Assembly (NCBI GenBank): GCA_021234155.1 | Contig: JAJEKV010000422.1 | Location: forward strand, 124,001 to 188,000 | Direction of reading: 5' to 3' | Length of the DNA: 64,000 bases | Source of the DNA: Isoetes taiwanensis | Taxonomy: Eukaryota > Streptophyta > Lycopodiopsida > Isoetales > Isoetaceae | Shown here: piece after piece, positions 1-64,000 of the stretch | Layout: each line of letters starts with the position of its first letter | How positions within the stretch are numbered: position 1 is the first letter of the stretch | Made by a program: the position numbers and the translations under genes | Notes under the pieces: model-generated | Told to the model about the DNA's origin: nothing | The model's input: only the letters and a program-made list of their open reading frames with translations | Databases searched by the model: none

Positions 1-571
1 TTTAGTTAGAATGTGATGCAAAGCGTGTTGTGCCATAGCCGACAAACACCGGAGGGCCCAAGCATATCAACAAGTTACCCCGGAGTATGAGCTGACGTAC
101 AAATAGGAGGATATAGATCATCAACACCATTGCACTGAGAGGAACACCGATGATATTGCCAAGGAGTAGGTGTGCAAATCGAAGGGAGGCACAAGCGGGA
201 CCTAATAGCTCTAGTAGTAATTGTAATTATGTAAGCTATATGCTTTGCATATATAGTTCCCTTGTTATTCCTTCCCTCCCATAGCGTAACAGATCAAAGG
301 AAGAGATGTCAGGCAATTTGTAGGAGTGAAGCAATCAACATCCTCAACACTATTCGGGCAACACGTTAACGACAAGAGGACTCGACGTATGAGACGCCGA
401 TGGAGTCGAAGAAACAATAGCGGAGACAGAGTCGTCCTTTAGCTGCCAAGACAAAGAGTTCAAGATGAAAGATCTTTTTGAACGGCGCCACCTTCAGGCT
501 TTTGAAAAGCGGCATGGAAGATTTCAAGTGATCAACTACACCATCAAAGCCACCAGCAATGAGAGGCTTCT
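1..571 (+). mobile_element. Internal segment of outer LTR retrotransposon F, left of the nested insertion
   Basis: Positions 1-566 match, in reverse complement, about 5085-5632 inside element E, so this is internal sequence of the same family. The segment ends with CTTCT (567-571), which is repeated at 11832-11836 on the other side of E. The two pieces (1-571 and 11837-14459) rejoin to the same continuous internal sequence that E carries at 5632-2281 on the minus strand. No coding domain is recognisable; a 67-codon ORF at 465-668 runs into the LTR and is fortuitous. The 5' LTR of F lies beyond the left edge. Confidence 0.85.
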
Positions 572-2280
572 TGTGACGTCCCCTACTCGTATACGGTGCA
601 CTCACCGTACACAAACAGGAGTTCATCCCCCATACCAGCTCCATGCTAATACAGGGCCCTCCACATGACACCGCAACCGTGGACGGGTTCAAAGTGGGAA
701 GAGTGGAAGGGTCATTGCACCGCCTCCCTCGGCCTACCTAGTCGCGGAAGCGTAAACATACATGTCAAGAGCACATACATCAACATCATATGACCATCAC
801 GAAGGATGGTCCTCCACATATCTGATAGACAAAGATCAAGACATCACATAGGGAATCCTACCCAAGGCTCTCGACTCAAAGGGATGACCGGGACGGGCTT
901 GGGTCTCCAGAGTTCAAGCGCATGTAATTCATGGCAATGGATTTGGCGGCATAAGAACATGGCATAGGGTTGTCCACTCCATCCCCTCTCCCCGTGCACA
1001 CTTTGCAGAGTAGGCTGAAAAGTGTTGGGACCTGACTGTAGCCCGCCGGATGCATAGCCAAGGGGGCTATATCCTGGGTTGCATCTCCCCAGTTCCGATG
1101 GGGCAGGTAGGGATCACTCCCTCCAGAGATCTCCATGCTGACTCAAGGTGACTAGAGGGCCACTGCCCGTATTCGACTTGAACTCAATGGAAGGTCATAT
1201 TCACCACCTCACGAGTGTCGAGCCCATGCCTTGCCCACACGCAGTGGCAAGCCATTAGACCTAGTCACAATGATCCCCGGTAGCACTAACACACCATAGG
1301 GATCGTTCAAGAGTCGTAACACCTAACCTCCTTATAAGCCGCCCTCGGCCCCTTCACCCACAACTGTGTGTGGCTCTTGTGCACAGCCGCATCTAAGTCT
1401 GTGCTAGAGAGGCTACTCTAGGAGCATTAACTACAAAGCTTTAGGTCTCTACCCCCCTTCCCAATACAAGGAGTTCATAGAGATACATCATACATATACT
1501 TCACAGAGAACTAAAGAACTAGATCTAATCTACATCATAGAGTTAGGTTCTTTAGTTAGAATCTGCTATCTAGAGATCTAGAGGGCTGCTATGGGCAATT
1601 TAAGAGGCTAAACCCATCGATTCGATGGTGAAATGGGGTTTAGACTACTAAATTGCCTAAATACCTGATCCTTGAGTTCCTCCTCTTGACCTGAGCTCGA
1701 CCATCCTGCTGAGATGCTCGAATCAAGGAAAACTAATGACGCAATTCTCTCAGACAGAGTCTGGGAGGCGGTTTTGGCTCTTGAGGCAGCCAAAACAGAG
1801 CTCTAAAACCCTAGAAACTAAAAATGGGCAAGTTAGGGTTCTCCTACTTAAATAGACAAGGGGTGGTTAGGGTTTCCAATTATCCCCTTTAGGCATGTGG
1901 GATAATTGGGAAAAGGGCCCACTTGCCTTTAAGGGCTAGGGTGGCCAAATGTGCCCACATGGAAATGTGTGCACCCAAATGTGCTCACATGGAAATGTGT
2001 GCACATTAATGAATGTGTACATTGGAAAATGTGCACATTAATTGCACCTATGGGTATGGCCCACTTGGCATCAAGTGGCCACATGGAAATGTGTGCCCAC
2101 ATTAATGTGTACATTGGAAAATGTGCACATGAATACTAATGCACATTCTTAGCAAGTTGCCCCCTAGGGCTACCCACTTGGCTACACGCCATGGCATCGC
2201 CGGGTGGGTGGTGGCGGTACGCTGGACGGGCAAGCATAATATACGCCCCGGGAGCGCGATACCGTGGCCGGAACGCCACA
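572..2280 (-). repeat. 3' LTR of element E
   Basis: It runs from the CTTCT duplication to the polypurine tract. It aligns along its whole length with 10130-11831 and, inverted, with 14460-16493. It contains a local array of ATGGAAATGTGTGCAC-like words (about 1957-2140) that creates fortuitous ORFs on both strands. The final 120 bases near 2160-2280 differ more from the partner LTR than the rest does. Confidence 0.9.
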
Positions 2281-2294
2281 TTCTCCCCCACCTT
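2281..2294 (-). other. Polypurine tract of element E
   Basis: On the minus strand AAGGTGGGGGAGAA directly precedes the LTR start TGTGGCGTTCC. This is the usual plus-strand primer position of Ty3-type elements. Element F has the matching tract AAGGTGGGGAGAA at 14447-14459. Confidence 0.85.
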
Positions 2295-5070
2295 GAAATG
2301 ATGTCATCCCGCAAAGATCGTGGTTCTCCCCACCTTGAATCTTCCTAACCCTAATCAACCCGATGCATAACCATATACTACTATAATACTTACACATTTA
2401 TTACGATTACCTTAAGATAATATTTTTAAATCATTATTACGCCATTACATTATCAAATAAGTTGTCAATTCAGAACTTCTACTAAAATAAGGTACTTATT
2501 AGTTTCTATTATCACAACATTTAGTTTATCACAATTTAACACTTTCATATACAATTATTATTTAAGGTACTCTTCATTCCTTGCAACATATTCCAACAAA
2601 ATTTGTGTTGCAGTGTCTTCGACCTTAAATTCCTCGCATTAATTTTACAATATCTATAATTACATACTTACTATCTTAATTATTAGAATTACTCTAAGGT
2701 AATGTTTAAGACATTACTATTTCAAGTTATCCTATTAACTTATCACATCATAACTTAATCCACTAAAGGTAATTATTAACCTTACTTAATACAACATTTA
2801 AGTTTATCAAAGTTTATCAATTTCATACAAAAATTTACACTTCTAAGGTACCCTTCATCCCTCATTATAACAAAATTTGTGTTGTAAGCCTTCAGAAGTT
2901 CGACCTCCTTGCCCTCCTGAGCTTCTATTGGCCCTGTGTCGACACTACCTATTATTAATTATTAATAAAATTTTGTTATATGGTGACCACCCCACCTATC
3001 TACATGGATGCATGGCTAATCTCCTGGCAGAGGAAGAGGGTGAATCTTCCATTATGGCCGTGGAGACAGCGCCTATATGCCTATATGCCGCCATGCCTAC
3101 ACCCTAGTTGCTCAAATATGGAGGATAGGTCCTTCCCGTGATATGGGGCGGAAGGCCGATTCCTCCTATCAAAGCATATATGGGGCTAGAGGTGCTTTTC
3201 CTATCAATGCATTCCTCAATGACCTCCTTTTTCGAGGTCGCTCTACTCCGCGGGAACGTAAGTAGACTTTCTAATCTACCTTCCACTCGTCTGCTGAAAC
3301 GCGGTCATGCCTACATTGACATTACACCACTCTAGAGATCACCGTAGTGGTCTCATCATCCAGAACAACGCATGCAATCCATACCAAGCATAGGTTGCAT
3401 GCGCAGAGTTAATCTTAACTACACATAGAATTAATCTACACAAATCGACATGCCCTGAGCCATTTTTTACCGGCTGCCTTTAATGCATGTGATTAACATA
3501 ATTACCCTAAGGTAATATTTATGAATTAACATTATCATATTATCGGATACATTACTTCCGATAGTACCATTATATTTACTCTAATCTTTGCAATATTTAA
3601 CGACTTTTAGATCGCGAATTATTTAAACAATAACCCCGATTTAGACCTATTGTATTATAGATGTGGTTTTAATTATCATACACAAGAATTAGATGTGCTT
3701 CTTATTCTCTTCCTTGGGTCCTACATTACCCTTGGAAGTATATCCCTAAGATGCACTTAAGTATATCCTAATTCTATTTTCTATTTATATTTATAAGGAC
3801 CTATAGCTATCCTTGGAAGGAATTGCATCCATGCTAAGGATTAATTAACATGCTACTTCACATTATCGTTGTTATTTAACTTATTTCCTATGATACATAT
3901 ACGCATAACAATTTCTATGCGCTATTAGGGTCTATATTTAACTTATCAATAAGACACATTAAGGCTTATAATACATGCGATACCTTACCTAAGGCTAAAA
4001 CGATCCACTCATTGAGCCGGGCGTAGTAGTTTGGAGGTGACTTGGTCGCTCATTGCTCCCATAGTTTTGCTCCACTTCGTTGGTGTAGTTCACTACTACG
4101 CCGGGCCTCAAGACGTTGAAGGCCTCCCGAGCTATCTATCTATCTATCTTACGCTTCTATTTGCTTCGCCATTGCCGGAGTGAACTCTATTCTACGGTGG
4201 GTCAATTCGATTGCAAGTACGCTCAATCATAAGATTGAGCCCTCCCACTTTCTTTGAAAAGAAAATGGTCCTCAAGACCCCTTCAATGACATTGCGCACA
4301 ACGCCATATCTATTCTCTCCCTTAAGAGGTTATACGCTTCTTACTTAGCATTAAGTTACTAGCCTTAGCTAACATATATAACCATCTAAGATGGATGCAC
4401 ATATTATGTTATCATTTATTTCAATATAATTATGGGTTATCTACTTAGTTAGAACGATTCTAAACCACAAGGTTTTGTCATGACGACAATTCCTTTTGTC
4501 TCAAAAGACTATTTGATTACTATAATTCTTATTTTAGATGTACCTTGCATGTACTATTATTTTATTATTCTAGAGATTCCCCCTTTCTTAGTTATTTAAA
4601 CTCTTGGAATATTCCTACCAATCGAATTGATGTTATCGTAACAAGTTGGCCGGACTTGTTAGATTACTTCTTTTCTTTCGGTTGGATTATTCTTTTGGAG
4701 ATACTAGATTTATACATGGTCAACAATTATCCTAGTAGTGATTCCTTCTTAGCGAGGAGATCAATCTCACCAAGTGGTTTCAACACGTTGGATGTCCGTT
4801 AACAATCGTGTATAATTTTAGTTACTCCTATGCCTCCTTCCCAATTGGGCAATCCTTTCAACGAATATCCGAATTGCCTTCTAATCCCAATATGGATGTT
4901 ACCATCCATACATTTAACCTACTAGGCCCCATGGCCTTAGATCTTTGAGCTTGCTAGAAGCTCATCCGGGCCAAGGCGCTTGAAGGAGCAAGGTAACGTT
5001 CTTCCGAATTTCGATACTTCAATCTCCTTGATGGCTCCTCTTTGATGTAGAGGTTGACTTTGTTCGCTAG
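2295..5070 (-). other. AT-rich internal region of element E, no gene seen
   Basis: It is inverted relative to 11837-14446 and clearly homologous to it throughout. The sequence is AT-rich, dense in stop codons in all frames, and contains repeated words such as TTACCTTAGGGTAAT. Nothing in it resembles a pol domain. In an autonomous Ty3 element this position, just upstream of the PPT, would hold integrase. Confidence 0.7.
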
Positions 5071-8000
5071 AAGCCTCTTATTGTTGGTGGCTTGATGGTG
5101 TAGTTGATCATTTGAATCTTGCATGCCTTTTCAAATGCCCGAAAGTGGCTATTTGTTGAAAGAGATCTTTCATCTTGAACTCTTTGTCTTGGCAGCTAAA
5201 GGATGACTCTCAGATCCGATATTGTTTCTTCGACTCCATCGATGTCTCATCGCCGAGTCCTCTTGTCGTTATCGTGTTGCCCAAGAGTGTTGACGATGTT
5301 GATTGCTTCACCCCCGCAACTTGCATGACATCTCTTCCTTTGATGTGTTACGCTATGGGAGGGAAGAAATAACAAGGAACTATACATGCACAACATATAG
5401 CTTACATAATTACAATTACTACTAGAGCTATTAGGTCTCCCCTTGTGCCTCCCTTCGAAGTTGGACACCTACTCCTTGGCAATGTCATCGGTGTTCCTCC
5501 GGTGCAATGGTGTTGACGATCTATATCCTCCTATTTGTGCGCGGCCTGCACTCGGGGTAACTTGTTGATATTCTTGGGCCCTCCGATGTTTGTCGGCTAT
5601 GGCACAACCGCTTTGCATCACATTCTAACTAAGGTGTTCTTGTCGTTGATGCTTCGACATTTCACCGCTTCTTGATCCTGTTCTCGGGCAATAATTGTTC
5701 CCCCTTCATGATACTTGAAGCTATTTGAAGGCGTCTCTTGAGGTCGCGGCGCGATTCCTTTGGCTATACTCCTCCGGAGTTGTTCTCTTCTCGCAGCTTG
5801 TTCTTTGAATCGTTCATCCTTGGGTTCACCAAGTTGCATGCAAGGTCACAGGCAAGTCATCGGCTCGCCTCACCTAGTTGGTTCTCCATCGAGCTTCCAA
5901 ACTTCTTCGTTTGATCCCCTCGATCACATGGCTTGGGCGTTGTCACGTTCCCAGTGCTATGCGCCGTCTTCTTGTCTTGAGGTACCCTCCGGTGACTTTG
6001 ATTGTGCTCGTCGGGTTTTGATCCTCTGTTGCCTCCTCGGGAAGCTCGTGGAAGAAGTCGGTTGCTAGCACTTCTCCATCTTCGGTTCCGACCTTTGTCC
6101 TTCTATGCATTTCGGTCTCTTTGGCAAGTAAGGCATCATGACTCTCCTCCCCGATGGCTCCGTTTGCCGGGATGATGGATCCTTATCTCGCTGCAAGCAG
6201 CTTGACCCTTTGCGTTGAAGAAGTACCGCCTTAGATATACTCTTGTCGTTGAATAGCCGGCTATTATCTTGAACTCTCTTTTCACCGAAGGTGCTTCAGT
6301 TGCTATCCTTGTCGTTAAGGCGTCGAATGCTTCTACCTTGGGCGTTTGGCGTGCCACATGTCGGAGATATGGTCGGCTTCTTCTCTTCTAATTATCTGGT
6401 AGGAGTACCGACGACGAAGCCATCACCTAGTTGTTGGGGCATATCTCCTCGTCCGGTGCCTTCGTAAGTGCATCTCCATCTAATACACGTGTCATAGCAC
6501 ATCCCCTATATTACCACAAGTTGGAATTATGGTCGTCGAGATGTTGCCTTCTTAGTTGGCTCGTTGATGTCCGGGTGTTCCTCCTTCCATTGTTGAGGCC
6601 ACTCATGTCATAAGTTCGCCAAGTGCGCCACTGCTACAAGAGGTAGTGTTGCGCCTACGACGATGTCCCCGTGCCGCGTTGATGATCTTGACATGATGGG
6701 TGTTGTCTCTTATTCTAACATTGGGTGGCGGGGTCTTACGCTTGAGGGCATTTCCAAGTGTTTGGAGTTGAAGGTTTGCTTGGCCTCTAGTCGTTTCTCC
6801 CTCGTGAGTTGCTCTTCCATTTTGATCTTGGGCTATAGTTGTGCCTCCTTGCTTCCTCCTTTGGTAGTCGGGTGAAGGAGCTTCTTGATCTAAGCGCTTA
6901 AACCGTAAAACATGACTCTAAACTCATGTTTCTCCACTATATATGTGGACACCCTAGATATACAATAGACATATACGCATTTACATTGGGATTTTAATTC
7001 ATCCACTTTTGCAAAACAACTACTAAGATCTACCTAATTATTTATACTCCTTTAGGTTTCCCTTCCTCGATCGCGTTTGATCCTTCGGTTTTCTTTGCAT
7101 CTTCTTTCGCTCGGTTGACTCCGGATTCCTTGAGATGCTGCTACTATTGTTGAGCTTTTATGTTCGATCCGGAGCTGATCACCTCAAGTTATTAACAAAG
7201 TGTTCGCCGATGTGATCCCTTGAAAAAAAGATGCTCCTCCTTGTTGTGTATGTTCGCCGCGAGGAATGCGGTAACCGCCACGCCCCTACATGCGGTGTGT
7301 TGTTGCAAGATTGCTGATTGCGGTGCCATTGATCGAGCTTGAGTAGGGTCACCCGGCTGTTGCGGTCGGGCATTCTTGAATGTCTTCAAGCTCGAGACTC
7401 GTGGTCGTGAGGGCGTGCATTGTCAATCCCCCGCAGTTGAATTTCCGAAAGCGACTCCACATTTGCTTGGGCTTTGCTTCATTCGAGGTGGCTCTCCCAT
7501 TGCACCGGAAGTGTGGTCATCTCCATTGCCCTATCATAGCTCCTTCGGTCGCCTTTTCGTGATTTGTACCTGCTGGCTAGGTCGTCTCCTCCGGCCCTTT
7601 GGGTCCTAACCATTCGAAGTCTGCACTCCTTGGCCGACGTAGTAAAGCCGTCCTTCCTTTGGTTTCTAGGTGTTCCGGGTCCCGAATTCTGTTTGAGCAG
7701 AATATTCTCCCCTTGGTCTTGCCCCTAGTCGGCGTACTGAGCCTTCGAAGTCGGAAATGTTCCTTGATATCGTCTCCTCCCTCTCATGGTCTCCTACCTT
7801 TTGGAACCGATGAAAGTTCTCCTCGCTGGTGCAAGGGAGCTGGAGGCTCATCTTGGTCAGCCTTAGGTGCTTTGTGGTTGCCTAGCTTGGTTACTCCTTT
7901 TGTTGACGCGGCGCTTTGAGCTGCCGGGCCGCAAGGTCGTGGTGATCTTCCCTCCGGTTTCTACGCTCCGTGTCGCCATGAGTTGTCTCCTCGACGGAAG

Positions 8001-9780
8001 ATTATGCCCTCTGGCCCTAGCTCGTGATGCTAACGCGACATCGATGCCTAACATCTTCCCTGCACTGTATTTTGTTGTCTCGCGTTCTTCCATTTGAAAC
8101 TCATGTGCGTCGAGTTGGTGAAGGTGTTGAGATCCTCTTTCTGATGTGAGCTCGTGGACGTGGTAGCCGGGAGGTTGACATCTAGAACATTCTTGGTGCC
8201 GTTGGTTACCAATATTCTTCCCATTTGATGGAGATTGATGATAGGGTCGGTGGTGTCTGTTCTACTCGTTTGTCGGTTGAGGTGTTTGTCGTTGTGCTTC
8301 CCCTCTTGGGTCTGCCTTTTCGGGTCTCCTCTCCTTATCTGCTTGTGCATTGGCCGGGACCTTGATGTCTTCAAGAAGGCGCCCTTAGCTCGCTCCTGCG
8401 TGGCTCGCCCCGCCCCTTCGAAAGCAACGCTCGTGTATCCTAGAGTCTAAGAGTCTACTTGAAGGGCTCTCCTACAATATTCTGGGCTCTATAAGCAAGC
8501 AAGATGGCTCGAGCGAGCGGCATTACTAGAGACATATCTATAATCTACAAGTCTATGGACATTAGGACGTGTGGTATGGCATGACATGAGGGTTGTTTTG
8601 CAAAGCCCTCATGGTGTTTGAGGTATACTCTAAGGTCCTAGCAAAGTTGGTTTGGGGGTCCAATCTCTACACATGGAATGACTTGGGCAGCTCTAGGCTC
8701 TAGCTCCTTTCTAGGTATCCTGGCAATAGGGAGTGTCAATGTGGCGGCTATATAAGTCAAACTCTATTAGAAGGACACAGAATTAGGTCAAGGTTTATGC
8801 CTTTGGCTCGAGAAGAGGTGGTGTACCAACAGTTGGACTTGGGTTGCTATGCTAAGGTCTAGATGACTATAACAAAGGGGTGTTCCCGAGCACTTCTACC
8901 TAGGAGTAAGGCATCAGCCGGTAGAGCAAGATTTCATGAGCTACTAATGGGGTATGCTTCTATCTACAAACAAACTACTGCTTTGGGAAAGCAATTCAAG
9001 GGTTTGAGCAATTTTGGTCATTTTGAGATGGGGTTTGACATTTCTATCCTAATTTGAGGTCATAAATGGATTCTAGGCTGTCTAACGGTCCTAACGCAAC
9101 AAATTTTGATTTGGAGCTCAGAGCTCAAGTTATGGAGGTTCAAAATTTTGAGGTCTCACACGCTGCCTGCAACCGATTTTGAGAATGTAGAAATCTGTCC
9201 CGGGCGCGACGTGTGAGACATGGGTCCTAATTGGGCTAGGCTTACTCAATTTAAGTGATCTAAGGTTGTAATTCCACTAAACTCATCGAAAGTTAGGCGT
9301 AATTGACCCTTACTTGGTCGATTTGGAGTCTGTTTTGGGCATTTTTGGGCATGGTCTCACACGTTGCGCCGGCTCGATTCCTAAAATCTAGAAATGGTCT
9401 CTTTTGACGTGTGAGACATCGTCTCAATTTTGCTCAAAAGCTCCAATTTGACTAAAACAAAAGCTAGAATTCTATAACTTAACTTAATTAAGTAACTTTA
9501 TACAGTTATAATTTACTCTAAAACACGTTGTATTAAACAAATTTTATCATTTACGAAATTAATAAGGTTCTCCTTTGATATGATTGGTAAGTGCATATCT
9601 TTCTTCATTAGAGTTACTCCTTTGTGTGTTGGTGGGGTGTTGAGTCTTCAAAATGTTGGACCAGCTTCTGCTCTGCTGCTTCTTGACCCCTGGCCTCCCG
9701 CTCTCGTTCTGCCCTCTCCTCTTCTTGCGCTCTCCTCTTCTTGCGCTCACGTTGCGCCCAGACAGGTTTCTACATTTTAG
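5071..9780 (-). other. GC-richer internal region of element E, possible decayed gag
   Basis: There are many short frames on both strands and none over 110 codons. On the minus strand at about 8150-8190 one frame reads CSRCQPPGYH, a degenerate version of the Gag zinc knuckle (C-x2-C-x4-H-x4-C, with the His displaced by one). Its position, 5' of the middle of the element, suits gag. This is a weak signal: no protease DTG, no RT catalytic YxDD and no integrase HHCC/DDE were found by eye. Confidence 0.35.
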
Positions 9781-9783
9781 AAA

Positions 9784-9995
9784 TCGGCTCTGGCGCGACG
9801 TGAGACCATCCTATTTGGCTCACTAATTTTTTTCTTTAACTCGGCTCTGGCGCGACGTGAGACCATCCTATTTGGCTCACTAATTTTTTTCTTTAACTGC
9901 TACTAATTCACTTTAACTGCTATTAATTCACTTTAACTGTTTCTTTAACTGCTATTAATTCACTTTAACTGCTACTAATTCACTTTAACTGTTGC
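9784..9995. repeat. 57-bp tandem duplication followed by 20-bp minisatellite
   Basis: 9784-9840 and 9841-9897 are identical 57-bp units beginning TCGGCTCTGGCGCGACG. They are followed by four copies, with one partial, of a 20-bp unit TGCTAYTAATTCACTTTAAC up to about 9985. The array lies in the leader of element E, about 130 bp from its primer binding site. Confidence 0.9.
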
Positions 9996-10116
9996 TAGCT
10001 TAGCATATACTACAAAAATGAGAAAAAATTTCCCATTTCTCGAGGTTTGAGGATCCTATCAAGTTAGTACTACTGGGAGCATGGTCAGTGCTTTGCTCTT
10101 GGTCTCCAAGAACATT

Positions 10117-10128
10117 GCTCTGATACCA
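10117..10128 (-). other. Primer binding site of element E
   Basis: The minus strand reads TGGTATCAGAGC, complementary to the 3' end of plant initiator tRNA-Met. One base separates it from the end of the 5' LTR (10130). This fixes the orientation of E and shows that the right-hand LTR is the 5' one. Confidence 0.92.
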
Positions 10129-10129
10129 C

Positions 10130-11831
10130 TGTGACGTCCCCTACTCGTATACGGTGCACTCACCGTATACAAACAGGAGTTCATCCCCCATACCAGCTCC
10201 ATGCTAATACAGGGCCCTCCACATGACACTGCAACCGTGACGGGTTCCAGTGGGAAGAGTGGAAGGGTCATTGCACCCCGTCTCCCTCAGGGCCTACCTA
10301 GCTGCGGAAGCGTAAACATACATGTCAGTAGCACATACATCAACATCATATGACCATCACGAAGGATGGTCCTCCACTATATCTCTGCATAGACAAAGAT
10401 CAAAGACATCACATAGGGAATCCTACCCAAGGCTCGAGACTCAAAGGGATGACTGCGGGCTTGGGTCTCCCGAGTTCAAGTGCATAAATTCATGGCAATG
10501 GATTTGGTGGCATAAGAACATGGCATAGGGTTGTCCACTCCATCCGCCCCTCCCGTGCACACTTTGCGAGTAGGGTGAAAAGTGTTGGGACTGATCAGAG
10601 CCCACGGATGCATAGCCAAGGGGCTATATCCGGGTTGCATCTCCCCAGCCCCGATGGGGGCGGTAGGGATCACTCCCTCCAGAGATCTCCATGCTGACTC
10701 AAGGTGACTAGAGGGCCACTGCCCGTATTCGACTTGAACTCAATGGAAGGTCATATTCACCACCTCACGAGTGTCGAGCCCATGCCTTGCCCACACGCAG
10801 TGGCAAGCCATTAGACCTAGTCACAATGATCCCTGTGAGCACTAACACACCATAGGGATCGCTCAAGAGTCAACACGAACCTCCTTATAAGCCGGTCGGC
10901 CCCTTCACCCACAACCAGGTGTGGCTCTTGTGCACAGGCCGCATCTACAGTGTGCTAGAGAGGCTACTCTAGGAGCATTAACTACAAAGCTTTAGGTCTC
11001 TACCCCCCTTCCCAATACAAGGAGTTCATAGAGATACATCATACATATACTTCACAGAGAACTAAAGAACTAGATCTAATCTACATCATAGAGTTAGGTT
11101 CTTTAGTTAGAATCTGCTATCTAGAGATCTAGAGGGCTGCTATGGGCAATTTAAGAGGCTAAACCTACTGATTCGATGGCTGAAATGGGGTTTAGACTAC
11201 TAAATTGCCTAAATACCTGATCCTTGAGTTCCTCCTCTTGACCTGAGCTCGACCATCCTGCTGAGATGCTCGAATCAAGGAAAACTAATGACGCAATTCT
11301 CTCAGACAGAGTCTGGGAGGCGGTTTTGGCTCTTGAGGCAGCCAAAACAGAGCTCTAAAACCCTAGAAACGAAAATGGGCAAGTTAGGGTTCTCCTACTT
11401 AAATAGACAAGGGGGGTGGCTAGGGTTTCCAATTATCCCCTTTAGGCATGTGGGATAATTGGGAAAAGGGCCCACTTGCCTTTAAGGGCTAGGTGGCCAA
11501 ATGTGCCCACATGGAAATGTGTGCACCCAAATGTGCTCACATGGAAATGTGTGCACATTAATGAATGTGTACATTGGAAAATGTGCACATTAATTGCACC
11601 TATGGGTATGGCCCACTTGGCATCAAGTGGCCACATGGAAATGTGTGCCCACATTAATGTGTACATTGGAAAATGTGCACATTAATACTAATGCACATTC
11701 TTAGCAAGTTGCCCCCTAGGGGCTACCCACTTGGCTACACGTTGGCGTACACGTCAGTCGGGGTGGCGTGTACGCGTGACGTGGCAGTACAATATACGTC
11801 CTGGGAGCGTATACTGTGCTGGAACGTCACA
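10130..11831 (-). repeat. 5' LTR of element E
   Basis: On the minus strand it begins TGTGACGTTCCAGCAC and ends GGGGACGTCACA; it is 1702 bp long. It aligns with 572-2280 throughout. At 11832-11836 it abuts CTTCT, followed by internal sequence of F, not by host DNA. Confidence 0.92.
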
Positions 11832-14446
11832 CTTCTAACGAACAAAGTCAACCTCTACATCAAAGAGGAGCCACCGTCAAGGAGACTGAAGTATCGAGCG
11901 ACCCGGAAGAACGTACCTTGCTACTTCAAGCAGGCAACGAGTGGATGAGCTTCTAGCAAGCTCAAGGATATAAGGCCATGGGGCCTAGTAGGTTAAATGT
12001 ATGGACGGTAATATCCATATTGGGATTAGAAGGCATTTCCAGATATTCTCGCTGAAAGAATCGCTCCAATATTGAGCTAAGCGTCAAGGATTGGGAAGGA
12101 AATGCATAGGAGTAACTATAATTATACACGATTGTTAACAGACATCCAACATATTGAAACCACTTGGTGAGATTGATCACCTCGCTAAGAAGGAATCATT
12201 ACGAGGATAATTGTTGACCATGTATAAATCTAGTACCTCCAAAAGAATAATCCAACCGAAAGAAAAGAAGTAATCTAACAACCAGCCAACTTGTTACGAT
12301 GGCATCAATTCGATTGGTAGGAATATTCCAAGAGTTTAAATAGCTAAGAAAGGGGGAATCTCTAGAATATAAAAGAATAGTACATGCAAGGTACATCTAA
12401 AATAAGAATTATAGTAATCAAATAGTCTTTTGAGACAAAAGGAATTGTCATGATGACAAAACCTTGTGGTTTAGAATCATTCTAACTAAGTAGATAACCC
12501 GTAACTATATTGAAATAAATGATAACATAATATGTGTATCCATCTTAGATGGTTACATATGTCAGCTAAGGTTAGTAAATTAATGCGCTAAGTAAGAAGC
12601 GTATAACCTCTTAAGGGGAGAGAATAGATATGACGTTGTGTACAACGTCATTGAAGGGGTGCAGGACCATTTTCTTTTCGAAGAAAGTGGGAGGGCTCAA
12701 TCTTATGATTGAACGTACTTGCATCGAATTGACCGACCCGTAGAATAGAGCCGAAGCGAATAGAGCATATAGATACCTTGGTGCTCAGGAGGCCTTCAAC
12801 GTGCGAGACTGACGTAGTAGCTAGCTACACCAATGAAGTGGAGCAAAACTATGGGAGCAATGCGACGACCAAGTCATCTCCAAATTACTCGACGTCATGG
12901 GTGGATGCGTTCTAGCCTTAGGTAAGGTGTGCGCATGTATTATAAGTCTTAATGTGTCTTATTGATAAGTTAAATATAGATCCTAATAACTGCATAGAAT
13001 TTGCTGTACGTATATGTATCATAGGGAAATAAGTTAAATAACAACGATAATGTGAGGCAGCATGTTAATTAATCCTTCGCAAGGATGCAATTCCTTCCAA
13101 GGATAGCTATATGACCTCGGGTCCTTATAAATATAAATAGAAAATAGAATTCAGATATACTTAAGTGCATCTTAGGGATATACTTCCAAGGGTAATGCAG
13201 GACCCAAGGAAGAGAATAAGAAGCACATCTAATTCTTGTGTATGATAATTAAAACCTTGTCTATGTAACAATAGGTCTAAATCAAGGTTATTGTTTAAAT
13301 AATCGCGATCTAAAAGTCGTTAAACATTGCAAAACTTAGAGTAAATATAATTGTACTATCAGAAGTAATGTATCCGATACTATGATAATGTTAATTCATA
13401 AATATTACCTTAGGGTAATTATGTTAATCGCATGCATTAAAGGAGCCAGCAGAAATCATGTAGGTTTCAAGTAATCTACGCATGCAGCCTATGCTAGGTA
13501 TGGGTTGCATGCGTTGTTACCGATGATGAGACCACTACGGTGATCTCTAGGACGTGGTGTAATGTCAATATAGGCATGACCGCGGTTCTGCTTGGATGAG
13601 TGGAACGTAGATTAAAAAGTCTACTTCCGTCCCACAGAAGTAGACGACCTCGAGAGATAAGAGGTCATTCAGGAATGCATTGATAGGAAAGCACCTCTAG
13701 TCAATGCCTATAATGGGGAGGACCCTATCCTTCACGCCCAAATACGGGAAGGACCCTATCCTCCACGTCTCAGGCAACTAAAGGTGTAGGCATGAGCGGC
13801 ATATAGGCATTATAGGGCGCTGTCTCCACGGCCACGATGGAAGAAGCATCCTCTTCCTACGCCGGGAGATTAGTCATGCATTCATGTAGATAGATGGGGT
13901 GGTTCCCTTATAACCAACTTTACATTAATATTCTAGCGTGGTGTGAATCCAGGAGGCCAATGAGAACGAAGAACCGGTGGGGAGTCGCATCACGAGCACT
14001 TGTATAGATAGTTCTATAGTAGTTGTGATTTCTACCATTGAAACTAATCGCTTAAATCTTGTGTAAGCTAGTAAGTATGTAATTATAGATATTGTAAAAT
14101 TAATGCAGGAATTCAAGGTGCAAAGACTTGCAACACAAATTCTGTTATAACGTGTTGCAAGGGATGAAGAGTACCTTGGAAGTGTAAATTTTGTATAAAA
14201 TTGATAAACTTTGATAAACTTAAATGTTGTATTAAGTAAGGTTAGTAATTACCTTGCGTTGATTAAGTTATGAAGTGATAAGTTAATTGGATAATGAAAT
14301 AGTACAGTAATGTCTTAAACATTACCTTAGGGTAATTCTAATAATTGTGCAAGTATAATAATAATAAATTGTATGCATCAAGTTGATTGCAGGTTAAGAA
14401 GATCCCACGGTGGGGAGACCCACGATGCTGCGGACAGCATCATTTC
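11832..14446 (+). mobile_element. Internal segment of outer element F, right of the nested insertion
   Basis: It starts with the second CTTCT target duplication and then continues the internal sequence interrupted at 571. It matches 5070-2295 inverted. It is AT-rich and has no recognisable coding domain; the small minus-strand ORFs 11962-12180, 12199-12396 and 13925-14116 are not supported. It ends at the polypurine tract at 14447-14459. Confidence 0.85.
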
Positions 14447-14459
14447 AAGGTGGGGAGAA
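14447..14459 (+). other. Polypurine tract of element F
   Basis: AAGGTGGGGAGAA immediately precedes TGTGACGTTCC, the start of the plus-strand 3' LTR. Confidence 0.85.
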
Positions 14460-16493
14460 TGTGACGTTCCAGCACAGTATACGGTCCTAAGACGTATACT
14501 GTACTGCCTCGTCACGCGTACACGCCATCCCGATTGACGTGTACGCCGACGTGTAGCCAAGCAGGTAGGACCCTAGGGGGCAACTTGCAAGGTGTGTGCA
14601 TTTATTAATGTGCACATTTACCCATGTGCACATTTATCCAAGTGTACACATTTACCCATGTGGACACTTTATGCCACTTAGTTATTAAAGGCAAGTGGGC
14701 CACACCCAATTATCCCACATGCTTAAAGGGATAATGGGAAACCCTAGCCCTAACCCTTTGTCTATATAGGTAAAGGAAACCCTAACTTGCTATTTTCGTT
14801 CATGCCATTTTAGGGCTCTGTTTTACTTGCTCCAGGAGTCAAACCCGCCTCCCAGACTCTATCTGAGCGATCTAGCTCATTAGTTTCCCTCTCTAGCTTC
14901 ACCTTCTAGCAGTTCAGCAGGGTGGTCGAGTTCAGGACAGGAGGAGCGAGCCAAGGATCAGGTATTGTGTCAATTTAATAGCCTAAAGCGCCTCCCAGTC
15001 ATTGAATCAGTAGGTTTAGCCTATTAAATTGCCCATAGCAGCCATTTAGATCTTCAGCCCGGGGGGTTCATCTAGATTATGGGGTATGAAACATGTGAGT
15101 GCACCAAATGGGTTTTTTTATTGCCTCTCTGGTACCGTATATGTAAGAAAAATATAAGGTTTTTATAGCTTGAATGCCGTACAGATACCAGAGGGGAGTG
15201 TGGTGGCGCCAGTGTTCAATTCGTATTCATATTGTAAGGGTCCGTCATTTTTGGTGAGCTTCGACTGTTGGGGATTCTGTGATAATATATGACTATGATA
15301 ATATATATTATTTATATATAAAATAATAGAGATATCGTATATGTATAGAAGGGGTTGTCAAGTAAAAGTGTTTTGGGCAAGTAATTATATGATATGGGCT
15401 GCATTCTTTTACAAATAATGTAGTCGTATACAAAGGGTTTTTCATATGGAACTGTCGTATACAATGGGTTTTTTGGCAACCTAAGGAACGCACATGGCAT
15501 ATATACCTATAATAGAGGTGAATCCCCCGGGATCTTCAGATACCAAGCTCTAACTAAAGAACCTAACTCTATGATATAGATTAGATCTTGTTCTTTAGTT
15601 CTTCTGTGATGTGTATGATGATGTATTTCTATGAACTCATTGTATTGGGAAGGGGGTAGAGACCCTAAAGCCTGGTAGTTGATGCTCCTAGTTAGCCTCT
15701 TTAGTGCACTGTAAATTCGGCCTGTGTACAAGAACCACACCTGGTTGTGGGTGAAAGGGCCAGACTGGCTTATAAGGAGGTTCATGTTCTGACTCTTGAA
15801 CGATCCCTCTGGTGTGTAAAGTCTACCGGGGATCACTGTGGACTAGGTCTAATGGCTTGCCACTGCGTGTGGGCAAGGCATGGTGGGTTCAAGTCGAATA
15901 AGGGCAGTGGCCCTCTAGTCACCTTGAGTCAGCATGTAGATCTCTGGAGGGAGTGATCCCTACCTGCCCCATCAGAACTGGGGAGATGCAACCCAGGAAT
16001 AGCCCCTCTGGCTCTGCATCCGGCGGGCTACAGTCAGGTCCCAACACTTTTCAACCTACTCTGCAAAGTGTGCACAGGAGGGGCGGATGGAGTGGACTAC
16101 CCTAAGCCATGTTCCTATGCCAGCCAAATCCAATTGCCATGAATTCTATCTTCAATGACCTCTGGAGACCCAAGCCGTCAGTCATCCCCTTGAGTCTGAG
16201 CCTTGGGTAGGATTCCCCATGTGATGTGCTGATCTTCGTCTGTGCAGATATGTGATGAGCCATCCTTCGAGGTGGTATGTGATATTGATGTTGTATACTG
16301 ACATGTATATTACGCTTCCGCAGCTAGGTAGGCCCTGAGGGAGACAGGGTAAATGACCCTTCATTCTTCCCACTGGAACTCTTCAAGGTTGCAGTGATAC
16401 GTGGAGGACCCTATATTAGCATGGAGCTGGTATGGGGGATGAACTCCTGTTTGTATACGGTGAGTGCACAGTATACGAGTAGGGGACGTCACA
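14460..16493 (+). repeat. 3' LTR of element F (2.03 kb, interrupted)
   Basis: It starts TGTGACGTTCC and ends GGGGACGTCACA, matching the inverted LTRs of E. It is longer than them because of a 0.47-kb insertion at 15058-15531. It is also more divergent from each E LTR than those are from each other, consistent with F being the older insertion. LINE coding sequence starts at its right boundary. Confidence 0.9.
15058..15531. mobile_element. Short terminal-inverted-repeat element (MITE-like) inside the F LTR
   Basis: The two E LTRs lack this block, which gives an empty-site comparison. It begins CCCGGGGGGTTCATCTAGAT and its other end, reversed, begins CCCGGGGGATTCACCTCTAT. ATCTTCAG is duplicated at 15050-15057 and 15532-15539 (8 bp, or 9 bp if the flanking G is counted). 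It is about 474 bp, AT-rich and has no credible ORF. An 8-bp duplication suggests hAT and 9 bp would suggest Mutator; the end bases cannot settle it. Confidence 0.82.
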
Positions 16494-17377
16494 GGTTGGA
16501 AGGCACTCTATACAATGCAGAACATAACCACAAGGCAGAGCTGTATGATTTGACCCACCAATTGTACATATTCAAGCTGCTAGTAGAACCTGTGTTTCTG
16601 TATGCGGTCGAGGTCTGGGGCCCAGTGATTTCCCTTGCCACTTGGAATGACTTGGAGCAGGTGCAGAAAGCTTTCTTGGCACGGGCCCTGGGGGTGAAGT
16701 CCACAGACCCATACCAAATACTGTTGCAAGAAACAGGTCTCTTGCCTCTTCAAAGGTTGACAAACACATCATCTACTTCCAGAAGGTGGTGAGCATGACG
16801 ATACTCGTCTCCCTAACCTCGCTTACACTGTGGCAATGGGGCCTCAACGCCTAAAAGCCTGCTGGCGGGAAAAGAGATCTCAGTGGCTGGCCAGATGGAA
16901 CGTGCAGGAGCACAGATGCATCCAATTGCAAACGGAGGCAGATCGCCACACTCTTAGACAGTACCTTGACATATGCTTCCTCAACAAGCTATGGGATGTC
17001 AACACCCTTGAACAGGTCAAGACGGCACATTATCAATGCCACGTAAATCCCATATTGGAGCGGGGCCCGCAATGCTATCTGCGCATTCATCTACCCATGA
17101 AAAAACACAGATCCATTGCCGCTATGCACACCATCTCCGGATTGAGTGGGGAAGATATATTGGGGAGTCGCGTCAGGAGAGGCTTTGCCACTGCTGCCAG
17201 GTTGGAGCTGTGGAAGACGAATGCCACACACTTCAGAGTTGTCTGGCATATGATGACATTAGGATACGCTATGTTGAGCTGGTCTGCCATGGCTGGCCCC
17301 TGCATGAGATGCTGAGCACGAGCTCGGTCCGAAGATTGGGATCATACCTTCAAGAGATCATGGATCGCCGAGATTAG
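16494..17377 (+). pseudogene. LINE reverse transcriptase C-terminal region, broken
   Basis: A frame entering from the LTR boundary reads the post-RT region of plant non-LTR retrotransposons (VFLYAVEVWGP, then VKSTDPYQILLQETGLLPLQ). After a frame loss near 16760-16800 the coding continues at 16830-17100, then shifts again to the 17036-17377 frame. That frame carries a terminal zinc-binding cluster of the form C-x2-C...EDECH...C (LCHCCQVGAVEDECHTLQSC). At least two frameshifts exist, so it is dead. The element starts abruptly at 16494 because element F is inserted in it. The upstream part, if present, lies beyond the left end of F. Confidence 0.75.
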
Positions 17378-17625
17378 CTCGGTCCTCGGGCACTTACCAG
17401 ATATGTGTACATATATATCTCCCCCATCATATATATTTTTATTTTTATTTGTACAGTTTGACAGCAAACTTATTCTTGTCACAGTTTTTCCCCCAAACAA
17501 CCCTTTGGGGGTTTTATCCGGGACAGTAATACGTTTGATGCGCCTCCTGTTTGGTCCCATAGGCCAATTGGTCTCCATGGACAATAAAAACTTTATTCTA
17601 TTTTATTCTATTCTATTTAAGTTTA
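17378..17625 (+). other. 3' untranslated region and tail of the LINE
   Basis: There is no coding signal. The stretch ends with AATAAA-containing sequence and a simple TTCTA/TTTTA-type tail at about 17588-17620, as expected for a LINE 3' end. Confidence 0.55.
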
Positions 17626-17775
17626 AAGCGTTGGCATAGCTCTTATGCTAGAGGTACAACTTACAACTTGCCAACATAGCAGTTTCATTTATGTTGATTA
17701 AGGCGCTTAGATAACCCTTGTGCTAGGGGTACAACTTACAACTTGCTAGCGTAGCACATGTAAATTAAATATATA

Positions 17776-17798
17776 ATGCAATGCAATCCTTTATGCAT

Positions 17799-17812
<14 letters not shown>
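17776..17812. repeat. Left copy of a 37-bp direct repeat
   Basis: The block starting ATGCAATGCAATCCTTTATG is exactly repeated at 19284-19320, and both copies run into pyrimidine microsatellites. The copies flank the hairpin cluster and the trihelix fragment. Confidence 0.85.
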
Positions 17813-17883
<71 letters not shown>

Positions 17884-17934
17884 GAGACCTGATGGTCTCA
17901 TAGATGGAAAAATGAAAAGTCTTTATCTTTATCT

Positions 17935-17969
<35 letters not shown>
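17800..17969. repeat. (TC)n microsatellites
   Basis: There are about 80 bp of TC dinucleotides at 17802-17880 and a second run at about 17939-17969. They are separated by a hairpin (17881-17902) and a TTTATC repeat. The apparent RERERE protein on the minus strand is only translated microsatellite. Confidence 0.95.
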
Positions 17970-17972
<3 letters not shown>

Positions 17973-18062
17973 TTCCCACATGATCGCATTTTTTTATCTC
18001 TCGCCATATACGGCGAGAGATAATTTTTGTACGTATAGCTCCTCTCGAGCTCGAGAGGAGCT
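17881..18062. repeat. Cluster of three hairpins/palindromes
   Basis: 17881-17902 has a 9-bp stem (TATGAGACC/GGTCTCATA). 17995-18022 has an 11-bp stem around ATATAC. 18037-18062 is a perfect 26-bp palindrome built on CTCTCGAGCTCGAGAG. None resembles a bacterial-type terminator setting. They may be subterminal structures of a mobile element containing the trihelix fragment. Confidence 0.8.
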
Positions 18063-18194
18063 CTTCTCTCGGGCCTTAACAGCGGCCATTTTGCTGAGTT
18101 ACCGGAATTCGAAGGCGCCAAAATCCACCGGCCTGCCGGAATTCAATTTGTTGGCGCGAACCATTCTTGGAATCATGAAATGGCTTTCTTTCTT

Positions 18195-18825
18195 TCATTT
18201 TCCCCAAAGCTCTGCACCAGGGAGATCTATGTGATTCGTGCAACCTGTTCTCAATTCTTCCATCTTCTCATACCATTGCCAAGAAGAAGGCTCAGCCCCT
18301 GTCCTGTCTTCGGCATATTTCTCGTCCTTGAATTTAGATTGTAGCTTGTCCCACTTATTCTTCAACTGCCTCAATTCAACTAAACCTGGCACTATTGGAA
18401 AGATTGATGTTACCATTGTTATGTGCCTTGAATTCCATTAGATGGTTCAATAATGCAGTGATGGCTTCATCAGACCATTCCAATGGTGATTTACGCTTTG
18501 CTTTCGGGACCATTGTATCGGAATTTGGATCTACAACTACTCTTGCTTGGGACTTTCCAGAAGAAACAGAATCTTGACTTACTTGCCCTGCCTCAAAGTT
18601 TATCCTTCTAGCACAAAGTACCGGGGAATCCGACCTGCTTCTTGTCCTCTTTGATTCTTTTGGAGCAGGAAGTGCATGAATTACAGGGGCAGACACTGAT
18701 CCGGTCATTTTCTTTGCCTTTCTTGGCTGAAATTCTTTTTCACGCCTGGGAGGAACGAATGCCTTCGAATTATCTGAAGCCCTTGTCATGCTTACAAGTA
18801 TAGGATCTAAGATTCCAGCAAGCAA
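18195..18825 (-). pseudogene. Trihelix (Myb/SANT-like) transcription factor fragment
   Basis: The first frame (18825-18376) has a basic, Ser/Pro-rich N-terminus followed by WSDEAITALLNHLMEFK, the first helix of a trihelix domain. The second frame (18416-18195) supplies QLKNKWDKLQSKFKDEK and SSWQWYEKMEELRTG, the typical third helix and the conserved SSW-W-aromatic-x-MDEL region. The two frames meet at about 18376-18400 inside the domain, so a frameshift or a very small lost intron separates them. Trihelix proteins bind GT elements or act as MYB-like DNA-binding factors in the nucleus. Only the DNA-binding part remains. The fragment lies between hairpins and a Helitron-type 3' terminus, so capture by a mobile element is likely. 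Confidence 0.7.
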
Positions 18826-19141
18826 TGAAGATAATCAGTTTCTAGTTTCTGGCATCCAATCTTCATTACAAAAGGGAAATCGAATTATGCTAAAATGGAA
18901 TGCGAGAATCCAAAATTCTTAGGTAGTAATGCCTACCTCGTCCTCAATCGACCTTGCTCCGGTCGGATCTGCGCCAAGAAGCTTTGTAACACCACTGGAA
19001 CAGGGGAGATTCGCGGGAACAGGGGAATGCCAATTAAGTAAGCGAAAAACATTCCGGCAGGGGTTAAGCTTAACGGGCGGAAACCGATGGGAAATGGCCC
19101 GTCCACCAGTTAAGCTTAAATTTGCCTCTCGGGGCATTAAA

Positions 19142-19235
19142 GGTGAGAGTGGGTTTTCCCCACTCTCACCTCCCTCTCGCATCTCTCATCACCTCTCATC
19201 GTCTCTCCCACAAAAAAGTCAATCATGTGGGAGAG
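19142..19235. repeat. Two hairpins right of the trihelix fragment
   Basis: 19142-19170 has a 12-bp stem (GGTGAGAGTGGG/CCCACTCTCACC). The arms CTCTCCCACA (19203-19212) and TGTGGGAGAG (19226-19235) form the second. Confidence 0.85.
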
Positions 19236-19346
19236 CTCTCTCTCTCCCTCCCTCCCTCCCTCCCTCTCTCCCCCGATGCACCGATGCAATGCAATCCTTT
19301 ATGCATGTCCTCTCTCTCTCCCTCCCTCCCTCCCTCCCTCCCTCCC
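19234..19346. repeat. (CCCT)n/(TC)n microsatellites with right copy of 37-bp repeat
   Basis: There are CCCT-type runs at about 19241-19270 and 19319-19347. Between them at 19284-19320 lies the exact second copy of the 37-bp repeat seen at 17776-17812. Confidence 0.92.
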
Positions 19347-19547
19347 TCCATGTCTCTTGAAATCTTTCAGTACATATGGCGTAAGACGATTTCACATATC
19401 GAGGTTGGGATGGGATGAAATGCATTGTGATTTTGTATATCATCAGGAAGCCTCATTGCACCTGAAATTGGAACAACAATATAAGTGCGTTATTACTTTC
19501 AAAGCTTGATTATTATCTTTAGTTTTTGAAATTATGCCCAAGGAAAA

Positions 19548-19576
19548 GCCCAGCAACGCTGGGCACTTTTTCTAGT
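19548..19576 (+). mobile_element. Helitron-type 3' terminus
   Basis: A 7-bp stem hairpin (GCCCAGC-AAC-GCTGGGC, 19548-19564) is followed after seven bases by CTAG (19572-19575) and then T. This is the structure of plant Helitron 3' ends (hairpin, then CTRR, inserted before T). The matching 5' TC end could not be identified. Upstream it could include the trihelix fragment and hairpin clusters. Confidence 0.7.
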
Positions 19577-19950
19577 AGAAAATATAATTAAAGAAGCCAA
19601 TACTAGAATATTATGTCATTACATTTCCATACTTGACAGATCCATCGCACATCCTAGATCATCACCCTTACATGATTTGAAATATTATCATTAGCACCAT
19701 TCAAAAACCGATAACCGCAGCTGAAATTTCTAATCCACCATATCAGCACCAATGATCCAACTATACTCTGATACCAACTGACGGGCCTGCCGGGTTAACC
19801 CTCCAGGTAAACCAAAATCCCATCTAACCTTGCATGAGTGAATGTCAAATTGGTATGTATGGGTTGAATGATGCAATGCTACTGAAGAAATCTTGGTAAA
19901 GAATCGAATCTTTGTCTTCAAATCCATAGTTGATTTGATACTGGATTGAC
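19577..19950 (-). other. No gene; possible remnant of an LTR retrotransposon leader
   Basis: On the minus strand TGGTATCAGAG occurs at 19776-19766. The plus strand then starts TGACGGGCC at 19780, as an inverted LTR end would. No second LTR is visible, so this is only a primer-binding-site-like remnant. The remainder is unremarkable AT-rich sequence. Confidence 0.35.
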
Positions 19951-20950
19951 GTGTCACATCCGATTGGGAATAGAACTATCAAGCACCTTCTTCCTGATTC
20001 AGCTTTCTTTCAAGTTATCCCATGCTCAAATACCTCGAATATAGTCAGAAGGATGCGTGAGACATGGAATCGGGCTGCCCTCTGTTTTAGACCACCAATT
20101 TTGGATGCTAAATGTAAGCAAGTTCATTTCTTTTGGCACCATGGCTTGGTTCCAGAGAATATTGTTTGCCTACCCCTTCAACATCCTCATAAATATATAC
20201 AATGGCATCAGGCAGGCATAAATACTTTTGGGGAATTAAGAAATGAATATGAGAACAGATGGTTAACTTGACAGGAGATTGAGCATAAGACAAAGGGTTC
20301 AGCTTTAGACAGGAGAATCTTCTAGAAGGTAATGGGTTTAACGTCCTCTCAGCAGGAGTTAGCATCCCTTTCAAACCCCTAGACTCAAAATAATAAAGAT
20401 TGTTATGTAGTCAAGGATATGTATGATGCTCTCATTGACCATAGGCCTTCCCGTGCTTGTGATTTGTGGCACTGTGATGAAGACACATTGGCCAAACTTT
20501 GTGCCAAAGGCTGGAAAAACTATGGTGCCCCCAAGATTACTTTGTTCAGGTAGCTAGTTCTTCACCAGAGTCTCCAAACAAACGTCAAAAGAGCTAAATA
20601 TGATGCTGGGAGTTCCAATCAATGCCCCCCGGGCTGTGGTATGATTGAAAACTAAAATCATGTTTTCTTGTGCCCAATGATTGAAGAAATTTGGACATGA
20701 ACTTCCCAACTAAAATTGGGGCCCCCAAATGATATCTTTTAATTCCTAAGTGAAGGTTCAAGGCTTGTCAATACCTGCAGAACTCTCACCTGCTGGATTA
20801 TTTAGAACAGGAATCTAGTTGCTCTGAAAAAGAAAAGGCCTAACCTACTTTGGATCAAATCTAATCTATTAGCCCTTATACAAGATATTGCCACAGCCCA
20901 TAAGGTTCTGAAAGGAACCAAGTATGATAAGGATTGGAATCGGTTTGGGA
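19951..20950 (+). pseudogene. L1-type LINE reverse transcriptase C-terminus, decayed
   Basis: The frame at 19951-20271 ends with WHHGLVPENIVCLPLQHPHK, like the RT-to-zinc-finger linker of plant L1 ORF2. It continues past stops through about 20400-20700, where it reads as the zf-RVT zinc finger (QCPPGCGMIEN, a stop, NHVFLCPMIEEIW). Several in-frame stops show it is dead. It is older than the truncated LINE at 22252-23407 and unrelated to it in strand. Confidence 0.65.
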
Positions 20951-20981
20951 AAATATAACTTCTCTGTATTGATTCTAACTG

Positions 20982-23900
20982 ATGTGGATGGTGTGCTACA
21001 TAAAGCAGCAGAGGAGGCTGAACAAAATGGAAGCTCCTATCAGGTGGCTAAGTAATATTGAAGATGAAAGCCATATTCCCAGGACCGAGCTTGAACATCA
21101 TTTCATACTCCTCAATATTGAAATGATTCGCTCGATGGCCATTAAGAAGTTACTGAATAGATATGAGATATGGAGATTTAATGGCCTCAAACCTTTCTTC
21201 CAATCCCTTTATCACAAATGGCAACAAAAAAGGAAGGCTCGGGTTCTGATGATGCAGAACTGGATGAAATGCTGATGCTCTGCTGTTGCTGACCTTACCA
21301 TACAGGATCTTATGGAAGCTAATCCATAGGTACAGACCTGATAGATCGAATTTTATTTGTTGCGCTAGTTCTTGTGGACTCTGGAAGTTAGCTTTAGTTG
21401 AACCTTCTTCTAAATTATTATGTTGCCTTTATGGCTACTTTTCTTCCTTATCACTTGATAAAGGAAGGGCTATTTTTGGGATGATGAGACTTCCTCATAT
21501 GGAAACTTTTTGTATTCCATATAATATGAATACAAAACAAACCTTGCCTTCAAAAAAAGGGCCAGGGGAGATGTGGATTTGCTCTTCATTGTCCCAACTC
21601 AAAGCAAGGTTAGTTTCCATTTGCCAAGTACTTGCACTGTGGTTTTTGGTGAGATTCTTCTTACCAAATCCATTTGTGCTTCTGGCTACATTCAACATGC
21701 TTAATACATTCAAATGATCTTATAGTAATCTTAGTTAGAGAAGCATAGCATGTATTTGTTTGGAACAACTACATAGAGCATCATAGAAACTAGACATTGT
21801 CTTAAGGATGTTAGATATATGGATGTGGCCAGTTCAAAAATTTGGAAAAAAATTAATTGCATGATTTTGCCATTTAAGTTACAACCTCTTGATGTAACGA
21901 TTCGAAAAAAGAAATAGGCCCAACTACATTTAACAAATTATCCAAGGTGAGTAACGGCCAATATTTTATGCCCTGTCAAATATATAGGGAGGTTAAAAAT
22001 TACCTTGCTTCTGACACGATGGCAAGGATTACATGTGTCCGTTTTTCTGAGTGGCTATGCAAAGATATGTGATCTCCAACTACCTCACTTCATGTCTCAG
22101 AGGCCATTTCCACCATGGTGGACAATAATAAGAAAGAAGTTGCATCCTATCTTCAGTAGTTGCAGATTAGGCAGGACTCCATATATATCCTGTTATGACC
22201 GGCTGAAATGTTTTATGAGGTTTAGAAGTGCAGGTCAATCTTTGAGCTTTTTTTTTTTTTGAAGAACTGTGTCATCAATATATTAAAAGAATGGTAATGT
22301 TACAAAGCAAGTGAGGAGGAAGGAGAACTGCCCCAAAGAGACAGCGATACCTCGACACTCCACAACAAACTAACAGAAAAACTGCAACTCTACTGCTGTA
22401 CAAACTGACCATCACCATCTACAACACCCAAGAAGTCCCGCCAAATGGCAAACTTCCGCTCTACTACTCCCGAGAACACTAGAAAGCTTTGAAATAGCTT
22501 GTACGAAGTCGGGGAATCGAGGAGAGAGGCCGCAGTGCTTGAATCCCCCGAAGATCCACAACCGCCGCCCGCTTCCAAATCAACCACACCAACCAAGCCA
22601 CATGACGGATGCAAGGCTTTGCCGCAAGAGCGACCAAGCACCGGGATACACATGAAGCGAAGAGCTGGCGGCTAGTCAATCTCACACGAAACAAAGCCCT
22701 AACCCAATCCTAGGCAGCCTGCAAGTGAGGGCATAAAACCAAACAATGCTCCACAGTCTCACGATGAAGGCCACAACAAGGGCAGAGAGGGCTCACAACC
22801 GGCCTAAACCGACTCACAAGGGCATTCACCACGATACGGCCGGTGCACCACCGCCACTGAAGCACCCTAACCCCGGTGGGGAAGTGAGCTCCATGTCCAC
22901 TTCCAAACCGCGCCATCGAGAACACGGAAGCCGCAGAGACCACTTGCACGAAGGGGGTGTGTCATGAATAGCCAGACACCGGTAAGAAGACCGCACAAAG
23001 CAAGAAGACACAACATCCGGATGAACCTTCCAAACTTGCACCAACACATCATCCTGAGGGACTATAGGTATGTGTAGCGGAATACTCCCCGCCACGTGCT
23101 CCCAGATAGCCCGGTCACTGCCCCTCAGGCGAAAGCGAGCTCGAAAGAACTCCCACGAAGCTAGCTGACCACCCCAATACCAATCCTCTAAGGTGAGCAC
23201 AACAGCTCGCCTCCAACGGGCCTGCGTCCGAGCATGCACAGTGGCAGCCAAGGGCAAGTGCGCAGGGGGTAGAGGAACCCACAAGAAAGGAGAAGAGTGG
23301 TGATAAACTGAGGCATAATCTAGCTGAAAGAGCACACGCACATGATCCCAAGCCCGCAACACTCCTGTGAGAAAAGGGGATGCATGTGGGAAAGGCCGGA
23401 AAGGGGATGCAGGTCAATCTTTGAGCTTTTTGGGCCCCTGTGGTGCCGATTTGTCATGAGGCTCACCGGCATCATGTGGAAAAACTAGTTGCATGTTCTA
23501 TTATTTGTTACTTCATTAGCTTCTTCTTGGATCTGAAGCACATGGGATCTTGGTTATCTGAGCATCTACCCAAATTAGGGCTTCCTGCATATCAATCTTT
23601 CAAGCTTTTGGCCAAAGTTCAACACTATTTTTTCCTGATGTTTGAATATCCCGAACTGGTGACTCAACTCATAGAATGAGGTGTTGATCCTCTCTGGAAA
23701 TATTTCTTGTCGTATCAACAATATGTTCCTGGCTCTTTCCCAGGTAAGCTAGATGCTTTACATGCCTCATTCTCGATTGCTATTGAAGAGATTCCTTCAA
23801 AATTTCAGGATTGTGAGTTCATTTCTGTCGTTGCTAATGGGATTGGGCTTTACTTGCAATACGCCATAACCAATGGCATTACGAAGATTTGTGCAACATG

Positions 23901-24480
23901 GCCCACTTCATCGTGATCTGCCTCATGAATTGTTGTTCAGAGTGGACCCATGTTCTTTCCTTTCAAGCTACGATTGTTAAATGGTCCAGAGCTGGCTCCC
24001 ATGTTCCCGGAGGCCCCTCTCTTTGCTCAATATCGTAGGTCTTACAAACAGGTTCCTCCATGCAAGCTCCTACTCCTAGCTTTGCTCCTTCTTTAATGGG
24101 TGTCTCTCATCCCCCCTGTGACTTTCTCTATGTCTATTCCAATCGCAGGTCCCATGCCTCAGTTGCTGGATCAACAGAGGCAAAGGCTAGATGAGATTCA
24201 GAGATCACAAGGGCAAGTTGAAGAGGCTTATGGGCAGCATATGGACATTGATTGTCATGGTGCCCATTCTCCACCCAAACATCCACATGCTCTTCGTCAA
24301 CCTCGAAGGTCAGCTAAGGGTTCCAACACCTTTACATCTCAGCTCTCCTCAGCACTGGCTCTACGTGATTCTGCCCCTCCTATTGCATATGGTCACTTTG
24401 CTCCACTTCAATGGGCTGATTTAGTGGAAGATAATATTGCCTTGCCGTAGTCCTATGATACAACTTCAAACTCTCATGAG
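20982..24480 (+). other. Unresolved decayed coding-like sequence, probably LINE-derived
   Basis: Short plus-strand frames at 20982-21275, 21286-21717, 23440-23679, 23707-23916 and 24100-24450 run in one direction with codon-like composition, but I recognise no domain. The last (116 codons) contains a Gln/Glu-rich helix and a His/Pro-rich tail. They lead to a LINE-like poly(A) end at 24689, which suggests they are parts of one degraded element. The continuity is broken by the LINE inserted at 22252-23407. Confidence 0.4.
22252..23407 (-). mobile_element. 5'-truncated LINE (L1 type) with 23-bp target duplication
   Basis: The poly(A) appears as a T run at about 22249-22260, so the element reads on the minus strand. 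The 23-bp direct repeat starting TGCAGGTCAATCTTTGAGCT is at 22229-22251 and 23408-23430. Coding remains (23362-22826 and 22949-22710, different frames) end in a zf-RVT motif (WCTGRIVVNALVSR, then CPCCGLHRETVEHCLVLCP). Only the last 1.1 kb is present, which is typical of target-primed reverse transcription that stopped early. Confidence 0.9.
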
Positions 24481-24644
24481 ATCCAATAGTCGCATTTGAT
24501 TTTACCCCGATACAAGTCCAATATGGTTAGTCCCTTAAGCGGAGCCGTACCTCCTTTTCCTTATCTAATATGGAGTAAGTACACAGTGCCTCGGGCTCGT
24601 GTTCTAGTGCAACCTCTTATGCTTACACAGCTAGATTTTGTACT

Positions 24645-24689
24645 TATTCTTGTTGATTAATAAACATTTTGTTCGTCCTTCAAAAAAAA
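24645..24689 (+). other. LINE-type 3' end with poly(A)
   Basis: TTGATTAATAAACATTTTGTTCG is followed by eight A's (24682-24689), the usual 3' end of plant L1 elements on the plus strand. It probably terminates the decayed element at 20982-24480. Confidence 0.55.
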
Positions 24690-24885
24690 CATGCCATTGT
24701 CCATAGAAAACAAAATAAAGATTGTGTATTGGAAGTTGATATTTCAAAGCTATTGGAATTCATGTATACAAATAGATGTCATCCATTTCCAATAATTCCA
24801 ACATGGCCATTGGAGAATAAGACGAAAATATATATGAAAGTATTAGAATGAACAAAAACATTAGAATTCAAAAAATAATGACAAT

Positions 24886-25401
24886 ATGAAAACCATGAGC
24901 AAATACAATATGTACCAAGCCTTAAATTTGAAGTGTTCGGTACCATTCTTGGGGGTCCTGGCCATGCAGAGAATGGCCAAATTTTTTTTGACATTCTTAA
25001 GAATGGCAAGGGAAAAAATATACCTACTAGGCATTGGACAATCTTATGGCATTGGACAATCTTATGCCTTTGTAGTGAGATTAATGGTGCAGCATGGCCG
25101 TAAAAATATGAGGGCATTGTGGGATGCTTATAGACGGAATGATTTCAACTTTGATGTTTATGACGAGGTGATGAAACTATGGCAAGCACTTCTTGTTCTT
25201 CCAGCAAGCACAGTGGAATGTGAGCGTGGTTTTCGACGACAAAACGTGATAAAAGATGATTTACGAGAAAGTTTGAAGCTGGCCACTCTTGAGACCTTAA
25301 TGTTTTTATCACTATCTGCGCCTGATGTGGGAGATGCAAATTATGATCTGATTTTTGCTACTTGGATGCAAGACAAGCAACGCCGCATGGTGCCATTGTG
25401 A
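24886..25401 (+). pseudogene. hAT transposase, C-terminal dimerisation domain
   Basis: The 171-codon frame ends with a recognisable hAT family C-terminus: LWQALLVLPASTVECERGF, then NVIKDDLRESLKLATLETLM. This corresponds to the conserved L-P-S/T-x-x-x-E-R-x-F motif and the R-x-x-L...L-x-x-L helix. The region upstream of about residue 65 is not hAT-like, and the frame includes an exact short duplication (CATTGGACAATCTTATGG at about 25032-25067). The catalytic DDE core is absent, so this is a fragment only. Confidence 0.75.
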
Positions 25402-25734
25402 AACATATGAATGAGTTATTTTGGATCCTTTTATAGTTATCAAGACTTGCTGGTTGCTGCTATTATGTTGTGAAACATATTATAATACTACTGCTGCTAA
25501 GGTTATTTTGTATCATTTTCATAGTTATAAGAGTTAAAAAGTTTAAGTTTCGAATGTCTTTTAATGTTTTTCTTTCTTATTTTCATGGTTTAAGCTTTGA
25601 ATGTCTCTCTTAAATCTGGACATGCAAAAGAATGGCAGACCAAAAATTCGCCCTTCAAATTGAATGGCAAGGTGCAAACTTGCCCTTCAAAAAAAAACTA
25701 GGGGTGCCATTCAAATTTAAGGCTTGATATGTAC
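24911..25734. mobile_element. Inverted-arm element containing the hAT fragment
   Basis: TGTACCAAGCCTTAAATTTG at 24911-24930 is matched in reverse by 25710-25734 (imperfect, with a two-base gap). Both arms continue with related, less regular GAATGGCA-containing words. This suggests an internally deleted hAT derivative of about 0.8 kb. I could not define a target duplication. Confidence 0.5.
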
Positions 25735-25737
25735 CCT

Positions 25738-25800
25738 CCAAGATTCGAACCTGGACCATACCATTGGGTGTGACATACCTGATGGTCCATGTTAATGTTG
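25738..25800 (-). repeat. tRNA-related (SINE-like) fragment, weak
   Basis: The minus strand contains CCAGGTTCGAATCTTGG, a T-arm with its loop and a perfect B-box core. The rest does not fold as a tRNA, so it is probably SINE- or tRNA-derived repeat sequence. Confidence 0.35.
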
Positions 25801-27340
25801 CAATAAAGCACCTAGCCTGTAGAAGAAAACACAACAGAAAGAGAAAATGGTTTTCAAAGTCCAATATTATTCAAGTAGCAATATTGTCCAAGGGGATTAA
25901 ACACATCGCACATAGCACAAAGCTTTATGTGGTGTTCGTGCCATCACCTCACCAACACCACGTATAATCACAATAAACAAAGATATAATGATGGTGTCGT
26001 CATCACCTCGCACCATCATGTAGCAATATGCAATGGTGACCACAATCTACACAAAAATAAAACACAATAATAGCAAAGGCAAGCCTAATGAAGGTGCATA
26101 CATTTATTCAATTGCACCATAACATCTCATACCGCCTCTGATGTCGGGTCAAGAGTTCTCTTACCTTGCTAATAGCAGCCCTCGTGATGATGGCTTGACT
26201 GGTAGTGGATCTTCGAAGACCGTGTTCCATAATCGTAAACTAGAGATCGTCACATGCATTTAAATTTCCAAGTGTTTTTACAAGATGGAACACAAATGCA
26301 AAAAGCTACTACAAAGCTCATCAATATTCAAGAACTCATTAGCCTCAATTGAACGGATATTTGACTCATGAATAATAGGAAAGGAGAGATCTTGTTTCAC
26401 ATTTAACGGGTGCAGATCTCAATTACTGAGATGAAACCACTCAATACACCACTAGAAGGGGAAGCAGAGGAGGGGACAAAGACCTAGCAATCTTCTCCTA
26501 GTTCTCATGCGCCTCTTGGTTAGACAATACAGGTGAAATAATAACCTCTCGCACGAAGCTAGGAAAATCATCTGCAAAAATTAGGCATCACAAATACAAA
26601 AACTACAAAGGGGAAAATCCATGGGCAATCATATACTAGGTAATGGCATTGACATCTTGGCAAAAAACAAATAAAAACCTAAAAACAAAGAACAAAGAAG
26701 GATCTCCAAGCTGCAACCACGACCTCCAAGAACAAAAAGTACTGCGAAAGATTGAATGGCAAGATTCTTACCTCAATATTTATACTGCAGATTAAGACCG
26801 GAGATAGCAGGGAACATGAACATCCTCTAAACAAGGTCAAACCGCCATCATAGCCTGCATTTCCTCATCATGTATACAACACAAATCTTTAACTAGATAA
26901 TCTGGATGTAACAGAATCTGCCAAGATTTGAGCAATTTCGGCCAAGAATTCCATCAAATTGACATGCAAGACCAAGTGCCAATGTTTGACCAAACCATCT
27001 AGAAGCAAATCCAGCAAAAAAGATTTCGGATAAGGTAGTTCTGGAAAGAGCAAACACAGGCGACCAAAAGGGAGTGTCTCCAAACGTTCCAAAATAGACC
27101 ACTCAAATTTCCAAAAATAAAATCCCCATAGAGGTAAAGTACTAAGTATTTGCCATGCTTGCTTCCCATAATCATTGCCTCGATGCCAAATCAAATGTCA
27201 CAAGAGGTAAATTTAGAATATCTAGCGTATAAAAATACCCCAAACCTTAATATCTCATAACATAAGATTGTGGAAAAAAGTTCCCATAATAGCAACCCTC
27301 AATAACTATACGCTTCCAACCTAAGGATATTTAGCCCCCC
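25801..27340. other. No gene recognised
   Basis: The 101-codon minus-strand frame at 26889-27194 overlaps a second open frame and resembles nothing I know. The remainder has only short frames. CACCATCA-type words recur around 25940-26040. Confidence 0.5.
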
Positions 27341-27377
27341 GCCATAAAACATTCAAGATGCATCAATGCTTATGGAA

Positions 27378-28242
27378 CGTAAACCGCCGTTTGATGGAAA
27401 TTCCTCGAATATTCCATATTTTTTCTTTTAGGTAACTTAGGGTTTACGGGCTTACGGGTGGCAGCTTATAAGCGCCGCCATTAACTTCCCCGCAGCGGCG
27501 GCCGGCCATTTTGTGCGAGGCGCCATTCCTTTGCGGCGGCGCCATAGCTTTCTTTGCTCGAGCTTTCTTTCTTTGCAAAGCTTTCTTTCTTTCTTGGCCT
27601 TGAGCTTTCTTTGTTGGGCGGCGCCGAGAGATTTCTGCGGCCTTGAGCTTTCTTTGCTTCCTTTGCGGGGCTTTCTTTGCGAGCTTCTTTGCAACAAAGA
27701 CCGCCCCGACTTCCTTTGTGCACAAACATGAAATGTATGATTTCTTTGTTAGGGGAAGATCTTGTTTCTTTGATTCTTCAAGCGGTGGCCCGACCTAACA
27801 AAGCGGGGAATGGCTGAGGGAATGCACAAACAGGGAATGTTCTGCACAAACAGGGAATGGGCTTGAAGATTCACATGTTCCGCATGGAGTTCATTCAACA
27901 GAAGATTCACGATCGAAGTTAATCCATCAGTGGGAGCTATGATTTTTCAGCAAGGGGGTAATCGTAAGTCCAGCGCTGTCAAGAAAACCTTGCATGTGCG
28001 TGTGAATGTAAGCTTGAAAATCTTGCTTGAAGAATGTAAGTTACAGCCGCTTGAAGAATGTAAGAATGTAAGCTTGAATCTTTCTTGAATGTAAGAAATG
28101 TAAGCTTGAATCTTGCTTGAAGAATGTAGGAAATGGCTTACAAACTCCCCTCTGTTTTCGCTTGCAAAATCCCCCTCTGTTTTGCTTGCAAGAATCATTG
28201 CCGGAAAACAAGACCGGAATTTCCATCAAACGGCGGTTTACG
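27378..28242. mobile_element. Element bounded by a perfect 27-bp inverted repeat
   Basis: 27378-27404 (CGTAAACCGCCGTTTGATGG...) is the exact reverse complement of 28216-28242. The block, with up to 43 further bases on the right, interrupts a sequence whose uninterrupted relative is at about 28405-28455 (CAATGCTTATGGAAC...GTAACTTTAATATGGATG). ACGTAA occurs at both insertion junctions (27377-27382 and 28291-28296) and may be a target duplication. Inside are CTTTCTTTGC low-complexity runs (27540-27700) and a GAATGTAAGCTTGAATCTTG tandem array (28000-28130). No transposase was seen. Confidence 0.6.
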
Positions 28243-28285
28243 CTTGGTAGCCGGCCGGATTTCGGGGTTTCCGGCCGGTTACCTA

Positions 28286-28345
28286 GCACGTAACTAACTT
28301 TAATATAGATGTTTCGCCATGAGGTCCTAAATACACTTGGACTTC
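28286..28345 (-). pseudogene. 3'-end remnant of an aegerolysin-like copy
   Basis: The sequence matches the 3' end of the copy at 28414-28841 (around 28420-28470). It is separated from its continuation at about 27345-27377 by the inverted-repeat element. Only tens of bases remain, so it is non-functional. Confidence 0.5.
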
Positions 28346-28413
28346 ATAGCAATTATTAAAGCAATTATTAAACAAAAGAGTAGTATCATAAAGCATTTAA
28401 CTTGTAACAATGC

Positions 28414-28841
28414 TTATGGAACATATGTAACTTTAATATGGATGTCGCCAAGAGGTCCATTGGTAGTCCATCTAGACACATCAACGCTTACCTTGTCACT
28501 AAGAAGCTTCCTGTTAAAGCTGTTAGCTCTACTATAGGGGCAATCAAAATAGATTTCAACAAGTCTCTCATCCCTATACCAAAGCTCTATTTTGCCTTCT
28601 GTCACAGCGGTGGCAAATCACGACCACTTATGGCTTCAGTGCCATTGATTGTGGTCACATCGATTCCCTTGTTAGGGTATTCATACCACTTTCCATAATG
28701 GACCATAGCATTAGTGACTCTGAGAGACCCAGGGCCAATATAACTCAAATGAAAAGCAACCCAATCACCATACCCCATAGGTCTAGCAAAGCAAATGTAG
28801 AAGACTAGGGATCGAGACCAATACCAAAATCTTACGATCAC
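28414..28841 (-). pseudogene. Aegerolysin-like gene, last exon, frameshifted
   Basis: Two minus-strand frames (28841-28602, then 28605-28414) together show the aegerolysin pattern. A WVAFHL-type strand near the start is followed by the HYGKWYE strand, a TEG motif leading into the strand with FDCPY, and a terminal GPLGDI segment. Aegerolysins are small beta-sandwich proteins that bind membrane sphingolipids. In several organisms they work with MACPF partners as pore formers. The frames meet at about 28602-28610, so a small frameshift disables the copy. An intron acceptor (TTTGCTAG) precedes the likely exon start near 28810, and the second partial copy conserves an acceptor there too. Family assignment rests on motif order, not on a search. 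Confidence 0.62.
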
Positions 28842-29282
28842 AAATATAATATCCCACTAACAAGGAAGCATGAGCTTTTAAGCCTAAGGGTACCTTCGCA
28901 CTCGCCGTTAAGTTAGGATTCCGTTAAGATTTTAACTGAATTTGCCTTCACACCACTAGTTAGGTTAGTTTTGCATTAATCTTTTTATTTAGCATTCCGT
29001 TAAGTTTTTTAATCTAAAAGTATTAACTTAAATTGGATTCACACCAGTTTCCATTAAGTTAGTAAATTAAACCCAAAGTTAACCCAAAATTAAAATTACA
29101 CTGAAAATTAAAGTGACCTTCGAAGGTCACTTTATTTTAACGGACGGAATTGTTGGCTTTCGTCGAAATGGCGAACAGACGAAACAGAGGTCTGCGCTCG
29201 GAACAGAGGGCGACCTCAAAATGCTGGAGTTCCCAGAGATCGAGGGTGTGTCGAGGCGGTCGCAGGTCTGGTTCTTTAGAGC

Positions 29283-29558
29283 ATGTTAGCTTTGTCAAAA
29301 CATATTGCTATAGAAGACTGTGAGAAGCAGCATATCAAGCTTGGGGATCTCACATATATGCCTCCATGTTTTCTCTGCATCTGGTACTGCTTTTCTGGTT
29401 ATGACATTCTTGAATATCTCAATAAAAATTTTGTTTGCAAAGAACAGAGAGGTGATTGTGCGCTTCCTGAAGGGGAACTTGATTGGATGCCAGCTTTCAC
29501 AGAGATCGCATATCTATTGGGAGAATTGAGTAGTTTGCATATTATTGCTGGTAACTGA
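29283..29558 (+). pseudogene. Unknown ORF fragment inside the Pack-type element
   Basis: A 91-codon frame (start MLALSKHIAIEDCEKQH, end LLGELSSLHIIAGN) lies next to a GC-richer leader beginning about 29170. I do not recognise it. Frame-broken coding-like sequence continues to about 30064, including a stretch with CLEWIDP before a stop. It may be a third captured gene piece. Confidence 0.35.
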
Positions 29559-30115
29559 GACGTTTTGCACAGGGTCAGAGCAGGGATCTGGCTTCTAAAT
29601 CTCAAAGTCTCACCTTTAGAGCATCCCCCTTTTCCTTCTTTCCATGCCTGAAGTGCCAGAGCTGAAGCCCAATATAGATTTATAAGGGCTCTTGGCATAG
29701 CAAAATTTTGAAACTATGGGGCAATGCAGACACTCCAGCAACCAGAAGTCCTTGAGGATTTGGAAATTCCAGGACACATCTTAAGTCTCAATATCAAATC
29801 CCCATCCTGCCTGCTTTTGGAGCTTTAAATTTCTCAGGATCTTCAAAAGGAGATCATTTTTCTCAGATTTCACAGGAAGGACAGTGTCATTGCAAATAAA
29901 ATAGCAACTCAAGAATATTGTGTGGATAATAATGGTAGTATAAAAGCCAATCCTATCATGGGGACTGTGTCAAAGCACAGAGATGCAACAGAGAGTTCAA
30001 GGGCAGATGATGATCATAGAGATGCAACAGTTCAAGAGATATGCCTGGAGTGGATCGATCCTTAAAACTCACTTTTTGGTTGTTATTTGGTGATTTCTAG
30101 TTTGGGTTTGACATA

Positions 30116-31056
30116 ATGGCTGCAGAAAACGGTGACCCAGATTCCTATATTGGAAGTCTTATTAGTCTCACTTCGAAGAGTGATATTCGATACGAGCGAA
30201 TTCTATATACAGTGGATGCACATAATTCTACCATAGCTTTGAAAGATGGTAATGAGATACATCAATACATGTTCAATGATGGTTGATGTGATTTGGATAT
30301 TTATTAGCTGTAAATACTTATTTTACCTTGTATAATTCACGAGAAAAATATGTTTTCACTGACAATTTATGCGAGGTTCTAAGGATTTTGTGCTTTAATC
30401 CAATACATATCCTGTCCAGCTTGATCCTTGTAGATATCCAGTCTGTATTAATGCCCACGTCTTATGTATCTTCTATGCCAGGTCATTCTTCAGATGGAGG
30501 CACGTTACAACCACAAGCTTTTCCTTCTTTTTATTCACCTGTTCCGGGTTATGCTACTTGGCCTCATCTTTATCCATCTCCAAGCAACATACAACCATTT
30601 GGGGTGCCAATGTACTGGCAGGGATTTTACAGACCTCCAAGCAATGTGCATCCACAGTATCCACAGCCGTTATCAATGTTACCTGGATCTTTACAAGTCC
30701 AGCATTCCCAGGCAATGGCTGAAGGCATTTCATATGTGAAAGAAAATATGCAGTCAGTATCTATACAAAACATTTCTGCAACTTTGCAGCCAGCATCATC
30801 TTCTGCAGCCGTCGCAACTGCATCAGCAAAGTTCTCAGATTTGAAGTCTGCTTCAAGAGAAACCCCCTCAATTGATGCCTCAATTTCAGAAAATTTGGCA
30901 GCCAAGGGCATGTACAAAGCAGTTCTAGAACAAACTTCACAGCCTGAATTACATTCAAAAAGTGACTTCAGACCTGGTGTAGAACGTAATTCACAAAGTG
31001 GATCACAGTTGCAGACTGTGGAAGCAACTTCAAAAAACAGATTCTGCTCAATCTAA
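30116..31056 (+). pseudogene. LSM14/DCP5-like (decapping factor) gene fragment
   Basis: The first exon, about 30116-30248, starts [20 protein letters not shown] and continues to [20 protein letters not shown], the N-terminal LSm domain of the Scd6/LSM14/DCP5 family. It ends at a plausible donor (GATG/GTAATG). The next exon begins after TTGTAG at 30434 with DIQSVLMPTSYVSSMPGHSS. It continues in one frame to a stop at 31056 through the Pro/Gln/Tyr-rich middle region (YWQGFY, PPSNVHPQYPQP). The rest of the LSm fold and the FDF/RGG C-terminal regions are missing. Family members bind decapping machinery in cytoplasmic P-bodies. Here it is a captured, truncated copy. Confidence 0.75.
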
Positions 31057-31109
31057 CAGAAACAATGCATTGAATGTTTACTATGCTTTCATGTCCACTG
31101 AAGCATTTG

Positions 31110-32103
31110 CTTCTTGAGATTTGATAATATTTGCAAGCTAAACTTTGGAGTAGACCCTGGGTGTTTGGATCCGTCTTTTCCAAGCGTCAAATTTGCAGAG
31201 GCATTTGATGCTGCTACTGCCTTTTAAGTGGCAAAAGGTTTGTTTCTCCACATCCTCTGTTATGGAAACCAAAAAGAATGTTTAGCATAGGCTCTGAAGG
31301 AGAGTTGAAGAAGGCCATCAAAGTGGTAGATGAATTTGCATCTTCTGTCATCACAAAGAGAAGGGAAAAATTGGCAGGCAGTAAAGGGGGCAATAAATTT
31401 ACAGGAGAAAACCATGACTTATTGTCCAGATTTATGGCTTTGGAGGATACCTCTGACAAGTTCTTGAGAGATATAATCATCAGCTTTATTCTTGCTGGAA
31501 GAGATACAAGCTCTGTCAGCTTGGCTTGGTTCTTTTGGCACCTATCTTTTAATCCCTCAGTGGAAGAGAGGATTTACAAAGAGATAAGCGAGATTGTAAG
31601 CCACAGGGATTCCAAATCTTGGCCATTCTCAAAAGGGCAATTTAGCTTTGAAGAATTGAAGGAAATACATTATATGAATCAATGAGATTATATCCTGTTG
31701 TTCCAAATGACACCAAGGTTGCCTTGCAAGATGATATTTGGGAAGATGGAACCGTAATTAGGAAGGCTATGAGAGTGATTTATAGTCCATATTCAATGGG
31801 AAGATCTAAGAAAATATGGGGAGAGGATTGCTTGGAATATAAGCCAGAGAGATGGATCAGAGATGGACAATTTGTGCCAGCAGATTTTTTCAAATATCTA
31901 GTGTTCCAAGCAGGTCCAAGAATTTGTTTAGGGAAGGAGATGGCCGCTATACAGATGAAGTATGTTGCAACAGCATGTATATTAAGTTATCAGTGGTAGA
32001 GGGCGTTAAACCACAATGTCTTGTGCGGGTTACCATGAGTATGAAAGATGGATTGCCAGTGAATATCCAAAGGAGGCATAAAATATCCAAAGGAGGCTGC
32101 TAG
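31110..32103 (+). pseudogene. CYP94-like cytochrome P450, C-terminal two-thirds, frameshifted
   Basis: Starting abruptly near 31110 it reads [20 protein letters not shown], a CYP94 signature. It then shows KRMFSIGSEGELKKAIKVVD and the I-helix AGRDTSS, and after a frameshift at about 31682 RLYPVVP, PERW and the haem-binding FQAGPRICLG. Another frameshift at about 31985 leads to the natural C-terminus (VTMSMKDGLPV). A stop or shift also occurs near 31225. CYP94 enzymes are ER-bound omega-hydroxylases of fatty acids or jasmonoyl-isoleucine. The N-terminal membrane anchor is absent, and at least three lesions make this non-functional. The boundary with the LSM14-like piece lies between 31056 and 31110. 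Confidence 0.82.
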
Positions 32104-32910
32104 TCTCTATGCCTATATATCTGTTGATTGTTCTGCCGTATTTCTTATGCCTGTTTATATAGTACTACAGATGAAGAGGATTCAATATAAGTGTAGAGGT
32201 TATAATATTGTGATTGGCATTAATAATTTGCTGTAACAAGCGTGATGCATCTAAAACAGCCTATTGCATTTTCGAAAATGCCTTTTTTTAATACATCTAT
32301 GTCATAATGAAGCCTACATATGTGGTGGAAATTTGCAAAATCTGCCTAGTTCAAGTTGTTCACCTAGATATAAATATTGCCAATTGAAGGGTACCTAATT
32401 GGTTCGGGATATTTGTTGGCCTAAACTGTCGGATTTCTTGTTGTCGTAGACCTACTACAATATTTATCTTCTATTTTATCAAAAAACTCACGAGAAAATT
32501 TAACGGAGGCATGTGCGAAACGATTGTTGTTAGCATTAAGTTAAAAAAAAGATTGTTGTTAGCATTAAGTTAAAAAAAAGAAGTATAGATGAATATGCGA
32601 AGCCATTGCCGTAGGATTAAGTTAGGCTAACTTAATAGGTATATATACGAAGCAATTCCGTTAGCATTAAGTTAGCACTAACTTAACCAAGACATGTGCG
32701 AACACATTTTTATTTTGTCGTTAAGTTAAAAAAAAAATAACCTAACTTGTTCTTGTGCGAAAGGATTTAACTAGTTTCCGTTATCTTAAAGTCTTAACGG
32801 AAAGTTAACTTAGTCTTGGTGCGAACGCAAAGGTCCCTGTTATGTTTAACTGAGCAGTTAAAAAAAATTAACTTAATCCTAACTTAATGGTGGGTGCGAA
32901 GGTACCCTAA

Positions 32911-33393
32911 CCATAATATTAAAATAATAGTATAAATATTGCAGTATACGGCGACATATGTTATAATATATGTTGTTGACTTATGATGTACTTTTGTGCT
33001 GATAATATGCGAATATGCTATTCACAAACTTTATGCCACAAAAGAGGAAGCATAAGCTTTTAAGCTTTATCATAATATTAAAATATGAATGTGCTTTTGT
33101 GCTGATAATATGCGAATATGCTATTAAATATGTCAACACTTATATTCATTATATGATAATAATTTGCCATCATTTATTTTTTGTTAAATAACAAATTTTC
33201 TAAGCTTCAAATGTTGCCCATCTTGACACATTTCTTAGGATGAATTCCTATGTAGAGTCGTGCTGCAACATTATGATCGTGCATTAGTATGTCATAGATA
33301 GATAGATAGGTAGGTAGGTAGGTAGATACAATTTTAATGCCTATGGATGGATGGATGGATGGATGGATGGATAGAATTTTAACGTCCACAACA
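32911..33393. other. AT-rich spacer with duplicated word and (GATG)n
   Basis: TGTGCTGATAATATGCGAATATGCTATT recurs at 32997-33024 and 33095-33122. CATAAGCTTTTAAGCTT also recurs. A short GGAT tetranucleotide run lies at about 33341-33371. No gene was seen. Confidence 0.7.
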
Positions 33394-33650
33394 TTAGTGA
33401 CTTTGAAAGACCTAGACCCAATGAAAAGCAACACAATCTCCATATCCCATAGGTCTAAAAAAGCAACCACTTTCAATTTTGATTGTGGTCATACCACTTT
33501 CAATAATAAACCACAGCATTAGTGATTTTGGGATATCAAGACCCAATGAAAAGCAACACAATCACCATATCCCATAGGTCTGAAAAAGCGACCAATATCA
33601 AAATCTTAGGATCACAAATATAATCAGCTACAAACAAGAAAGCATAAGCT
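33394..33650 (-). pseudogene. Two tandem partial copies of the aegerolysin-like exon start
   Basis: 33394-33456 and 33490-33650 both match the exon-start part of the copy at 28690-28890 (minus strand). The second includes the acceptor-like TTTTTCAG before the exon. Neither extends into the 3' half. The copies directly precede the Helitron terminus at 33668. Confidence 0.6.
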
Positions 33651-33667
33651 TTTAAGCTTAATCATAA

Positions 33668-33697
33668 CTAGTAACGGGTGCCCGGCATTGCCGGGCA
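33668..33697 (-). mobile_element. Helitron 3' terminus, minus strand
   Basis: On the minus strand an 8-bp stem hairpin (TGCCCGGC-AAT-GCCGGGCA, 33697-33679) is followed by CCCGTTA and CTAG (33671-33668), then T. This is the canonical plant Helitron 3' end. All Helitron proteins from 37101 to 47195 read on this strand, so this could be the terminus of the Rep-helicase element. About 3.4 kb lies between them. Confidence 0.8.
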
Positions 33698-34184
33698 TAA
33701 GTCTAACATGTGATAAACTCTGGAGATGGTGGTAGAATCTGGTAATGGTCGTGCCCCTTAAGAGAAGTGAAGTGTAGATAATGGAGGCTTTTCATGGAAG
33801 TGTAGATGCATAAGCCAATAGTTATTCAAATAATGTACATGGATCGACAAAATGTCACGGAGATTCGTATGTTGACTAATATAAATTGTAGCTGACTTAA
33901 CGATTTCCATAGAAATAATTCACAGCTTTTGCAATCAAGTGGAAAATGGTCTATGTCTACTATATATTTGTCATGTCACCTTTTAAATCTTTTATGAGAT
34001 CAAGAAGAGGGAGCGTAATGGTTGGAGAACTTTACGTAATGGAGTTGGGATGCAAGTGTAGGTCAGGCCAAGAAGCATAATTGTGGAACTTGAACAACAT
34101 TTGTAAGCTTATTTATCTAGATTATTGTTTACAAGAAACTTATCGCGGCAGCCAAGGCCGCCGCGAACGTTTCTCTTCCCCAAC

Positions 34185-34632
34185 TCGTCTATACATGCTA
34201 GAACATGCAGGATTTGAACCTGCATTTTTTTTTGCCGTGTGTTTAGTGCCCGCACGATAGAAGGATGCTGACCATTAACGACTATAGGATTCTTTTTTTT
34301 TTTTTTTTTGTCAATCATGTCATGCAATGATAGCCAGTGGGTTTTGAACCTGGGCAGGGGAACTCCCGTATCCAATGGTCTGACCACCAGGCCATAATCA
34401 CCATGAACATAGATCATTCATGCCACCCAATATATGCCACCCAATAATAGCCAGTGGGATTTGAGCTTGGACGGGGGGCACCCATATCCAATAGCCTAAC
34501 CACTAGACTGATATTGCGATAAGCCTTTTATAGTTCAATCATGCCACCCAATGATAGCCAGTGGGGTTTGAGCCTGGGCGGGGAACACCCGTAACCAGTA
34601 GCCTAACCACTAGACTGTCAGTGCGATAAGCA
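34185..34632 (-). repeat. Cluster of tRNA-related SINE-like copies
   Basis: Three related blocks (about 34311-34412, 34427-34525, 34540-34632) contain, on the minus strand, a TAGTGGTTAGGCTA A-box-like word and a GGCTCAAACCCC B-box-like word. Each ends near GCGATAAG or an equivalent. A fourth, different block at about 34185-34290 has a perfect T-arm-like stem (GCAGGTTCAAATCCTGC). None folds into a complete tRNA. Confidence 0.6.
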
Positions 34633-34726
34633 TTTCTTTTATATATGTAAGCAAAGGGAATCCCATAGTAGCTATGTAGCACGACGTCTATTGAACGGGC
34701 AGATATGTATATATGTATGTACATGT

Positions 34727-36578
34727 CATAGTTACCAAAAACGAAAACGGAATGAAAACGGCAGGTTGGGATTGAAAACGAAAACGAAAACGAATACGAA
34801 AACGGCCCAAAAAACGGCAAGTTCTTGAAAAAATCCCCCAAAAAAAAGCGTACATGTATAAATGCACTCATAATGTAAATTTATCATACTTATAACAGTA
34901 GAATCTAAATATGCTTATACAATGTAACTAAATAACATTTCATAAATAAGTGATTTCAAGAAAGAAGGTTGCGATCTATATAAGTCATTAAGGCCCCAAG
35001 CCTTCCTTGCAAATGACTTATAAATTCATCCAGAGGCCAATCTAAGTAGAAATATAATGCCCCTTATGTCTTACCCGATTCATTCAAAGAATTCCTAGGT
35101 TTTTTTTATCTTTCAAAGCTATTGCCCTAAGGTCGGCCATAAATCATAGCAGAGAGAGTACTAGGATTTATGTACAGACCATATTCCTATAGATCATATG
35201 AAAACCAGATAAAACAAATTTTCCAGATTAGATTCACTTAAAAAACATTTTGCCAGTCTGAATATTATTTTTTTGAAGAAAAACAGATACAAACCATTTT
35301 TATGGCTAAGCCAAATGGTGTTTTAACTTCAGAACAAAGTACATAAATATCCTGCTAGAGTGAACTCAAATAGATGAAGTGAAGTAGATTTGCATAGCAT
35401 ATTGCTAAGTCTTTCTTTCCAAATACTTGAGTTTGCATTTTCTGCAGTCGAAATTTAGGGAAGAAGAAGTATGACTAAAGCTTTAGGAAAGAAGAAGATG
35501 ACTGAAGCACTTAACAATATGTCTTTGATCATGAAAAGTCACATCTGTTTTGATGAACTAGAACCTCTTGAACCATTTTTTGTTGCAGAAATAGACGAGG
35601 TCTCAGTTGCCTGCAATCCAACCATTAGATATTTGCCATAACTGCGTAACAAAAAAAAGGAATTAACAGGTTAGCTAAAGAATCTCGTGGCCTATAGACC
35701 CTTCAAACTTAGACAAAAATAATAAAAGCAAACTATTGTATCATCAGTCCTAAATAATTCTGTAAAACATAAGCTGCTACAGACATGAATTTGATGGTTA
35801 GGTTTCTAAAATATGAATTTGATGCTGCTATAGAACCGTAATGCTATTTAAATCTTATTTCTTCATGTCTGTTTGCAAAATCGAAATGCTCTTCATTGTA
35901 TGTCTATGCTGTTTTCAATATCACTATACAAAATGCATAAAATCGAAATGCTCTTCATTGTATATGATGTTTCAATCAAAATGTTCTTCATTGTATATGC
36001 TACTACAAAACTAAAAGTCTTCAGACTGATAGATCTAACTCAATACAAAATGGAAATCGAAATACTCTTCTGAAAATTGAAATATTCTAGAAATCGAAAA
36101 GCTCTTGCTTGTATATGTTGTTTTTTCAACGAAATGATCTTTATTGTGCATATTGCTACAAAACCTAAATGCTTCAGACTGAAAGAATAGAAAAATCTTA
36201 ACTGGAAATGCTGGAATGGATGAAAACCATGATCTTCTTAACTAACAACAGCCTCTTACGCCTTCAAACTGAGATTGAATCAGTTGCTCCAAGACTCGGC
36301 CGCGCATACAGAGCCGGTTGTAGGCTCTCAAAAATAGGGGGCCCGTTTTTCCCTCAAAATTTGCCTAAACGTCGTCCAACAAATTCGTGGACGGCCTGAA
36401 AAAAAAAATATTACCAAAAACGGACGTTTTTTACACAAAAACGGCAAAAAAAAACGCCACCTCACCGTTTTTTTGCATCACGTTTTTTAGAGGGCCGTTT
36501 TAGCATTTGAATACGGCTCGGGGAAAAAAGTCAAAAACGGCAAAAAAACGGCGAAAACGGCCGTTTTCGGTAACTATG
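34727..36578. mobile_element. Non-autonomous hAT-like transposon, 1.85 kb
   Basis: The ends are CATAGTTACCAAAAACGAAA and, inverted, CATAGTTACCGAAAACGGCC. GTACATGT is duplicated exactly at 34719-34726 and 36579-36586 (8 bp, the hAT size). Both subterminal zones are packed with AAAACGG/CCGTTTT words, as expected for transposase-binding sites. The interior has no ORF over 66 codons. Words such as ATCGAAATGCTCTTCATTGT recur near 35880-36000. Confidence 0.88.
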
Positions 36579-36698
36579 GTACATGTACTTGTTGGTTTTA
36601 TAGGAACATATATTAGAAGGAAGGAAAGAAGGAAGTATGTCAAGAAAAGATAACAATCGTGATTGTATACTATTTCAAATTTGAAGATTCATATGCTC

Positions 36699-36791
36699 TG
36701 CCCACCATATAGTCAGTGGGGTTTGAGTATGGGAGGGCACACCTGCAACCATTAGCCTAACCACCAGACTATTACTGCGATAAACATCTTA
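36699..36791 (-). repeat. Further tRNA-related SINE-like copy
   Basis: It matches the blocks at 34311-34632 (GTCAGTGGGGTTTGAG ... CCTAACCACCAGACTATTAC) with the same spacing of the A- and B-box-like words. Confidence 0.6.
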
Positions 36792-37100
36792 TTTAAACTT
36801 GCAAGCAAGACAACTCCATTAATTATATATGTGACTATTTCCCTTTTTTTTTAATTTCAAAGACAATATACCTTCATGCATTGCATGCAAGCTAGATGTA
36901 CTGGTGCTGGTGTTCATTTGATATATCTAAAAACACGTTGGTCTCCTTCGATGGATAAAGGCATGCCTGCATGAATGATAGATGGATTTGAGTTTGGACA
37001 AATTGCGTACTGAAAGCAAGAACCACGTACCGTTTGGACAAATTGCCTTCCCTCGTGAAGTTTTATTTGATGAATAAACTGGGGAATACGTACCTTAATG

Positions 37101-38974
37101 TCAAAGTAGTTCCTTATAGACAACGTTCACCGTACTTTTTGTTGTGTTTTCGGGGGAGAGGAGTATCAATACATCTTGCCTGTTCCGCACACGAGTAAAG
37201 GCCATATACAATTGCCCATGTGCAAAGACGTTTGTGCGTAAATCAATGACAACCCGGTCTAACGTTAAACCCTGACAACTATTAAAAGTGGTCGAGTACG
37301 ATAGACGCAATGGTAATTGCCATCTATGGATAGTCCACGGACGATTTTCTGGTTGATAGAAGAAATCTGCCCTAGAGATTGGATATGTGTTTCCTTCTGG
37401 ATCACCAAGGAGTCTCACCATTACAAACTTTGCATGCATCGATTCAATCACGACCCTAGCATTCTTCACAAGGCCCTTCTCCATGTCTAATCGTTTCATC
37501 ACGTGGCATGTTGCCCCCACTTTAAGCCTAAGCTCATGGTTAGGAATCCCGGAATGCGTGAAATTGTTCAAGAAATCCGAAGTTGCATACGGATGCTCGT
37601 GGATAAGTTCGTCCTGCTCGGTTATATGATCGTGGCTGTAATAAGATTTATCCTGGCTGGGAACATCATCTAATATACGACCATTGAACTCGTCAACGTG
37701 TTTGTTGATCGGAGCAAGGGATATCTGCTTGTCACATTCCACTGGGTTGCGAAGGATATCCGGGGGATAAAGGAATTCTGCTGTATCTAAGATGTTTGTA
37801 GTTGTATTGAATAAATCCAACGACACCGTGGTTTCTTCCCAATTCTCCCCAAGGTTGTCAACAAACATCATTAGCTCAGGATCTCCTGCGTTTCGTATAG
37901 GCTGATGCAACCTCAACACACGGAATATTCTCCATAATGACGAGGATTTTATAGACGCACTGAATGTCGCAATCCTCCCCTCCTCCTGTCACAAATCGTC
38001 ACACCTCCCTTCACGACAGGGGCGACTTGCCTGAAATCACCAGCAGCTATGAAATGTTTTCCACCAAATGGAAGATCGTTTCTACACAACCGCTGAAGAA
38101 CATGATTCACGCTTTCTATAACGGCCTTATTGGCCATTGGGAACTCATCCCAAATAATGACTTTGGCCTCAACGATGAGTTGTGATACTCCTGAATCACA
38201 TTCTAGCATCGAGTGAAGTCTCACATTGTTTTCAACCACAGGGATTTGGAATAGGGAATGTGTTGTTCGTCCGCCTGCATACAATCGAGCTGCCAGAGCC
38301 GTTGTACCACATGGAAGGACTATGCCTCCATTGCTGTGTATGAGAAAGCATATGCAATTCAACAAAAATGTTTTTCCTGTACCTGCTTTTCCATCTACAA
38401 AGATAGGTTCGTTCGCTCGGGGAGATTCTAGCCATTGTCTTATGAAAGTGTATAATTCCAATTGGTTGTCATTCATCATACTTGACATTTGCAATGCAGA
38501 GTTCAGATATGATGCATGGTCAGAAAATTTCTCTAGCTCGTGCATCACATCCCTTCCGACACGGTGCTGCAGTTGGAGGCCAAATGCCACGATGTTAGTG
38601 CCATGCTGGACTAATATATTATTGACTAGATGAAGAGCTTCATTGAAGGCAATTACATCGTTGTTTGGATACTCGTCTAATAGATCAAGGCTCATAGGCA
38701 CTTGAAACTTAGTCCATAATTCAGCTGCTGGTCCTTGGTCGAGTAACAACATGGCAAACAGGAAACGCAATTGTGTAGGGCTCAACGATAAGGAAACTGC
38801 CTCCTCCATAACTAATGTTGCCTCATTGTGTGCTGCGAGCAAACCCGCTGCTTCTGCAGCCTGTTGATATGTCTCATATAGGTGATCATCAACGATCTTT
38901 AATTCATCCCATGATCTTGCAGGACGATGCAGCAGAATCTGTCTTAAATAAAATGCCTCGCCAACCTTAGGTAA
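37101..38974 (-). pseudogene. Helitron helicase domain (Pif1-like), copy A
   Basis: It reads in the same frame as the upstream Rep after an in-frame TAA (38975-38977). It shows GEAFYLRQILLHRPARSWDE, Walker A GKAGTGKTF, Walker B IIWDEFPMANK, and motif III GDFRQVAPVV. A frameshift near 37920-37950 follows. The 37919-37101 frame then continues with motif V (SCQGLTLDRVVIDLR) and motif VI (YMAFTRVRNR). Thus all the main SF1 helicase motifs of a Helitron RepHel are present. The helicase unwinds DNA during rolling-circle transposition. With one frameshift here and other lesions in Rep, the copy is recently dead, unless an intron or sequencing errors account for the breaks. Confidence 0.88.
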
Positions 38975-40868
38975 TTATAATAGACGGATTCTACATACTG
39001 ATTGCCTTGTCTTCTTTCTCACGATGTTGCGTGCAAATCCTGATCGCTCCTGTTCCATGTAATATCCAGGTTTAAATGAGGATGATGGATTATATGCCAA
39101 CAAATTGTATTGCTCATAGTATTGGATATATGTAAGCGTATCGAACACATGGTCAAGTGGCCGCAGGAAGTATCGGTCCAACAACGACCTCGTATTTGAC
39201 CGCAATAGATGCAAAGGTAGACATTTAACAGCAGGGGTTTTATTTGTTATGTCGTATGACATTATTCTCCAAGATGCCTCCATGGCTGATAGATAGCATG
39301 CCTTTACATATTCTTGTATCTCATTCCTATGGCCTGCTCCAGTAGTATGCCCTTGTGAGGTGCGTTCAGGAGCTTGCCCTGTGTCATGGGTTGCATGCTC
39401 ACCACTAACATGTGCATCTCTCCCATGCTGAACTCCTTGTTGGCCAGGAACTGACGACAATTCCACGCGTGTTTGCCTCTCTTGGGTTATTGAGAACCTT
39501 GCTGTATCAAATCCCTTATATATATAACCGTAAAGGTAAGAGAAGACATGCACGGTGGATGCGATATCAACCGTAATATGACAGTCGAGTTCATGGAGCA
39601 GGAAAGCATTGTATGGAACTATCCACGCATCGTCCACTCTTTCTTCTATATTGCACATAGCCCTTTGAGTCAAGGTGCGTCGTTGGATTGACTAGTTTTG
39701 GATACTTGTAGCAGCATGGAGAACTACATGGGGAGCACCTGGTAGAATGTCTATGGACCATAAATTTTTGGACCTGTCCCCGAAGAATTGGATCACTTGG
39801 TAGCTCCGCAGATATAATATCATCAACACATTCTATTGGTATATCTGGTTCTGTACGTAACACAAGATGCGCGTGAGGAAGTCCTCGCTTTTGAAACTCT
39901 ACTACCGTGATTATATATGACACCCGTTGAAAAAATTTATGTAAGAGTTCTTTTAGCCGTTGTAACCTTCCATGAAAATATCGTACAATGATCGTAGGAC
40001 TATCAGATGCATTTTGGTCAGGTCTAAGGACAGCCCTTATTTCTGGCCAATCCGTATTCGTCGTCATCGTAATGAATAAAGTTGGACGACCCTTTGCCCT
40101 AGAGAGTGCTAACGCATCAGCAACCTGTACAGAACACCATCTCTGGCAACCCAGGAACGATGAAGGCAATATAATATCACTCTGGTTGTCATTTTCTTGC
40201 TCGGAATAATCTTCGTCAGATTGAGCCCTCCTATTTCGGAAGGCAGGTGTCCTAAATTAATTCAGGCGTGCATCCTCAACCCTTGAATACATGTCACCTA
40301 GGTACTCCCCACACAGACGTCCTAGTCGAAGGAACCTATCCTCATGCAATAACCTTGCCCTATACCATTGGAGTTGCATGAGACCATGATCATTCATGGG
40401 CCCCCATCCCAGTGTACCATGTGGAAAAAGCAGTGGATACTGCAGAGGTTCATACATGGGATCGAGGATGTTTACGAAGGTCGGCTCTCCCTCACTTCGA
40501 GCCCAAAATTGTGCAACCCGGGATGCAATATCAGCCGTGTTACTAACCTCTGCAATCGTTGCCATTTCATCACTTCCAACTACACCTTCAATTGTGATGT
40601 ATGCTGAAGGCATACGCATACTCCCATTGTCCGAAGAGCTCTCCCTATCATCTACCACTGGTACAACACGTTGTGTATCTCCTATCGATTGAAACAGGCG
40701 CTGTCTAGCACACTCTCTTGCCAATGCTCGCAAATGTACATAACGCCCCGACCCTCTCACGCCTATCTGACTTTCGGCTGGATTCAGTGCGTTACCATCC
40801 ATACTCCTTGATCCACTAAATTTAACACACAAACTCAGTGCATAAGTCACGGTAGAAGAATAACTCAC
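38975..40868 (-). pseudogene. Helitron Rep (HUH nuclease) domain, copy A
   Basis: The 40868-40257 frame has the Helitron N-terminal segment (YEPLQYPLLFPHGTLGW). After an in-frame TAA at 40257-40259 it goes on, same frame, through GRPTLFITMTTNTDWPEI and FQKRGLPHAHLVL, whose H-A-H is the HUH metal site. A frameshift near 39600-39700 leads to the 39673-38975 frame, with WIVPYNAFLL and the two-tyrosine motif YLYGYIYKG. The protein cuts and joins single strands during rolling-circle transposition. Its first 200 residues differ from copy B, so the two are distinct lineages. Lesions in this part: one stop, one frameshift and the terminal TAA. Confidence 0.88.
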
Positions 40869-41635
40869 ATGTTATATGTTTTTCCAAAGGGCGATCCACC
40901 ACACAATTTGAAGAAGCATTGGGATTAATTATCTGTGTTTGTAATCGAAGGAAGGACAACATTAGCACCAACTATCATATATCCACATCAATGGCATGAC
41001 TTTTTTAATGTCACCATAACTCATCCCACACATATAGTTTATGACAAATTTAGTGTAAGGAGGTTATATAGGTGATATCTATTCCAAACAACTATAAATA
41101 CGTAAGGAGACATATGCATGTAGACGTGAAAACATCTACAAGTTTCCTGTCATCATCAGCATAGTTCATTATGCACTCACATTTCCACATCAATGGCATG
41201 TTTTCTTTCTTAACACAAATCATAACCCATCCCACACATACATTTTACGATAAATTTAATGTAATGAGACTATGTAGATAGTATGTCTCCCAAAAAAATA
41301 TAAGCATCTTATAATGTGTCCAAAGCGATAGCATAATCATCATCCCACACATACATTTTACGATAAATTTAATGTAATGAGACTATGTAGATAGTATGTC
41401 TCCCAAAAAAATATAAGCATCTTATAACGTGTCCAAAGCGATAGCATAATTATCTAACTACGGAAGGAGACATATGTATACGACGTTCATAGCGCTAGGA
41501 CATCCACAACTTTCCTCCCATCTCAGAAGCTTATGTACCTTATAGCCTGTCCATAGCGGGAGCATAATTATCTATACATAAATACAAAAAGCAGACGTCA
41601 CTATATAGTCGTTCAGAGTGATAGGCCATCTATAG
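40869..41635. repeat. Non-coding stretch with 113-bp tandem duplication
   Basis: 41228-41340 and 41341-41453 are two nearly identical 113-bp units (starting CATCCCACACATACATTTTA) with only a couple of differences. A more degenerate relative is visible at about 41025-41130. No gene was seen. Confidence 0.85.
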
Positions 41636-42040
41636 CTATCCTCCCAGTATTGCATCCATGATAGCATCTTTAGCCTCGATAACTTGTAATAGCCGATGAA
41701 GACGGGTTAACTGAGCGACGAGCCTCTTAATACTAATTGAGAGTGTTGTATGATCCTTAGACAATTTATCCAACTCATCAGAGAGCCTATCCAATTGCAA
41801 TTGCATCTTCCTTGTCATTGTAACAGGAGCGCATCTTCTGTAGGATGCTATATGTAAGGCAATCTGGTTTCGCCTGTACTTCCGAATGTTACCCTTTTTG
41901 GCAACAATCAACCCAGAGCCCTTACGACATTTTTGCTCGTTGTTCAAATGCACACCCGTACCATGAATGACTGAGGATTCACCGACAACGTTGTCTACTT
42001 TGGCAATGGCCTTACTTGTCTCCTCACCCAATTTCGCCAT
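41636..42040 (-). CDS. Hypothetical protein with coiled coil, Helitron neighbourhood
   Basis: An intact 134-codon frame. It has a basic middle (RKYRRNQIALHIASYRR) followed by heptad-like leucine spacing (LDRLSDELDKLSKDHTTLSI, then LTRLHRLLQVIE), which suggests a coiled coil. I do not recognise the family. It lies between the two Helitron Rep copies on the same strand, as a possible accessory ORF. A second ORF at 47866-48318 has a similar C-terminal look (AMDAIL), but homology is uncertain. Confidence 0.4.
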   Translation of the reverse strand: MAKLGEETSKAIAKVDNVVGESSVIHGTGVHLNNEQKCRKGSGLIVAKKGNIRKYRRNQIALHIASYRRCAPVTMTRKMQLQLDRLSDELDKLSKDHTTLSISIKRLVAQLTRLHRLLQVIEAKDAIMDAILGG

Positions 42041-42287
42041 ATACTACAATGCAAGTGACAAACACCAGATTAAATAGTATCAAACACATCGTATACTCTG
42101 GCAATATCCCCACTCCTCTTCCAACCAATTTCAATATTTAATACAATGCAAAATACAAACACCAGCTTGAATAGTTTAAAAAACATATATAGCGAGCTCC
42201 ATTGACATCCCAGCAGTATTTATATGGTAATCTTATAATATGATAGTATTAAAGCAAACAAAGGTACAATCGGTTATTTAAACTCGA

Positions 42288-42752
42288 TCAATGACTAAAT
42301 AGAGTTTCAGGTGTCACTAAATATCCCCACTTCATTCTACCATCCACCATTTCAGTCTCCACCTTGAAAATTCCTGCAGGACCAAGAGAGCCACAACCCA
42401 TATACTTATCAAGGTAGTAGAATATCACGCTTGATGGGTAGTTTGTCTCCATTATTTCTAGTTTATTGAGAAGAGACTTAGGGGGAAAACGCTCGACAGC
42501 TAAGGTGTCAAAAAGAACCTCCGAGGATCCTTGGATCCAACCACATTTAACGTGGTATAATTCATCCCCATGCCCTTTAATTGCTATATATAAGAATCGT
42601 TTTATATTAGATGTCCCCATGACAATGGACTCCGGCAATGGGATGCCCATCTGAAATGAGGGGACGTCGTCAATCCAAAAAGTATCGTCTATAGAATAAA
42701 TGGAGAGAATAAAGAACACCATAGACCAACAGTTGGCATAACAAAAGTCCAC
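42288..42752 (-). CDS. Hypothetical protein, Helitron neighbourhood
   Basis: A 154-codon intact frame. The N-terminal 20 or so residues are hydrophobic (possibly the wrong start). The body contains IKRFLYIAIKGHGDELYHVK and ends KWGYLVTPETLFSH. I recognise no family. It could be an accessory Helitron protein or a captured exon. Confidence in its being expressed is low, but the frame is longer than expected in this AT-rich DNA. Confidence 0.35.
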   Translation of the reverse strand: MDFCYANCWSMVFFILSIYSIDDTFWIDDVPSFQMGIPLPESIVMGTSNIKRFLYIAIKGHGDELYHVKCGWIQGSSEVLFDTLAVERFPPKSLLNKLEIMETNYPSSVIFYYLDKYMGCGSLGPAGIFKVETEMVDGRMKWGYLVTPETLFSH

Positions 42753-43546
42753 TCAATAAAACATATGGCGGTGAAACAAAAACATAGAGTGCATTGCATG
42801 ACTTATATAAAAAATAAAAAGAGCAAGGATAATGCTGGGATGGATACCTTAGGAATGGAAGGGCTGCGGAAGAGCTGAGCGCCAGAAGAGTTGCTCGAAT
42901 GAGTTGCTCGAAGCACAAAAGGCCTCCTATTTATACGTGCATGGGGTGGGCACGTTTTCAAATTAACCATGCACGTGTGATATACACTTGGATTCTAAAT
43001 CTTAAGAAATATTTGGAATCTAAATCTTGGATACGATATGGGGCAATATAGAAGGATCGAGGTTTAATAAAAAAGGCATCATATATTATATTTACATTAA
43101 TGCTCCAGCGGACTACAGTTCAGCGGACTACAATTCCTCTGTGTTTGACGGGCAAGGGGCCGTGATGGCATAGCCACGACCATTCCTTGGAATCAGACTT
43201 AGAATAAGAAATCCCAGGAGGAGCAGGATGAATGTCTTTCCTGCTACCCTGCTAGATGAAGATTGAAGGCCATAGCTGCTTTCAAACAATTGGCCGGGCT
43301 GATGAATTGGGTGCCCTTGTTAGCCATCATAAGGTAATAATCGTTCCAATTGAAGCTGGAATCCCTGGGGTCATATTTTGGGAAGATTGCAGGGAATAAA
43401 TATCCGCATTGCTCAGATTTGAAGGTCCGGCATGCATTATAATAACAGATATGGTAGTTTCCTATTCGCATGAGGATCAGCTAACTTGTTCAGAACTTTC
43501 ATTTTTTTCTGAACTGTGGCTTGGCAGTTCCAATGAGCTGGGTCTT
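42753..43546 (-). other. No identified gene; short coding-like frame at 43244-43471
   Basis: The 75-codon frame (includes YNACRTFKSEQCGYLFPAIF) and an overlapping frame both look partly coding, but I cannot assign them. The stretch follows directly after the truncated Helitron copy B. Confidence 0.35.
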
Positions 43547-46273
43547 TTAATGAGCGTGCAGTCTCATAGGACTCAGGTAGTGCATCTCCACATGAACGAA
43601 AAACACCCGTCCTTTTTCTAACATCACGTGCTCATCGATCACACGGTCGAAGATAACACGTTGGTCGTGATATAAGCGGTCCACAGCTTCTTGCACCTCT
43701 ACCATGTCTTCTTGAAACACCTCATCCGGAAATATCATATATGGATCTATTGCACGCTCAGGAAGAATGAAATCAAACTTCCTTAAGGATCGCCCGACAG
43801 AGTTCATATGATCTTCAATGTCTAGAAGTGCCATGTCAAATAATTGATCACACATATTTACACTTTGATCTTCTGCAACCCTTCGTGCCTCATGCAAGAA
43901 GTCATCGATCATAGAAAGCTTGACTTCTTCCCACAGTTGTAGTGGATTCGATGGTTCACAATTTGAAAGGATCATGGCGAACATGTGCCGCAATTGTGGT
44001 GGCATGCCCCATGCTGCTGCTGCTTGAAGAGACTCAAGCCATTCTGTGTCATCGCGAAGCAACCCACGACGAATGCAAGCTTCTTTATATGTTGCACACA
44101 ACTCCCCGTCAAAAGAGCGTAAATCTTCAAAACTAATTGCATCTGTCACGCGGGTCAACAGGAGTCGTAAATAGTATCGCTCTCCTTTTGAAGGATTAAC
44201 AAAGTACATGCGTCCAATAGTGGGAAACTTCTGGGTATTCTCTCTGACCTTCCATTTTCAACTGGGTTGATCGTAGGTAAACTTTTTAGGAAAATCATGA
44301 TAGAGCAATTGAGTAGCCTCTCTAGCCTCTCTACCCCCAGATGCATTCATCTCGAAAAATGATGTCAATGTTGTTCCATTATTCTTGCTTCTTATACTGT
44401 CCATGCTCATACCTTCTCGATAGTATACATCTTGTTGCATTGGGAGATGCACAACCAATCTAGTGACATGAGGAAACTGTTGCTGTATTTCATATGAGAG
44501 GATTCTCCATGATGCCTCAGAAGTTGAGAAATAGCGTGCATTCAAGTATTGCTCAACCTCATCATGGTTTACGGTGGGTCTGCTGCTAGTAGATGCACCA
44601 TCACTCGCTGCTTCTAAGTTCACATTGATCATATCAGGCCCTTTGTAGACATATTTGTATAGATATTTAACGGCCTTTACGGCAGCACACACCTCAACAT
44701 TGATATGGCATTTGAAATACGATGTCAGCCACGGATTATATGGCACAACCCATCTGTTATCTAAATCTATATCCCCTTTTTTCACCTTTCGGCCATCATC
44801 CCTTCTTCGGTACAACGGATATCCGTCAACAACTGTCATTTCATCTGAAAATGCACGTGGATAATGCTTTGTACACTTACCATCTTGCATGCATGGACTA
44901 TTCGGATATCCAATACCACATGGCCCATGCATCATATTACGAGTGACTATCTCATACAATTCAGGATATAGATCTTTGTCTGGTATTTCAACACAAATTA
45001 TTTGATCAATCTCTTCGGCTGTGAAGGGCTTGTCTTCCTGATCCAATATAGTCAACAAATGTACATGTGGCAAGCCTCTCTTCTGAAACTCAATGACATA
45101 GACTTTTGTAATTATGCGGCCGAATATACCACGATTAGTTATCAGATCTATCAGCTCTTTTACCTTCATATGGAATACTCTAGCCACTAACTCTGATCGA
45201 TCACTTGGCGATTGGCCATATAATAATTCCCTCCTAATCTCTTCCCAATTTGCATTGGCAGTCATGGTTATAAAGAGGTCCGGCCTGCCATGTTCGCGAA
45301 CAATAGACATAGCATCGTGATATCGTTGGGTCATGTATCTCGGACCTCCCACATGTGAGGATAGTAACACAACTTTTTGGCCAATAGCACTTGCATCATC
45401 TCCTTCAAAGTCCATAATGCCCTGTAACATGTCTTTTCGAATGGTGTGTTGATTCAACACCACGAATTGCAGTCTTTCTTGTTCCATCTTCGAAAACATA
45501 TCACAAATGTATTCTTGAAACAATCGGCCAGCCATGTGAAGGGGAGATGTATGCCCATGACGCGTGAACAAATGATATATGTAGTACTCCATAATAGTTA
45601 CTTCCTTTGCGCCTCTCCGTCCATGAGGTATTTTAAAATGCCATCCATCTGTACCATAGGGAAGAAGTAGCACAAAGTGCAATGGATCATACGCTGAGTG
45701 ATATGCATCTATAAACTTCACGCCACCATCCTTAGAGTGTATAATAATGTCCCTCTGACCATCTTCGGGCTTATCATCGACAGGCATTAAGACAGCCACC
45801 TCATTTACAGTTGGAGCATTATATTGCCTCCTCACAGGATTTTGCACATTGCAAGAAGGTATACGCAAACGGATATCCATGGTTGGATGGATACGCATAA
45901 ACTGTGCCGCGCTCAAGAATATGTTAACAAATGGATTGTACTCTGTCATAAGGGCCTGCAACTGCACCACTATTTCTTGCCTCAATCCATCAAAAATGGA
46001 CATCCTGCGTTCAACTTGCATGTCCTCGCCATCCATGATGTATATCTGTGCAAATTTTGCATGCTCTTGTTGCCCTTGCGGTGGCAATAATGTTCCCATC
46101 TTATGGCACATGTGGCCATTGACCCTAAAAGTGTGAGCTCCACCAATAGCATTTGCCAACGCCTCATCAATTTTCACACCCACTGAGGCAAACGAAAAAA
46201 TATTATTGTACTTTCTAATGTTCGTGCGAAAGTGATCACCCAAACTATCTGTTCTCGTATATAGATCAAACAA
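43547..46273 (-). pseudogene. Helitron Rep, copy B, well preserved but lacking helicase
   Basis: The 671-codon frame 46273-44258 carries the whole Rep region: KYNNIFSFASVGVKIDE (N-terminal Helitron-like), GRPDLFITMTANANWEEI (about residues 329-346), the HUH motif LPHVHLL (His 403 and His 405), and the tyrosine motif KYLYKYVYKG (about 536-545). An in-frame TGA at 44258-44260 interrupts it. The same frame then continues to 43547 with GERYYLRLLL and SFEDLRSFDGEL, the linker to the helicase. The protein ends just where Walker A should start (VFFV, then unrelated residues). The helicase is therefore missing by deletion or replacement. Otherwise it is one of the best conserved reading frames in the window. 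Confidence 0.9.
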
Positions 46274-46343
46274 TGCCTGTGGTGGTTCACGGAATCAATG
46301 GCACCGTGACATTTCCATTAGCACATGCCCCACGCACTTCTTT

Positions 46344-47195
46344 TTAACTCGTGAGAGTCCGGGCCCAACGCATAGCCCCACAATACAAACATCTATAATC
46401 CATGTTACCAAGGTCATGAGGAGGAGGTAAATTCCACGTCCATGCTATCTTGTTGAAACCCCTTTTACCAGTAGGACGTTCTCTAGGACCAATAGGAGTG
46501 TCATAATCCAACCTCATAGCTGTATGTTTTACCTGTCTTCTTCGATCCATGCGTCTCCTCCTTTGACTATTGCTCTCAGCTTCAGGTGTCATATAGGATG
46601 GGTCATCCCTTATTGTTATAGTTTTTCCCATATTAGCAGTTCCTTCCATAACCATGTCATTCAAATGCTGGCGTCTTGTCGATAACATATCTACTTGACC
46701 AGACAGACAATGCATTGGCTCTGGTGTGACTGTCTCCTCAATTGCGGGCGCATTAGATGATTGGCCAATATGAACTGTCTCTGGAACATTCACATCATAT
46801 TGTAACCTCAAAGCCTTAGCCTTTGCAACACGCCTACGTGTCAAACGTCTCTTCTTAGCAGATCTATTTTCATTGACAGGCATCATATATGAGGGGTTGT
46901 TGGCCACAGTAGGTGGCGTCTGTTTGCAAGATCTTTCCATGCCCACTTGACCAGACAAACAATGCATTGGCTCGGCGTGCGCTCGCCTCTCCGATTCTTT
47001 TGGTGCATTGGTTGATTGGCCAACATGAACCACCTCCACAGTATTCACATCATATTCTAACCTCAAGGCTCTAGCCTTTGCAACGTGCTTACGTGCCAAA
47101 TGTCTCTTTCTAGCAGACTTACTTTCATTGATGGGTGTCATATATGAGGGATTGTTGGCCACAGCAGGTGGCGTCTTTTTGTAAGACCTCCCCAT
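46344..47195 (-). pseudogene. Helitron Rep N-terminal region with internal repeats, copy B
   Basis: A 283-codon frame upstream of the Rep of copy B. It contains three repeats of about 90 residues, each with NNPSYMTP or DDPSYMTP, an Arg/Lys-rich RRRRVAK-type patch and LRL-YDV. It ends with YRCLYCGAMRW, the N-terminal CxxC of Helitron proteins. After a TAA (46344-46346) the expected sequence (ACANGNVTVPLIP) continues, then a stop and frameshift at about 46280-46292 lead into the 46273 frame. So copy B was one long protein with a repetitive basic N-terminus, now broken at the junction. The basic repeats may serve nuclear import or DNA binding. Confidence 0.75.
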
Positions 47196-47865
47196 ATCGA
47201 GTCTCTGATATGTGTAACCCTATAGCCGTTCAGAGTTTTTGCATGAAAATAACCTCCTAATGCGTCTTGACTAAGAAATTACCCACCACATTCAATAGAA
47301 TGCACAATTAACCTAAAGGAGATAGGACTCACCTTTGATGTAGTATGATATATTCTCCTTTGAAGTGCAAGTAGAAAAGTAAGCCCTGTAATTATGATGG
47401 CAGAAGCTTTAAATTTAAAAGTATTATTATTATGCGCATTTTCAAGATTATGAAGAGCTACGACCATGCAATGTAAAGAAATCTGCCTAAACAAAGAATA
47501 TGGATCACCTTTGATGGTTGCCAAAGTTGTTGTCTCCTTGAAAGTGGAAGCAAATGGTTGACCTGTACAAAAAGTAGAAAGAGATGAGATGGCACCTTCA
47601 TAAAAGTACAACCCCCAATAAAGTGTTGGCTAAAGAACGTGCAAGATAACCTTCCTTCTCTCCAAAACTATCATTTATAATTGGGACACATGGGTTCAAG
47701 CATATTGTTGTAGTTTATATAGGCATGTTTATCATATGCCAAGATATACACCTTGATTGACGAACACATCTTTATTAGTGATTATTGTAGAAAAAACAAA
47801 GAGTTCCATAAATAGGGAGCACATTTATTATTAATAATGCCCAAAAGCTCAAGGGTTTCAATAGG
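47196..47865. other. No gene recognised
   Basis: Upstream region of Helitron copy B. It is AT-rich, with a 110-codon minus frame (47279-47611) that overlaps nothing recognisable. Confidence 0.5.
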
Positions 47866-48318
47866 CTACACATCTAAACCATTTTGTACCATGTACTCAG
47901 TATGTAAAATAGCATCCATGGCATTTGCGAACTTTTGAACACGGATATATATGTGTTTATGAAACACACGTTCCAAGAGACTGATGAACTTGTCAACATC
48001 TAATTGAATTTTAGAGGTTTGAGATAATGGAAGCCCAAGCGACTCCTGAACTCCATACCACTCCGCAAAAACTCTAGCGGCCCATAGCAAACTCTCAACT
48101 TTGGCAAGCTTTGAAACTCTCTCTTTGTTTGGTGATGTCGAGGATTCAACATCAATGTCTAACATAATTTCCTCAAGGTCTTCATAGTTATTCAAGTATT
48201 GAACATATTTATTCTGGGAAGGGACTTGCGAGAGACACAAAACCGGCCGAATAGGCTTGTCATTCATCACAGCAGCAATATACAATGTTGTGAAGAATAG
48301 AGAGGGGTAACCGACCAT
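47866..48318 (-). CDS. Hypothetical protein upstream of Helitron copy B
   Basis: An intact 150-codon frame, acidic in the middle (EDLEEIMLDIDVESS) and helical after that (SKLAKVESLLWAARVFAEWY, then QLDVDKFISLLERVF). No family recognised. It has the same strand and neighbourhood as the Helitron proteins, so it may be an accessory ORF or the remainder of a captured gene. Confidence 0.4.
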   Translation of the reverse strand: MVGYPSLFFTTLYIAAVMNDKPIRPVLCLSQVPSQNKYVQYLNNYEDLEEIMLDIDVESSTSPNKERVSKLAKVESLLWAARVFAEWYGVQESLGLPLSQTSKIQLDVDKFISLLERVFHKHIYIRVQKFANAMDAILHTEYMVQNGLDV

Positions 48319-48734
48319 AGGAACAATATCGGACTACCCCACAAACAGAAAATGCGCATAGGCAATATAGAAGGGTAATGGCGACAACTTCTCATCGGGA
48401 TAAAAAAAACCCCGCCCTTTCGGGTTTTCGAGGAAAACCCTAATGAGAGATGGTCGCCAAAAACCTTGAATGTGTTGCCTGGAGAACGGGAGGAGATGGG
48501 TTGATGGCGAACACAAATCTAGCAGGACCCCAGAAGATGGCGAAGACCTCAAATGAGCCCTAGCAGACGGCGGAAGACGGCGGAATCCTGCAAGCAATAC
48601 AAAAAACTCCCCAAAAAATACCCGTAAATGGTTAGAGAAAACAAACAGGCATAGCCATAAAAAACAAGCTGCACCAAGAAGGTCCGAAGATATGAGGAAT
48701 GAAAACAGATGAAAAAAGAATATGACAGAAAAAG

Positions 48735-48915
48735 AGAGCATCACCCATAGGGTGGAAAAGCAAAGACCCAACGGGTGGAAAACCATTATGTAAAAATATG
48801 CATCACCCTCGATGTGGAAATAAACAGCATCACCCGCAGGTGGAGAATAACGCAGCAAGATGCCGATGAAACAGAAACATGAAAATAGCAACACCCACAG
48901 GTGGAGAACAACAAA
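48735..48915. repeat. Degenerate minisatellite with CACCCRCAGGTGGA units
   Basis: GCATCACCC(N)nGGGTGGAAA or GCATCACCCGCAGGTGGAGA occurs four to five times at irregular 20-60 bp spacing. Two more copies lie at 50819-50866. Each unit has a small CCC/GGG dyad. The long hydrophobic minus-strand frame 48334-49131 across it is probably fortuitous. Confidence 0.7.
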
Positions 48916-49080
48916 GAGTGCATGAACAAAAAATACAAATGAAAAAGACTCATGCGCCCACGCAGCAGGGCGGGAAGGGAGGGAAGCCACGAGAGAAGAA
49001 GAAGAGCTGCTGTGAGAAGACGCCGATAACGGGCCAAGACGGAAATGGCCTAATTGAGAGATTCGCCCCTTCCTGTAATG

Positions 49081-49320
49081 GCGATCCGGATGGCTCTGAT
49101 TGATGGGATTCTGGAAGGACTCGAGAGACACAAAACCGGCCGACTACCAAAGGATTTCCTCAACTATAAGCCCGGGCCAAAACCTCCAGGTGTGTTGAGT
49201 TGGATCGCTGGGCACATAGCGGAGAGAGAAGAAGAGGAGCCGCCAACGCGTGAGCCAAGCAGAGATCATGTGAAACCCCCGAAGGAGCCGCCGACCCGGC
49301 CGCGACGAAAGGAAAAATGA
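49081..49320 (+). CDS. Small hypothetical ORF, uncertain
   Basis: An in-frame Met at about 49081 gives some 79 residues, including GILEGLERHKTGRLPKDF, a Glu run and a Pro/Arg/Lys-rich end. A degenerate relative of its middle (PPGV plus Arg-rich) lies at about 50572-50690. A block CGAGAGACACAAAACCGGCC (49120-49139) also recurs near 48230-48250. I do not recognise a family. It may be a transposon-associated ORF. Confidence 0.3.
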   Translation, partial: AIRMALIDGILEGLERHKTGRLPKDFLNYKPGPKPPGVLSWIAGHIAEREEEEPPTREPSRDHVKPPKEPPTRPRRKEK

Positions 49321-51140
49321 GTACCATACTAGGATGGATTTAAGTCGATAGCAAGAAGACACTCCCGCCACCACCTCCGAGCAGTCGGATAGGATAAAGG
49401 ACGCAGAGAGGAAGGAGAGGAGCGAAAAAGAGAGCCGTCGGACGGAGGATCGAGGAGATGATAAGAACCGGTAGAAATTAGGCGCTGAAGGATAGTGACG
49501 GGGCATGCGAACGAATGCAGGCAAGCTAAAGAAATCGTATGACCACAGGCAAATTGGTCTCGTTTGGAGTGGCAGGGAGAGAAAGGAAAACAGGATCCGA
49601 AGAGTCTGGTTCAAGCGAGAAGGAAGCTATGCGTTGACGACGAGAACCAAAGAAATAGCAGAAGCGAAGCAGCCGGGGAGAAAGCTTAAGTCGAAGAAGA
49701 AGAGCCGGAGGCGCCTGCTATGGACGGTATCAGCTCAATGACCTGAAAAAGGAAAGGACATTAGAGAACAAAAACAATGAAAAGAAAAGCACGCCGCCAC
49801 GATGACGAATCTAAGGAAGCGCCCCGGCATGCCAACGAGAATGGCAACAAGGCGATGAAAAAATAAACCATGTTAATGCATACAATGCACAGATGAAATG
49901 AATGCAGATCACGTAGATAGTTGTCGTATGTGAATACAAATTACGGACCGAAGTCCGTGAATGTGGCTACGGACTGAAGTCCGTAAATGTGGCTATTATT
50001 CCTTCCGAACCTGTGGCCAAAATCTAATAACAAATAACTGAGATAATAAGGCAAAGAGGAAAAAACTTACGCATAGGAATGTAAAAATGCATAGACATAA
50101 AGAAGACAAAGTGCAACCCGACATATGTTGTCAAAAACAAAGTGCAATCGTGCATACGCGGGCGAGTGGGTTTTGTTTAGAAGGGCGAATTAGAATATCA
50201 ACGTGAGACAAAGAAAAAGAAAGACAACGAAGAAAAAATGAGGTTGACAACAAGAAGTCTAAAGCGAAGAAGGTTCATAAGGATGTGAAAAGGAGGGAAC
50301 AAGATGAGGAGAGTGAAAATGCTAAGGTCTGGGTCAGGGTAGCATAGGAGAAATGTGTGGTGATGTCAGAAGACAAATACCATATGCATAAATCCATGAA
50401 TAAAGACCCCAATAGGAAAACATACTGTGGCAAACGAGGGACGAGATTGAGAAAGAGAATGTAGACATACTAGCACCGAGCGAAAAGAAGGTCAAGAAGG
50501 AAACGGAGACTAAAGTTAATTCGAAGCACAACGAAAACGAAAAAATGAGGCGTAACTGCATAAACTAGAAGCCCAGCCGCCGCGAAACCTCCAGGTGTCG
50601 AGTCGGGCACGAAGCACGTAGCGAGGGTGAGACGAAGAGGAGCGCCAACGACCGAGCGCGAGAAGAATTGGAACATGTAGAAGGCACCCATGAGCGGTTA
50701 AAGAGAACAAGAACGTGCATAATGGTGAAGCGGCAAACTGCAAAACGACAAGCACTCAAAATGATGTGAGCGATTAGAAATGAGAAAAAATCAACAATTC
50801 ATGAAAGAAGAGAGGATAGCATCACCCAGGGGGTGGAAAAAAGCATCACCCAGCGGGTGGAAGAAAAAACATGATAAACAGAAATTTGTGTGCAAATATA
50901 GCTAAATAGCAAATATGATAAACACTCGTGTTCCTCCATTAAAATTTGCTCTTTCCTATTACCTAAACCTTCTATGCCCATAGATGGAATGACTTGAGCA
51001 TAACCCTTTGGGATTCCCATTCTCGTTTGACGTCATTATGGTAATTAGCTGCCAGATTGTAACCTTCAAAAGCTTCTTTAAAGTTCTTCCAGGTCAAAAT
51101 CTTTGGATCCATTCTTTTTCTTCCTTGTCACCATGTTCTT
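49321..51140. other. No firm gene; short repeats
   Basis: A 26-bp unit ACGGAC-GAAGTCCGT-AATGTGGCT is duplicated in tandem at about 49944-49995. The 49505-49741 plus frame (78 codons, basic) is unassigned. At 51000-51120 the minus strand has a Gag-like word (TWKNFKEAF) without further support. Confidence 0.4.
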
Positions 51141-51235
51141 GCCATGTCTGTCAGATATTTGTCCATGGCCTGCAGAGAATGCCTTAACCAGCCAGCACTC
51201 CAGGAGTACTACCTAGAGTTTTCGCTGGCTAAGGC

Positions 51236-51400
51236 ATTCTCGACTTGCGAGTCGAGAATGCAGGCATCAAGCCAACACTGGGATTCTCGACTCGCGAGTC
51301 GAGAATGCAGGCATCAAGCCAACACTGGGATTCTCGACTCGCGAGTCGAGAATGCAGGCATCAAGCCAACACTGGGATTCTCGACTCGCAAGTCGAGAAT
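51236..51400. repeat. 47-bp tandem array of 24-bp palindromes
   Basis: Four palindromes (51236-51259, 51283-51306, 51330-51353, 51377-51400), core TCTCGACTCGCGAGTCGAGA, are spaced exactly 47 bp apart. The identical 23-bp spacers start GCAGGCATCAAGCCAACACT. The first and last copies have one mismatch each in the palindrome. Identical spacers exclude a CRISPR array. Confidence 0.95.
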
Positions 51401-51724
51401 CCCTTAGCCATCCAATTCTCCTGTGCCTCTAGTCCTAGGTTTAGTCCCAGGTGCCTCTATCATGTCTGAGCCACTCTCCTTCGAACTATCTTCCTCGAAT
51501 ATTGCAAAGGGGAGTGGCCCGGACTGGGTGGAGGCCTCTGGGACTAACCACAGGGGGGATGCATTTGAACTGCATCCCTAAGGCCCTAGACCTAGCATTA
51601 TCTATACACAACTAGCATGCCTAATGAGGATTCGGATCGATGCTTCTAAACGAATGGAAGGCATTCCAAGCAAAATATATAGATGATGAAATCGTTTCAT
51701 GAAGTTGTTCGATTTATAGTTCCC

Positions 51725-51967
51725 TTGCTGAGCATCTCTCAATCTAGAGAGTATCTCGACGCTGAAATATGCTCAACAAGGAAACCATAAGTCGGGCGAG
51801 CTGTAGAACAGTTCCATGATCAAAACAGGGAGTTGTTCGCGTGTTACTCCGATCCATTGTTACCGTGCCCAGCATCTCTCAACCCAGAGAGTATATTTCA
51901 TCTCTCGACGCTGAAATATGCTGGACAAGGAAACAATAAATCCGCCGAGCTTTAGAGCAGTTCCATG
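51725..51967. repeat. Diverged tandem duplication (about 95-100 bp units)
   Basis: 51725-51819 and 51868-51967 share CAGCATCTCTCAA-CCAGAGAG..CGACGCTGAAATATGCT..ACAAGGAAAC and GAGCTGTAG/TTTAGAGCAGTTCCATG. The second unit has a small extra segment. Confidence 0.75.
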
Positions 51968-51969
51968 TT

Positions 51970-52260
51970 CTATACACATCTGGCATGTTCTACACACATA
52001 ATAAAACAGGAATCTCTGAAACTCCCCTCTTCTCGCAAGAACTCCTTGAGCCATTGTATCACAGATCCTGCAGCCTCACCGAGAGTCTTCGCTTCTTCTG
52101 TTGGCCTCATCAACAATGCATCCCCATCAAATACTTGTATCAAAGCGATTCTCGCGTATCCCTCTTCCATGGCGCTGCAGTGAAGTGTTCCCGTGTCTTG
52201 CAGCTCATATCCGCTTGCTACCTTAGCTCCGTGCACATCGATCAAATCAACTATTTGCAA
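51970..52260 (-). pseudogene. Fragment resembling a transposon-associated DUF8039-like domain
   Basis: A 96-codon frame begins MQIVDLIDVHGAKVASGYEL, contains YARIALIQVFDGDALLMRPT and TLGEAAGSVIQWLKEFL. This layout is like the short domain found in plant EnSpm/CACTA-associated proteins (VA-G, LH, YARV, LGDAVGS-I-WP). I infer this from pattern only. The remainder of such a protein is not seen next to it. Confidence 0.4.
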
Positions 52261-52645
52261 AAAGACACGCAGTTAGAAATAGACAGAGAGTAAGGCGCTG
52301 TTAGGAGCTTACATCGTCGTGGTGCCATCCGTGAACTCGCGAGCAATCGATCTCTGCCTCCGGTCGCTGTGCGCCTTGCTGCCGAACTAAGCACCTGGAA
52401 ATCTCCACTGTGCTCACTAAGCCCCTGGAAATGAATGAATTTGGAATCATTGTTTTAAATGGGCTAAAGCCGGCCGTCTTTGCACTTTATCCCGCTTTTT
52501 TTTCCTTGAATGATTGTGTGTCCTTAATTTCAAATTTAAGAAACGCCCGACCTTTTTTACGCGGCAGTCCTAAACCTTCCAAGGCGCGGAAGAGGCTCAA
52601 TTTACAAGGGAATCCGAGCAAGAAGAAGATACGGGGCATACTGAT

Positions 52646-53935
52646 ATGGCGACTCCATCGAAGAAGCCGGGCGCCGGAGCGAAGCGGGTTCAAGCGGCAC
52701 CAAGAAAAGAAAGACTGCTGACTCGTGTGAGCTCTCGGCTTTGTGTTCGGTCGGGATACCTTTTATCGATCCATCCTTCGTCTTGCAAAGATTCACTGCG
52801 GAGACGCTTAGTGATCACTGGCCGAACTCCGTTCTTCGTTATCGAGGGATTGGAGACAGAGCTACTTGATACACCAGCAGATTGTTGGTGGTATGTCGAA
52901 GTATCAACAAGGGAAGGAGAAAGATCTGTTTCTGTGGCAAAGGGATAAGAAGAGCTCCGGCGACAAGTACAAGAAGGTCGGTGTTGTACTCTCCGTCTCT
53001 GCGCCAGATTCGAAGCATCTTACATTGTATGTGGAAGACTGCCTGAAGGGTAAGTTCTACCACATGAAGAAGTTATCAGTATCTAACTACTCTCACTCTT
53101 CAATGAGCAAGTCGAAGGGGACCGACAAAAGGCCGGCGCCTTTAAATTGTCAGAACCTTGGGCAGAAGGATCTGGAAGGGATGAAGGAGGTCGGAACCCT
53201 GATATCCAGAGAGCTTGGAATGGAGATTTCCAGGGTGAGGGAGAAGATGTTCAACACCGGGAGCTTTACGTCTAGCGTGCTAAAGACTCTAAAGCACTCG
53301 GCAGTTACCATGGATGTTGTAGTTCAGAAAGAAAAAACTCCAGACAGAACTACAGATGAAGCAGATGAGAGTACACGGGAGGATTCAGATGCTGAAGATG
53401 AGGAAGATATAGTCGACTCCCAATTCTTGGATCCAGATGAGCAGATTAGGAAATCACAGAGAGGGGCCCAGAAGATGGAGCGGCTGGCTCAGTATTATCC
53501 ATTGGGGATATCACACACAAGCTATTCTTTGGACATCGAGGCGACTGAAGGTTTGGGCGGTGAGATGCCGTCTTGTTCAACCACAGGAAATTTAATCCAA
53601 CACACATGCTGGAGATTCTGAACTTGATGGTGCGGCATCCTGTTGCAGATCCAATGCCTGCGGATGTCATACCATTCGCCAGATCGACCGTGAGTTGTTC
53701 AAACCGAAGTCCGAGGATGACCCAAGGGAAAAGACGCCAGGTTTTGGGTTGTGGACGGCCAAAGATTCGGTGAGGGTACAAGTATTGCGTGACTTTAAAA
53801 GGAAGTGCCGCAGCGATCAAGGACGATATTCCAAACGAGAGTGCAGAGTTCTTTTCACGGACACGCCACCAACGGAGAGCTCGCCAAAGATTAGCCACCG
53901 CTGTAAATAATAGTAGCAAGTGCCGCCTACATAAG
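52646..53935 (+). pseudogene. 5' exon block of an unrecognised spliced gene
   Basis: It starts with ATG at 52646 (MATPSKKPGAGAKRVQAAPR). Coding-like frames follow in succession: 52646-52945, 52866-53621 (251 codons) and 53573-53773. The second contains DLFLWQRDKKSSGDKYKKVG and a strongly acidic DSDAEDEEDIVDSQFLDPDE. The 53789 frame runs to an apparent donor (AAG/GTAAAT) at 53935. Frames change at about 52900, 53560 and 53770, so either small introns are hidden or the gene is broken. No family recognised. The same strand and spacing link it to 54905-57408. Confidence 0.45.
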
Positions 53936-54904
53936 GTAAATTATCGTTTCGATTCGGGTTTCGCTCGCTGGAGTCGAGAAAGTTCCTCGAATCCTTTCTC
54001 GATTGTTTTCTTCGGGGTTTTCGACTCGGCGAAATGAAAGCCGAGGAACACAGAAATCGAAGATGCGGGGCTTTGAGCCGAGAAAACCCCAGAGAAGTAA
54101 AGAAAAGTAAAGATTGAAGGGACTTTCTCGACTCGTGAGTCGAGAAAGCTAGAGAATAAACGGGAAGAACAGTATGACGGGGCTTTCTCGACTCGCGGGT
54201 CGAGAAAGTCCCTTCATACTTCGACTTTCCTGTGCTCCTCTGACTTTCTCGACTCGCGAGTCGAGATACCCCAGGGCAATAGAGAGAACATTAGAGATTA
54301 ATGGTTGACGAGTGAAAGCATCGAGCCTTCCCATCCTTTCTTCCCTCGCCTCTTCGGGCAATGTCGCTTAGTTTATATCCTAAGTTGCATCGTTCGAAGA
54401 GGTGGGGCAAGCAAGGATTTGGGAATGAGCGGTGCTTTCACTCTGGCCTCACTCTCCTATGTTCTCTCCTCTCCTGTGGGTATTCTCGACTCGCGAGTCG
54501 AGAAAGTCCCTTCGATCTTCTCCACTCCTGTGCTTCTCTGATTTTCCCGACTCGCGAGTCGAGAAACTCCATGGTAATAGAGAAAACATTAGAGATTAAT
54601 GGTTGAAGAGTGAAAGCATCGAGCCTTCCCAATCTTTCTTTCCCCACCTCTTCGGGCAATGTCGCTTAGTTTATATCCTAAGTTGCATCGTTCGAAGAGG
54701 CGTGAAAGCAAAGATTTGGGAATGCACGATGCTTTCGCTCTGGCCTTGACTCTCCTATGTTTTCTCCTCTCCTGTGGTTATTCTCGACTCGTGAGTCGAG
54801 AAACCCCCTGCATCCTTCTATTTATTTTTTCCTTCGGGTGTTAGGAGATACTTTCATGCTCTGACATTGTGACATTTACTGAATGCAGCCCGTATCCTGA
54901 CCAG
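53936..54904 (+). other. Apparent intron carrying six palindromes and a 300-bp duplication
   Basis: GTAAAT at 53936 and CCTGACCAG at 54904 would join the 53789 frame in phase with IIHARQQWKALGCPQ (AG at 54888 is an alternative acceptor). Within it, palindromes with core TCTCGACTCGCGAGTCGAGA or one mismatch lie at 54126-54145, 54186-54205, 54247-54266, 54484-54503, 54545-54564 and 54782-54801. A unit of about 300 bp (54245-54540 and 54545-54800) is tandemly duplicated, including AATGTCGCTTAGTTTATATC. Confidence 0.6.
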
Positions 54905-56418
54905 ATCATACACGCTCGGCAACAGTGGAAAGCATTGGGTTGTCCTCAGCGTCCTAAAGGAAACAGGGCCCCCTCCGATGAAGACGAGAAGAAGAAGAGA
55001 ACACCAAGAAAGGGCAGGGAATCTCTATCAGACCAATATGACCTCATTCTTAGCACTGAGGCGGTCTGGGAGAAATGGACTGAAATATGGGCTCAATGGA
55101 CAAGAGGCAAGCTGAAGGACAACAATGGAGAATTGCCAACCAGGCCGGACCCAAAGTTGTTCGACAAGCAATTCATGAAAAGGATACAGGGCCTGACGGA
55201 CAAGGAAACGCTTGATCTACAGGGCAGAATCCTGGATGGAACAATCCTGCTAAGGAAAAGTAGAAGTCCAAAAATGCAGGACGCAAAGGATTACGCCACA
55301 ATCCTAAAGAGACGGCGTGCATTGGAAGAAGGCATCACAGAGTTTTGCAATGTTGCCTCCAATGCATGCCATGATTTTGAGTATTATAAGAAGAAGGCTG
55401 CGCTTGATGAGGAAGACATGAAGGAGTTGAACCGTCTATGTCAACCCTACATCAACACCAAGCTAAAGCGTAACGTCAAAACCATCCCCTTCCCTGAACG
55501 TGCTATGGCAATTCTGAAGAGGAAGCTTGGATTCGGGGTGGTCCCATTTAAGACAGCTCCCCTCCATTCCTGGTAACCTTGGGACACAAGGGGTTTGGTG
55601 GTCTGGAACTGGCACCTGGGCCCGTGGCACTATTTGCCATGAATATGATCGAAGACCCCACCCTATTTTATGAAAAAAGCCGACATTGAGCAAAGGGTAC
55701 AAGGCGGTTCCGGACATGACCGAATTTGGATACTGGGTTTCCTTATCTTTTGCATGCGGGCAATCGACAACCTTTGTGGCACAATGGGCAGCTGATATTA
55801 ACTTCACCAAAGAAGATCTTATATTCCATATACTTAACCTGGAACATGAGTGTAGACTTGGCACAAGGCACCAAGTTTTGCCAATGTAGTTTTGGTTTTG
55901 GTTTCAAGATCGGTACTGCAGACTGACAAGTGGTGGTCTAGCGAACACCACTATCTCGACAAGTTCATGATTTCTCAAGAGCAGATGGAACCCTGGAAAG
56001 GCGGCAGATTTATGGAGGATGTGCCATCGATGGACAAAGTCAGCACTGATGGTGCAACATGTCCAATACATAAAATTCCTATCCGGCCAAGAGTTATCAA
56101 GTACTTCATAACCCAACTTGGTCGAGGAAGATCATATTGTATGCGAGTGGTACATGAATGGCCCATTCTCTCGGGGGCTATCTTTGATGGAATGAAACCA
56201 ATATCCATGGTTGGAAATAAGGACATGGTTGAAACCATTCGGTCATACCTGGACCTGCTTCATGAGCATTTCAAAGGGAGGAAGACAAATGGAAGCAGTA
56301 AGGACGATGATGACGAAGACAAACTTGACAGCCAGGGAGAGAAAGGTGACGGAGACGAGAATGTCCAAGGTTTAGACGACAATGCTGCCGAACTAATTCT
56401 GGAGAGTCTGAGATTGAG
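54905..56418 (+). pseudogene. Middle exon block of the same unrecognised gene
   Basis: The frame 54869-55576 includes DEDEKKKRTPRKGRESLSDQ, LSTEAVWEKWTEIWAQWTRG and KRIQGLTDKETLDLQG. After a break it continues in 55686-55889 (GYKAVPDMTEFGYWVSLSF). It then continues in 55892-56418 (DKWWSSEHHYLDKFMISQEQ to an acidic DDDDEDKLDSQGEKGDGDEN tail) and reaches a canonical donor at 56419. At least two frame changes occur. There is no domain I know. The charged, helical character suggests a nuclear protein. Confidence 0.45.
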
Positions 56419-56548
56419 GTGAGTTCACTTTGCTCTCGGAGTGTTTCTCGACTCGCGAGTCGAGAAACCCTCCGAGTATTTAGCTTTTTTTTTTCTCGAC
56501 TCGTGAGTCGAGAAAACGTTTCCTATCTGACGTCTTTCATCATTCCAG
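56419..56548 (+). other. 130-bp intron containing two palindromes
   Basis: Donor GTGAGTTCAC at 56419 and acceptor CATTCCAG at 56548 join LRL-R to DIDRNESGSL in phase (the split AG/G codon remakes Arg). The palindromes at 56446-56465 and 56494-56513 (the second with one mismatch) fill much of the intron. This is the best-supported splice in the window. Confidence 0.7.
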
Positions 56549-57408
56549 GGACATCGATCGCAACGAATCGGGATCATTGACAATATCACACGAATCTGCT
56601 GGCAGTTCACATCATGTGGAGGATACTGGACCCAAGAAAGGCAGTCAAGAGCAAGACAGTGCGGGCAGCAAGAAAGGACCTGAAAAAAATAATGATCCCG
56701 CATATGGATCCCGATCTATCAGAAATTTGGTCAGAGCCAAACTCTAACTGGGATCCAGCGGGTCCCACCAAGCTTATAATATTTGACATCAATGGAGTAT
56801 TAGCTGCAATATACCACGATAAAGACGTCCCTGAGCTTAACACCTCACAGATCCCGACAATAACGGGGTCTAAAATCGTGTATCCTCGACCTAAAGCAAA
56901 GGAGATTATTGAGTGGTGCGTGGAACGGGGATTCCAAGTGGCCATATGGTCTTGTATGGCAAAGAAAAATATTATCAATGTCCTTGGTGTTCTCGGCCTT
57001 CCAGTTTTGATGTTCAAGTTTGTTTGGGGAAACGAACGGGTCGAGCATGTGTCAGGCCTCGATCCAGCCATCACAAAGGGGAAGCCTATTATGGTGAAAA
57101 GGCTGGACAGGGTTTATGAAGCATACTAGGACTTTAACAAACACAACACGCTGATCATAGACGACTCCGCCTACAAGTGCTATCATAACTCGCACAATAC
57201 AATCATTGCCAAGAGTTATTGACCAGAAGAGTATGAAACGGATAGGTGGTTGTCTTTCAATCTCGTTCCTGTCTTGGCGGAATCCCTGTTTGCCATACTT
57301 GTGGCCGATGTGATTAGGAACTATCCGAACCTCAAGGAGGTCGATCCAGAGAGCAGCGCGATCATGAAAGCTATGGACGACAAATATTTTGGTGAACAAG
57401 AAGAGTGA
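56549..57408 (+). pseudogene. FCP1/NIF-like (HAD) phosphatase domain, broken
   Basis: After the in-phase start DIDRNESGSLTISHESAGSS the frame is lost. The frame 56614-57129 then gives TKLIIFDINGVLAAIY, the plant-type DxNG variant of the HAD motif I (second Asp replaced by Asn), VYPRPKAKEIIEWCVERGFQ, and AIWSCMAKKN (motif II region). After a stop at about 57127 it continues with TLIIDDSAYKCYHNSHNT (the family's IDDSP-like motif III). A second stop (SY, stop, PEEYE) follows before the final stop at 57408. FCP1-like proteins dephosphorylate RNA polymerase II tails or act in membrane biogenesis. The Asn at motif I means catalytic ability is uncertain, and two nonsense codons plus a frameshift make this copy doubtful. 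Confidence 0.6.
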
Positions 57409-57513
57409 CCTCTGCTTTCAGATAGTCGAATTGTGTGAATCTTGTAAAGAAACGTGAAGAAATGTACTATATTTTGTAATGAATATACTTGTACATTGAG
57501 TTTTCGCTGGCTT

Positions 57514-57744
57514 TCTCGACTCGCGAGTCGAGAAAGGCATGCTTGTCCTATTGATGAAACCATTTGTATGTTTGTTTGTGTGACTGGATGCGGCCATATT
57601 CTGTAATGATAATGGTTGTACATTGGGTTTCCTGGGCTTTTCTCGACTTGCGAGTCGAGAAAGGCACTGCTTGTCTCGTTGACGTCTCGTTGAGAATGGT
57701 TGTACTTTGACTCTTCTGGGCCTTTCTCGACTCGCGAGACGAGA
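57514..57744 (+). repeat. Three further palindromes in 84-127 bp repeats after the phosphatase domain
   Basis: The palindromes at 57514-57533, 57641-57660 and 57725-57744 sit in repeated context (GTACATTG-GTTT...CTGG-CTTTCTCG ... GAGAAAGGCACTGCTTGTC). The last two each carry a single mismatch. This lies between the stop at 57408 and the last exon, in a 3' intron or intergenic position. Confidence 0.85.
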
Positions 57745-57879
57745 AAGGCACTACTTGCCACGTGATTGGATGCAGTTATATGGAATGAATGTTCTCTATT
57801 GTATTTTGAATTCACCATTCTTTTCTTCGTTTTGACTAATGATACCGTAATTGTTAATCATACTCTCCTTGCTCCAGGT

Positions 57880-58440
57880 GGTTCAGGCACTAATCCCGCA
57901 GCAGCACAGATCCCGTTCAGGCATCACAGAGACCGCTCAAGGCGGCACATATCCCGCTCAAGGCGGCAGAGATACCGTTCTGGCACAGATCCCGCTCACG
58001 CTACACTCTTACCCGGCCTTTGGGATAAGGTTGCTCGTGAATGCAGAGGCCATGCACACGCTCGGGATAAAGAAGAGGGGAAGAAATTTGAGACAGTCCA
58101 GAAAGCTCAAAGCATCTTGCAAGCATTGCATAACATCCACAGAGGTTGGGGAAGGAGCATATTCGATGAAAAGCTGCGGGAGGAGAGTGGAGAAGTCGGG
58201 TGGACAGGTCAGCCGGTGGCTCCCGAGGCGCCTCCTCGTGAGGCATTCCACACTCTTCAGGTTGCCCCCAAGGCTTACAGACGGCATGAAGAAGCCCCGC
58301 AAGTTAATCCCCTAAGGTGGACCACCTACCACGATGATGTAACTGTAGTGACAGCAAGACCGCCATGGTCTCTGCGTCCGATGTAAAATACGTTGTACCT
58401 ATTCAATTTATTAATAAAAATTCTTTTTCAACTAGAACTT
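57880..58440 (+). CDS. Putative terminal exon with Arg/His-rich repeats and poly(A) signal
   Basis: It follows the acceptor-like CTTGCTCCAG at about 57878 and stays open to the stop at 58384-58386. It begins with repeats of a unit GGCACATATCCCGCTCAA (reading RSRR/HRDRSRRH). The rest includes WGRSIFDEKLREESGEVGW and ends WTTYHDDVTVVTARPPWSLR. AATAAA at 58413 could end the transcript. No family recognised. Whether it is joined to the phosphatase exons or is its own gene is unclear. Confidence 0.4.
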
Positions 58441-61400
58441 CCTCTTTACTGAATCTTTAATGAATTTTGTTTGAGTTGTATTGTTCTTGTTCTCGATTCG
58501 CTATCCGAGAAAACGGGGAGAAAGCTCGAACCCACACTAAGAGACAAATATTCGAATTATGGACAGTTTTCGAGTCGGAGCTCTACTTTTTATGTAAGAT
58601 AACAGAGTTCCGAAAAAAAGTGGGAATAGAATGAGACCCACTTTAATTAAATACGACGCTAATTCTGATAGAAATTAGGAAGCATTTTGAAGAAGTTTTG
58701 TATGAAGTATAAGTAGCAGAGTAGTAGGATGTTTAAGAAAGCCATGACTAGTCTGTAGAAGTTGGGTGATCCATTCTGGATAGAACAATAGGGATTTTGG
58801 GTGAGGGAAAATGCATGTGCTATCAGATATGGCAACCTAGTTTCACATATTGCAAGCAAGAGCGGATCATCCTCCCAGATTTCTTTGCCATAGCCCTGTT
58901 TGCGCACATGCTCTCATAAAGCCCCAATGATTCTGCAGCCCAACAAACCTGCAGATTAAGTCGGTTGTGGCAATCTGGCAGAAAAATGATAAATAGATCT
59001 AAATAATGAAAATAGAAAAAAACACGGCCTCATCTTGGTATTTCCATCTGAGTTTTCTTCTTAAAATATTTCTCTGCTTTTTTATGTGTTTGCAGGTAGT
59101 TACATATCCACAATGATAAATCCGAAAGCAAAAGAAAGCCAGGTTCTTCTATCTTTTTTTTTTATGCAATTGCATCTGAGCTTTTCATGATCTAAAGCAT
59201 GGGAAGAGAGGCCATATCCTGTATTCCTGAACTGTGCAGGCAAACTATCTCTAGAATCGGACTTTACTGAATCCATGGCTGCCCGAGTCCGTGCTACATC
59301 CGAGACACCTTTGCAGAATAACTATGCTACAGGCTGCAAGAGACATGGCAAAACATAAGACAGAAATGACCAACACAGTAATTCAAGCCTTCCAGCCCCT
59401 TTCAACAAAACCCATTCATAACCCTGAGCAAATGGCATGTTTCTACCTGCTACAAGCAGGCCTGAATATGTCGTCCTCCATAGCCAACCATGGTTATCCT
59501 TGTTCCTATGGTCCTAGTTCTAGCCTTTTCATCTGGGTAAAATAGTTTAGATTTTCAAAAATTTCAATTGTTTTTTCAAATTCCCAGTCTAGGACTTCTG
59601 CTCATTATTCGATGGATTTCCATGCTTAATCTAGTTCGTTTGAATGTCTGAGAGAAATTCTCACATTCTGAAGATATTGGCCATTCACTCTAGGTTTTAA
59701 GTTTTTTATGCTTGAATAGTCTTTGGTTTTGGGCAAACTGAAGTAGCCCAATTTCAAGCATTACAGTGGTCTATGCAATTTAGCTGAAAAGCCCTTGTTG
59801 CGCAGAGCCGGAATTGGCGAATTTGAAGCTGATTTCAAACTGCTCAATTGATCAGATGAAATGGGAAGGGATAAAAAGGCAGAAAAAGGACTTTAAACCA
59901 TGTTAAAACCTACCTGTGATTGGCCAATTTTTCCTTAAACAAGCCTTGTAGTAGGGTCATATTTTATTGCTGGGAGGCGGCTATATTCACAGATTGAATG
60001 GCGAATAGCTACACTAATGCAAACATATGCGTAGCTAGAGGGACATTTGGTCGGCCATGAATTTTGATTCACATCCACTATAAAAGTGTGAATCTGTTAA
60101 AACTAATGGAAAGTTAGAAGAATACATAATTTTAGTTTAGCATGTGGCGCCTTCCCATAAGCACAAGGTGATAAGATATTGTGGAACAACAAAAACTTTG
60201 AATGCACAAGGTGATAAGAATTTGTGGATAGATAATGCACAAGGTGGTAAGAACTTAAAAAAAAATTACGGTGCGAATTACATATTTAGCTAGAGAAAAT
60301 CCTAATTGTTGAAGAGAGAATCATTGTGAATAGAATCGTACTTTAGATTTACATAATGCAGTTTTTAACGACCTGGGTTTCTCACTATTGGCTACGACCT
60401 GGGTTTCTCACTATCGGCTTCTTTTGCCTACTCGAATGCCCTGCAAAACCCACGTTATCTGAGTCAAAATCCAAGTGAAGAGAAGAGAAATGCAAGGCCG
60501 ACGCGATAAATTTCTTATATGCATGTGTCATATTTGACTAGAAAAAATATTTATCAAGCATCAAATGCTTTAAAAAAGGCATGCAAGCCAAGGAAGTGAC
60601 ATGCAAATGCATATATAGATGCAAAAAGCACTTTAAGCATAACATAATGTAAAATCTTATACAAGGGGGCCTTGGAACTTAGTCAACGCATTTATGTAGC
60701 CATGTTATAAGCATAAAATAAAATATTATGCCTATACAAGGGAACATTTATATTGCCATGAGCTTAGGCACTTCAAGCTTAGTCATATTTGTGATATTTG
60801 ATCCAAAAAAGAATCAATGAATAGATATATACAATAAATAAATAAAAAATAGCGAAAATGCAGGGTTGGGATGAAGGTTAGGGTGGGGATGGACAAAAAA
60901 AATGAACGAAATAAATTGTCTTGATAAATCATTGCTTGTCGCGTCTGAGCTTGGCTATTTATCTCCAAAAGTATGGCAACCACTTTTTCATCTAAACATT
61001 TATGGGATTATACCAGTGGGTTCTTATGCTTAGGATAACAAATGTGTTTGCAAAGAAAATGCCATTTTTCCAAATGCCTTGTGGATAATTTTATAGAAAT
61101 TTTGATTGGATGAACACCTTGCCATTCTGCAATATGCACTTCACTATTATGGATGTCAAACAAGAGTATCTCACTCTGAACTGTTGAGCGTCAAATCCCA
61201 TAGATGCAATATAAAGTGGTTGGGGGAAGGGCCCAACCGAGCAATGTAGTGTGGTGTGTGGTCACATGTCTAGTTGGACCACAACTAGATTCTTGCGGGC
61301 AAACTATAACTTGAAGACTTATCCCTCAAAGGAGCTTGGCTCTGTATTTTTGACAACAATTGGAAACTACCTGCCAAGCTGCCTGATCTGTTGCTTGATA

Positions 61401-61751
61401 TGCATTCGTTTATGCTACATGGCTTCCAAATGCTATCCCTTGATCGTCTGCTTTTCATTTTCGAGAGGCTATTTATTGAGGAGTAGTTTGCACAGTTTAG
61501 AGACATGTATTATTACCATGGGGAGCAGTTCTTTTGGAATGGGAGGGAGATGATTCAAACAGATCCATCCGTTGTGGCTCCATGCATTTGCCCATGAATG
61601 GTCTCAAATCTTATGGTTGGCCTATCCATAATCCAACCAATGCTTCTTTGCTTGTGCAAGATGAAGTGGTCTACCTTCGCAGCTGCCTCAAAACCCCACT
61701 GGACCGTTTCATTTATTCAACATCAGCATCTATGTAAGTAAATACAAGGAG
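58441..61751. other. No gene recognised
   Basis: AT-rich DNA. It contains a 26-bp tandem duplication (CGACCTGGGTTTCTCACTAT at 60370-60420) and recurring GCACAAGGTGATAAGA words (60140-60260). Weak frames at 59291-59545, 61251-61553 and 61534-61737 (the last includes KSYGWPIHNPTNAS) are unassigned. A palindrome relative (CTCGATTCGCTATCCGAG) lies at about 58495-58512. Confidence 0.5.
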
Positions 61752-62910
61752 AGATGGTTACCACGTCGGCAACGCGCCATTTCACGCTCCAGACCCGCAT
61801 CGACCAGGCAGGGCCGCATGGAGCGGCACTTGGTGGATGCGGCGGCCTTTACTGCCTCTTCTTGCGCACTGGCTGATAACGGGCAGCCTTCCAGGTACTA
61901 CGGGTTCTGGATGGCATTCCGATATGGTTTCCATGTCATATCCCCGCATATGCCCGCGCCGAATCCGTGTTTGTGGCTCATGCTTGGCGAGAGCCATCGT
62001 TGCCGCCTCAAAGCCCAACTTGGCGGTCTCATCTCGATGCCACGGTAGAGCACAGCGGACTGCCACATCAGCCGGTGACCTTTACGACAAGGGGAGATGG
62101 TTGGCGTGTCGGCAACATGCAATTCCACGGGGAAGGACCAGACCGACCAAGCAAAAGGCTACGCGGAGCGGCACATGGTGGATGCGGCGGTCTTTCTTGC
62201 CTCTTCGTCTTTGAGGTGATAACAGGCGACCTTCCGGATGACTACGGCCTTGGAGGACATTGCTCATCTGGTTTTGTCTAGGGTTCTACATTTTTTCCGC
62301 CCGGCTCCGCTTTTTTGCGGCATATGACCAGGGAGCCAACATTGCCGCCTAAAGCCTAAGTTGGCGCCTCCCTCGATACCCGCGGCTGATAATGGTGCCC
62401 GACACGACGGGTCTTGGGATGGCGTGCGAGATGGTTTTTCCGCCGCCAATGCGCCCTTGTTCGCGCCCGAACGCCCGGGCGGTTCTAGGCCCGTCGCGTC
62501 GCCTCGGGTGATAACGGGGTAATTTGGTCGATAATGGGGGCTGACACATCAGCACGGGTCTTGGACGGCGTGCGAGATGGTTTCCACGCCGGCAATGCGC
62601 TTTGTCAAGGCCGGGCGACCGCCTTGACTCCAGTTCGCCGTCAAGACGCTTCGGCTGATAACGGGGCGACACATCAACACGGGTCTTGACGGCGTGTCTG
62701 GTCGGTTTCCACGTCAGCAATGCGCCCTTGTTCGCGCCGGACCACGGGCGTTTCTAGGCCCGTCAGCGACTTCCTCGGTGTCGCGGGGGTACTTTGGCGA
62801 TAGCGGGGGACTGACACATCAGCACGGGTCTTGGACAGCGTGCCGAGATGGTTTCCACGTCAGCAATGCGCCCTTGCCCGCACCGGACCGCCCGGGGCGG
62901 CTCTAGGAGG
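61752..62910. repeat. GC-rich degenerate tandem array (125-150 bp and longer units)
   Basis: The word GGCGTGCGAGATGGTTTCCA recurs, with variation, at about 62421, 62568, 62692 and 62838, and more weakly at 61752, 61920 and 62093. It is regularly accompanied by CTGACACATCAGCACGGGTC and GCAATGCGCCCTTG. A larger unit of roughly 340 bp (GCCGCCTMAAGCCYAASTTGG, about 62000 and 62343) is superimposed. ORFs on both strands are fortuitous products of high GC. It may be part of the long LTR that ends at 63856 or an independent satellite. Confidence 0.75.
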
Positions 62911-63199
62911 GAAACTACGGTTCGAGAAAATTCCACGAGGGAATTTCCGGCTGCCCCGCCAGATTTAGGGCGCCAGTGGCGAAGCATGGCGCCGAAGAAT
63001 GCGGCGCCGGTCGCCGAGGGAATATTCCCGACCCTTTTGTCCTTGATCAATGAGCTCTATGTAGCCAAATGTTACGGTCCAAGGGCAAGTCGCGCCTGCA
63101 GGCCTTGAAACCGGGAGTTCGCTTTGGGAATGCCATGGGGTGGCCAGGGAATGTCCCAAGCAAATATTCCGCCTAGGGGCGGCATGGGGATAATTTTTA

Positions 63200-63856
63200 A
63201 ATAAGGGAACTTTCGTATGTTTTGCCATTTAATTAAATTAAAAGTTTCATGCAAAAAACCACTTAACCATTGGGAATGGGGGTGTGAGGTGGCAATGCCT
63301 TATTGGATGAGGCAATTAAAAGGGCATGAACGAAAATTCCTGATCACGGCTGCTATGGCGGCCGGATCATCCTAAGATAGCCCGGATCAGGGCTAAAACT
63401 GCTCGGTTTGGGCTGCAGAAAAGGCCCACGGCCCTTTTTTGAGCTAAACCTTAGTGGCTTTATAAAAGGATGGGGAGCGATTCTGGAAGAAAGGAGTTTT
63501 GTCTTGGAAGCAAGCGGTTGGAGCAGACCGTCTTGTTTGACAGCCAGATCTTCTACTGCCAGGGCTTTCGACCCGTTGTGAATTGTTTGGGAAGCAATTC
63601 GTTCTGTTTGGAGCTACTCCAATATTGGGTAGTAATTCAAGGAGGCGTTCCGTTCTGGAAGTGTTCTCAACCGTTCTTGAGGAATACTGCTACTGCAATA
63701 TCCAGTTTGTGTGTTAGAACTGCTGAAGCTGTGCTTCAGGCTGATTCCGGGGATCAGAAAGCAATCGTGCGCGGGGAGCTCAGGGAGTTCGTGGTTGTGG
63801 GGAATTCTGGGAATTCTTGGTAGTGCGATTGTGTCTACTTTTGCAGGCGTCTGACA
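63200..63856 (+). mobile_element. 5' LTR (right part) of another LTR retrotransposon
   Basis: It has a TATA box (TATAAAAG, 63461-63468) and ends ...GTCTGACA at 63856, three bases before a tRNA primer site. The left limit is unknown because the second LTR is outside the window. The given start is only the beginning of the AT-rich zone; the GC-rich array may belong to it too. It is not the family of E and F. Confidence 0.65.
63461..63468 (+). promoter_or_regulatory. TATA box of the LTR promoter
   Basis: TATAAAAG lies about 390 bp before the LTR end, a normal U3/R position. Confidence 0.6.
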
Positions 63857-63859
63857 ATT

Positions 63860-63871
63860 TGGTATCAGAGC
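63860..63871 (+). other. Primer binding site (initiator tRNA-Met)
   Basis: TGGTATCAGAGC follows the LTR end after ATT. It is the same primer type as in element E, on the plus strand. Confidence 0.88.
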
Positions 63872-63905
63872 AAGGTCTAGGGCCTTGACTGATCCGACAC
63901 GAGAT

Positions 63906-64000
63906 ATGTCGCAGCCAATTGATGGGTTGCCAACTGTTGCTTTAACAGATGGCATAATTCTGGCGCTCCGTGATATTCATCTGGAGGACTTACCTTCGTT
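63906..64000 (+). CDS. Start of gag, truncated by the window edge
   Basis: ATG at 63906 opens a frame to the edge (MSQPIDGLPTVALTDG..., 31 codons). Its position 35 bp after the primer binding site is that expected of gag. Too short to classify as Ty1 or Ty3. Confidence 0.6.
   Translation, partial: MSQPIDGLPTVALTDGIILALRDIHLEDLPS

Follow-up and report, generated by a model that had tools for sequence, protein, structure and literature searches.

Among DNA transposons, Sola elements, which are known from the moss Physcomitrella, have 4-bp target-site duplications (TSDs) and terminal inverted repeats (TIRs) of 11-1124 bp, and CACTA/En-Spm elements have CACTA/CACTG ends and 3-bp TSDs (both from a partial text of PMC10741241). 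Short palindromic repeats in the organelle genomes of Volvox carteri are described as selfish, their nuclear copies being inert (PMC2670323, in extract), and in fungi introner-like elements and symmetrical stwintrons turn up at new positions in genes, each as an entire intron (PMC8469720, in extract). The palindromes of the lycophyte Isoetes taiwanensis analyzed here resemble those of Volvox, as the extract presents them, in that short palindromes, some of them nested, are multiplied through introns and intergenic DNA, but the Volvox repeats are selfish organelle elements whereas those of Isoetes are parts of a nuclear transposon (PMC2670323). With the fungal elements, as far as the extract describes them, they share symmetrical intronic sequences containing a palindrome, though the Isoetes intron pair is common to one site of one transposon gene (PMC8469720).

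The stretch analyzed, a 64-kb segment of the Isoetes taiwanensis genome (the window), was searched for the 20-mer TCTCGACTCGCGAGTCGAGA, giving 15 copies at 51238-57744, six of them exact and nine with one mismatch. Allowing up to three mismatches returned the same 15 sites as the only ones in the window, whereas 100 dinucleotide-preserving shuffles averaged 0.01 sites at that threshold and never exceeded 1. An earlier note on this DNA had listed fifteen copies, all of which are present; its start positions are exact for the later eleven and two bases early, for the 20-mer, for the first four. The core is better described as the 22-bp TTCTCGACTCGCGAGTCGAGAA, given that a T precedes the 20-mer in 15/15 copies and an A follows it in 14/15. 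The first four copies (starts at 51238, 51285, 51332 and 51379) form the 47-bp tandem array that had been proposed, at 51238-51398. Six more (54126, 54186, 54247, 54484, 54545 and 54782) lie partly in a 298-bp tandem duplication at 54185-54818, and the last three in a repeat with a unit of about 84-127 bp at 57514-57744. Since local duplication multiplied part of the set, the 15 palindromes do not represent fifteen independent events.

Across the Isoetes taiwanensis genome, the count recommended in the earlier note, with up to two mismatches, gave 10,606 sites versus 3 for the reversed control, a huge over-representation. We sampled 24 loci selected for holding an exact palindrome, left-end positions not being a basis of choice, and 23 contain parts of a single DNA transposon family (a terminal repeat or other element sequence); the remaining locus, L021, has the array unit alone. 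Under the refuting condition set in the earlier note, the proposal of an independently dispersing mini-palindrome fails for the sampled loci, which share one larger repeat family. The exact 20-mer was found in 0 of the IMG/VR and GTDB contigs (from which records of the window's own genome were possibly left out), and in the literature searched the palindrome had no match at lengths of 22, 18 or 14 bases, 7 papers containing the 10-base center alone.

The family has 24-bp TIRs, with AAGTCGTATTTAATTAAAGTGGGA at one end and its inverse at the other, and all 6 elements for which both ends are known are flanked by 4-bp TSDs (AATG, GTTT, TAAA, TTAT, ATTA and AATT). These are two hallmarks of a TIR (class II) DNA transposon, a third being a transposase gene with a DDE/D catalytic core, for which the DUF7869 gene described below is the candidate. 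The two full-size copies measured are 13,490 and 12,281 bp long, and four complete small elements of 3.7-4.2 kb share the family ends without a recognizable copy of either gene found in the large ones. One of these genes, near the left end, encodes a DUF7869 protein (E 1.7e-38) that, from its sequence, is the probable transposase; no relative of solved structure was found at E up to 1, and a text search gave no mention of DUF7869 among the matches listed. The second gene carries a NIF/FCP1-like domain and corresponds to the "phosphatase gene" of the earlier note. The single gene said there to host the palindromes does exist but is itself a high-copy transposon gene, and because at least 150 NIF domain matches were scored in the Isoetes genome, including the window copy, we dropped the reading as a host phosphatase gene. 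In four copies with largely open frames, dN/dS over a 130-codon stretch was 0.23-0.44. No paper combining an FCP1-type phosphatase, capture by a transposon and a lycophyte was found by text search. We are nearly certain that the palindromes sit within this large, high-copy TIR DNA transposon.

With Sola the family shares 4-bp TSDs, TIR length and element size within the reported limits and a seed-free plant host, but neither a NIF-domain second gene nor a dispersed internal palindrome is in the part of the Sola description available (PMC10741241). The ends begin AAGTCG and the TSD is 4 bp, which differs from CACTA/En-Spm. Those elements have subterminal TnpA-site repeats, and the Isoetes family is similar in having large members with a short motif, repeated toward the ends, to which an element protein would bind. 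Its sites, however, have dyad symmetry, are more distant from the ends and are found in introns as well, and the element lacks CACTA ends and a 3-bp TSD. A Helitron or Helentron had been suggested by a hairpin adjoining the right end and by the T-T junction; this reading was dropped once the left TIR and the TSDs were found, Helitrons being defined by the lack of both and by TC...CTRR ends, which the family does not have.

The window copy, on the forward strand at about 51175..58659, is left-truncated, with blocks 72-88% identical to L005, L011, L013, L014, L016, L017, L022 and L023. Neither the left TIR nor the DUF7869 gene was found in it, and a search of the window alone for an element with TIR and TSD at its borders gave nothing convincing; the right TIR alone is present, degraded and on the reverse strand (58636..58659, three differences from TCCCACTTTAATTAAATACGACTT). 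The four-palindrome array (51236..51400) lies upstream of the NIF gene, which is read on the forward strand. Exon 1 (52600..53935, approximate, from open reading frames and alignment to other copies with borders set by eye) and exon 2 (54890..56418) are frame-disrupted here, and in exon 3 (56549..57406) in-frame stops at 57127 and 57221 interrupt the NIF domain (PF03031; 56770..57279, E 4.2e-10 with X read at both stops). Intron 1 (53936..54889) holds six palindromes and intron 2 (56419..56548) the pair at 56446 and 56494, whose position recurs across copies. The intronic placement claimed earlier agrees with splice-like borders seen by eye at 53936/54889 and 56419/56548, and the intron 2 donor and acceptor are conserved in other copies. 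Beyond the gene lie the right-subterminal cluster of 57514, 57641 and 57725 (57514..57744, 0.9-1.15 kb from the right end) and, at -169, a half-degenerate palindrome with four mismatches (58491..58510). The latter is the degenerate relative that had been noticed at about 58495, and it recurs at the right end of the element.

Diverged copies have palindromes in matching places: upstream, in introns 1 and 2 and right-subterminally. None of the 35 palindromes that could be placed was in an exon (8 of 43 were unplaced). In a comparison between clades that used 42 of 48 sequences, the two intron 2 palindromes had identities of 0.88 and 0.86 and 28 exon columns one of 0.86; the remaining parts of the intron reached 0.73-0.78 and the spacer 0.46. 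The intron 2 palindromes are therefore conserved like the neighboring exon and far above the spacer, and their shared place in diverged copies indicates that the pair was inherited and not newly inserted there. Right ends carry a palindrome at -640 to -1305 in 17/18 cases, a figure biased by the selection of loci for an exact palindrome, and a counterpart of the half-degenerate site at 58491 (up to five mismatches) in 14/18. At the left ends of the small, array-bearing class, 6/6 elements have a palindrome-like site at +511 to +590, including TCTCGCCTAGCTAGGCGAGA and TCTCGCCTCACGAGGCGAGA, in which an A-T pair is replaced by C-G on both sides. In the four complete small elements palindrome-like sites are confined to three zones, +511 to +590, -674 to -1305 and -166 to -187 (L020 has no site in the third), and besides ends and palindromes no alignment to the window copy was seen. 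For full-size elements, no palindrome-like site was detected within the first 1.5 kb of three left ends (up to six mismatches) or within 2.1 kb of the right end of the single element L005+L025 (up to four). In the copies examined, the palindromes are conserved internal parts of the transposon and probably not miniature mobile elements in themselves.

The best-fitting reading, with a probability of roughly 0.55, is that the palindromes are internal cis elements, predicted dyad sites for a transposon-encoded protein, a binding role that the earlier note had offered among its alternatives. Each 22-bp palindrome would be a putative dyad bound by a dimer of an element protein, either the NIF-domain protein or the probable DUF7869 transposase. 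Toward the ends, arrays would assist in recruiting the transposon machinery, while palindromes upstream of the NIF gene and within its introns would give that protein control over the gene; tandem duplication within the element multiplies the sites locally. CpG transitions were counted 65 times at the central CGCG and 19 times at the outer sites, so the half-sites have been preserved better than the center, the pattern of a site bound by a dimer. The distance of the palindromes from the element ends, 0.17-1.3 kb, counts against binding sites, subterminal transposase sites typically being closer, and so do the full-size left and right ends without a palindrome-like site. If the reading is true, the 10,606-site motif is, as far as sampled, the control circuitry of a single family of transposons with a phosphatase-like gene in a lycophyte, a system with built-in controls in its at least 150 scored gene matches and in small derivatives that have lost both genes but retain the ends and the palindromes. 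It would also caution that in such genomes a gene with strange introns may belong to a transposon, and that introns rich in palindromes are not necessarily introners.

Dyad symmetry is also compatible with a DNA or RNA hairpin, and it is possible, though clearly less probable than binding sites, that the palindromes act as DNA cruciforms or as RNA hairpins. In the latter case, pairs transcribed from the introns and the 3' region would form strong stems that influence how the transcript of the transposon is spliced, polyadenylated or silenced. Predicted folds are strong for intron 1 (z -25), for the upstream array (z -14.8) and for intron 2, where the minimum free energy structure pairs the two palindromes (z -7.6); palindromes, however, fold well by construction, whatever their role. 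Variants that are mutually reverse-complementary occur within pairs, namely between the first and last array copies in the window (51238 and 51379) and within L005; the intron 2 pair of L011 has them too, but for one additional difference. Changes on both sides that preserve the dyad also occur, complementary changes outnumbering others 14 to 3 at up to four mismatches and 26 to 16 at up to six, as is partly expected from transitions and shared ancestry. General covariation of the intron 2 pair was rejected, since beyond L005 and nearly L011 most variants in 40 further stretches are, by eye, not mirrored in the partner. The sites are also retained in small elements that have neither gene.

Somewhat less probable still is that the palindromes are functionless remnants of tandem repeats, passive passengers of the transposon. 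Local tandem duplication did produce many copies, and within the duplications palindromes diverged only modestly less than their flanks (7/110 versus 54/400, p 0.046). Set against this are the exon-like conservation across clades and the recurrence of sites near both ends of small elements, for whose remaining sequence no match to the window copy was seen. We consider it improbable that the palindromes, as RNA hairpins or DNA dyads, recruit the element's own NIF/FCP1-like protein so that polymerase would run through introns and past terminators. This protein is related to phosphatases acting on the RNA polymerase II tail, and such polymerase-modifying palindromes would give a eukaryotic transposon a counterpart of the nut/put antitermination of phages. 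Slightly more doubtful is a host regulator or chromatin factor whose sites the transposon acquired; conserved half-sites and the location of sites both upstream of the element's gene and within its introns would suit it, but the sampled sites lie in one transposon family. A self-spreading miniature element or introner, which the very high copy number and one ambiguous empty site (51216-51237 versus the 57514 flanks, E 5.7e-5 in the window) might suggest, is very unlikely given the family shared by the sampled loci, an intron 2 pair that keeps its place within a single transposon gene across the diverged copies examined, flanks that by eye show no consistent target duplication around single palindromes, and the lack of palindromes elsewhere in the window at up to three mismatches.

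Two further candidates were rejected. As microRNA precursors, the palindromes gave nothing in the window at the Rfam gathering score and nine sub-threshold miRNA-family matches in 50800-59000. Insertion into the centers of older palindromes would leave extended arms, which are clear only at 54186 and 56446; the extended-arm test gave p values of 0.002-0.28, by arm length, for all 15 copies and of 0.03-0.23 for reduced sets of 8 and 7 (plain pairs).

Fifteen copies of the CpG-rich palindrome TCTCGACTCGCGAGTCGAGA were found in the window (six exact, nine with a single change), all within 51238-57744 and against a chance level of 0.01 in shuffled sequence; these are the fifteen that the earlier note had reported. 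The conserved unit is 22 bp, and local tandem duplication is the source of several copies: in a 47-bp array, in intron 1 of the NIF/FCP1-like gene, where 298 bp are duplicated, and in a ~84-127 bp repeat of the 3´ flank. The genome-wide count of the 20-mer suggested in that note, covering the species' own assembly (1,658,258,908 bases, 1110 contigs) at up to two mismatches, gave 10,606 sites as against 3 for the reversed control. IMG/VR and GTDB contigs yielded no copy of the exact palindrome. The palindrome is a real, striking, genome-wide feature and, as far as sampled, belongs to one transposon family.

The carrier was examined in 24 loci round exact palindrome matches, taken from the front of the match listing with contigs C60, C68, C73 and C76 left out. 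Blocks in eight loci are 72-88% identical to parts of window 51175-58657, and other loci have only the final part, up to 58657, in common. Of 18 right-end matches, most lose similarity at one fixed sequence, beyond which ~1.1 kb is also common to two loci (L008 and L012), and the mirror of the fixed sequence was found on leftward extension of three copies. The terminal inverted repeat (TIR) is 24 bp, and perfect 4-bp target site duplications (TSDs) flank all six elements with both ends in hand: four small elements, L008 (AATG, 4069 bp), L019 (GTTT, 4242 bp), L020 (TAAA, 3664 bp) and L024 (TTAT, 3930 bp), and two full-size elements each joined from two loci, L005+L025 (ATTA, 13,490 bp) and L014+L026 (AATT, 12,281 bp). 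The terminal repeat is present in 19 of the 24 loci and other element sequence in four more (L013, L016, L018 and L022), with L021 holding the array unit only. We put the probability that the palindromes have a transposon setting at about 0.97. At L004 475-593 two right ends lie tail to tail, ~70 bp apart and with terminal bases altered in both, and at L018 4464-5007 each unit of a ~260-bp repeat carries one palindrome and a stretch resembling window 51443-51583.

Tests of its ends and TSD ruled out CACTA and Helitron identities for the element. It fits Sola in TSD, TIR and size, as these characters are given in PMC10741241. Volvox palindromes and fungal symmetrical introns show resemblance only. 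Helitron protein stretches on the minus strand of the window (37101-37985 and 44258-46291; Pif1 2B domain, E 1.2e-8; Helitron_like_N, E 7.2e-54) are apparently unrelated to the palindrome element.

The left 3.3 kb, 92-94.5% identical among three copies, codes leftward for DUF7869 pieces (PF25273, E 1.7e-38) that are frame-broken in all three; by its position, the DUF7869 protein is probably the transposase. The second gene runs rightward and encodes a NIF domain (PF03031, E 4.2e-10). Its protein gave 150 scored matches, including the window's own, from 4902 first-look candidates, and in many of these matches the frame stays open for 250-350 aa. In a 130-codon stretch, the window, L005, L011 (which has a stop) and L017 gave dN/dS values of 0.23-0.44 among themselves, whereas values against the frame-broken L014, L022 and L023 reached 0.89; L013 was omitted because its match was short. 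The window copy lacks the left end of the element, and its NIF gene has two in-frame stops as well as frame changes. None of the four small elements has an open frame above 221 aa and, among the matches listed, they share with the two genes palindromes and short scraps. FCP1-type phosphatases carry DxDxT at a motif where the window's NIF domain reads FDINGVL (56782-56802), which suggests that the domain may lack the full catalytic acid.

Interpolation onto the window map placed 35 of 43 palindromes from nine loci (up to four mismatches): intron 1 holds 12, intron 2 holds 8, the 3´/right-subterminal region 11 and the upstream part 4, with none of the 35 exonic (8 of the 43 were unplaced). Palindromes lie 640-1305 bp from the right end in 17 of 18 cases, a count biased by the choice of loci for holding an exact palindrome. 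A half-degenerate site lies 166-190 bp from the end in 14 of the 18; the degenerate relative previously noticed at about 58495 is this site, at 58491. Palindrome-like left-end sites, which played no part in the choice of loci, occur at 511-590 bp in six of six small-class elements. The lack of any palindrome-like site in 1.5 kb of three full-size left ends, and of any palindrome within 2.1 kb of the L005+L025 right end, counts against a universal end site.

The 301 bases 5´ of the NIF domain in 40 further copies held at least two palindromes in 25, one in 11 and none in 4 (up to four edits). Adding the window and seven earlier loci brought these to 48 intron-2 sequences, from which L031, L036, L038, L039, L043 and L046 were excluded for an unrecognised donor motif. 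In the remaining 42, between-clade identity was 0.88 and 0.86 for the two palindromes, 0.46 for the spacer, 0.73-0.78 for other intron parts and 0.86 for 28 exon columns, in an alignment partly anchored on the palindromes and so favouring them. On these identities, the palindrome pair is ancestral and constrained.

Our reading is that the palindrome is a dimer-binding site for a transposon-encoded protein, in which case copies near the ends would serve transposition and those upstream and in introns could serve self-regulation of the element; we give such binding roughly an even chance. The main rival is that the palindromes act as hairpins in RNA, as the strong predicted folds and a few mirrored variants would suggest, but sites are kept in the small elements without the gene. 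In two left-end palindromes an A-T pair is changed to C-G on both sides. Among 180 palindrome copies with up to three changes, some related by descent, CpG transitions make up 84 of 142 substitutions (65 at the central CGCG, 19 at the outer sites).

Further long hairpins lie 5´ of the NIF gene, at window 51436-51550 and 51710-51976, with counterparts in L005, L013, L014, L016, L018 and L022; the 51710 and 51850 stretches are 77% similar, with some pairing, by eye, kept via double changes. Elsewhere, less than 200 bp at window 17875-18066 holds three distinct strong palindromes or hairpins (TCTCTCTATGAGACC..., TTATCTCTCGCC... and AGCTCCTCTCGAGCTCGAGAGGAGCT) adjoined by CT microsatellites. A near-perfect 34-bp palindrome centred on TGACCTTCGAAGGTCA lies at 29105-29138, not in an array, with one weaker match (up to four mismatches) at 24296.
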